Source of the DNA: a virus
Length of the DNA: 37,736 nt
Virus record (IMG/VR): IMGVR_UViG_3300024329_000025
Location: 1-37,736 of that record
Strand: one strand, 5' to 3'
A model generated the notes under the pieces. It saw nothing but the letters and a program-made list of their open reading frames with translations. It was not told the DNA's origin and ran no database searches. How positions within the stretch are numbered: position 1 is the first letter of the stretch; each line of letters opens with the position of its first letter. Positions 1 to 37,736 of this stretch are shown piece after piece. The position numbers and the translations under genes were made by a program.

Positions 1-3000
1 CAGTACAAGTTATTGAAAAAGTTGGTGGCAGTAACTTTAGAATTAAAATTAAGAGTTTAGGATCACCTACAGACCCACAAGGTTTGTACGTAAGACGTCC
101 TGAAACACCAAGTGCATTTTATATTGATGGTAGACGTTTCCAAGTTAACGCAGTTACAGCATACGACAAATCATTAGGTACAGCAGAACTTATATTAGAT
201 CCAAGTTCAAATACTAGCACAGGATTTACTGGAATTACTAGTACACTAGCAACTGGTATTGATCTAGACTCAGTAGGAACATTTGAATTTGATAGCGTAA
301 AGTGTGCTAGAGATACTGGATACATTTTAGACGGCATTACATTTGATTCAGCATTAGGTACAAATTATAATAGTGTATACAACGGTCTTGCTTATCAAAG
401 AGCAACAGGATCGTATGTACAAAATAATCAACAGTCACAAACTACAACAGCTATTACAAAAGGTAAAACTGAAGTAGCAGCACTAACTGAAGTAGCAGAT
501 AGCGCAACAGCATTAGCAAGATCAAATGCAGGCTTTGATGAAGTTATTGATATTATCAATAACGGTACACAGAGTGTAAGTGAGCCAGGTGATGGTGTAG
601 CAGATGCACTTGCTTTCCCTAGCCCAGCAACACTTCCGACAACAGACGCAGATGATGCTGCTTCAAGACTACAAGCTAACAGAGCATTTTTAGCAGCAGA
701 AGTTGTTGCATTTGTAAACAACAATACTCCTCCAGCAGGATACAATCAAACTAAATGTGCTAGAGATGTAAGATACATTGTTGATGCATTAACATATGAT
801 ATTCTTTATGGTGGTAACAGTGGTACAGTAACTAACGCTATGGCATACTTAGATGGTGCAGCAGCTCAGTTACCAGAAGCACAAAGACTTGCTACAGCAG
901 CAGCATACGCACATTTAGCAACAGTTGTAGCGGCAGTTGTTACAGACGCAACAGGCACTTCTAGTACAACTCCACAAGCAGGAAATGCAGAAGTACAAGT
1001 TACAACAGGTGCAGCAGCAACAGCAACAGAAGGTAATGCACTAGATGCACTACTACAAATTATTGAAAATGTTGTTACAGCAGGCAACTTAAACAGCTTG
1101 CCATTAGTTGTTAATCCAGATCTAACAGCACTTTCAGTAAGTGCAGAATTACAAGATGCTGCTAACGATATTATTAATAACAGACAGCTAATTATTAATC
1201 GTGTTGTACAAAGTGTAGACGCACCATTACCAATTACATTACAAACAGCTGGTAACAGAAGTATTTTAGGTAACGACTTTACACAAGTTAACGATTTAGG
1301 ATACGGACTCGTAGCAGCCAACGGTGCGCTATCAGAGATGGTTAGTATGTTTACATACTACTGTCATGCTAGTTACTATTCAAAGAATGGTGCTGAGATT
1401 AGATCACTAACAGGTTCAAGTTGTTATGGTGAGTTTGGTCTAGTAGCTGAAGGTAGTGATCCAAACGAAATTCCAGATGCAATTGCATTGTATGAAGATA
1501 TGACACAACCAGCAAAAGCATTTGATGTTGATGCTATTTTAAATACTACAGGAAATTTAAATGTAGTTGCAGGCGAAACACTAACACAAGCAGGATCAGG
1601 AGCAACAGGCGTAGTTGCAGTTACAACAAGTTCAACTGGTGGTTCAAAAGTTATATACATAACAAATATCACTAGTGCATTTGATACAACAAACACTATT
1701 ACAGGTAGCACAAGTGGCGCACTAGGAGCAGACAGTGTTCCAATTAGTGTTGACGCAAATGGTTATGATAATCCTAAAGAAGGATTATCGGTGTATGTTT
1801 ACGATATGAAAGATCCACCGTCAAACAGATCAGAAGTTAACATTTACCATCCAGCTAGACCAGCATTTGCACGTTACGAAGTTGCAAACGCAGAAATTGT
1901 TAGTCATGTTGTTGGTCAATATACTGACATTGACGGCAATGCAATACAAACTGTTTCTGATGCTGGTGCAACAGGATTTGATTTTACTGTCCAAAAAACA
2001 ATTGATGCAGGATACACTGCAACATTCCAAGAAGCAAATGACGGTGCAGATTATACAGTTGGTGATACATTTGTAGTAACAGGTGATAATTTAGGTGGAG
2101 CAACACCAGCAAACGATTGTACAGTTCTAGTAACAGCAGTTGATGCAACTGGTGCAGTAACAGCAATAAGTGCATCAGGTACAATTGCAGTAGAAGATAG
2201 CACTCCAATGTATAGTGGTAAGGTTTATAAACTTAACTTTAGTACAAGTGATACACAATTTAGTGCAAACGGACTATTAGAAATTGTACCGTTTAACACA
2301 AGTATTGTTTACTACAGAAATCAGACGCACATTGTTAGCGACTTGGCTCGTCCAGATGTATTAACAATTCGTCCAAGTACAGCTTTAACGTTTGATGAAA
2401 ATCCAGACTTTGTTTACAGAAGTATTAGCTTTTTAACAAGTGATAGTTTAGGTACAGATTTACCTGCTAACACTTCACAAGCTGGACTTGATGCAACTTA
2501 TGATTTTGTTAGATTGACTATTGATACTGCTAAAGCGCAAGAAGTTGCATTAAGTGTAGGTGGTACTACTAAAGGTAATACAGCAGGAGATGTTGTACTT
2601 GCTATTAAACTAGCAGATGATAATGAAATCTTTAGACTTAACAACAACGCAAGAACACCTGCAAATAATAGACCTGCAGGATGGACAGCAAATTCCTTAA
2701 CAATTGAAGCTCCAATTATTACATGGGCTGGTAAAAAGCATTATGTGTTTAACTATCGTGGTGTTGGTGCTGGAGATGTAATTGAAGAGCCAGGCGAAGA
2801 TAACCTATACGCTATTGTTGACTTAGTAGATTATGATACAATTAACCAAACAGACGCACCTGGCATCGCAAGTACAACAGTACTAGGTGCAGAACTAGTT
2901 ACAATTAGAGCAGGTCTTAAAGCAGGCGCAACAGGTAAAGTTACTGTTAACATTAGTACATGTCGTGCAACAGGACATGACTTCTTAGATATTGGTACTG

Positions 3001-5318
3001 GTGGATTTAATGCAAGTAACTATCCAAACGTTATTTTTGGTGAACCAGGCGAGAAAAAAGAAGCTAACGAAGTTATTGAAAAAGGCAAAGGTCGAGTATT
3101 TTATGTAAGTACAGATCAAAACGGTATCTTTAGAGTTGGTAGATTCTTTAGTGTAGACCAAGGTACTGGTACAGTTACATTTAGTGCATCACTTGCACTT
3201 TCAGATGTTGACGGACTAGGATTTAAACGTGGTGTTGTTATTACTGAATTTAGTACAGACACAGCGATGGTAGACAATGCTTCAGATACAGTACCTACAG
3301 AAAGTGCTGTACGTGGTTACGTAAACAGACGCTTAGGTTACGATGTAACTGGTGCTCCAGTTGCTAACAAACTAGGGCCAGGTGTGCTTGCTCCAAACGG
3401 TGCTGTTCCAATGACAGACGATTTGAATGCAGCAGGTAATACAATTACTAACTTGGCATTGCCAGTTAACTTAGCAGATGCGGCAACTAAAGCATATGTC
3501 GACAGCGGACGTGGAGACATGGACGAAATCAAAGATTTACGTAGTGTCGAATATAACGGTGTTGTTGCTAATCAGTTGTTAGTTTCAACAGGACTTAAAA
3601 AAATAATACTTGATGCAGGAAGTATATTAGGCAGTGGCTTTGCAGCTGGTGACGTAATGACAGGAAGTGTATCAGGAGCAACTGGTACTGTTGTTGATGT
3701 AATTACAGGATTAGTTGGTATTGAAGGTAACATTGTTGAAGTTAGTTATACTGTTGGTACTGGAGAGTTTAGTGACGGTAAACCAGCAGATGGTTTGGCA
3801 GCAGATGTAATTACAGCACCTGGTGGTAAACAAGGTAATGTAGTTGATGGTCCAGTTGATGAATGGGCTAACGGTGTTGCTGACGGAGCAAGTGATATTG
3901 TTCTAACAACAACTAGAACAGGCGGTCCTGGAAGACAAACTTCTATTAACATGCAAATTGCTGGTACTACAATTACTAATAGTGAAATTAGTGGAACAGC
4001 ACAAATTGCACAAAGTAAACTTAATCTAAATGCAGCAACTACAAGAGCTAATGCTACTGGTATTGCACAATCAGACTTAGGTAGTACATCGTTTGATAGT
4101 GCCAAGTTTGACGTTACAGATGGTTGGGTGACTGTTAAAGCAGGTAGTGTTCCAATTACTGACTTACAAAATATTGGAACTGATACAGTACTTGGTAGAT
4201 CAAGTATTGGTTCAGGTGCAGTTGAAGAAGTATCGTTTGCAACAGTAGTTGATGAAGGATTAGGTCTAGTAGACGGTGACTTTACTGGCGAAATTGCAGA
4301 TTCAAGTGATCCAGGCGAAGCATTAATTAAAACTGGTTCAGGAACATATGGTATTTCAAATGTAACTACATCAGGCGAAGTTAATAGTATTCTTAAAACA
4401 GATGCTAATGGTACTATACAAGCTAACTCACTAATACTTGGAGGTGACTCAAGCTATGAAGTACTAAGTTTAGATAGCTTAACACTACAAGTTAAAACTC
4501 CGGCACAAGGATTGATATTTACAGCAGTTGGTGGCACAGGAGGAGCATCACCTACATACCCAGATATGTTAATTAATGGTAGTGTAGGTATTGGTGGAAC
4601 TACTATTACCGAAAGTATACTTCAAAGTACTTCAAACTTTAACGCAGAAAAACGTTTAGGTGTTGACTGGATTTACAGTAGCTTTATTGAAGCACCAGGC
4701 GAGAAAGCCGCTGCAAGTACAGGTTTAGCAATTGGTGCAAACACAGGTAAAACTACAGCAGGACAAGTAGGTATTGTTACTGCTGACACTGGTTCGAGTT
4801 CAAGTGTTGTTCCGGCTATCTTTAGTTCAACAGGCATAGTACCAGACACAGACAATACATATGACATTGGTAGTGCAACTAAGAAGTACAAAGATGTTTA
4901 TGCAACATTGTTCCGTGGTACTGCTACTGAATCATACTACGCTGACTTGGCAGAGAATTACTTAGCTGATGCAGAATATGCTCCAGGAACAGTAGTTGAG
5001 TTTGGCGGAGATGCTGAAGTTACACAAAGCACAACACACGGTACACATCGTGTAGCAGGTGTTGTATCTACTAACCCAGCACACTTAATGAACTCACAAT
5101 GTGAAGGCGATAATGTTGCTGCAATAGCACTACAAGGGCGTGTACCTTGTAACGTAATTGGTAAAGTTGCAAAAGGCGATATGCTAGTAGCAAGTAATAT
5201 TCCAGGACATGCAATTGTTAATAACACTCCAGGAGTTGGTAGTGTAATTGGTAAAGCACTTGAAGATAAATTAGACGGCGAACGTGGTACAGTTGAAGTT
5301 GTAGTAGGTAAGCACTAA
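1..5318 (+). CDS. Giant fibre-like virion structural protein (5' partial)
   Basis: The frame is already open at base 3 and has no start codon near the left edge, so the N-terminus is missing; at least 1771 residues lie in the window. A TTG at base 84 is in frame but there is no reason to start there. The protein is rich in Gly, Ala, Thr and Asn, as expected for beta-rich fibres. Two copies of a CARDxxYIxDxxTxD motif lie near the N-terminal part. A fibre-type NLADAATKAYVDS segment lies in the middle. The C-terminus carries a YADLAExYxAD..PGTVVEFGG..AGVVSTNPAxLMNS domain that I recall at the ends of tail fibres of marine T4-like phages. It probably belongs to the tail fibre or baseplate periphery and contacts the host surface. 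The exact role and the T4 counterpart are not determined. Confidence 0.85.
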   Translation, partial: VQVIEKVGGSNFRIKIKSLGSPTDPQGLYVRRPETPSAFYIDGRRFQVNAVTAYDKSLGTAELILDPSSNTSTGFTGITSTLATGIDLDSVGTFEFDSVKCARDTGYILDGITFDSALGTNYNSVYNGLAYQRATGSYVQNNQQSQTTTAITKGKTEVAALTEVADSATALARSNAGFDEVIDIINNGTQSVSEPGDGVADALAFPSPATLPTTDADDAASRLQANRAFLAAEVVAFVNNNTPPAGYNQTKCARDVRYIVDALTYDILYGGNSGTVTNAMAYLDGAAAQLPEAQRLATAAAYAHLATVVAAVVTDATGTSSTTPQAGNAEVQVTTGAAATATEGNALDALLQIIENVVTAGNLNSLPLVVNPDLTALSVSAELQDAANDIINNRQLIINRVVQSVDAPLPITLQTAGNRSILGNDFTQVNDLGYGLVAANGALSEMVSMFTYYCHASYYSKNGAEIRSLTGSSCYGEFGLVAEGSDPNEIPDAIALYEDMTQPAKAFDVDAILNTTGNLNVVAGETLTQAGSGATGVVAVTTSSTGGSKVIYITNITSAFDTTNTITGSTSGALGADSVPISVDANGYDNPKEGLSVYVYDMKDPPSNRSEVNIYHPARPAFARYEVANAEIVSHVVGQYTDIDGNAIQTVSDAGATGFDFTVQKTIDAGYTATFQEANDGADYTVGDTFVVTGDNLGGATPANDCTVLVTAVDATGAVTAISASGTIAVEDSTPMYSGKVYKLNFSTSDTQFSANGLLEIVPFNTSIVYYRNQTHIVSDLARPDVLTIRPSTALTFDENPDFVYRSISFLTSDSLGTDLPANTSQAGLDATYDFVRLTIDTAKAQEVALSVGGTTKGNTAGDVVLAIKLADDNEIFRLNNNARTPANNRPAGWTANSLTIEAPIITWAGKKHYVFNYRGVGAGDVIEEPGEDNLYAIVDLVDYDTINQTDAPGIASTTVLGAELVTIRAGLKAGATGKVTVNISTCRATGHDFLDIGTGGFNASNYPNVIFGEPGEKKEANEVIEKGKGRVFYVSTDQNGIFRVGRFFSVDQGTGTVTFSASLALSDVDGLGFKRGVVITEFSTDTAMVDNASDTVPTESAVRGYVNRRLGYDVTGAPVANKLGPGVLAPNGAVPMTDDLNAAGNTITNLALPVNLADAATKAYVDSGRGDMDEIKDLRSVEYNGVVANQLLVSTGLKKIILDAGSILGSGFAAGDVMTGSVSGATGTVVDVITGLVGIEGNIVEVSYTVGTGEFSDGKPADGLAADVITAPGGKQGNVVDGPVDEWANGVADGASDIVLTTTRTGGPGRQTSINMQIAGTTITNSEISGTAQIAQSKLNLNAATTRANATGIAQSDLGSTSFDSAKFDVTDGWVTVKAGSVPITDLQNIGTDTVLGRSSIGSGAVEEVSFATVVDEGLGLVDGDFTGEIADSSDPGEALIKTGSGTYGISNVTTSGEVNSILKTDANGTIQANSLILGGDSSYEVLSLDSLTLQVKTPAQGLIFTAVGGTGGASPTYPDMLINGSVGIGGTTITESILQSTSNFNAEKRLGVDWIYSSFIEAPGEKAAASTGLAIGANTGKTTAGQVGIVTADTGSSSSVVPAIFSSTGIVPDTDNTYDIGSATKKYKDVYATLFRGTATESYYADLAENYLADAEYAPGTVVEFGGDAEVTQSTTHGTHRVAGVVSTNPAHLMNSQCEGDNVAAIALQGRVPCNVIGKVAKGDMLVASNIPGHAIVNNTPGVGSVIGKALEDKLDGERGTVEVVVGKH

Positions 5319-5470
5319 TGGATAAGAAAGCAATAGACAGACTAATTAAAACTGGCGTAAAAGCCAGTAATGATACTAAAAATCCGCAGGGTAGGCAAGT
5401 TGTCCACACTGCGGGTAAACTAAGAATACAAGTAAACAAGGGAGCAGACCGTGGCCAAACAAACCGTTAA
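5318..5470 (+). CDS. Small hydrophilic 50-residue protein, unknown
   Basis: An ATG overlaps the stop codon of the fibre gene in a TAATG junction and opens a 50-residue basic, hydrophilic frame beginning MDKKAIDRLIKTG. The frame ends 20 bases inside the next gene, so translation could couple on both sides. There is no strong Shine-Dalgarno sequence; translation would depend on re-initiation. I recognise no domain, signal peptide or membrane segment. The same stretch also contains two perfect 6-bp inverted repeats, so it may instead be a structured intergenic RNA. The tight junction favours a real gene but does not prove one. Confidence 0.5.
   Translation: MDKKAIDRLIKTGVKASNDTKNPQGRQVVHTAGKLRIQVNKGADRGQTNR
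5350..5416 (+). other. Two adjacent hairpin-forming inverted repeats between fibre genes
   Basis: ACTGGC (5351-5356) and GCCAGT (5363-5368) form a 6-bp stem with a 6-base loop. CCGCAG (5384-5389) and CTGCGG (5409-5414) form a second stem, extendable by a G-T and an A-T pair. Neither is followed by a T run, so they do not look like intrinsic terminators. They lie inside the small 50-residue frame and upstream of the GTG start at 5451. Confidence 0.45.
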
Positions 5471-6662
5471 TTTAGGGACTAGTGCAAACAAAGGTGACGG
5501 TGATCCGTTGCGCACAGCATTTGATAAAGTAAATGATAACTTTGATGAGCTTTATGCTAGAGATATAAACACTGACTTTAGTGCTAGTGTGTTTGGTGAT
5601 GATAGTACATTACTAGTAGACGCAGTTAACAACAAGATTGTTGGTCCAGTAGAAACAGCAAGTGTAGATGCAGTAAGTTTAAGAACAAGTGCGACAAGTA
5701 TAGCACTTGGTAGCAATGCAGGTAAAACTAATCAAGCAAACCTCGCAGTAGCAATTGGTACAAATGCAGGTGAAACAGGACAGTCTCTCTGGGCTGTAGC
5801 GGTTGGTACTGGCGCAGGAAGTATCAACCAAGGAATGCAATCAGTAGCAGTTGGTAATAATGCAGGTTTAAATGAGCAAGGTCAAGATGCAACAGCAATT
5901 GGTCAATCAGCGGGTGCAGAATATCAAGGCCATGACACTGTTGCAGTTGGTGCAGCCGCAGGCGCCTTTGGGCAAGAACAAGGCGCTGTTGCAGTTGGCT
6001 ATAGCGCAGCACCGGGTAACCTTCTTGTTCCTAGTTATGTAAGTGGCGGAACTGGCGGTGCAGCACTTGTTGTAGATGATACAACAGGAATATATCCAGG
6101 GTTCCGAGTTCGTGGCACTGGATTTACAACACAAACTGTTGTTTCTGTAGATAGCGGCACAACACTTACACTAAGCGCAAATGCAAGTCAAACACCTACG
6201 AACGATATGTTTTTCCTCGGAGGACAAGGTACAGACGCTATAGCAATTGGTAAAGACGCAGCCGCAATTCAACAAAGTACCTCTGCTATAGCAATTGGTA
6301 AAGACGCAGGTAAAACTACTCAAGGCGCAAATGCAATAGCAATTGGTAAAGAATCAGGTGTATCAAATCAAGGCGCAAATGCAATAGCAATTGGTGAAAA
6401 AGCAGGTTATGCAAACCAAGCCGCAAACTCGATTGTAATAAACGCAACTGGTGCAGAAGTATACAACTTTGGAGCAAATAGCACAATAATTACACCAATT
6501 AGAAACGATACAATGGTAACCATACTTGGTTACGATGCTGACACCGGACAAGTTACACACAACGCGGCAATACCAGGGTATACTAATACAGCAGACTTGA
6601 AAGTATTAGTAGCAGCAAGTGCAGACTTTGCAGACTTTCAAACTAGAATAGCAGCACTATAA
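5451..6662 (+). CDS. Tail-fibre-like protein with YadA-type AIAIG repeats
   Basis: The 403-residue protein starts at a GTG preceded by AAGGGAG. Its N-terminus (VNLGTSANKGDGDPLRTAF followed by VNDNFDELYARD) is a recurrent N-terminal module of marine T4-like structural proteins and recurs in the gene at 13325. About six 16-residue repeats of the type AVAIGxxAGxxxQGxx follow, then a roughly 75-residue beta-rich insert (near residues 186-262), then four more repeats. The repeats resemble the left-handed beta-roll head of YadA-type trimeric adhesins, which would make this a trimeric fibre shaft or tip. The C-terminus shares the NSIVINATG module with the next gene. A role in host binding is inferred. 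Confidence 0.8.
   Translation: MAKQTVNLGTSANKGDGDPLRTAFDKVNDNFDELYARDINTDFSASVFGDDSTLLVDAVNNKIVGPVETASVDAVSLRTSATSIALGSNAGKTNQANLAVAIGTNAGETGQSLWAVAVGTGAGSINQGMQSVAVGNNAGLNEQGQDATAIGQSAGAEYQGHDTVAVGAAAGAFGQEQGAVAVGYSAAPGNLLVPSYVSGGTGGAALVVDDTTGIYPGFRVRGTGFTTQTVVSVDSGTTLTLSANASQTPTNDMFFLGGQGTDAIAIGKDAAAIQQSTSAIAIGKDAGKTTQGANAIAIGKESGVSNQGANAIAIGEKAGYANQAANSIVINATGAEVYNFGANSTIITPIRNDTMVTILGYDADTGQVTHNAAIPGYTNTADLKVLVAASADFADFQTRIAAL
5736..6000 (+). repeat. First tandem array of 48-bp YadA-like coding repeats
   Basis: Tandem codons for 16-residue units (AVAIGTNAGETGQSLW, AVAVGTGAGSINQGMQ and similar) with a 48-base period. The DNA has diverged between units while the AxAxG core is kept, which suggests selection on the protein fold rather than recent DNA duplication. 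Confidence 0.8.
6235..6426 (+). repeat. Second tandem array of 48-bp YadA-like coding repeats
   Basis: Units start near 6235, 6283, 6331 and 6379, an exact 48-base spacing. GCAATAGCAATTGGT or a one-base variant recurs in each. These are closer to each other than the units of the first array, so they may be a more recent expansion. Confidence 0.85.
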
Positions 6663-6678
6663 TACTTCAAGTGGATAC

Positions 6679-6686
6679 GATAAATA
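6679..6686 (+). promoter_or_regulatory. T4-like late promoter octamer (GATAAATA)
   Basis: GATAAATA preceded by C lies in the 48-base gap before the 1050-residue fibre gene, with exactly 24 bases between the octamer and the ATG. It differs from the T4 late consensus TATAAATA only in the first base. An AATAGG Shine-Dalgarno-like element follows at 6695-6700. Confidence 0.75.
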
Positions 6687-6710
6687 TGTATAACAATAGG
6701 ATTAATAAGA

Positions 6711-9700
6711 ATGGCAAATAGATTTCCCCTAGTACTTGATACTACAGATGGCAATAAAATTAAGGAACTACCAGATTCTGACAATCTCGACTTGCGTACT
6801 AATTCAATTGTTAACGTACAAGACATAACGTCATTGGGAACAATCGATGCAACAGTAATAAAAGTTAACGGACAAAAATTAGTTGCACAAGCATTTGCTG
6901 ACTTAACAGATACTCCGAGCTCTTTTATTGGATCACCTAACTATTTTGTAAAAGTAAAAGCGGACGGTACAGGATTAGAATATAGACCGTTAAGTGATTT
7001 AGGTAATATTGAAATCGATACTATTACTGTTGATACTAGTATTGTTCCGAGTACAACAAATGTAGGTAATGTAGGTACAGAAGCATTAAAGTTTAATGAA
7101 ATTGTTGCAACTACACTAAAAGGAAACTTAGTTTCGTACAACGAAGAAATTGTATTTGATGCTAGTACTGGAAAAGTAAGTTATGCATCACTACAAGGCG
7201 CTCCGCAATTTTTATCAGAATTTTCAGACGATGTAGGATATTTACAAACTGCTGATTTGAACGCACAAATAGCAGGATTGTTTGACGAAGGCGTACCTTT
7301 TGAATCAGATATTAAGGGCAGTGTTTTTGGTGATGACTCAACTGTAATAGTTGATGGTGTTGCTGGCAAAATACGCGGCGATATTGAATTTACTAGCGCA
7401 GGAAGTATCACAGGTGCAAGCAATATTGTTATTAGTGCTGCTACAACTGTCGACTTAGGAAATACAAAAGTAACCGGCGACATTTATCCAGATACTGCTG
7501 ACACTAGGTCAGTAGGTACTACAACTAATCCATTTGGTGAAGGACATTTTGATACAATGACTTCACAGACTGTTGTAACTAATACACTAAATTATGGTAC
7601 AGGATTAGGCATTGCTGAAATGACAGCAGCAACTGATCTTGAAATTACAGCAGGCAATAGAGTAAAAATAAATGGTAATGTTCCGTTTAGACTGTCAGAA
7701 GTTAGTAGCACTAATTTACCTGCGATTGCAGCAGAAAACGGCGATTTGATTTATAACTCAACAACTAACAGAGTTGTTATGTATCAAAACGGTGCATGGA
7801 AGGATGTAAACGGTAATGTAGAAGCAACAGCAGGAACATCAAACTTTAATGATGTTGTAATTGCAGGTGACTTAACTATTACTGGCGATACTACAGAAAT
7901 TGAAACAACTAATACTGCAATTACAGATAATGTTATTGTATTAAACAAAGGTGAAACTGCCGCTGGTGTAACATTAGGCACATCTGGTATTGAAGTTGAA
8001 CGAGGAACAGAAGCTAACAAAACATTTGTATGGGACGAAGCAACTGACAAATGGACATTAGGTATAGAAACACTGGTTGCAGCAACATTTGAAGGTAACG
8101 TTACAGGTAGTATAACAGGTGATACAGCAGGCACACATACTGGACCAGTTGTTGGTGACGTAACAGGTAATGCCGCAGGTGCGCACACAGGTACATTTGA
8201 TGGCGACATGACTGGTAGTGTATATGCTGACGATTCGGGTATATTAGTAGACGGTGTAAATGCTAAAATTATAGGTGATATTGAAACAGCAAGTTTAAGA
8301 ACAAGTGAAGATAAAATTGCACTTGGTGAAAACACAGGTGTAACTAACCAAGCGTATGGTGGAATAGCAATTGGACCATACGCTGGCACAACAGATCAAG
8401 ATTCACAGGCAGTTGCAGTTGGTACTTCTGCTGGTAGAGAAAGACAAGGTGCTCAGGCTACAGCACTTGGACGTTACGCTGGACAAAATGATCAAGGTGT
8501 ATCCGCAGTAGCAATTGGTAATAGAGCAGGAAGAGAATCTCAGGGCGCTGATGCAATAGCAATTGGTCAATTAGCAGGTGAAACAAACCAAGCTACAAAC
8601 TCAATTGTAATAAACGCAACTGGCGTTGCAGTAGAAAATACCACAGTAAGTAGTTTAGTAATTAAACCAGTACGTGATGCAGTTGGTACAACTGTAATGA
8701 TGTACAACAATGCAAACGGCGAAGTAACACACACAGCAACACCAGGAACACTAGCAGCAAATATAGATCAAGCAACAGTAAATATTGGTGCAACAACAGC
8801 AACAGCAATTAATATTGGTAATTCAGGTAGTACAACTACTATTGACGGCACTGTTAGTTTTTCAACTGCACTAGTTGCAAATAACATAACAGCTGACGAC
8901 AGTATACAAATTACTACAGCAGTTGGTGCTAACAACGGTATTACACTTAATCCGCAAGGCACAGACACAAGTGTAAATATTACCGCAGACGCATTGCGTT
9001 TATTTGGAACACCAGTAACTGACAACATTAAAGCAGTAGGCGGTCTTGAAGGTGATTTAACAGGTAGTGTGTTTGGCGACGACTCTGCTATGCTAGTTAA
9101 TGGGCTAGACAGTAAACTTGTTGGAGATATTGATTCTGTAAATATACATGGACAAGCATTTAAAGCAGATACTATTGTTAACAATACTGGTACTACTTTA
9201 GATTTAACAGCGGCTGGCTTCTTGAACATAATCGGCGGCAACACTGACGCAGGTGTGTCTAATATTCAAATGGATAAGCAAGGCATTAACCATATAGAAT
9301 TAAAAACAGAACCAGGTAACCCAACTGACCCAACTGACTATGCAAGAGTTGCAATTAACGCAGGAACAAATGAAGGTGATGTGAGAATTGGTACTCCAAC
9401 ATCAACAAGAAATCAAGTTGTAGAAGTATATAATGCAACAGTTTATGGTACGCTTGTAGGAACTATACAAGGTTCAATTGTTGGTGATGTTAAAGGTAGT
9501 ATTGTAGCAGATGACTCAACTGTAATAATTGATGGTGTCGCTGGTAAAGTTTTAGGACCAATAAGCAAGATAGTTGGCGATGTGCAACAAATTAGTGGAC
9601 CAGGAGAAATTAGTTTAGATACACTAGTAACAGAAATTACAACTACTGCCACAGATGATGCATACACACTAGCAGATGGTGTTGTAGGACAAGTAAAAAT

Positions 9701-9863
9701 AATTGCAATGGTTGGCGATGCCGGTGACGCTATACTTACTCCGACTACGTTTGCAAATGGAACTGATATTACATTTGAAGATGTAAATGATAACATAACA
9801 TTATTATTCACATCAAATGGTTGGTTGAGCACTGCAAACCAGGGTAACCCCGTTATAGCATAA
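6711..9863 (+). CDS. Large fibre-like virion protein with GDDS motifs and YadA-like repeats
   Basis: A 1050-residue, beta-rich, low-complexity structural protein with no signal peptide or membrane segment. It contains four copies of a 17-residue motif of the form SVFGDDSxxLVDGVxxK. One further copy lies in the preceding gene. It also has five 16-residue AIAIGxxAGxxxQGxx repeats around residues 547-626, followed by an NSIVINATG module shared with the preceding protein. Much of the chain consists of GDVTGN and GSITGD-type turns, typical of fibre shafts. It stands directly downstream of its own late promoter. The likely role is a tail fibre or fibre-connecting protein; the specific function is not recognised. 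Confidence 0.8.
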   Translation: MANRFPLVLDTTDGNKIKELPDSDNLDLRTNSIVNVQDITSLGTIDATVIKVNGQKLVAQAFADLTDTPSSFIGSPNYFVKVKADGTGLEYRPLSDLGNIEIDTITVDTSIVPSTTNVGNVGTEALKFNEIVATTLKGNLVSYNEEIVFDASTGKVSYASLQGAPQFLSEFSDDVGYLQTADLNAQIAGLFDEGVPFESDIKGSVFGDDSTVIVDGVAGKIRGDIEFTSAGSITGASNIVISAATTVDLGNTKVTGDIYPDTADTRSVGTTTNPFGEGHFDTMTSQTVVTNTLNYGTGLGIAEMTAATDLEITAGNRVKINGNVPFRLSEVSSTNLPAIAAENGDLIYNSTTNRVVMYQNGAWKDVNGNVEATAGTSNFNDVVIAGDLTITGDTTEIETTNTAITDNVIVLNKGETAAGVTLGTSGIEVERGTEANKTFVWDEATDKWTLGIETLVAATFEGNVTGSITGDTAGTHTGPVVGDVTGNAAGAHTGTFDGDMTGSVYADDSGILVDGVNAKIIGDIETASLRTSEDKIALGENTGVTNQAYGGIAIGPYAGTTDQDSQAVAVGTSAGRERQGAQATALGRYAGQNDQGVSAVAIGNRAGRESQGADAIAIGQLAGETNQATNSIVINATGVAVENTTVSSLVIKPVRDAVGTTVMMYNNANGEVTHTATPGTLAANIDQATVNIGATTATAINIGNSGSTTTIDGTVSFSTALVANNITADDSIQITTAVGANNGITLNPQGTDTSVNITADALRLFGTPVTDNIKAVGGLEGDLTGSVFGDDSAMLVNGLDSKLVGDIDSVNIHGQAFKADTIVNNTGTTLDLTAAGFLNIIGGNTDAGVSNIQMDKQGINHIELKTEPGNPTDPTDYARVAINAGTNEGDVRIGTPTSTRNQVVEVYNATVYGTLVGTIQGSIVGDVKGSIVADDSTVIIDGVAGKVLGPISKIVGDVQQISGPGEISLDTLVTEITTTATDDAYTLADGVVGQVKIIAMVGDAGDAILTPTTFANGTDITFEDVNDNITLLFTSNGWLSTANQGNPVIA
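8350..8600 (+). repeat. Tandem 48-bp YadA-like repeats in the 1050-residue fibre gene
   Basis: Five units of 16 codons (AVAVGTSAGRERQGAQ, ATALGRYAGQNDQGVS, AVAIGNRAGRESQGAD and similar), homologous to the two arrays of the upstream gene. This indicates module exchange or duplication between neighbouring fibre genes. Confidence 0.8.
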
Positions 9864-9866
9864 ATA
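9859..9866 (+). promoter_or_regulatory. Late promoter-like octamer (CATAAATA) overlapping a stop codon
   Basis: CATAAATA contains the TAA stop (9861-9863) of the preceding gene and lies 23 bases before the protease ATG. A TTAGGAAA Shine-Dalgarno element sits in the gap. The first base differs from the GATAAATA found elsewhere in the window. Confidence 0.55.
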
Positions 9867-9889
9867 TATAAAACATTAGGAAATGACAA

Positions 9890-12800
9890 ATGAGTGAAAA
9901 AGAATATATTGTAAGTTTAAACAAAGGTGTAAACTACGAAGCGTTCAATCAAGAAATGATTGCTTCCACAGGAGGCGGTGATATTCCTGGACGCTCAGTT
10001 GACGTTGCTAATGCAAGACCTTTGTCACAGCGTAATACGCACTATATGTTAACTAACGAAGAAGCAGCAAAACTAAGTAGTGATACTAGAGTTTTAGCAG
10101 TTGAATTGCGTCCTGATTTACGTGATGACATTGATTTAGTACGTACTGCAACACAAACAGGCGACTTTACAAAAACTACACTAGACTACGGTAATTTTGT
10201 TAACTGGGGTCTACGCAGGATGAACGAAGTATCAAATCCATATACTGGTCCTAATGTTACAGGTGGATATGATTATACTTTAGACGGAACTGGTGTAGAT
10301 ATTGTTATTCAAGATAGTGGCGTCCAAGTAGACCATCCTGAATTTTATGATTATAACGGTACAAGTCGTGTACAACAAATTAACTGGTACACCGAAAGCG
10401 GACTAGCAGGTTCTCAAAGTGTTGACCACTATAGAGATTATGACGGTCACGGAACACACGTTGCAGGTATTGCATCCGGCTTAACATACGGTTGGGCTAA
10501 AGGTGCAAGAATTTATGCTGTAAAAGTATCAGGACTAGAAGGATCAAGTGACAGCGGCACAGGTATTCCTGTTTCAGATTGTTTTGATGTTATCAAAGGC
10601 TGGCATGCAAATAAGCCAGTTGATCCGGCTACAGGACAAAAACGTCCAACTATTGTTAATATGAGTTGGGGCTACGGCGGATACTTTACCGGTATTTCAG
10701 GAGGATCATATAGAGGTACAAGTTTTTCAGGAGCAGCAAGACGTCCAGACTACGGAATGGTAGGTTCATTTACAGGAATTGGTTATAGATATGTATCTAG
10801 AGTTGCTTCTGTTGACGTTGATGTGCAAGAATTAATTGATGCTGGAGTACACGTTGTTATTGCAGCTGGCAATTCAAGACAAAAAATTGATGTTGACGGA
10901 GGTCTTGATTACGATAACTATTTTACTAGAACATCAACTGGCACTACAGAATACTATTATAATAGAGGCGGCTCGCCGTTTTCAACACAAGCACATATTG
11001 TTGGTAATATCGATACTGATATCAATTCAAATGGATTAGAGCAAAAAGCAGAGAGTTCTGAAACAGGTCCAGGTGTTACTGTATACGCTCCCGGTACAAA
11101 CGTTATGAGTTCTACCAGCACTATTAATAGGTGGGGGTCCGGTGACGGTCCTTATCCTGGAAATAGTAGCTTTACTATAACTAATATCAGTGGAACTAGT
11201 ATGGCAAGTCCACAAGTTGCAGGATTATTGGCGTTATATACACAACTTAATCCGTCTGCAACTCCAGAGCAAGGATTAGCGTTTATTAATACAAGTTCAG
11301 GAAGTGATAAAATTTATACAACGGGACTTGATAACGACTATACAGATTCAAGAAGTATTCTAAGTGGTAACAATAGATTTGCTTTTAATAAATTTAATAG
11401 TGCAACGCAAATGACTATTGGTCAAACAACTGAAACAACAGAACTTGTTCCGGCAACATACGCACTAACAGTTGATAGTAATACAGTTAACGAATCTGGT
11501 ACATTTACAGTAACTCTAACAACAACAAATGTTGCAACTGGAACATCAATACCTTATACAATTAGTGGAGTAACAAGTGAAGATATTGCCGACGAGCAAT
11601 TGTCTGGAATATTTACAATAAGCAATAATACAGCTTCAAAAACTTATACTGTTACAGCAGATGAAACTACTGAAGGTACAGAAACATTTGAACTTTCTTT
11701 AACTAATATTAGTGAAAGTGTAAGTGTTACATTTAACGACACAAGTACAACTCCGGTAGCAAGTTATACATTGGATGTAGGCGGTGTAGCTAGTATTAAC
11801 GAAGGATCAAATTTAACTGTTACACTAACAACAGTAAATGTTACTGATGATACATTAGTACCTTATACGATTAGCGGTACAGGAATCACAACAGCTGATA
11901 TCGGCGGTAACGCACTAACCGGTGACTTTACTGTTATTAACAATACTGCAACACTCATCCTTCCAATTACGTCAGATGCTACTACTGAAGGTTTAGAGGC
12001 GATGACTATCGGACTAAACAATGGTGAAAGCTCAGTTAGTGTAAATATTAATGATACAAGTGTAGCAGGTGCAGTATCTTATACATTAACAAGTAATGTA
12101 ACTAATGTTGACGAAGGCGGAAGTGCAACGGTTACATTAACAACAACAAATATTGATGACGCAACTTCTATACCATATACAATTACTGGTGTTGATTCGG
12201 CTGATATTAGTGGAGAAAGTTTAACAGGCAACTTTACTGTTACTAACAATACCGCAAATCTTATACTTACACTTGCAGAAGACTCTGTAACTGAAGGCGC
12301 TGAGACATTAGTTGTTACACTAAACAATGGTCAATCTAATGTTAGTATTACAATTAATGATACAAGCACAGCAGCAGCTCCAACGTTTGCGTTGTCAGGT
12401 GATGTTAGTGCAGTCAACGAAGGCGGCACAGTTTCAATTACGTTAACTACTACAGCAACAGATGATGCGACAACTGTACCATATACAATTACTGGTATTG
12501 ACGCAAACGATTTAACAGCAGGAAGTATTACAGGCGACTTTACTATTACGTCAAATACAGATACATTGGTGTTTACATTTGCTGAAGACGTTGCAACCGA
12601 AGGCACAGAAACTATGAATCTTGCATTAGATAACGGACAAGATAATATTAGTATTACCGTTAACGATACAAGTATTGCGCCTGCTGCTACATATGCATTA
12701 GCAAATAGTGCAAACACTGTTAATGAAGGCGACTCGTTGACTATTACATTAACAACAGAAAACGTAGATGATGGTACATCTGTACCATATACAATCTCTG

Positions 12801-13312
12801 GCGTACTTCCAGCTGATATTGATGATAATTTATTAACAGGTAACTTCACAGTTAATAGTGACACTGCGTCACTAGTATTACCAATTACAGCTGACCAAAC
12901 AACAGAAGGTTCAGAAACATTACAATTAGCATTAGACAATGGTGAAGCTACAACAACTGTTACTATTAATGATACTAGCACAACACCTGCAGCAGATTAT
13001 ACAATTACTGTTACAGCAAGCAGTTCAAGTGATTATACACTAAGTGGAACTGATAGAGGTGGTGCAGTAAATGGAACTGACCCAGGATTAAACTTCAATA
13101 ATGGCGATATTGTTGACTTTAATGTTAATGCTAGTGGACACCCGTTTTGGATTAAGACTGCTGCTGTTACAGGCACAGGAAGTCAAGCAACTGGCGTAAC
13201 TAATGGCGGTACACAAAATGGTACGGTTAGATGGATAGTTGGCAGTACTGGTACATTCTATTACATCTGTCAATACCACGGTTCAATGGTTGGCACAATT
13301 ACAGTTTCATAA
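9890..13312 (+). CDS. Subtilisin-like serine protease with Calx-beta-like repeats and cupredoxin-like C-terminus
   Basis: A 1140-residue modular protein. Residues about 1-80 resemble a subtilase propeptide (I9-like). The S8 catalytic residues are clear: Asp142 in IVIQDSGV, His187 in DGHGTHVAG, oxyanion Asn328 in AAGNS and Ser437 in GTSMASPQVAG. The His-Ser spacing is about 90 residues longer than in subtilisin, so inserts are present. Five repeats of about 100 residues follow (near 520-1036), each with a PYTIxG core and ending in NDTS, resembling Calx-beta or related beta-sandwich domains. The C-terminus has His1084 (SGHPFW) and a YYICQYHGSM segment with Cys1127, His1130 and Met1133, the ligand set of a type 1 copper site. 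No signal peptide is present. Its place among fibre genes suggests a virion-borne protease that acts on the host surface or matures fibres. Confidence 0.85.
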   Translation: MSEKEYIVSLNKGVNYEAFNQEMIASTGGGDIPGRSVDVANARPLSQRNTHYMLTNEEAAKLSSDTRVLAVELRPDLRDDIDLVRTATQTGDFTKTTLDYGNFVNWGLRRMNEVSNPYTGPNVTGGYDYTLDGTGVDIVIQDSGVQVDHPEFYDYNGTSRVQQINWYTESGLAGSQSVDHYRDYDGHGTHVAGIASGLTYGWAKGARIYAVKVSGLEGSSDSGTGIPVSDCFDVIKGWHANKPVDPATGQKRPTIVNMSWGYGGYFTGISGGSYRGTSFSGAARRPDYGMVGSFTGIGYRYVSRVASVDVDVQELIDAGVHVVIAAGNSRQKIDVDGGLDYDNYFTRTSTGTTEYYYNRGGSPFSTQAHIVGNIDTDINSNGLEQKAESSETGPGVTVYAPGTNVMSSTSTINRWGSGDGPYPGNSSFTITNISGTSMASPQVAGLLALYTQLNPSATPEQGLAFINTSSGSDKIYTTGLDNDYTDSRSILSGNNRFAFNKFNSATQMTIGQTTETTELVPATYALTVDSNTVNESGTFTVTLTTTNVATGTSIPYTISGVTSEDIADEQLSGIFTISNNTASKTYTVTADETTEGTETFELSLTNISESVSVTFNDTSTTPVASYTLDVGGVASINEGSNLTVTLTTVNVTDDTLVPYTISGTGITTADIGGNALTGDFTVINNTATLILPITSDATTEGLEAMTIGLNNGESSVSVNINDTSVAGAVSYTLTSNVTNVDEGGSATVTLTTTNIDDATSIPYTITGVDSADISGESLTGNFTVTNNTANLILTLAEDSVTEGAETLVVTLNNGQSNVSITINDTSTAAAPTFALSGDVSAVNEGGTVSITLTTTATDDATTVPYTITGIDANDLTAGSITGDFTITSNTDTLVFTFAEDVATEGTETMNLALDNGQDNISITVNDTSIAPAATYALANSANTVNEGDSLTITLTTENVDDGTSVPYTISGVLPADIDDNLLTGNFTVNSDTASLVLPITADQTTEGSETLQLALDNGEATTTVTINDTSTTPAADYTITVTASSSSDYTLSGTDRGGAVNGTDPGLNFNNGDIVDFNVNASGHPFWIKTAAVTGTGSQATGVTNGGTQNGTVRWIVGSTGTFYYICQYHGSMVGTITVS
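11458..12993 (+). repeat. Five tandem ~100-codon beta-sandwich repeats in the protease gene
   Basis: Units begin near 11458, 11761, 12076, 12382 and 12691. Each encodes Y-A/T-L, then VNEG, TVTLTT, PYTIxG, an LTGxFTV strand, TEGxET and a terminal INDTS. The order and spacing of these elements are kept in all five. Confidence 0.8.
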
Positions 13313-13324
13313 TAGGAAAAAAGA

Positions 13325-14179
13325 ATGGCAATACAATTAATCAATATTGGTAATATCGCAAATGACGGCACTGGTGACGATTTAAGAGAAGCATTTATTA
13401 AAACAAATGCTAACTTTGAAGAATTAGACTTACGTGATGATGAGAAAACAACTGCCACTAATTTAGGCGATAGTGGTCAAGGATTATTTGTACAACGTCT
13501 AAATTATGATCTACAGTTTAAAAAAATAGTAGGTGGTGCTGGATTAACGTTAAGTGCTACTGATAACAATATTACTATTAGTAATGATAAAGTGTACGAT
13601 CTTACCCAAACTCCTGTATCAGACGATAATTATGTTACAAAGCAATATGACTTTGAAGATGCTAGAATACTTTATAATAATGTTTATAATACATTAGAAG
13701 ACTTGCCAAATGCAAGTACATATCACGGATTATTTGTACACGTACATAGCACAGGCGGCGCATATTACAGCCATGGAGGTGCTTGGGTAGAGCTTGCACT
13801 TAAATCAGATATTCTAGAAATATCAGAAGATGCAACTCCACAACTCGGCGGCGACTTAGACGGCGGTGGATATGACATAGTAAATATTAATGAAATTACT
13901 GCCACTGGGCCTATTACAGCACCACAATTTAAAGGACCGCTCGTAGGTTCTACTGTAGGATTTCATGAAGGCGATGTTAGAGGAAATTTGTATGGTAACG
14001 TTAGAGGTGTAGATGTAGAAGCATTGTATAACCAATACTTTGCACCTGGAACTGGAGACTTCGGCGGCCTTGACTCTATAGCAAATAACGCACTTGAATT
14101 TATAATTTTTAATTCTGATGTTGATTTTGGCACATTAACAGCTCCTGCAGCCACAAGTCTAGACGGTGGCGCTTTATAA
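13325..14179 (+). CDS. Fibre-associated virion structural protein
   Basis: A 284-residue protein 12 bases after the protease gene, with AATAGGAAAA as a Shine-Dalgarno region and no octamer of its own, so it is probably co-transcribed with the protease. Its N-terminus (INIGNIANDGTGDDLREAF followed by TNANFEELDLRD) matches the N-terminal module of the protein at 5451, suggesting that both dock to the same virion site. A YDLTQTPVSDDNYVTKQYDF segment and a LGGDLDGGGYDIVN turn motif are typical of phage fibre proteins. The C-terminus has GDVRGNLYGNVRGVDVE, reminiscent of fibre-tip turns. The exact role is unknown. Confidence 0.75.
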   Translation: MAIQLINIGNIANDGTGDDLREAFIKTNANFEELDLRDDEKTTATNLGDSGQGLFVQRLNYDLQFKKIVGGAGLTLSATDNNITISNDKVYDLTQTPVSDDNYVTKQYDFEDARILYNNVYNTLEDLPNASTYHGLFVHVHSTGGAYYSHGGAWVELALKSDILEISEDATPQLGGDLDGGGYDIVNINEITATGPITAPQFKGPLVGSTVGFHEGDVRGNLYGNVRGVDVEALYNQYFAPGTGDFGGLDSIANNALEFIIFNSDVDFGTLTAPAATSLDGGAL

Positions 14180-14213
14180 ACTTCCGATAAATACTTAATA
14201 TTAAGGAAGTTTA
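14177..14213 (+). promoter_or_regulatory. Inverted repeat enclosing a late promoter and sequestering the Shine-Dalgarno
   Basis: TAAACTTCC (14177-14185) and GGAAGTTTA (14205-14213) are perfect 9-bp arms. The left arm directly abuts the GATAAATA octamer. The right arm overlaps the AAGGAAG Shine-Dalgarno of the next gene. A message started at the octamer would begin near 14199 and lack the left arm, leaving the Shine-Dalgarno free. A read-through message would fold and hide it. Confidence 0.65.
14186..14193 (+). promoter_or_regulatory. T4-like late promoter octamer (GATAAATA)
   Basis: CGATAAATA with exactly 24 bases between the octamer and the ATG at 14218, the same spacing as before 6711, 17770 and 19171. 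It lies between the two arms of a 9-bp inverted repeat. Confidence 0.75.
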
Positions 14214-14217
14214 ATTA

Positions 14218-17200
14218 ATGTCTAAATTATGGAATATACCAACAGGTACTAGGTACCGTGTACTAGTCGAACGTAGTGCAGTAAACATACTACTTCCGCT
14301 TTCGTCTGTTGCTAACATAGAAGTTGAACAAATAGGCGGCGACTTACCTTCCGGTACTCGTTTAGAAGGTAATTACTTAACAGGTACTGTTTATGAAGTT
14401 GCATATGACACTACGTTTACATCAGTATTTAGAGCGTCAACAGACGATGAATGGCAAGACTGTACAATAGAGTTTGTTGTTACCGGACCTGATGATCCAC
14501 AATGGACAACTGTACCAGGATTATTAAATGTAGGATCAAATGACGCACTTTTTATCTTAGACAGTGAAATAATAGATTATCAATTAACAGCAACAGACAC
14601 CGATCTAAGCGCAGGCGACGAATTAACATATTTCATTGCTGACGGTGACGGCGTACTCCCTCCAGGAATCACATTATCCGAAGACGGCAAACTTACAGGT
14701 ACTACAGAACCTCTTCTTAGTCTAGACAAACGATACGTGGGTGGAGGATATGATATGTCTCCGTTTGCAGGATTGCCAATGGATTATGCTGCACTAAGTT
14801 CAAACGGGTATGCTAGTTTTTATTATGACACAGTTGACTACGGTTATAATGAGCCTACTTCTAATCCACGTAAATTAAATCGTTATTATCCATTTGCTGT
14901 TACAGTAACAGACGGAGAAAACTTTGTAAGACGCGAGTTCAAAATATACCTAGTAGGTGATGATTACTTAAAAGCAGACAACACATTAATGCAGTCTGCT
15001 ACAGGTATATTTACTGCTGACGTAACAAATGTAAGAACACCAACTTGGATTACTCCAAGAGATTTAGGTTTTAAACGTGCAGCCAATTATACTACGTTAT
15101 ACTTAGACATTATAGATAATTGGACACTAGAAGGCGTTGTAGTTTACACTCTTGACGATGTTAACGATGACGGATCACCAAGTGAACTTCCGCCAGGCAT
15201 GGTACTTGATAGTCAAAATGGAGAAATTGCCGGGCGTATACCATATCAGCCAGCTATTACACAAAATTATAAATTCTCAGTAAAAGCAACACGTTTGACT
15301 ACAGATTTAGAAACTGTATCAATTTTTGGTAATTATTACGAAGATGTATTATTAGGAAATAATAATATAAAAATCTATAAAATAGACCTAACAGGTGACT
15401 TAGATGGCGTAAACGATTTATTTGAATTAGTTAATAGAAACATACTGTTAGGTAATAGGCAATACAAAGTTACAAACGTAGATGATCGAAATCGAGATTA
15501 TGATGTAATTTACTTCGATGACACCCTTGCACCTAGTATTAATTTAATATTAAGTAGAACTGCAACAACAGGCACTGACTATATGTTTGTAAGCAGATTA
15601 AATGAAACAGAAAAACAAAAGTATGCTGGTAGAACCCTTAAATTTAGCGAAACTGAAAAATATAAGATAAGCACAATTACTCCGTATATTGAATGGGAAA
15701 TATCGCAAACAAATCCAAGCAATGATCCAATACTTCCTGCAAATGCTCCGAGACTAATTGAATTAAGTGCAAACTATTATGTAGATGATTATGTAATCAA
15801 CGACACAGCAACCGGCGGAGATGGAAAAATATATAAGTGTATAAGTTCTCATGTTTCTGTCCCGCAAACTGATATTGACGGTATTTCGATTGAAATTAAC
15901 GGTATTATACAAATTAATTTCCAAAGTAGTAATTGGATAGAAGTAGCAGAAACACTAGAAGGTCTAAGTTTGGCAGATAGACTATCTGCCACATCGCAAG
16001 CATTAAAGGCAGAATACGGTGACGATGCACATATAACTGTAGTTGATAACACGACTTGGAAATTATTAATTCCGAGCACAGCTACATCTAGAATAAAATC
16101 AAATATACAAAACTTTTTTATAGGTTCAGATGATAGTACAATAATAACTGCTAGACTTCTTAGAGATAATGAAGATAAAATTAAATTTGATGTAAATTTA
16201 GCTTCACAAATAAATCAAGGACGTAATATAGGTATTGCTGTATTTAGGAATGATACATTCTTTAAGAATGTAATTGTTGCATCAAACGATATACAAGATA
16301 TTCCGAGTACTTCTAAAACATTCGAATTAAACGTAATAGGTGAAATTGATAGTAACATTAAATGGCTTACACCGGCAGACTTAGGAACTATTAACGCTAA
16401 TTTTACTAGTACATTAAGATTACAAGCACAGACAACAGTTCCTGACACTAGAATGATTTATTCATTAAAGTCGGGCAAGTTGCCATTTGGTCTAACGCTA
16501 ACTTATGACGGTGAAATTATTGGCGAGGCTAGACAATTTGGTACTGCTGATAATCCTGGATTAACTATATTTGAGGATTTAGCTGTATCATGGGACGGTT
16601 TCTTACCAGGCGATACTACTTTTGACAGAAGTTACAAATTTACTGTACAAGCAAGAGATAGATTTAATTACACAGCAATCGAACGTGAGTTTACATTAAA
16701 AGTTGAAGATTTAGATAATATACAATATACTGACATATATATGCGTCCAATGTTGCCGCCTGAACAAAGAAAATATTTTCAAAATTTTATAAGTAATCCT
16801 GATATATTTACACCAAATAAAATTTATCGCGCAGGCGACCCAAAATTTGGACTACAAAATAACTTAGATATGCTTGTATTTGCTGGAGTAGAGTCTAAAA
16901 ACTTAGAGAACTTTGTTGCAGCATCATCAAAGAATCATAAAAGAAAAACTTATATTTTAGGTGAAATAAAATCTGCTATAGCTAAAAGTACTCCAATTGG
17001 TGATACAATATATGAAGTTATATACATTGATGTTATTGATCCTGCTAATGCAAAAGAAAGAGAAATTACAGATTCAAGTATTACTATTAAAAATCCAAAC
17101 AAATTAAGTGTTGATCAACTACAGTATTCAATAATAGATGACGCTACACGCTACGGTGGTGGATATACAGAATTGCCTGTTTATACTAGGTCTCTTGTTA

Positions 17201-17733
17201 GATTTGTATTCAGTGAAACAGAAGAAATAACAATTGAAACTAGAGGATCAGGTGAACAAGATGTTAATGTCGATGATGCTGATTTTGAAGTTACTATTAG
17301 GGATAACGGGGACGTTGGAGTTGTATTACAAAAAGGTGATAGTGAACCATTCCGTTTTAGACCAAAAACCAACACTATTAAAACAGATAGTAATGCAATT
17401 AATGTAAGTCAAAGTACTGATTCAATAAAATATATTTCTAGTATAGATCATATGAGGTTGAATATTAAAAAGATTGGTGACGAAGAAAGAAATTATTTGC
17501 CATTATGGATGCGTACGGCACAAGACGGTTTTCAAGAATTAGATTTTGTTACAGCAATTCCAATTGCTTACTGTAAACCAGGTCAAAGTGCAGACGTTAT
17601 CAACAACATTAAAAATTCAGGCTTTAATTCAAAACTAATAACATACGATATTGATAGATATATTGTAAAAAGTTCAAAAGATATCGCAGAAGAATCGTAT
17701 ATACTATTCGCAAATTATCAATTCAATGTTTAA
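14218..17733 (+). CDS. Large virion structural protein with Ig-like LPxGL motifs
   Basis: A 1171-residue protein with three segments of the type LPPGITLSEDGKLTG (near residues 146, 323 and 755). This is the signature of putative Ig / cadherin-like beta-sandwich domains (He_PIG type). Between them lie long mixed regions with many aromatic residues. There is no signal peptide or membrane segment. Homologous large proteins with such motifs are known to me as virion proteins of T4-like marine phages, but I cannot assign it to fibre, whisker or baseplate. It is translated from an AAGGAAG Shine-Dalgarno that can be hidden in a hairpin on read-through messages, implying that tightly late expression matters for this product. 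Confidence 0.75.
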   Translation: MSKLWNIPTGTRYRVLVERSAVNILLPLSSVANIEVEQIGGDLPSGTRLEGNYLTGTVYEVAYDTTFTSVFRASTDDEWQDCTIEFVVTGPDDPQWTTVPGLLNVGSNDALFILDSEIIDYQLTATDTDLSAGDELTYFIADGDGVLPPGITLSEDGKLTGTTEPLLSLDKRYVGGGYDMSPFAGLPMDYAALSSNGYASFYYDTVDYGYNEPTSNPRKLNRYYPFAVTVTDGENFVRREFKIYLVGDDYLKADNTLMQSATGIFTADVTNVRTPTWITPRDLGFKRAANYTTLYLDIIDNWTLEGVVVYTLDDVNDDGSPSELPPGMVLDSQNGEIAGRIPYQPAITQNYKFSVKATRLTTDLETVSIFGNYYEDVLLGNNNIKIYKIDLTGDLDGVNDLFELVNRNILLGNRQYKVTNVDDRNRDYDVIYFDDTLAPSINLILSRTATTGTDYMFVSRLNETEKQKYAGRTLKFSETEKYKISTITPYIEWEISQTNPSNDPILPANAPRLIELSANYYVDDYVINDTATGGDGKIYKCISSHVSVPQTDIDGISIEINGIIQINFQSSNWIEVAETLEGLSLADRLSATSQALKAEYGDDAHITVVDNTTWKLLIPSTATSRIKSNIQNFFIGSDDSTIITARLLRDNEDKIKFDVNLASQINQGRNIGIAVFRNDTFFKNVIVASNDIQDIPSTSKTFELNVIGEIDSNIKWLTPADLGTINANFTSTLRLQAQTTVPDTRMIYSLKSGKLPFGLTLTYDGEIIGEARQFGTADNPGLTIFEDLAVSWDGFLPGDTTFDRSYKFTVQARDRFNYTAIEREFTLKVEDLDNIQYTDIYMRPMLPPEQRKYFQNFISNPDIFTPNKIYRAGDPKFGLQNNLDMLVFAGVESKNLENFVAASSKNHKRKTYILGEIKSAIAKSTPIGDTIYEVIYIDVIDPANAKEREITDSSITIKNPNKLSVDQLQYSIIDDATRYGGGYTELPVYTRSLVRFVFSETEEITIETRGSGEQDVNVDDADFEVTIRDNGDVGVVLQKGDSEPFRFRPKTNTIKTDSNAINVSQSTDSIKYISSIDHMRLNIKKIGDEERNYLPLWMRTAQDGFQELDFVTAIPIAYCKPGQSADVINNIKNSGFNSKLITYDIDRYIVKSSKDIAEESYILFANYQFNV

Positions 17734-17737
17734 CAAC

Positions 17738-17745
17738 GATAAATA
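17738..17745 (+). promoter_or_regulatory. T4-like late promoter octamer (GATAAATA)
   Basis: ACGATAAATATA lies in the 36-base gap before the gene at 17770, with 24 bases between the octamer and the ATG. An AAAGAGG Shine-Dalgarno lies at 17754-17760. Confidence 0.75.
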
Positions 17746-17769
17746 TAACTATTAAAGAGGAAAAATAAC

Positions 17770-18360
17770 ATGGCCAGTTTAATTACTTACCAAACAATTG
17801 ACGGAGCATATCCAGTTGCAGGCATCGATAACGATACCCAAGGCTTTCGTGATAACTTTACTATTATTAAAGACGGACTGGCACAGGCACAAAGTGAAAT
17901 AACTTCATTACAAAATAATACTGCAAAACTTAATAGACCTAATGACTTTGCCGGTACTGAGATTACAAGAGCTAATTTGAGTCAAGTTACAGAAGAATAC
18001 CACAACATTGGTACAGTTATAGATGGGTTGAATATTAGTTTACTTAATGGTATGTATCAATCTGTTAATGTAAATGTACCTGAAGGCACAAGTACAATTA
18101 GTTTCGTACTATCTGAATGGCCGCCAGTAGACCAATTAGCTAAACTAACTGTACAACTTAAAGGTAACGATAGCCCAGCATCGGTGTTGTTTACACTAGA
18201 AGGCGGCGGAACTATTAAATATGATCCAAATTACCCCCTTGCAAATGGCTCTCGTGGTATTACTGTTGATAGCAGTGAAGATCCAATATTAGTTGATTTT
18301 TGGTCCTACAATCAAGGCATAACAGTATACGCAAATTATAGAGGACGCTACGAAGCTTAA
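17770..18360 (+). CDS. Conserved virion structural protein
   Basis: A 196-residue protein with a strong Shine-Dalgarno (AAAGAGG) and its own late promoter octamer. The N-terminal segment YPVAGIDNDTQGFRDNF followed by TIIKDGLAQAQSEI is a variant of the docking-type N-terminus seen in neighbouring fibre proteins: a short beta stretch, then a helix. A predicted coiled helix covers about residues 25-55. The C-terminal half is beta-rich (VNVPEGTSTISFVLSEW). I recall close relatives annotated as structural proteins in marine T4-like phages. A trimeric neck, baseplate or fibre adaptor is possible; none is proven. Confidence 0.7.
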   Translation: MASLITYQTIDGAYPVAGIDNDTQGFRDNFTIIKDGLAQAQSEITSLQNNTAKLNRPNDFAGTEITRANLSQVTEEYHNIGTVIDGLNISLLNGMYQSVNVNVPEGTSTISFVLSEWPPVDQLAKLTVQLKGNDSPASVLFTLEGGGTIKYDPNYPLANGSRGITVDSSEDPILVDFWSYNQGITVYANYRGRYEA

Positions 18361-18603
18361 ATGATACATCCGTATGTTGATAACCTAAATAATTTAACTA
18401 TCAATGAGCTAGAGGAAAAAGTTATTGAACTCCAGCGCAAATACTTTATCACAAATAATCCTAGTGTGCAATCACAAATCTCCGTCATAATAGATATCTA
18501 TAGAGAAGAAATACAAACTCGTCATCGTGCCGAAGCACAACGTCAAAAACAAAATCAAGATAATGGCGATAATTCTCTTGACAATTTAATCAAAGTATCG
18601 TAA
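18361..18603 (+). CDS. Small helical protein, unknown
   Basis: The 80-residue frame starts at an ATG immediately after the stop of the upstream gene with no gap, so translation is probably coupled. The sequence is strongly helical and charged (NELEEKVIELQRKYF, then YREEIQTRHRAEAQRQKQNQ), suggesting a short coiled coil. There are no cysteines, membrane segment or recognised domain. It lies between structural genes and the DnaE-like fragment and shares their transcript. A small structural or assembly factor is a guess. Confidence 0.65.
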   Translation: MIHPYVDNLNNLTINELEEKVIELQRKYFITNNPSVQSQISVIIDIYREEIQTRHRAEAQRQKQNQDNGDNSLDNLIKVS

Positions 18604-18612
18604 AATACAAGT

Positions 18613-19143
18613 ATGATTATGAAAACAGACGAACTAGGTATCCCACGATTCTCTAATAAAGATCTCGTTGATATGATCTATTCAGGTCATTCTGACAAGT
18701 GTCACGTAGTATTATGTGAACCATCAGATGATGTAGACCAGTTTAACAAAGCAATGGAAGAACAAGGCTTTGATAAACTACAAAAGTATATTCCATTAGA
18801 TGTAGATCAACAAACTTTTGACGGTGTATGTCAAAGTGAATGGTTTATGCCTGATGAATACAAAGACATCAATGTATATGAATATGTACTAGGCAAAGCA
18901 AAAACACCCTGCCCACAACACGTACAAGATCGTATATGGGAAGAAATGGAAGCATATGGCGAACGTGATATGCACAATCTATTACGCTACATGATATATC
19001 TTGTAGACTTTATGCGAGAAAACAACATTGTGTGGGGTGTAGGCAGAGGTAGCTCTGTAGCATCATATGTGCTATACTTAATAGGTGTACACAAGATTAA
19101 TTCAATCCAGTTTGGCCTGGATTGGAGAGAGTTCTTAAGATAA
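18613..19143 (+). CDS. Stand-alone DNA polymerase III alpha (DnaE)-like fragment
   Basis: A 176-residue protein. From about residue 105 to its end it resembles the part of bacterial DnaE just before the catalytic Asp motif. MIYLVDFMRENN is followed by WGVGRGSSVASYVLYLIGV (around 141-159) and then a segment ending in LDWREFLR. DnaE has GPGRGSGAGSLVAYAL and then LLFERFLN. The protein stops where DnaE would continue into the PDFDxD catalytic residues, so it cannot polymerise alone. No frame downstream restores that motif. The first 100 residues are not recognised. The Shine-Dalgarno is weak; ATG 18619 is an alternative start. A role as a decoy or partner of host polymerase, or a repurposed DNA-binding fold, is inference. 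Confidence 0.7.
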   Translation: MIMKTDELGIPRFSNKDLVDMIYSGHSDKCHVVLCEPSDDVDQFNKAMEEQGFDKLQKYIPLDVDQQTFDGVCQSEWFMPDEYKDINVYEYVLGKAKTPCPQHVQDRIWEEMEAYGERDMHNLLRYMIYLVDFMRENNIVWGVGRGSSVASYVLYLIGVHKINSIQFGLDWREFLR

Positions 19144-19146
19144 ATA
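19139..19146 (+). promoter_or_regulatory. T4-like late promoter octamer (GATAAATA) overlapping a stop codon
   Basis: GATAAATA contains the TAA stop (19141-19143) of the DnaE-like gene and stands 24 bases before the ATG at 19171. A 14-bp palindrome (AATATACGTATATT, 19143-19156) covers the predicted start site, and TAAGGAGA follows as the Shine-Dalgarno. A weaker 6-bp pairing (19132-19137 with 19158-19163, one G-U pair) could partly hide it on read-through messages. Confidence 0.7.
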
Positions 19147-19170
19147 TACGTATATTATAAGGAGACGAAT

Positions 19171-19581
19171 ATGGCCAAGCAAAGTCCACAAAGAAAACAA
19201 TATCGCAGTATGCGGGGAAAGAACGTTGACATGGATATGTTGCGTAAGCGCAACGAACTTACGCCGGCAGTTGGAAATGCTCGTGTAAATGCTCGTGGTG
19301 ACGAACTCGGAGCAGGCGGAAAGATTGTTAAAAAACGTGAGGATGTTATTTCTGAACATTATGCAACAGCAGGTTCAGTTAGAGATTCGAGTTCACGAGG
19401 TGAAGTACAGGAAGTTGTTGAAGAACAACCTGTAGTAGAACAAGCACCTGTTAAGAAAACAGTAACACGCAAGAAAGATCCTGAGCCTGTAGTTGAACCA
19501 GAAGTAGCTGCATTAGATGCAGAATTTGATGATGGTTGGGTTGAGGATAAAGACGGAAACTTCGTACCAAAAGGTGAATAA
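19171..19581 (+). CDS. Conserved marine T4-like phage protein, probably virion-associated
   Basis: A 136-residue protein with an excellent Shine-Dalgarno (TAAGGAGA) and a late promoter octamer. The N-terminal half is very basic and has a pattern I recognise as strongly conserved in marine T4-like phages (AKQSPQRKQYRSMRGKNVD, then RKRNELTPAVGNARVNARGD). The C-terminal half is an acidic, Pro/Val/Glu-rich linker (about 80-115) followed by an acidic tail with two Trp/Phe positions. This polarity suits a scaffold, core or DNA-binding virion protein. The function is not known to me. Confidence 0.7.
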   Translation: MAKQSPQRKQYRSMRGKNVDMDMLRKRNELTPAVGNARVNARGDELGAGGKIVKKREDVISEHYATAGSVRDSSSRGEVQEVVEEQPVVEQAPVKKTVTRKKDPEPVVEPEVAALDAEFDDGWVEDKDGNFVPKGE

Positions 19582-19983
19582 ATGGCTCAGAATTTAAAAG
19601 CAATTAAAGGCACGCCACGTGCAGTAGGAAACCGTGTGTTAGTAACAGATATGCACTTTGGTGAACAAGTTACTAAAGGTGGTATTATACTAGGAAATGA
19701 CGATGGCAAAACTAGAGGAATTTATCCTCGTTGGGCTAAAGTATTTTCAAAGGGACCTGAAAATAAAGATGAATATAGTATCGGACAGTGGATCTTAATA
19801 GAGCACGGAAGATGGACCCGTGCAATGAAAATGGACACTGATGACGGAGAATTTGATGTTCGAATGGTAGAATCAGAAAGTGTTTTAGCATATTCAGATG
19901 AAAAACCAGAGAGTGTCTCAATTGGAGCAGAATATAGTGATGGCGAACACGCAACCATTGACCCATCTTCATTCATAAAATAA
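19582..19983 (+). CDS. GroES/gp31-like co-chaperonin
   Basis: A 133-residue protein whose ATG immediately follows the stop of the upstream gene. Residues about 15-90 fit a GroES fold: GNRVLVTDMHFGEQVTKGGI, where the region around residues 24-35 corresponds to the mobile loop that docks on GroEL. YPRWAKVFSKGP and YSIGQWILIEHGRWTRAM follow, like the GroES strands around KVGDIVIF. T4 encodes gp31, a co-chaperonin that replaces GroES and enlarges the folding cage for the major capsid protein gp23. This protein probably does the same here with the host GroEL. It is longer than GroES (about 97 residues), with a C-terminal extension of about 35 residues. The late promoter upstream fits a capsid-folding role. 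Confidence 0.75.
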   Translation: MAQNLKAIKGTPRAVGNRVLVTDMHFGEQVTKGGIILGNDDGKTRGIYPRWAKVFSKGPENKDEYSIGQWILIEHGRWTRAMKMDTDDGEFDVRMVESESVLAYSDEKPESVSIGAEYSDGEHATIDPSSFIK

Positions 19984-20000
19984 AATATATAGGTTAATAA

Positions 20001-20225
20001 ATGAGTTGGTTGAGCAAAATAGGATTTAAACAAAAAGAAATAGAAGTAAAAAAAGAAACAGTTGTTATTGATATGATGAAGGATGACGTAGATCCTCAAG
20101 AAGTGACAATAGAAAACGCATACAAGACACGTTGGATATGGTATCATACAATATTGGCTATTGAAATATTTTTTACTAACATATTACTAATTGCTATCTT
20201 ATTACTCATAGCCTTCAAACTATAA
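20001..20225 (+). CDS. Small single-pass membrane protein
   Basis: A 74-residue protein with a charged N-terminal half and one strongly hydrophobic C-terminal segment (about 51-72, IEIFFTNILLIAILLLIAF). The orientation is probably C-terminal anchoring with the first 45 residues cytoplasmic. The Shine-Dalgarno is weak (TATAGG). No family is recognised. Candidates are a superinfection-exclusion or host-membrane-modifying protein; there is no direct evidence. Confidence 0.6.
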   Translation: MSWLSKIGFKQKEIEVKKETVVIDMMKDDVDPQEVTIENAYKTRWIWYHTILAIEIFFTNILLIAILLLIAFKL

Positions 20226-20240
20226 TTAAGGAACAACAAT

Positions 20241-20609
20241 ATGACGAATCCGTTTAAAGATCAAAAAGATTTCATGGAAGCATGTGATCAAACAACTAGC
20301 AATGTAAACATTGAGCAATATGGTATGTATCTTAGACTGATTGAAGAAGAGGGTGGAGAGCTCGCTGACGCAATCAAAGACAATGATGTTGTAGAGCAAC
20401 TAGATGCATTACTTGACATAATTGTTGTTAGCATCGGCGCTATAAACAGTTTAGGAGTTGATGCAGAAGGTGCATGGAATGAAGTTATGCACACAAATAT
20501 GGCTAAGATTGATCCAGAAACAGGCAAAGTACGCAAACGTGAAGATGGTAAAGTATTAAAGCCCGAAGGCTGGACTGCACCACAATTAAAACCTTTCTTA
20601 AATGTCTAA
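20241..20609 (+). CDS. MazG-like nucleoside triphosphate pyrophosphohydrolase
   Basis: A 122-residue all-alpha NTP pyrophosphatase. The metal-binding pattern EEEGGELADAI (EExxE-type) followed by VEQLDALLDIIV (ExxD) is that of the MazG / PRA-PH superfamily. The C-terminal stretch NMAKIDPETGKVRKREDGKV is typical of phage members of this family. It hydrolyses NTPs or dNTPs to the monophosphate and pyrophosphate. In phages it may clean the dNTP pool or alter (p)ppGpp signalling; the substrate is not readable from sequence. The Shine-Dalgarno AAGGAA is well placed. It precedes the nucleotide-metabolism block. Confidence 0.85.
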   Translation: MTNPFKDQKDFMEACDQTTSNVNIEQYGMYLRLIEEEGGELADAIKDNDVVEQLDALLDIIVVSIGAINSLGVDAEGAWNEVMHTNMAKIDPETGKVRKREDGKVLKPEGWTAPQLKPFLNV

Positions 20610-20616
20610 ATAACAC

Positions 20617-20645
20617 TTGACTCCTTAGCATTTATATGTTATTAT
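20617..20645 (+). promoter_or_regulatory. Sigma-70-type promoter candidate (TTGACT-17-TATTAT)
   Basis: TTGACT (20617-20622) and TATTAT (20640-20645) are separated by exactly 17 bases; each matches its consensus hexamer at five of six positions. This is the best host-type promoter in the window and would start transcription near 20652, ahead of the DexA/aldolase/gp44 block. It overlaps the left arm and loop of a long inverted repeat. Confidence 0.65.
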
Positions 20646-20664
20646 ATGTATAAAGCTAAGGAGT
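20620..20664 (+). promoter_or_regulatory. Long inverted repeat hiding the Shine-Dalgarno of the 53-residue membrane gene
   Basis: ACTCCTTAGC (20620-20629) pairs with GCTAAGGAGT (20655-20664). Inside it, TTTATA (20631-20636) pairs with TATAAA (20649-20654), leaving one unpaired A at 20630 and a 12-base loop. This 16-bp stem includes the TAAGGAG Shine-Dalgarno (20657-20663). Transcripts from the promoter at 20617 would start inside the right half and not fold; read-through transcripts would. The stem is followed by TTTTC, so weak terminator activity is also possible. Confidence 0.7.
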
Positions 20665-20668
20665 TTTC

Positions 20669-20830
20669 ATGAAAATTACACCACAAACAGCAGGCGTAGG
20701 CACAACAGGTGCTACAGGCATTGCTTTATTAATCTTACACACAACAGGATATTTAACAGGATGGGCTTGGCCTATTCTTTATGTATTCCTTATTATCTCA
20801 GGCATTGGACAAGAAAATAGGAAGGGCTAA
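20669..20830 (+). CDS. Small hydrophobic membrane protein (53 residues)
   Basis: The ATG at 20669 follows a perfect TAAGGAG at the correct spacing and opens a 53-residue frame ending two bases before the exonuclease gene. After a short Gly/Thr-rich N-terminus there are two hydrophobic stretches (about 16-30 and 34-47, WPILYVFLIISGIG), suggesting a small two-pass or hairpin membrane protein. The tail is charged (QENRKG). Its RBS lies in a long hairpin, so its synthesis is probably confined to transcripts from the adjacent promoter. The function is unknown. Confidence 0.65.
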   Translation: MKITPQTAGVGTTGATGIALLILHTTGYLTGWAWPILYVFLIISGIGQENRKG

Positions 20831-20832
20831 CT

Positions 20833-21372
20833 ATGGCTACGCACGGAATGATCGACTTAGAAACACTGGACACAAAGCCCAGTTGTACTGTACTAAGTTT
20901 AGGAGCAATCAAGTTCAACCCGCTAGACGATAGTGAGCCACACAGCGAACTATATCTTAAAATTAGTGTTGATGATCAAGATCGTTTGGGTCGTACTACA
21001 AGTGACGATACTATTGCTTGGTGGGCTAAACAAGATCCTAAAGCAATGGAAGAAGCATTTGATCAAACTGGCGCTGTTAGTGTCGAGGAAGCACTGCGTC
21101 AAGTAAGCAAATGGAGCGTAGGTTGCGATACTATTTGGGGACAAGGCTACGGCTTTGACCTAACAATTATGGAAGACATGTATCGTATGATAGGTGTTCC
21201 TATTCCGTGGCAGTTTTGGCAAATCAAAGATGCTCGCACACTGTTTGGTTGCTGTAAGGTAGATCCACGTAAAGTATTACAACAAACTAACTTACACAAT
21301 GCACTAGCTGATGCTTACTTTCAAGCAAAAGGTGTGCAATTTGCATATAAAGAGTTAGGAATTATACGTTGA
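20833..21372 (+). CDS. dexA: DexA-like DEDDh 3'-5' exonuclease
   Basis: A 179-residue exonuclease of the DnaQ-like fold. The catalytic set is visible: Asp8 and Glu10 in MIDLET, Asp109 in GYGFDLTIM, His155 in LHNALADA and Asp160. TIAWWAKQDPKA and the WQFWQIKDARTL segment match T4 DexA, the exonuclease thought to digest single-stranded DNA, and its Rv2179c-like relatives. At 179 residues it is shorter than T4 DexA (about 227). It begins the operon that continues through the HAD phosphatase and aldolase and overlaps the next gene at its stop codon. The substrate could be DNA or RNA. Confidence 0.85.
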   Translation: MATHGMIDLETLDTKPSCTVLSLGAIKFNPLDDSEPHSELYLKISVDDQDRLGRTTSDDTIAWWAKQDPKAMEEAFDQTGAVSVEEALRQVSKWSVGCDTIWGQGYGFDLTIMEDMYRMIGVPIPWQFWQIKDARTLFGCCKVDPRKVLQQTNLHNALADAYFQAKGVQFAYKELGIIR

Positions 21373-21707
21373 AGTATGTAATTGATATTGATGGAACCAT
21401 TTGTAAAGAAGTGATTATACCTGACAGTGGTGGGAAGAAAGACTACGCTAATCATATTCCAATGCCAGAGCGCATTGCAAAAGTAAACGCATTGTACGAT
21501 GCAGGACACACTATTAAATATATGACAGCACGTGGTTGTGTAAGTGGTGTAGATTATTTTAGCTTAACAAATAACCAATTAATTAAATGGGGTGCTAAGT
21601 TTCATGAACTAAGCGTAGGTAAAAAAGAAAACTACGACATTTGGATTGATGATAAAGCATTTTGGAGTGAAAACTTCTTCCGTGAAACAGGAGAGAGTTA
21701 TGAGTAA
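21369..21707 (+). CDS. Small HAD-family phosphatase
   Basis: A 112-residue, cap-less HAD hydrolase. Motif I is Asp6-x-Asp8-Gly-Thr10 (VIDIDGT), motif II is Thr53 in YMTARG, and the terminal acidic motif is IDDKA. The start is a TTG overlapping the TGA of the exonuclease gene, with AGGAA seven bases upstream; no ATG is available near motif I. It removes phosphate from a small molecule or a nucleic acid end, and such short forms resemble the phosphatase part of polynucleotide kinases. No kinase domain is attached. It overlaps the aldolase start by 8 bases, so the two are translationally linked. Confidence 0.8.
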   Translation: MKYVIDIDGTICKEVIIPDSGGKKDYANHIPMPERIAKVNALYDAGHTIKYMTARGCVSGVDYFSLTNNQLIKWGAKFHELSVGKKENYDIWIDDKAFWSENFFRETGESYE

Positions 21708-22524
21708 GAGATTTATTGCGGCAATGGATCACAGTGGCGGAAGCACAGGTGGTGTACTAGAACGCTATGGACAAGAATATACAGAAGCAGACAAGATGGA
21801 GAAAGTTCATGCTATGCGTCTTAGAATGGTCAACTCACCTGACTTCAACGATGAAAACATCTGGGGAGCAATCCTCTACCAAGACACAGTTACACGTGGC
21901 ATGGTTAACATCTTGGATGAGATGGGTATTGAATCGTTTCTAAAGATTGACAGTGGATGTGAAGAAAACGGTATGCTTAAACAGTTTCCGGTAAAGCAGA
22001 TGTTAGAGTTTGCAACATCTACTGATGCAAATGGAGCAAGCATTGGTCCTAAAATATACGGCACTAAGATGCGTAGTATTGTTAAGAGTGTAGACATGGT
22101 TGATGAAATTCTTAAACAGCAGTTTACAATTGCAAAAACTGTCAGTGAATACGGACTTGTACCAATCATCGAACCTGAAGTTCCGATTGATCATCTTGAA
22201 AAAGAGCTGATCGAACAAAAACTAAATGAACGATTAGCATGGTATTTAAATGGTAAAGATTTTAAATGTATTCTTAAACTAACTCCTCCGGAACAGCCAA
22301 ATTTGTACCATAACTTAACAGTTAAACGTAATGTAGAACGAGTAGTGTTCCTAAGCGGCGGATACAGCACAAGCGAAGCATGTAATAAACTTGGGCTTAA
22401 TGACAATATTACGGCTAGTTTCAGTAGAGCATTAAGTGAAGGACTAAAGTTTGGCTTGACAGACGAAGCATTTAATGCTACAATAAGCGGTAACATTAAA
22501 CAAATAACAGAGGCATGTGAATGA
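21700..22524 (+). CDS. fba: Class I fructose-bisphosphate aldolase
   Basis: A 274-residue class I aldolase of the bacterial type. FIAAMDHSGGSTGGVLERYG at the N-terminus corresponds to AALDQSGGSTPKAL of bacterial enzymes. YGTKMRS, GLVPIIEPEV and VVFLSGGYS follow in the family order. The Schiff-base lysine is Lys193 in ILKLTPPEQPNLY. I chose ATG 21700 because an AGGAGAG Shine-Dalgarno lies just upstream; an earlier in-frame ATG at 21646 adds unrelated residues inside the HAD gene. It cleaves or forms fructose-1,6-bisphosphate and is an auxiliary metabolic gene likely to steer host carbon toward nucleotide precursors or the pentose pathway. Confidence 0.92.
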   Translation: MSKRFIAAMDHSGGSTGGVLERYGQEYTEADKMEKVHAMRLRMVNSPDFNDENIWGAILYQDTVTRGMVNILDEMGIESFLKIDSGCEENGMLKQFPVKQMLEFATSTDANGASIGPKIYGTKMRSIVKSVDMVDEILKQQFTIAKTVSEYGLVPIIEPEVPIDHLEKELIEQKLNERLAWYLNGKDFKCILKLTPPEQPNLYHNLTVKRNVERVVFLSGGYSTSEACNKLGLNDNITASFSRALSEGLKFGLTDEAFNATISGNIKQITEACE

Positions 22525-23435
22525 AAGAATTATGGGTAGAAAAGTATCGTCCAAAAACAGTAGACGGTTATGTATTTCGTGATGATGCACAGCGCAATCA
22601 AGTAAATACATGGATTAAAGACAAGACTATTCCGCATTTGCTGTTTAGTGGTAACGCAGGCATTGGTAAAACAACACTTGCAAAACTTTTGTTTAATGAG
22701 CTTGAAGTTAATGACTTAGATGTATTAGAAATTAACGCAAGTCGCACAAACTCAGTTGACGATGTACGAGATAAAATTGTTAACTTTGTACAGATGATCC
22801 CATTTGGGGACTTTAAGGTTGTATTACTAGATGAAGCAGATTACTTATCACCAAACGCTCAAGCAGCTCTCCGTGGGGTTATGGAGGAGTATCATACTAC
22901 TGCTCGTTTCATTCTTACTTGTAACTATCCAAATCGTGTTATACCCGCTTTGCATAGTAGGTGTCAAGGTTTCCACATTGCTAAGATTGACCAAACTGAG
23001 TTCACGGCTAGAGTTGCTGAAATCCTTATCACTGAAGGTGTTACTCCTGATTTGGATACGTTGGATACCTACGTAAAAGGCACATATCCAGACTTGCGCA
23101 AATGTATCAACACAGTACAAATGAATAGTGTTGACGGTGTATTGAATAAACCCAACGAAGGCGACACAGGCGAAAGCGACTGGAAACTTGAAATGGTTGA
23201 ACTGTTTAAAGCAGGTAAGATTCAAGAAGCACGTAAATTGCTGTGTGGTGCAATTCGTCCAGAAGAGATGGAAGAAGTGTATCGTTGGCTATATGACAAT
23301 ATTGAACTATTTGGTGATGCAGAACAACAAGATCAAGCAGTACTAACAATTAAACAAGGAATGGTAGATCATACATTGGTTGTTGATCCAGAAGTTAATT
23401 TGGCAGCTACACTTATTAGATTGGCAAGATTGTGA
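22521..23435 (+). CDS. 44: Clamp-loader large subunit (gp44-like AAA+ ATPase)
   Basis: A 304-residue AAA+ ATPase of the replication factor C small-subunit type, close to T4 gp44 (319). Starting from WVEKYRPKTVDGYV, it has Walker A GNAGIGKT (44-51), Walker B VLLDEA (Asp104-Glu105), sensor 1 in LTCNYPNRV and the arginine-finger motif Ser146-Arg147-Cys148. With gp62 it loads the gp45 sliding clamp for DNA polymerase and, in T4, for late transcription. No gp62 or gp45 gene follows here, unlike the T4 45-44-62 cluster, so they must lie elsewhere. The start overlaps the aldolase stop (ATGA). Confidence 0.93.
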   Translation: MKELWVEKYRPKTVDGYVFRDDAQRNQVNTWIKDKTIPHLLFSGNAGIGKTTLAKLLFNELEVNDLDVLEINASRTNSVDDVRDKIVNFVQMIPFGDFKVVLLDEADYLSPNAQAALRGVMEEYHTTARFILTCNYPNRVIPALHSRCQGFHIAKIDQTEFTARVAEILITEGVTPDLDTLDTYVKGTYPDLRKCINTVQMNSVDGVLNKPNEGDTGESDWKLEMVELFKAGKIQEARKLLCGAIRPEEMEEVYRWLYDNIELFGDAEQQDQAVLTIKQGMVDHTLVVDPEVNLAATLIRLARL

Positions 23436-24097
23436 ATTTTGAACCGCAAACAATGACAGCGGCTTGGCCTACTCTTTTTTTCAGTTATAAGTATAAAAAC
23501 TATGAACAAAATAAGGATAAACTATTAGACTTAATTTACGATATGTCTAATAAACAAAATGAAGATATTGATAGTGGTGTTTCAGCTAGTCTTAAGTCTA
23601 ATTTAAAAGAAAGTAAATTTAACTTTTTAGAAACGCAGACACCTGAGGTGCAAGATCTAAAATTATTCTTTAATAACTGTATTAGCAATATAATGACTCA
23701 CGGGCTTTCTAGTACTGGTCTATTCAATTTAGATCAAAATGTAAAACCGGCAGTACAGATTAAAGAAAGTTGGTATCATATTACAAACGACAACGGTAGT
23801 CACGGATTTCATATACATCCAGGATATAGTTGGGGTGCTATTTTTTATTTACAATCATCAGAATGTTCGACAAGAACATCTAACGGTATAAATAGGTTCT
23901 ATAATATGAACACAGTTGCTGGTGCAAATGACTTAGGAAGTCAGTGGTGGGAACAGCATATGTTTTTAGACGCAGAGCCCGAAGAAGGAACTGTTTTTAT
24001 ATTTCCTGCTTGGATACCGCACGAAGCCACAAAGTATAATGGTGCTGAAGATAGAGTCATAATTAGTGTAAACACAAATGTTTTTGGAGAGTTATAA
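23432..24097 (+). CDS. 2OG-Fe(II) oxygenase-like protein
   Basis: A 221-residue protein starting at a GTG that overlaps the gp44 stop. The C-terminal half has the double-stranded beta-helix pattern of 2-oxoglutarate/Fe(II) oxygenases of the type SWYHIT..HGFHIHPGYSWGAIFYLQ. His127 and/or His129 would serve as proximal metal ligands, His197 (FPAWIPHEA) as the distal ligand and Arg208 (DRVIISVN) as the 2OG-binding residue. This fits the putative 2OG-FeII_Oxy_5 group common in T4-like marine phages. The N-terminal 100 residues are helical. The substrate is unknown; protein or nucleic-acid hydroxylation is possible. It sits between replication and redox genes. Confidence 0.78.
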   Translation: MNFEPQTMTAAWPTLFFSYKYKNYEQNKDKLLDLIYDMSNKQNEDIDSGVSASLKSNLKESKFNFLETQTPEVQDLKLFFNNCISNIMTHGLSSTGLFNLDQNVKPAVQIKESWYHITNDNGSHGFHIHPGYSWGAIFYLQSSECSTRTSNGINRFYNMNTVAGANDLGSQWWEQHMFLDAEPEEGTVFIFPAWIPHEATKYNGAEDRVIISVNTNVFGEL

Positions 24098-24445
24098 ATG
24101 ACGTACTTAGTAACAGAAAATTGTATTAAATGTAAACATACTACATGTGTGGAAGTATGTCCGGTGGATTGTTTTTATGAAGGTGAAAACTTTTTAGTTA
24201 TTAACCCAGACGAATGTATTGACTGTGGCGTATGTCAACCAGAATGTCCTATTGATGCCATTGTTCCTGACTATGAGCTTGATAAGGAAAACTTAATTAA
24301 GTGGACAGAGATAAATCAAAAGTATAGCGAAGTTTGGCCTGTAATTACAGAGTCAAAAGGTGCTCTACCCGATCACGAAGAATGGGACGGAGTACCCGAT
24401 AAACTATCAATGTTATCAGGACAACCTGGAGAAGGAGATTTATAA
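24098..24445 (+). CDS. fdxA: 7Fe ferredoxin (3Fe-4S / 4Fe-4S, FdxA type)
   Basis: A 115-residue bacterial 7Fe ferredoxin beginning [20 protein letters not shown]. Cysteines align one position later than in Azotobacter ferredoxin I: Cys9, Cys17 and Cys50 for the 3Fe-4S cluster; Cys21, Cys40, Cys43 and Cys46 for the 4Fe-4S cluster; and the extra Cys12 and Cys25 are also kept. The length and the C-terminal extension equal those of alphaproteobacterial FdxA, so this is a complete gene, not a fragment. It carries electrons; possible clients are host reductases or the neighbouring oxygenase. It sits immediately between the oxygenase and DHFR genes with no gaps, so it shares their expression. Confidence 0.93.
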
Positions 24446-24955
24446 TTGATAAAAGCAATTTTAGCCTGTGACGATTACGGCGGAGTAAGTAAAAACGGCA
24501 CACTACCGTGGCCAAATAATTCAACAGACCTACAATGGTTTAAAAATAACACAGCAGGACATGTTGTTGTAATGGGTTCTACCACTTGGGATGATCCTCA
24601 CATGCCGCGACCGTTACCTAAACGTACAAACGTACTAGTAACTAGTCGTGAAGCTGATTACCCAGGTGCTAACCATTATATTAACGGTGACTTAACTACA
24701 CAATTAAAAGAACTAGAAGCAAGAGTTCCTGGTATTATAGTGTGGGTGATTGGCGGTCCTAATATTATTGAGCAATCACTAGGTGTTATTGAAGAATTTT
24801 ACATTAGTCGCATTCCTGGTGCTTATGCTTGCGATACATTCTTGCCATTACGCAAAATTGAAAGTTTATTTGAACGTAGATACGTTGACGACACAAACAA
24901 AGACGTTACGTTTGAAATTTGGAACAAGAGAGAAACTAATGAAACAGTATCTTGA
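24446..24955 (+). CDS. frd: Dihydrofolate reductase
   Basis: A 169-residue DHFR (FolA/T4 Frd). The start is a TTG directly after the ferredoxin stop with AAGGAG eight bases upstream; no ATG lies before the conserved [38 protein letters not shown] and [10 protein letters not shown] are the substrate and NADPH-binding motifs. It regenerates tetrahydrofolate consumed by the thymidylate synthase encoded next. The two frames overlap by 17 bases, as adjacent frd and td do in T4. Confidence 0.93.
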
Positions 24956-25805
24956 TACATTACATCACATTTTATTACACGGCAAGGACCGCGACGACAG
25001 AACAGGCATAGGCACACGTAGTATATTTGGACATCAAATGCGTTTTGATCTACGCACTACTTTCCCTGCTGTAACTACAAAGAAACTTGCATGGAAAAGT
25101 GTTGTAAGTGAGCTACTATGGATGCTAGAAGGGTCTAGTGACGAACGCAGACTTGCTGAAATACACTACGGCAAGCCTAGAGAAGAATTAGTAGGCAAAA
25201 CAACTATTTGGACTGCTAATGCTGACAACCAAGGCAAGCAACTGGGTTATGTTAATGACGATACAACAAAAGATTTAGGTCCTGTATACGGTCATCAATG
25301 GCGCAGTTGGGACGCACAACTTGGATTTGTAGATCAAATTGCAGAAGTATTAGAAAATATGTACTATAATCCAGATAGTCGTAGGCACATTGTTAGTGCA
25401 TGGAATGCTGACAGAGTAAATGTAATGGCTCTGCCTCCATGTCATACTATGTTCCAATTTCACATACAAGATGGAGAACTTAGTTGCCAACTGTATCAAC
25501 GTAGTGCTGATATGTTCTTAGGTGTACCGTTTAACATTGCTAGTTACAGTTTGCTTACACATATGTTTGCACAACTACTTGGTCTTAGAGTAGGTGACTT
25601 CATATGGACTGGTGGAGACTGCCATATCTATCAAAATCACTTTGAACAAGTACAACAGCAAATTATTAGATCTCCGTTACAAGGTCCTATACTAAAAATG
25701 CCTGAGTTCACAGACTTGGATCAGCTTGTAAAAACAAAACCTGAAGACTACAAACTTATTGGTTATACTCCAATGGATTCAATCAAGGCGCCTATGGCTG
25801 TATGA
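24939..25805 (+). CDS. thyA: Thymidylate synthase (ThyA type)
   Basis: A 288-residue Thy[20 protein letters not shown], the RRHIVSAWN arginines, catalytic Cys168 in [11 protein letters not shown] and [17 protein letters not shown] are all present. The start was set at ATG 24939 ([11 protein letters not shown]), after an AAGAGAG element. An upstream in-frame ATG at 24783 would add residues unlike ThyA inside the DHFR gene. It methylates dUMP to dTMP using methylene-tetrahydrofolate, working with the adjacent DHFR and dCMP deaminase. No intron is seen, unlike T4 td. Confidence 0.95.
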
Positions 25806-26017
25806 TAGGAATAAACTGGCAACAAGATCCGCAGCGTTCTATAGAGGAAAAATATGCTTGGTTACCCGTTCGTAGTGGTTCAAACAAACGCATCTGGTTA
25901 AGCAAATATTATGTCCAACACACATATTATGACGATAACGGTAAGCCGCCTATCAAAGGACCCAGTTGGATTTACATTTATACAAAGAATGAATTTCTTC
26001 TAGAACAACTAAAATGA
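25802..26017 (+). CDS. Small conserved-looking protein, unknown
   Basis: A 71-residue protein linked by an ATGA overlap to thyA and by another to the deaminase. It is rich in Trp and Tyr ([19 protein letters not shown], then [12 protein letters not shown]) with no signal peptide, membrane segment or cysteine. The double translational coupling inside the dTMP-synthesis cluster suggests a role in or regulation of nucleotide metabolism, but no domain is recognised. Confidence 0.7.
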
Positions 26018-26454
26018 AAACTAAATTTATAGATGCATATATGGATGTTGCAGAACGATTTGCACAACTAAGTTCAGCGACACGTCTACAAGTTGGTGCT
26101 ATTGTTGTTAAAGACGATCGTATTATTAGTATCGGTTATAATGGTATGCCTACTGGTTGGGATAACTGTTGTGAAGATGTAATAAGAGAAGACGAAGTAG
26201 GATTTCAAGTAACAAAAACTAAAGCTGAAGTTTTACATGCAGAAACTAATGCTATTGCTAAATTAGCAAAAAGCGGGGAGAGTGGCTTGGGTGCAACAAT
26301 GTTTGTTACACATGCTCCTTGTATAGACTGTGCCAAACTAGTCTATCAAAGCGGAATAGCCACTGTGTACTACAAAAACAAATACCGTAGTACACAGGGC
26401 TTAGAATTCCTTAATAAGTCAGGTGTTGAAGTTATTCATCACCATAAACTTTAA
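26014..26454 (+). CDS. cd: Deoxycytidylate (dCMP) deaminase
   Basis: A 146-residue zinc deaminase. Zinc ligands and proton shuttle are His75-Ala-Glu77 (VLHAET) and Pro102-Cys103-x2-Cys106 (APCIDCA). GAIVVKDDRIISIGYNGMP is typical of the ComE/dCMP deaminase family. It makes dUMP for thymidylate synthase. It lacks the N-terminal zinc-binding insert that lengthens T4 Cd (193 residues). The last 23 bases overlap the 3' end of phoH on the other strand. Confidence 0.93.
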   Translation: MKTKFIDAYMDVAERFAQLSSATRLQVGAIVVKDDRIISIGYNGMPTGWDNCCEDVIREDEVGFQVTKTKAEVLHAETNAIAKLAKSGESGLGATMFVTHAPCIDCAKLVYQSGIATVYYKNKYRSTQGLEFLNKSGVEVIHHHKL

Positions 26455-27154
26455 GAACTTCTTTTACTGCATTGTGTCTTTCAATATCTCCTTGACCAAA
26501 GTTGACTATGTCGATATGTGCTGAGTTAGATTGTACTAAACGGTCTGTAAAGTCTATTAAACCGTTATCCTTAATGCGGTCTGCTTGTGCCAAATCACCA
26601 GTTACAGCCATTTGACTTTCTTCACCTAGTCGTGTTAGAAGCATCTTCATTTGATTAGGTGTAGCGTTTTGCATTTCATCCGCTAAAATGAACGATTTTT
26701 TAAATGTTCGTCCACGCATATATGCTAAAGGCGCAATTTCAATTATACCTTCTTCGATCATACCTTCGATTTGTTTTGCATCAAAGTACTCACGTAGTAC
26801 ATCAAATATAGGTCTTGTCCAAGGCGCCATTTTTTGTTCTAACGTTCCTGGTAAGAATCCTAAATCTTCGTCCACACTTACAGCTGGACGAGTAACAATA
26901 ATCTTATCAACTGCACCCTCTTTAAAGAGCTTAACTGCGACCTGTACTGCAAGTAATGTTTTGCCCGTACCTGCAGGACCGATTCCAAAGACAATATCTT
27001 TGGTGTCATCTAACAGTTTTAATACATATGATTCTTGATTTTTGTTTCTAGGAAGTATTGATACTTCTAGTTTTTTGTGTAAAGGTTTAATATTCACTAC
27101 ATTGTCGTAGCTGTTAAAATTTTGCTTGTTAGCAGTCTTTCTTTTAGCACCCAT
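26432..27154 (-). CDS. phoH: PhoH-like P-loop ATPase
   Basis: A 240-residue PhoH core domain: Walker A GPAGTGKT (59-66), IIVTRPAVSVDEDLGFLPG, Walker B FILADEMQNA and sensor TGDLAQ. PhoH ATPases are very common in marine phages and are a phage diversity marker; a role in RNA handling or phosphate-starvation response is suspected but not settled. This is the only minus-strand gene. It has the strongest Shine-Dalgarno in the window (AAAGGAGGA at 27169-27161 on the minus strand), and its leader holds a 10-bp inverted repeat. It converges on and overlaps the dCMP deaminase gene. Confidence 0.93.
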   Translation of the reverse strand: MGAKRKTANKQNFNSYDNVVNIKPLHKKLEVSILPRNKNQESYVLKLLDDTKDIVFGIGPAGTGKTLLAVQVAVKLFKEGAVDKIIVTRPAVSVDEDLGFLPGTLEQKMAPWTRPIFDVLREYFDAKQIEGMIEEGIIEIAPLAYMRGRTFKKSFILADEMQNATPNQMKMLLTRLGEESQMAVTGDLAQADRIKDNGLIDFTDRLVQSNSAHIDIVNFGQGDIERHNAVKEVLKVYGDE

Positions 27155-27179
27155 TAAGTGTCCTCCTTTGGGTTGGTAG

Positions 27180-27221
27180 TTTGTAAGGACGTAATCTGCA
27201 AGGCAAATTATTCCTTACAAA
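27180..27221 (-). promoter_or_regulatory. Inverted repeat in the phoH leader/promoter
   Basis: TTTGTAAGGA (27180-27189) and TCCTTACAAA (27212-27221) are perfect 10-bp arms separated by 22 bases. On the minus strand this lies 26-67 bases before the phoH start. It could be an operator for a dimeric repressor or an RNA hairpin. The inner TCCTT could also pair with the AAGGA of the phoH Shine-Dalgarno, giving two mutually exclusive folds. No T run follows, so it is not a terminator. Confidence 0.55.
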
Positions 27222-27274
27222 AGTATTTAGTGTAATTACCTCGTGGAAAAAATAGTAGTTAACGATTAAACTCC

Positions 27275-27282
27275 GATAAATA
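27275..27282 (+). promoter_or_regulatory. T4-like late promoter octamer (GATAAATA)
   Basis: CCGATAAATA in the phoH divergent region, 26 bases before the ATG at 27309. This is the first + strand promoter after the minus-strand phoH gene, so it likely drives the rightward genes that follow. Confidence 0.7.
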
Positions 27283-27308
27283 AGTATAGCAAAGAATGGA
27301 TTATTAAT

Positions 27309-27836
27309 ATGCGTGATGTACTAGATATTATCAAAAATATAGAATCAATATACGATTCAAACACAGCATTTAACGTGCTTAAAGACTTCGAACGAGTCCT
27401 CGACGAATTAGACATTTATGTCTACAAAAATTGGAGTGACGGAGAAGTTGTTGAAGGTCCAAAAATTGATAGACATTGGGTTACATGTTCTTTTATGTGG
27501 GACGAAGATAACATGCCTGATCCAGATGGTGGAAAAAGACTACTAGATTACGACTGCAAAGTAAAATATGAAAAAACAAGTCTTGTAGAACCGCGCAAAA
27601 TTGAAAAGCCAGATGACATTCGTCCTGGAACCAAAAAAGGAAAACTAGATAGACGACCTATCTGGATAGTTGAAATTCAAATGCCAAAGAAATTAATAGC
27701 AGATATCTATACAGGCTATATTGAAGATGCATTTATTGACCCTACTAATACACCTGAACCAACTCCTGAGCCACAAGCAGCTGAATCTGCAGCTGAAGCT
27801 GGAACCGAAGCTGAAACTAATATGGAACAAGCATAA
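27309..27836 (+). CDS. Conserved T4-like marine phage protein, unknown
   Basis: A 175-residue protein. The body contains LDELDIYVYKNW, EVVEGPKIDRHWVTCSFMW, PDPDGGKRLLDYDCKVKYEK and WIVEIQMPKKLIADI. I recognise this pattern as conserved among marine T4-like phages, but without a function. The last 30 residues are a Pro/Glu/Ala-rich disordered acidic tail. Two cysteines occur in the body. It has its own late promoter and overlaps the next gene (TAATG), so the two probably act together, possibly in virion assembly. Confidence 0.7.
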   Translation: MRDVLDIIKNIESIYDSNTAFNVLKDFERVLDELDIYVYKNWSDGEVVEGPKIDRHWVTCSFMWDEDNMPDPDGGKRLLDYDCKVKYEKTSLVEPRKIEKPDDIRPGTKKGKLDRRPIWIVEIQMPKKLIADIYTGYIEDAFIDPTNTPEPTPEPQAAESAAEAGTEAETNMEQA

Positions 27837-28567
27837 TGGGACTGAAAAGAGAAGATTTAAAAGATACAATTGATCATGTAATTGAAATTGACAGTTTCAA
27901 AAGTAAAATGGGTTCTGATAAAGATATTGTAACTATAGCATTTAGTACAACTTCTAAAGAAAGCGCAGATGATTTAGCTGGATTTATTGAAAGAGGCTAC
28001 GAATCTGTATTAGATGCCGATGCTACATCTGGTGAACTTTCCGACGGTTCATACAAAGTGTTTGTAGAAATTGAACGCAGTGACGATATAGGTGAACAAA
28101 TTATGGAACTTGCCAGTGGCGTAGTAAACTTAGTTGGTAAAGATGACTTTAGATTTCGTTACCATAAAGAATTCCGTAGTCAGCCACTAACATTAGAAGA
28201 ACTATCAGTAATCCCAACAGATCCAGACTTATATGGCGTAGATAGTGAAATACTTAACGACATGTCAGAGTCAATGAATAACTACACAAACTTTTTTAGT
28301 AAAAGTATGGTAGAAAATGTAAACATGTTTGGCAACATGATTACTATTAAAAAAACATATGCAGACCCAATAGCATTTACATTTGTAGACTTTGGGCCAA
28401 CTGAAAAAACTATTAACAATATCAAAGAAAGTTTTAATCCAAACGACTTCGCAGAAATCATTTTCTTAACTAAGTACTTAGGTGACTATAATATCACCAA
28501 ATATGGTAGTAAGTTAGCTTTTGATAACAACGGGCAAACATTAGTACTAGAAAGAATAATGTTGTAA
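27836..28567 (+). CDS. Conserved phage protein, probably structural or assembly-related
   Basis: A 243-residue soluble protein joined to the preceding gene by a TAATG overlap. The N-terminal half is alpha/beta (KDIVTIAFSTTSKESADDLA, then SYKVFVEIERSDDI). The middle contains FRFRYHKEFRSQPL and a helical NNYTNFFSKSM segment; the C-terminus has ITIKKTYADPIAFTF. There are no catalytic motifs, signal peptide or membrane segment. Pairing with the preceding gene and a late promoter suggest a virion or assembly factor; no family assignment can be made. Confidence 0.65.
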   Translation: MGLKREDLKDTIDHVIEIDSFKSKMGSDKDIVTIAFSTTSKESADDLAGFIERGYESVLDADATSGELSDGSYKVFVEIERSDDIGEQIMELASGVVNLVGKDDFRFRYHKEFRSQPLTLEELSVIPTDPDLYGVDSEILNDMSESMNNYTNFFSKSMVENVNMFGNMITIKKTYADPIAFTFVDFGPTEKTINNIKESFNPNDFAEIIFLTKYLGDYNITKYGSKLAFDNNGQTLVLERIML

Positions 28568-28578
28568 AGGATAAAAAC

Positions 28579-29433
28579 ATGTTGACAGCAGGACAATTTG
28601 CGGATTTATTTCCAAATTGCAAAGATCCAGAGGGATGGGTAGATGCAATGAACGAAGTGTTTCCAAAATATGAAATTAATACCAACCGTAGAGTAGCAGC
28701 ATTCATTGCACAATGCGGACACGAATCCGGAGGCTGGCGGACGTTTAGTGAAAATCTAAACTATAGTGCTAAAGCACTTGATGCAGTTTTTGGTAAATAC
28801 TTTGTTAGAGCAGGAAGAAATGCAGAAGATTACGCTAGAAAACCCGAAAAGATTGCAAATGTGGTGTACGCTGATCGTATGGACAATGGTGCTACAGCAT
28901 CTGGTGATGGGTGGCGTTATCGCGGCCGTGGTCCTATTCAATTAACTGGTAAGGCAAATTATTCAAAATTTGCAGCTGACATGGATGTCGATGTAGTTAA
29001 TAATCCAGATACAGTATCAGAAGACAAAGAAGTAGCACTTATGAGTGCTATTTGGTACTGGAATTCAAATAACTTAAACCGTTACGCAGATAGTGGGGAT
29101 ATTAAAACTCTTACTAAGCGTATCAACGGTGGTTACATCGGACTTGAAGATCGTATTCATCATTGGGAAATGGCACTAGAAGCACTAGGTGAAGATGTAG
29201 AAACACATCACGGTGAAGACGAAGATGACAGTTTTGACTTAGACGATATAGGAGTGTTGCGTAAAGGTGCTCGCGGTGAAGGTGTTAAGATGATGCAGGA
29301 AGCATTAGGCATTGGAGCAGACGGTATCTTCGGCGGCGGAACAGAAACTAAACTTAAAGAATGGCAAGCAGCTAACGGTTTAGATGCTGATGGTATTGCA
29401 GGTCCTTCTACATTAGGTAAATTACTAGGATAA
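28579..29433 (+). CDS. Endolysin: GH19-type glycosidase with peptidoglycan-binding domain
   Basis: A 284-residue lysin. Residues about 1-205 are a glycoside hydrolase 19 (chitinase/lysozyme-like) domain: AAFIAQCGHESGGW with catalytic Glu49, SENLNYS with the second acid Glu58, and YRGRGPIQLTGKANYSKF. After an acidic linker (about 208-224) comes a peptidoglycan-binding domain (LRKGARGEGVKMMQEALG, then LKEWQAANGLDADGIAGP). It cuts the murein glycan at the end of infection. The binding domain is C-terminal. There is no signal peptide, so a holin is needed; spanins and small membrane proteins follow immediately. Confidence 0.92.
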   Translation: MLTAGQFADLFPNCKDPEGWVDAMNEVFPKYEINTNRRVAAFIAQCGHESGGWRTFSENLNYSAKALDAVFGKYFVRAGRNAEDYARKPEKIANVVYADRMDNGATASGDGWRYRGRGPIQLTGKANYSKFAADMDVDVVNNPDTVSEDKEVALMSAIWYWNSNNLNRYADSGDIKTLTKRINGGYIGLEDRIHHWEMALEALGEDVETHHGEDEDDSFDLDDIGVLRKGARGEGVKMMQEALGIGADGIFGGGTETKLKEWQAANGLDADGIAGPSTLGKLLG

Positions 29434-29457
29434 CAGAGCTGAGGCTCGGAGAAATAT

Positions 29458-29934
29458 ATGGCAAAAATTATGATTGTAATTATTTTAACAATGAGCGGAA
29501 TAGGTTATTGGTACTATACTGACACTCAGAATACCATTGCTGTTCTTACAGAGAACAATGCAAAAATGAGCCTAGCAGTTGCAACTAACGAAGAAACAAT
29601 AAAAACAATGGCGGCGGATTTTGCTGCCGCCAATGAAGAACTCAAAAAAACTAATGCAGAATTTGCAGCTATTAGAAAGCAAAATAATGTATTATCAGAC
29701 AAACTTGCTAAACATGATTTAGAATTGTTAGCAGCAAACAGACCAGATTCAATAGAACGCCTTATCAATAGGGGATCAGTAAATGCCGCAAGGTGTTTTG
29801 AACTGCTTTCTGGGGCAACACTGACGGAGAAAGAGAAAAATGCAAAGAATGAAAAGGCCTTTAACAATGAGTGTCCTTGGCTTTATGACACTTATAAGTC
29901 TCGCGGCATGCTCAACAGCACCACAGAGAATTGA
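29458..29934 (+). CDS. Rz: Rz-like inner-membrane spanin (i-spanin)
   Basis: A 158-residue type II membrane protein: one N-terminal segment (about 4-20, IMIVIILTMSGIGYWYY), then a long periplasmic coiled coil (about 30-95). LLAANRPDSIERLINRGS, typical of Rz-type spanins, is followed by a cysteine region. It spans the periplasm with its lipoprotein partner and fuses inner and outer membranes after murein is cut. The partner gene starts 95 bases before this one ends in another frame, the classical Rz/Rz1 overlap. It follows the endolysin directly. Confidence 0.8.
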   Translation: MAKIMIVIILTMSGIGYWYYTDTQNTIAVLTENNAKMSLAVATNEETIKTMAADFAAANEELKKTNAEFAAIRKQNNVLSDKLAKHDLELLAANRPDSIERLINRGSVNAARCFELLSGATLTEKEKNAKNEKAFNNECPWLYDTYKSRGMLNSTTEN

Positions 29935-30319
29935 AGTAACAAGTAAACCTATTCAAAAACCTGAACTCATACTTCCAGGTGTTGATCAAGTTACAATGCG
30001 TAAAATTGAATGGATTATAATTACAGAAGAAAATATGGAAGAAGAAATTGCTAAGTGGACTGCTGGCGGCAAACCGTTAGCAGTATTTGCAATTACTGCA
30101 CAAGGGTATGAAAACCTCGGGCAAAATTTTAGTGATGTACGAGCATTAGTACAGCAACAACAGCAAATAATTCTTGCATACGAAAATTACTATAAAGCTG
30201 CAAATACCGCATTAGATGATGCAGAAATATCAAGACAACAAGAAGAAACAAAAGACGCAGTTGAAGCAGCACAACGCAATACTTCATTAGTTGATAAGCT
30301 CAACCCATTTAACGACTAA
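29840..30319 (+). CDS. Rz1: Rz1-like outer-membrane lipoprotein spanin (o-spanin)
   Basis: A 159-residue lipoprotein with signal peptide and lipobox Leu21-Ala-Ala-Cys24; the mature form begins at Cys24 and has about 136 residues. This is long for an o-spanin. The mature chain has a Pro-containing start (KPIQKPELILPGV) and a long helical, Gln-rich segment (VRALVQQQQQIILAYENYY). ATG 29840 was chosen for its GGAGA Shine-Dalgarno and because it precedes the signal peptide. The first 95 bases overlap the i-spanin gene out of frame. The pair would mediate outer-membrane disruption. Confidence 0.8.
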   Translation: MQRMKRPLTMSVLGFMTLISLAACSTAPQRIEVTSKPIQKPELILPGVDQVTMRKIEWIIITEENMEEEIAKWTAGGKPLAVFAITAQGYENLGQNFSDVRALVQQQQQIILAYENYYKAANTALDDAEISRQQEETKDAVEAAQRNTSLVDKLNPFND

Positions 30320-30324
30320 TTTAC

Positions 30325-30332
30325 GATAAATA
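30325..30332 (+). promoter_or_regulatory. T4-like late promoter octamer (GATAAATA)
   Basis: ACGATAAATATAG in the 32-base gap after the o-spanin gene, 19 bases before the ATG at 30352. A TAGGAG Shine-Dalgarno (30339-30344) follows. It would drive the two small membrane proteins of the lysis region. Confidence 0.7.
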
Positions 30333-30351
30333 TAGTTGTAGGAGAATACAC

Positions 30352-30636
30352 ATGCAACTTATAGATAGTATGTTAAGTGACACACTGTGGATCTATACAA
30401 GTATTATAGGAGCACTTTTAGGCGCGGCTTTTCTGGCGTATTTTAGGAATACAAGGGCAGGACTTTGGTGTTATGCAAAGTTCGATACGTTTTTAGATTG
30501 GCTAGTTGAACGTTGGGGGCTTACTTGGTTTGAACAGCCAATAGATGCGTGGCGCAAAAAGTATCCTTATGTAACAAAGAAAATAGACGAGTTAGAGGCT
30601 CGCATAGCAGAACTAGAGGGAAAGTCAAATGAGTGA
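30352..30636 (+). CDS. Small membrane protein, possible holin-associated
   Basis: A 94-residue protein with one hydrophobic segment near residues 12-31 (LWIYTSIIGALLGAAFLAYF). A Trp-rich amphipathic region (LDWLVERWGLTWFEQPIDAW) follows, then a charged C-terminal coil (KIDELEARIAELEGKSNE). It overlaps the next membrane protein gene by 8 bases. The position right after endolysin and spanins makes a holin, antiholin or pinholin role plausible, but no family signature is visible. Confidence 0.6.
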   Translation: MQLIDSMLSDTLWIYTSIIGALLGAAFLAYFRNTRAGLWCYAKFDTFLDWLVERWGLTWFEQPIDAWRKKYPYVTKKIDELEARIAELEGKSNE

Positions 30637-30958
30637 AGAAGAAATCAAAAAGACAGGGCATCATCCAGCAGATACAAACGGAGACGGTAAAGTATCTGAT
30701 GAAGAACATGCAATGTACATGGAGTTTAAACGTAAAGAATTAGAAGATGCAGATGCAATGCGTGATGCACAACGTAATATGGCGTGGTTTGCATTATTTG
30801 GTATGTTACTATACCCATTTGCTGTAGTATTAGCAGTTCTGGTAGGACTAGATCAGGCATCAAAAATATTAGGTGACATGGCAGCAACATACTTTGTTTC
30901 TGTTGCAGCAATCGTAGCTGCGTTCTTTGGTGGTCAAGCGTTTGGTAAAAATAAGTAA
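30629..30958 (+). CDS. EF-hand-containing two-pass membrane protein, candidate holin
   Basis: A 109-residue protein with a canonical 12-residue EF-hand loop near its N-terminus: Asp15, Asn17, Asp19, Gly20, Val22 and Glu26 in DTNGDGKVSDEE. A charged helix follows, then two hydrophobic segments (about 50-73, MAWFALFGMLLYPFAVVLAV; about 87-105, YFVSVAAIVAAFFGGQAFG). I recall similar small proteins with HPADTNGDG near the N-terminus in marine phages. The place at the end of the lysis cassette and the topology suit a holin. Calcium binding and a holin role are both inferred. Confidence 0.7.
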   Translation: MSEEEIKKTGHHPADTNGDGKVSDEEHAMYMEFKRKELEDADAMRDAQRNMAWFALFGMLLYPFAVVLAVLVGLDQASKILGDMAATYFVSVAAIVAAFFGGQAFGKNK

Positions 30959-30963
30959 TCACT

Positions 30964-30998
30964 ACTAACTTAATATAATAGTTCATACGATAAGTAGT
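30964..30998 (+). promoter_or_regulatory. Candidate promoter and bulged hairpin before dnaJ
   Basis: A perfect TATAAT lies at 30974-30979, but no good -35 hexamer lies 15-19 bases upstream. ACTTA (30968-30972) pairs with TAAGT (30991-30995), and ACT (30964-30966) pairs with AGT (30996-30998) around one bulged base. GATAAGTA (30989-30996), a one-base variant of the late octamer, ends 5 bases before the dnaJ ATG. No Shine-Dalgarno is visible. Confidence 0.4.
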
Positions 30999-31001
30999 TG
31001 T

Positions 31002-31877
31002 ATGGACTATTATTCTATTTTAGGTGTTCAAAAGAACGCTTCCGACAAAGATTTAAAGAGCGCATACAAAAAAGCAAGTATGCAGCACCACCCCGATCGA
31101 GGCGGTGACGAAGCCAAATTCAAACAAATCAACGAAGCATACAGTACACTAAAAGATCCACAAAAGCGAGGCATGTACGACCATCAACAAAACGGTGGTG
31201 GTCAAGCATTTAATTTTAATGCAGGCGGATTTGAAGAAGCAATGCGTCAAGCAAATGCGCAATATGGAGGCGGGAATCCTTTTGCAGGCTCACCATTTCA
31301 AGACATCTTTAGAAATCAACAACACCCGCATCAAAGTAGAACTCCGAGAAATCGTGATATAACACTCGAAGCTAAAATCGAATTAGGTGACGTATTAACT
31401 GGTAAAAATTTAATCATACAGTATACGTTGTCAAATAGACATTTAGAAACTGTTAATGTAGATGTGCCGCCAGGGGCAAGAGAAGGTGATACAATAAAAT
31501 ATCAAGGTCTAGGAGATAACGGAGATCCCCGTTTTCCAAGAGGTGATTTACATATAAAGATACGTATACACAAACACCGTAGTTGGGCAAGGGATGGTGA
31601 CAATTTAATTGCTAAAATGGGTACGAATTTGTTTGACTTTTTAACAGGAGGTGTTATAATAGTTAAAACATTAGATAATAAGGAGATAAAAGTAAATATA
31701 CCACAGGGAACACATCCGGGTCAAGTGTTTAATATCCCCGGTTACGGAATTCCTAATTTACGTACAGGCAAACGTGGAAACGTTTATATTACTGTTAATG
31801 CAAACGTTCCAAAAATAACAGACACAAATCTTTTAAATAAGATAACACAATTAAAAAATGAACTTAAGGATTTATAG
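31002..31877 (+). CDS. dnaJ: DnaJ/Hsp40-like co-chaperone (no zinc finger)
   Basis: A 291-residue type II Hsp40, similar in layout to CbpA. The J domain covers residues 1-62 with the His30-Pro31-Asp32 motif that stimulates DnaK. A Gly/Phe-rich linker lies at about 64-105. The C-terminal substrate-binding region contains VDVPPGAREGDTIKYQGLGD, GDLHIKIRIHKH and VNIPQGTHPGQVFNIPGYG. The four CxxCxGxG zinc motifs of DnaJ are absent. It probably recruits host DnaK to phage proteins. The clpA-like gene starts three bases after its stop, suggesting a proteostasis operon. Confidence 0.92.
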   Translation: MDYYSILGVQKNASDKDLKSAYKKASMQHHPDRGGDEAKFKQINEAYSTLKDPQKRGMYDHQQNGGGQAFNFNAGGFEEAMRQANAQYGGGNPFAGSPFQDIFRNQQHPHQSRTPRNRDITLEAKIELGDVLTGKNLIIQYTLSNRHLETVNVDVPPGAREGDTIKYQGLGDNGDPRFPRGDLHIKIRIHKHRSWARDGDNLIAKMGTNLFDFLTGGVIIVKTLDNKEIKVNIPQGTHPGQVFNIPGYGIPNLRTGKRGNVYITVNANVPKITDTNLLNKITQLKNELKDL

Positions 31878-31880
31878 AGC

Positions 31881-34130
31881 ATGGTAGAACCAAGTAGCGA
31901 GTTAAAACTAGTATTTGATAAAAGTATTAAAGACGCACAAAAATTAAAACATGAATATGTAACATTAGAACATTTGTTATATGCAATGTTTTGCGAGGAA
32001 AACTTTGTTAATATTATTACAATGTTTGGTGCTGACGTCGATTACGCTAAAGCTAATCTTGAACATCATCTAAAAACTAACTGCGATGATATCAAAACTG
32101 ATGCAGATAAATTTAAGCCAAAGAAAACTACTACAGTAGAACGTGTATTAAATCGAGCATTTACTCAGGTTTTATTTGCCGGTCGTAGTCACATTGAATT
32201 AACCGATGTATTACTTGCAATGCTTTCTGAAAAGAAAAGTATCTGTACATACTTCCTTGAAAAAGCTGGTATTGAAAAAGTAAAATTTGCTGCATTTATT
32301 GATAACGAAGTTATAGATGAGCAAGAAGGCGAAGAAATGTCCGCTGAAGCACGTAAAGCACTACGTGCATTTACAACTAACCTTAACGACGAAGTTAAAA
32401 AAGGTAAAGTTGATCCTATTATCGGACGTACAGATGAATTAGAAAAACTAGCACTTGCACTTGGACGTAGAGCTAAAAATAATGTACTAATGGTTGGTGA
32501 TCCTGGTGTAGGTAAAACCGCAATTGCAGAGGGACTTGCATTTAAAATTGAGCAAGACGATGTACCTAATTTCTTAAAAGAATATAAAGTATACAATCTA
32601 GATATCGGTGCTATGCTTGCCGGTTCAAAGTACCGTGGAGACTTTGAAGAACGTTTCAAACTAGTTTTGCAAGGACTTACAAAGCAAGGTAAAACTATTA
32701 TGTTTATCGATGAAGCGCATATGATCAACGGTGCGGGTGCAGGCGGCCAAGGCAATTCAAACGATCTTGCTAATATGCTCAAGCCTGCACTTACTAAAGG
32801 CGATTTGAAAGTTGTTGCTTCAACTACATGGGAAGAATATCGCAAGTACTTTGAAAAGGATCGTGCATTAATGCGTCGATTCCAGCGTGTTACTATTGAC
32901 GAGCCAACACCTGAAGTAACTAAAGATATATTAAATGGTATTAAAAAGTATTATGAAGACTATCATGCAACTGTAATTACAGAGGAAGCAATCGATGCCG
33001 CTGTTAAACTCAGCGTAAAATATCAAAGCGATAAAAAATTGCCAGACAAAGCAATTGATTTAATTGATATTGCATGTTCGCGTTTTAAATTAAACGACGA
33101 TCATGAAGGTGATAAGATTATTAATGAATCTAATATACAATACGAGCTTTCTAAAATTATTGATATGCCAGCAGAACAAGTTGCTGAAAAAGAAAGTGAA
33201 AATCTTATGCACCTTGAAGACAATCTAAAGAAAGTTGTATACGGACAGGATCGAGCAATCGAAAGTATTGTTGATAAGATACTTGTTAGCCAAGCAGGAC
33301 TAAAGCCAGATGATAAACCAGTAGGTGCATTTGTGTTTATGGGCCCAACAGGCACAGGTAAAACTGAAACTGCAAAAGCACTTGCATCTAATCTAGGTGT
33401 TAAACTTGTACGTTTTGATATGAGTGAATACATGGAGAAGCATAGTGTTGCTAAGTTGATTGGTTCGCCTCCGGGATATGTTGGTCATGAAGATAATGCA
33501 GGACAGTTAATTACTCGATTGCAAGAAAATCCTAATTGTGTATTGCTTTTAGATGAAATTGAAAAGGCACATCCTGATGTTTCACAAATTTTGTTACAGT
33601 TAATGGACAATGGCATGGTTACTGGTAGTAACGGTAAAGAAGCTGATGCACGTAACTGTACACTAATTCTTACAACTAACTTAGGTGCTAAACAAGCAGA
33701 GAAAAATGCTATTGGCTTTGGTGAAGAAGAAGAATTTACATACGAAGATACTGAATTTAAACGTTTCTTTGCGCCAGAGTTTAGAAATAGACTTGACGGT
33801 GTGATTACGTTTGCTAAATTAGGTAAAGAAGTAATGATGAAAATCGTTGGTAAGTTCTTGCTTGAACTTAAAAATATGGTTATTGATAAAAATATCGATA
33901 TTACTGTTACTGACGAAGCACTTGATTACTTAGTAGAGAAAGGATTTGATCCTAAAAACGGAGCTCGTCCATTACAGCGTGTGATCGACAAAGAAATTAA
34001 ACGTCCATTGTCTAGACAAATACTATTTGGTGATTTGAAGAATGGTGGAACAGTTAATATTGACTTTGTTAACGACAATCTAGAGTTAAATGTAGTAAAT
34101 GAACCCCAAAAAGCCACTGAAACTGTATGA
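31881..34130 (+). CDS. clpA: ClpA-type AAA+ unfoldase
   Basis: A 749-residue ClpA-like protein (E. coli ClpA has 758). An N-terminal Clp N domain (about 1-150) contains HEYVTLEHLLYAMF. The first AAA+ module has Walker A GDPGVGKT (206-213) and Walker B TIMFIDEAH. The second has GPTGTGKT (488-495), CVLLLDEIEKAHPDV and FAPEFRNRLDG. No coiled-coil M domain is present, so it is ClpA-like, not ClpB-like. Ile611-Gly612-Phe613 occupies the position of the ClpP-docking loop (IGL in ClpA, IGF in ClpX). It should therefore feed substrates to host ClpP, changing which proteins are degraded. The next gene overlaps its last 32 bases. Confidence 0.93.
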   Translation: MVEPSSELKLVFDKSIKDAQKLKHEYVTLEHLLYAMFCEENFVNIITMFGADVDYAKANLEHHLKTNCDDIKTDADKFKPKKTTTVERVLNRAFTQVLFAGRSHIELTDVLLAMLSEKKSICTYFLEKAGIEKVKFAAFIDNEVIDEQEGEEMSAEARKALRAFTTNLNDEVKKGKVDPIIGRTDELEKLALALGRRAKNNVLMVGDPGVGKTAIAEGLAFKIEQDDVPNFLKEYKVYNLDIGAMLAGSKYRGDFEERFKLVLQGLTKQGKTIMFIDEAHMINGAGAGGQGNSNDLANMLKPALTKGDLKVVASTTWEEYRKYFEKDRALMRRFQRVTIDEPTPEVTKDILNGIKKYYEDYHATVITEEAIDAAVKLSVKYQSDKKLPDKAIDLIDIACSRFKLNDDHEGDKIINESNIQYELSKIIDMPAEQVAEKESENLMHLEDNLKKVVYGQDRAIESIVDKILVSQAGLKPDDKPVGAFVFMGPTGTGKTETAKALASNLGVKLVRFDMSEYMEKHSVAKLIGSPPGYVGHEDNAGQLITRLQENPNCVLLLDEIEKAHPDVSQILLQLMDNGMVTGSNGKEADARNCTLILTTNLGAKQAEKNAIGFGEEEEFTYEDTEFKRFFAPEFRNRLDGVITFAKLGKEVMMKIVGKFLLELKNMVIDKNIDITVTDEALDYLVEKGFDPKNGARPLQRVIDKEIKRPLSRQILFGDLKNGGTVNIDFVNDNLELNVVNEPQKATETV

Positions 34131-34809
34131 TACTCGAAAGTTACACTATGGGGAGTACTTGTATAAACTAGTACTCCGCAATCCTCTCTGTAATATATTT
34201 AGAAGTGACTTACAAAAGAACGGCAAATTATCGTATGTTAGAGAACAACTAGATGGTTTAACAGAAATGTATAGGAATAATATTCCTCTTACACGTAAAG
34301 CATTTAGAACAGAGCTACAATTAGATGTTGAAGATTATCTAGATGCTAAAGATGTATATTCATGTTTAAAACTTGCGGATGATTATAAACTAAGAGTTTC
34401 TCCTTATATGACTCTTATTCTTTACACTAATGACCGTAGTTTATTAGTAAAAATAATAAACAAAGTCCGTGTTAGTGCTGAAGAATTTTGGGAGCCTAAA
34501 GATACAAATCTAAAATTATTACAAAAAGAAGAAAATGTAGTAATTGTAAATAGCCTTCCGCAATTCCCATTAAGAGTCTGGTTCAATAATAATAGAGTTC
34601 CAAGTGACTTTAGTAACTGGCTAGCCTCTAACAAGGACAAATCACGCATAGGAGATAAAGCATTAATGTGTTTAGAAGAATGTGGAAATCTAAACGGATT
34701 TTACATGTACGTGCGAGATGACCGTGTTTTAAACTTAGTTTATTTACTAGCAGGCTGTGCAATACGCCGAGTCGACAAATTGGTTTACAATAACAATATA
34801 GATAAATAG
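34099..34809 (+). CDS. Conserved-looking phage protein, unknown
   Basis: A 236-residue soluble protein starting inside the clpA 3' end. Composition is normal for a globular protein, rich in Leu, Asn, Lys and Tyr, with four Cys and no membrane segment (KLHYGEYLYKLVLRNPLCNI; WFNNNRVPSDFSNWL; GFYMYVRDDRVLNLVYLL). I recognise no catalytic motif. The 32-base overlap implies translation coupled to ClpA; an adaptor or substrate-delivery role for ClpA is a speculative reading. The stop codon lies in a GATAAATA octamer. Confidence 0.65.
   Translation: MNPKKPLKLYDTRKLHYGEYLYKLVLRNPLCNIFRSDLQKNGKLSYVREQLDGLTEMYRNNIPLTRKAFRTELQLDVEDYLDAKDVYSCLKLADDYKLRVSPYMTLILYTNDRSLLVKIINKVRVSAEEFWEPKDTNLKLLQKEENVVIVNSLPQFPLRVWFNNNRVPSDFSNWLASNKDKSRIGDKALMCLEECGNLNGFYMYVRDDRVLNLVYLLAGCAIRRVDKLVYNNNIDK
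34801..34808 (+). promoter_or_regulatory. GATAAATA octamer 5 bases before a start codon
   Basis: The octamer overlaps the TAG stop (34807-34809) of the upstream gene and ends only 5 bases before the ATG at 34814. If it is a T4-type late promoter, transcription would start at or beside the A of that ATG. Chance occurrence is possible. Confidence 0.4.
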
Positions 34810-34813
34810 TTAT

Positions 34814-35161
34814 ATGGCACAGAGTGAAACTATATTATCAGCAAACACACATCCTGGAGACAGTACAACTGAGACTGTGACCGGAGATAAATTTAAAGGC
34901 GACGGATACTACGGACGTAGTGACGGATTGCACAGCATACAGTATAATTATACTGGTTTAAAAGGTACTATTACTATCCAAGGAACGCTTGCAGTTACGC
35001 CTGTTGACGCTGATTGGTTTGATGTACATACACATGCTGCTGACGTTGAACACGACATAACTGAAAGTAAAATAGCAAGTTTTACAGGAAATCACGTTTG
35101 GATTAGAGCTAAAATAGTTTATACAGACGGATCAGTAAATAGCATTTTACTAAATCATTAA
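34814..35161 (+). CDS. Small beta-rich protein, probably virion-associated
   Basis: A 115-residue protein of Thr/Gly/Asp-rich beta strands: GDGYYGRSDGLHSIQYNYTG, TITIQGTLAVTPVDADWFDV and HVWIRAKIVYTDGS. This looks like a small beta-sandwich such as a decoration or accessory capsid or tail protein. I recall the YYGRSDGLHxxQY motif from marine myoviruses, without a function. There is no Shine-Dalgarno before the ATG; the GATAAATA octamer ends 5 bases upstream, so translation may be leaderless. No cysteines or membrane segments. Confidence 0.65.
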   Translation: MAQSETILSANTHPGDSTTETVTGDKFKGDGYYGRSDGLHSIQYNYTGLKGTITIQGTLAVTPVDADWFDVHTHAADVEHDITESKIASFTGNHVWIRAKIVYTDGSVNSILLNH

Positions 35162-35170
35162 GGAATTAAA

Positions 35171-35761
35171 ATGGAATATTTTGTAAGAGTAGTAATGGAA
35201 AAGCAGGAAGGTGCTGCCAAGTTAGATGAAAGTATCTTTTCAGAAAGTCAGACGTTTGTATCTGAACAAGACTGTACTATATTCCAAATACCGCTACAAA
35301 GAGAATTATCAGAATCAGAAGCAAACGAATATGCTGAAAAACTAGCAAATTATATGTTTGAACAAGGTTATGAAGACTTTGACATTGAAATGGGCCACGA
35401 AGGTTCATACGTTGATGAAGAAACATATGATGACGATGATGAGTTTTTTGAAGCATACGGTATGCTACATTACAACTTAGATGATGATCCTATGGACGAA
35501 GCAGAGTATCAAGGACGTAAAGTAAAACTTGGTAAACCTATGCAAGGTGACGTTAAGAAGTTTAAGGTATATGTAAAAGATCCTAAAACAGGTAATGTTA
35601 AAAAAGTAAACTTTGGACACGGCGGAAGCAGTGTTAAAGGCAAAGCAATGAAGATTAAAAAGTCTAACCCTGCAAGACGTAAGAGCTTTAGAGCAAGACA
35701 CAATTGTGATAATCCAGGACCGCGTACAAAGGCACGTTACTGGTCATGTAGGAAGTGGTAA
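35171..35761 (+). CDS. Phage protein with acidic middle and basic RARHNC..ARYWSC C-terminal domain
   Basis: A 196-residue protein with a good Shine-Dalgarno (AAGGAA). The N-terminal 80 residues are alpha/beta. Residues about 75-112 are extremely acidic (YDDDDEFFEAYG, then NLDDDPMDEAEY). The C-terminal 80 residues are strongly basic (KKFKVYVKDPKTGNVKKVNF, then ARRKSFRARHNCDNPGP and ARYWSCRKW). This C-terminal module recurs in T4-like phage proteins, and its two Cys with His could bind metal, but its function is unknown to me. A nucleic-acid-binding or capsid-interior role would fit the charge pattern. Confidence 0.7.
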   Translation: MEYFVRVVMEKQEGAAKLDESIFSESQTFVSEQDCTIFQIPLQRELSESEANEYAEKLANYMFEQGYEDFDIEMGHEGSYVDEETYDDDDEFFEAYGMLHYNLDDDPMDEAEYQGRKVKLGKPMQGDVKKFKVYVKDPKTGNVKKVNFGHGGSSVKGKAMKIKKSNPARRKSFRARHNCDNPGPRTKARYWSCRKW

Positions 35762-35762
35762 T

Positions 35763-36092
35763 ATGCGTATTGATGAATTTGCAAATCCTATGGATGACCG
35801 ATTACCATTTGATGTAGTTGATGATGTATGCATTTACATGCGTAACGATCCTATGTTCTATCGTAAAAGTTTATTTCCAGCAATTATGAAAATGAAAGAC
35901 TCGTATGATCGAGGTGAAACACCTAATGAAAGTAGTTGTTTGGAAAGCACTTGTTCAGAGGGAATGAATTCTTATTGTAAAAAATTTAAATTAGGTTCTC
36001 CTGAAAACGTTTTTAAGCCAGAAGATAAGCAGTTAATTATGGACAAATTATACGGCGAGGAAATGAAGCAAATCAAAGATGGAGCATACTAA
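35763..36092 (+). CDS. Conserved small phage protein, unknown
   Basis: A 109-residue protein. ATG 35763 (MRIDEFANPMDD) was chosen because AGGAAG lies just upstream; an earlier in-frame ATG at 35706 lies inside the previous gene and adds unrelated residues. The core reads DDVCIYMRNDPMFYRKSLFP followed by AIMKMKD. Four Cys lie at about 25, 61, 66 and 73. This pattern is familiar from marine T4-like phages, but without a known function. It is joined to the nucleotidyltransferase gene by a TAATG overlap. Confidence 0.7.
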   Translation: MRIDEFANPMDDRLPFDVVDDVCIYMRNDPMFYRKSLFPAIMKMKDSYDRGETPNESSCLESTCSEGMNSYCKKFKLGSPENVFKPEDKQLIMDKLYGEEMKQIKDGAY

Positions 36093-36832
36093 TGTTTTTG
36101 AGAGAACTGTTTGAAGCACCGACAAAGAAGGCAGTTCTTGCATTTGGACGTTTAAATCCTCCAACAATTGGTCATGCTAAATTAGTCGACACTATAACTT
36201 CACAAGATGGCGATCACTACCTTTTCTTGTCACAAACACAAAAACCTAAAACAGATCCATTAGACTTTGCTACTAAAATGAAGTTAGCAAAGCAATTCTT
36301 TCCTGGCATAAACATCGGACACCAAGCAGTACGTACACCTATACAAGCATTAGAGAAACTACAAAGTCTAGGCTATACTGATATTGTGTTTATTGCGGGC
36401 AGTGATAGAGTAGATAGTTTCCAAAAACTATTTGACACTTACAACGGACAACCTGATAAAGCAGGTAATGTTCCTTTTAAATTTAATTCAATTAAAGTAG
36501 TAAGCGCAGGCGAGCGTGATCCAGATGCTGACGGTGCTGAAGGTATGAGTGCAAGTAAAATGAGAGCTGCAGCAGCCGCTGGTGATTTAGAATCGTTTGC
36601 ACAAGGTGCTCCAGATAAGAGACTTGCTAAAACTATGTACGATGCAGTACGCAAAGGTATGGGCGTTGCTGAACCTGCAACAACAGAGCGCGAACTTAGC
36701 AAAGGTGAAGAAAAAGAAAAAGAACGTATTGTAAAAGGTATGAAAAAAGGAAAGGCTGGATTTAAAAAGCGTTACGGTAAAGATGCTGACGCAGTAATGT
36801 ATGCGACTGCAACTAAGATGGCTAAAAAATAA
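36092..36832 (+). CDS. HxGH-type nucleotidyltransferase (cytidylyltransferase/NMNAT-like)
   Basis: A 246-residue nucleotidyltransferase of the HIGH superfamily. AFGRLNPPTIGHAKLV carries the Thr25-x-Gly27-His28 motif, IVFIAGSDRVDSFQ lies in the middle, and MSASKMRAAAAAGD is the ISSTxxR-like phosphate-binding motif. It transfers AMP or CMP to a phosphate-bearing small molecule; relatives include NMN adenylyltransferase and cytidylyltransferases. The N-terminus MFLRELFEAP is preserved before the fold starts and resembles T4 Alt (MELITELFDE). The C-terminal 25 residues (GFKKRYGKDADAVMYATATK) form a tail common in marine phage proteins. The substrate cannot be read from sequence. Confidence 0.8.
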   Translation: MFLRELFEAPTKKAVLAFGRLNPPTIGHAKLVDTITSQDGDHYLFLSQTQKPKTDPLDFATKMKLAKQFFPGINIGHQAVRTPIQALEKLQSLGYTDIVFIAGSDRVDSFQKLFDTYNGQPDKAGNVPFKFNSIKVVSAGERDPDADGAEGMSASKMRAAAAAGDLESFAQGAPDKRLAKTMYDAVRKGMGVAEPATTERELSKGEEKEKERIVKGMKKGKAGFKKRYGKDADAVMYATATKMAKK

Positions 36833-37044
36833 TGGATATTGAAAGGCTTAAACAACTAGCAGGGGTAAATGAATTTAAAGGGTATACAGAATACACTCTT
36901 GAAGACATGAGCCAAACTGCTACAGAACTAAAGAAAAAAGAAAAAGCAAGTAATATTAAGCCGGGCGACAAAGAATGGTTTGAATTGTGGTTTTCAAAAC
37001 CTTATATGACAGGACATACTTTTAGAGGACGTAATAAGAAGTGA
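36832..37044 (+). CDS. Small conserved-looking protein, unknown
   Basis: A 70-residue protein coupled by TAATG to the nucleotidyltransferase and by GTGA to the next gene. It begins MDIERLKQLAGVNEF, a short helix of the kind at the N-terminus of its neighbours, followed by a Lys/Glu-rich stretch and WFELWFSKPYMTGHTFRGR. No domain recognised. Confidence 0.6.
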   Translation: MDIERLKQLAGVNEFKGYTEYTLEDMSQTATELKKKEKASNIKPGDKEWFELWFSKPYMTGHTFRGRNKK

Positions 37045-37289
37045 GTAAAATAAAAAAGTGGTGGAACGAGTTTTGGCGCGAAGAATACGAACTTATTATT
37101 TGGGTAGCTGATACAGTAACAGTACATCAAGATGGTGCTAGAACTGAAACTTGGAAGGAAAAAAGATATAGAGCAAAGAAGTTAGTTAAAACTAGCCCAA
37201 AGCACTTTGTTTTTATAGACATGAATCAACGTAGAAATGAAATTAAATTTTTAAAATCTGTTGATTTTCATGTAATTAAGGTTTGGTAG
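37041..37289 (+). CDS. Small basic conserved phage protein, unknown
   Basis: An 82-residue protein starting at a GTG that overlaps the upstream stop codon. It is Trp- and Lys-rich (KKWWNEFWREEYELIIWVAD; KKLVKTSPKHFVFIDMNQRR) and apparently all-beta after the first helix. A SPKHF pattern followed by an FDFQIKK-like ending recurs in marine T4-like phage small proteins, by my recollection. No catalytic motif is visible. Confidence 0.6.
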   Translation: MSKIKKWWNEFWREEYELIIWVADTVTVHQDGARTETWKEKRYRAKKLVKTSPKHFVFIDMNQRRNEIKFLKSVDFHVIKVW

Positions 37290-37290
37290 T

Positions 37291-37736
37291 ATGAAAGTAA
37301 AAGACATTACAGAAGGCGTAGGACGCATTACTAAACAGAATCAAACTGTTGATGTAGGTCCTGATGAAGTTACTAAACAGGCTGCTAAGTTTGGTAATAA
37401 AGTAGACAAAGACGGACGTCCGCCTACACTAAGTAAAAAAGTAAAAGGTAGTTCAACTAATGTTGCATTTAACTTAGGTATGGTTGAAGGTAAACAAATA
37501 CCAAATCCAAAAAATACATTTTTATCTAAGTCTGACACTGCATACGACTTTATACGTGTAGGCAAAAGTATTTCTAACTTATCAAATGCTAAGAAAAGTG
37601 ATAATAGAGACGAACCTGATGTAATGATTGTTCCGTTTGGCGGTAAGAAAGAAAAAGACCATCTTAAGAAAGGTCTTAAAAAAGCAGGATACAAAACACA
37701 GGATGCTGATAAGCCTGGTGATGATGCACAAGTAGA
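37291..37736 (+). CDS. Lys-rich phage protein, unknown (3' partial)
   Basis: The ATG at 37291 opens a frame that stays open to the right edge: 148 complete codons and two bases, with the stop codon outside the window. It begins MKVKDITEGVGRITKQ, then DEVTKQAAKFGNKVDKDGRP and PTLSKKVKGSSTNVAFNLG. It is strongly basic and polar, with MIVPFGGKKEKDHLKKGLKK near the edge. No domain recognised. The first 10 residues resemble a prohead-protease-cleavable leader (ITE followed by G). No clear Shine-Dalgarno precedes it; it follows the upstream stop by one base. Confidence 0.7.
   Translation, partial: MKVKDITEGVGRITKQNQTVDVGPDEVTKQAAKFGNKVDKDGRPPTLSKKVKGSSTNVAFNLGMVEGKQIPNPKNTFLSKSDTAYDFIRVGKSISNLSNAKKSDNRDEPDVMIVPFGGKKEKDHLKKGLKKAGYKTQDADKPGDDAQV

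What the first reader, a model, noticed from the sequence alone, without database searches (positions are those of the whole stretch)
30629..30958. Candidate holin carrying a canonical EF-hand calcium loop
Asp15-x-Asn17-x-Asp19-Gly20-x-Val22-x3-Glu26 is a perfect 12-residue EF loop just before two membrane segments, at the end of the lysis cassette. Calcium entering on membrane depolarisation, or seawater calcium, could trigger or time hole formation; I know of no characterised calcium-gated holin.
Basis: partly seen in the sequence, partly recalled or inferred. Interest (0 to 1): 0.65.

Follow-up and report, generated by a model that had tools for sequence, protein, structure and literature searches.

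The report
EF-hand two-helix phage lysis protein
A small membrane protein found in hundreds of marine and freshwater phage sequences, and often close to their cell-bursting genes, carries a calcium-binding loop kept in every complete copy examined, so calcium may help these viruses time the bursting of their host; that link is untested.

Summary
ORF 30629-30958 (109 aa) has a 12-residue EF loop, D15-T-N-G-D-G-K-V-S-D-E-E26, followed by two predicted transmembrane helices. It is the only such motif in the window's ORFs and the only short ORF with two predicted TM segments. It lies at the end of a GH19 endolysin / Rz-like / Rz1-like cassette.

Of 316 loci, 311 carry the loop; the other five are cut by a contig end or have an ambiguous base. 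Position 1 is always D, 6 always G, 12 always E, while non-ligand positions vary. In a scan whose patterns lay outside the loop, 67 of 68 still have it. A family profile matches calmodulin-type EF hands.

Lysis linkage is strong but not universal: 16 of 25 sequence clusters have an endolysin within 3 kb and 20 of 25 some lysis gene. In HTVC008M and Melnitz the gene sits between gp51 and the tape measure gene. In five clusters a GTA-type 3-TM holin is also present, so "the holin" is unproven; it may be a holin partner. Calcium gating is untested, and freshwater relatives have the loop too, so seawater calcium is not the reason. No such protein is described in the library searched.

The parts
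30629..30958 (+). EF-hand two-TM lysis-module protein (109 aa), the finding
30671..30706 (+). codons of the 12-residue EF loop D15-E26
   Evidence: invariant ligand positions over 311 relatives, free synonymous codon use
30743..30787 (+). conserved charged juxtamembrane segment, residues 39-53 (E-D-x-D-x3-D-A-Q-R-x-M-A-W)
   Evidence: D42, D46, Q48, R49, M51, W53 nearly invariant
30788..30844 (+). predicted TM1 (residues 54-72), continuous in the model with the helix that leaves the EF loop (24-71)
30878..30934 (+). predicted TM2 (residues 84-102), Ala/Gly-rich
30352..30636 (+). 94-aa one-TM protein, weakly XhlA-like; possible partner, its end overlaps the start of the EF-hand gene by 8 nt
   Evidence: XhlA E 0.00026, below cut-off
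29840..30319 (+). Rz1-like outer-membrane spanin lipoprotein (LAAC lipobox), overlaps the Rz-like gene
   Evidence: phrog_812 E 7.6e-7
29458..29934 (+). Rz-like inner-membrane spanin
   Evidence: phrog_739 E 3.1e-10
28579..29433 (+). endolysin: GH19 domain plus PG_binding_1, no TM segment predicted, so it should need a hole to leave the cell
   Evidence: phrog_181 E 3.3e-81; PF00182 E 4.1e-16; PF01471 E 2.4e-11

Best explanation
It is a lysis-module inner-membrane protein of the two-TM, N-in/C-in holin-like type that binds one Ca2+ through a cytoplasmic EF loop. The helix leaving the loop runs straight into TM1, so Ca2+ binding could be mechanically coupled to the membrane hairpin. Proposed mechanism (inferred): the protein builds up in the inner membrane late in infection with the loop empty, because cytoplasmic free Ca2+ is low; when the first lesion or loss of membrane potential lets Ca2+ in, the loop fills, the juxtamembrane helix stiffens and the hairpins assemble or release a partner holin, so that hole formation becomes abrupt and the endolysin escapes. 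Shown here: the loop, its conservation, two predicted TM segments, the lysis-gene neighbourhood. Inferred: topology, Ca2+ binding itself, hole formation or holin regulation, Ca2+ as the trigger. The confidence given is for a Ca2+-binding lysis membrane protein (holin or holin partner), not for the gating step, which is scored under the novel case.
For: Loop: 311/311 D at 1, G at 6, E at 12; D/N only at 3 and 5; V/I/L at 8; positions 2, 7, 10, 11 vary (the motif used to pick the loop already asks for D at 1, G at 6 and D or E at 12, but 311 of 316 loci have it and the rest are truncated or ambiguous). Synonymous codons vary at the invariant residues, e.g. four Gly codons at 20, GAA 36/GAG 25 at 26. 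E rather than D at 12 is the Ca2+-preferring choice (general EF-hand knowledge). Scan with patterns outside the loop: 67/68 have it. Profile matches calcium-binding proteins and calmodulins in the PDB, best whole-sequence E 1.7e-9 (single stretches score less); EF-hand_5 hits 42/54 members, best 1.4e-5. Lysis: window cassette; isolates DC31 (next an Rz-like gene, then peptidase endolysin), CRP-1 and CRP-9 (directly upstream of endolysin), CRP-345 (then spanin, endolysin), CRP-810 (then 3-TM holin, GH108); 16/25 clusters near endolysins of unrelated families. Topology: mean K+R 4.7 in the N flank, 0.75 between the TMs, 2.7 in the tail. Model: helix 24-71 continuous, then 75-83 and 85-108. Weak match to Phage_holin_3_6 in 17/54 members, best 9.4e-5.
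Against: No recognised lysis gene within 3 kb in about half of all loci (158/316 have one), including nearly all of the gp51-tape measure context and the CRP-207 group; many loci are short, so some absences are uninformative. A GTA-type holin is also present in five clusters. No holin family reached at a clear score; structure models are only moderate (pLDDT 71 and 68.5, pTM 0.43) and the loop itself is low-confidence. A lone EF loop is often a weak binder. No wet-lab data.
Confidence: 0.55

Rival explanations
1. It is an accessory or antiholin-like partner, not the hole-former: the actual holin is another membrane protein of the cassette (a GTA-type 3-TM holin, the c9-type one-TM protein, or the 94-aa XhlA-like protein in the window), and the EF-hand protein delays or sharpens its action.
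For: The gene directly precedes a GTA_holin_3TM gene (PF11351 E 2.5e-20) in CRP-810, and such holins lie nearby in five clusters; one-TM proteins recur beside it. In mycobacteriophages Girr and NBJ a two-TMD N-in/C-in protein and a one-TMD protein are both needed for efficient lysis (PMC13056207).
Against: In the large freshwater-type set this gene, an Rz-like gene and an M15 endolysin stand together without a recognised holin; the one-TM neighbours differ between lineages whereas this gene is constant.
Confidence: 0.35
2. The loop is a constitutive structural or stabilising metal site (Ca2+ or Mg2+ always bound, or N-cap of the juxtamembrane helix); no calcium signal is read.
For: Single unpaired loop; the window clade lacks the usual hydrophobic flanks (H11, A14, H27); freshwater-type and marine relatives keep it alike.
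Against: Invariant E at position 12 points to Ca2+ rather than Mg2+; most relatives have aromatic or hydrophobic residues at -4, -1 and +13 as in regulatory EF hands; predicted cytoplasmic side, where free Ca2+ is low.
Confidence: 0.4
3. It is a tail or baseplate assembly factor (membrane anchor for hub assembly) and its place near lysis genes is incidental.
For: 53 loci, with HTVC008M and Melnitz, have it in the tail-gene context, typically between gp51 and the putative tape measure gene.
Against: In other contigs with T4-like or other gene content it lies among glycan or unrelated genes (L049, L051, L042), the window's phage has it in the lysis module, and the Roseobacter and Limnohabitans phages have it next to endolysins. 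T4's own holin gene t is likewise far from its endolysin gene e (own knowledge).
Confidence: 0.1

Closest known systems
Class II (two-TM, N-in/C-in) holins such as S21, and LysF1a of mycobacteriophages Girr/NBJ (PMC13056207)
   Same: short, two TM helices, both ends predicted cytoplasmic, beside endolysin and spanin genes; LysF1a also works with a one-TM partner
   Different: no sequence relationship found; none is known to me to carry an EF hand
Calmodulin-type EF hands (PF13202, PF00036)
   Same: ligand pattern D-x-[DN]-x-[DN]-G-x-[VIL]-[ST]-x-x-E and exiting helix; profile E 1.7e-9 to PDB calcium-binding proteins
   Different: single loop, not a pair; entering helix short (predicted only in the DC31-type model, residues 10-14) and not predicted in the window protein; fused to a membrane hairpin
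GTA_holin_3TM (PF11351)
   Same: neighbour in the same lysis modules
   Different: three TMs, separate gene, no match to this protein in any search here
XhlA/XhlB-type two-protein lysis pairs
   Same: small one-TM protein (weakly XhlA-like in window, L034, L135) next to a two-TM protein
   Different: match to XhlA is below cut-off in the window; no XhlB match for the two-TM protein
Calcium sites in endolysins (for example the E. faecalis phage endolysin of PMC7098653; known to me and from the search hit, paper not read)
   Same: calcium in phage lysis
   Different: there the enzyme binds the metal, not the membrane protein

Membership tests
EF-hand (single) | 12-residue loop with ligands at 1, 3, 5, 12, Gly at 6 and hydrophobic at 8 | tested here: met
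   window and 311 of 316 loci, the rest truncated or ambiguous
EF-hand (single) | helix-loop-helix with entering helix | tested here: inconclusive
   exiting helix 24-71 predicted; entering helix only in the DC31-type model, residues 10-14, low pLDDT
EF-hand (single) | Pfam gathering score | tested here: not met
   window 16.2 bits against 25.9; DC31 protein 22.2 bits
EF-hand (single) | binds Ca2+ | not testable with these tools
   needs a binding assay
Class II holin | two TM helices, both ends cytoplasmic | tested here: met
   hydropathy and positive-inside counts, prediction only
Class II holin | encoded in lysis module with endolysin or spanins | tested here: met
   window and 20/25 clusters; not in the HTVC008M/Melnitz type
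Class II holin | sequence match to a known holin family above cut-off | tested here: inconclusive
   no PHROG or NCBIfam holin match; Phage_holin_3_6 weakly in 17/54 members, best 9.4e-5, not in the window protein
Class II holin | permeabilises the inner membrane at a set time | not testable with these tools
   needs expression assay
GTA_holin_3TM | three TMs and PF11351 match | tested here: not met
SLATT two-TM effector | NF033634 score above cut-off | tested here: not met
   16 bits against 41

The most novel reading that the evidence does not exclude
A calcium-gated lysis switch: a phage holin or holin partner that reads cytoplasmic Ca2+ through an EF hand, so that the first ion influx triggers all the membrane hairpins at once; it would also be a candidate for the unidentified holin of HTVC008M- and Melnitz-like phages.
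Probability: 0.25. Interest if true: 0.85.

Novelty: new variant of a known kind. Interest (0 to 1): 0.6.

Why it matters
How a holin 'decides' when to open is an old open question, and energy poisons that collapse the membrane potential trigger many holins early. A conserved Ca2+ site on a lysis membrane protein offers a physical sensor for that collapse and can be tested by two point mutations. It also gives a named candidate for phages in which no holin is known: the text of the Melnitz paper mentions no holin of its own beyond proposing the curli pore CsgG as a pinholin analogue (PMC9004378), while this gene is annotated there only as 'hypothetical protein'.

Tried and rejected
Foldseek against viral structures: nothing below E 1. 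PHROGs and NCBIfam give no named family for the protein. SLATT and XopAW hits are weak; SLATT is far below cut-off and XopAW probably reflects only the EF loop. Bacterial genomes: the single scan gave one relative, L088, on a metagenome-assembled contig with phage-like neighbours. Seawater calcium as the reason for the loop: rejected because a freshwater phage (DC31, Limnohabitans) and its relatives keep it. Papers: ten searches found no EF-hand or calcium-gated holin; the library lacks most subscription journals.

Full report
What is there. ORF 30629-30958 of the window encodes 109 residues with the EF loop DTNGDGKVSDEE at 15-26 and two TM segments at 54-72 and 84-102. The window is an uncultivated virus record of 37,736 bases with a tail-fibre gene, a T4 gp9/10-like protein (weak, E 5e-5), DNA polymerase and exonuclease parts, an AAA protein with a DNA polymerase III delta'-type match and thymidylate synthase. 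Upstream stand a GH19 plus peptidoglycan-binding endolysin, an Rz-like spanin, an overlapping Rz1-like lipoprotein and a 94-aa one-TM protein whose end overlaps the gene by 8 nt; downstream come DnaJ and a Clp ATPase.

Is the loop more than chance. Relatives were gathered from IMG/VR, from phage isolates and from bacterial genomes (one). Of 316 loci, 311 have the core motif; the exceptions are four genes cut by a contig end and one with an ambiguous base. In 61 representatives under 85% identity, residues 15, 20 and 26 are fixed apart from that ambiguous base, 17 is only D or N and 22 only V, I or L, while 16, 21 and the flanks drift. Codons at the fixed residues vary synonymously. The scan used patterns from the juxtamembrane and TM2 segments only, and 67 of 68 relatives still had the loop (two of these 68 came from the isolate search). 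A family profile finds calcium-binding proteins and calmodulins in the PDB. In unrelated ORFs of the same loci the motif is rare, 9 in 2990.

Which EF hand. Most relatives have aromatic or hydrophobic residues at -4, -1 and +13, as in ordinary EF hands; the window's own clade has H, A and H. The model of the DC31-type protein shows a short entering helix 10-14, the window model does not; the loop region is low-confidence in both. Every intact copy has E at position 12, which by general knowledge favours Ca2+ over Mg2+.

Where it sits. In the DC31-like set the order is this gene, Rz-like, M15 endolysin, sometimes GH108 or GH19 instead. In isolates it is directly upstream of the endolysin (CRP-1, CRP-9), one gene further upstream (CRP-345, DC31) or upstream of a 3-TM holin and GH108 (CRP-810). 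In CRP-207 the gene upstream is annotated 'putative lysozyme' but no family search supported that. HTVC008M, Melnitz and 51 other loci have it in a tail-gene context, typically between gp51 and the tape measure gene; in further contigs it lies among unrelated genes. At 70% identity there are 25 clusters: 16 with an endolysin within 3 kb, 13 with a spanin, 5 with a GTA-type holin, 20 with any. If 6 kb of a 55-kb genome counts as near (11%), 16 of 25 has a binomial tail of 3.5e-10; a cluster counts if any member has the gene, clusters are not independent and gene calling was mechanical, so this is only a rough guide.

How it may work. Charges around the TMs put both ends in the cytoplasm. The model has one helix from the loop's end through TM1 (24-71), and the segment E39 to W53 is, with the loop, the most conserved part. 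I therefore favour a lysis membrane protein whose cytoplasmic loop fills when Ca2+ enters. Whether it forms the hole or controls a partner I cannot decide: it is the only short two-TM candidate in the window (which is a fragment), yet other phages have it next to a 3-TM holin. A precedent for a two-TM N-in/C-in protein that needs a one-TM partner is LysF1a/LysF1b (PMC13056207).

What is known. The Melnitz paper names no holin and suggests the curli pore as a pinholin analogue (PMC9004378); this gene is 'hypothetical protein' there and in every annotated isolate seen here. No paper in the library describes an EF-hand or calcium-gated holin; endolysins with calcium sites are known but are a different thing.

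Verdict. Observation confirmed. Ca2+ binding by the loop very likely, lysis role likely, holin proper about even with partner, Ca2+ gating open. A new variant of a known kind, worth a bench test because two substitutions decide it.

Noticed in passing
31002-31877 and 31881-34130: A DnaJ-like co-chaperone (DnaJ plus DnaJ_C) followed directly by a full-length Clp ATPase (Clp_N, AAA domains, ClpB_D2-small); both recur next to the EF-hand gene in 11 related loci each.
   Followed up: partly
L016, L034, L035, L040, L075, L077 (upstream of the EF-hand gene): A neighbouring protein family carries its own EF-like motif DIDNDGDVDSSD.
   Followed up: no
L093, L231, L321 and others, gene just upstream of the EF-hand gene: A ~155-aa family with one C-terminal TM (phrog_32327, function unknown) recurs beside the EF-hand gene in many lysis modules; candidate lysis partner.
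   Followed up: partly
L083:3292-3867 (CRP-207 gp73): Annotated 'putative lysozyme' but looks like a one-TM coiled-coil protein with no lysozyme match.
   Followed up: partly
26014-27154: A deoxycytidylate-deaminase-like gene on + and a PhoH-like gene on -, overlapping by 23 nt at their 3' ends (by sequence reading).
   Followed up: no
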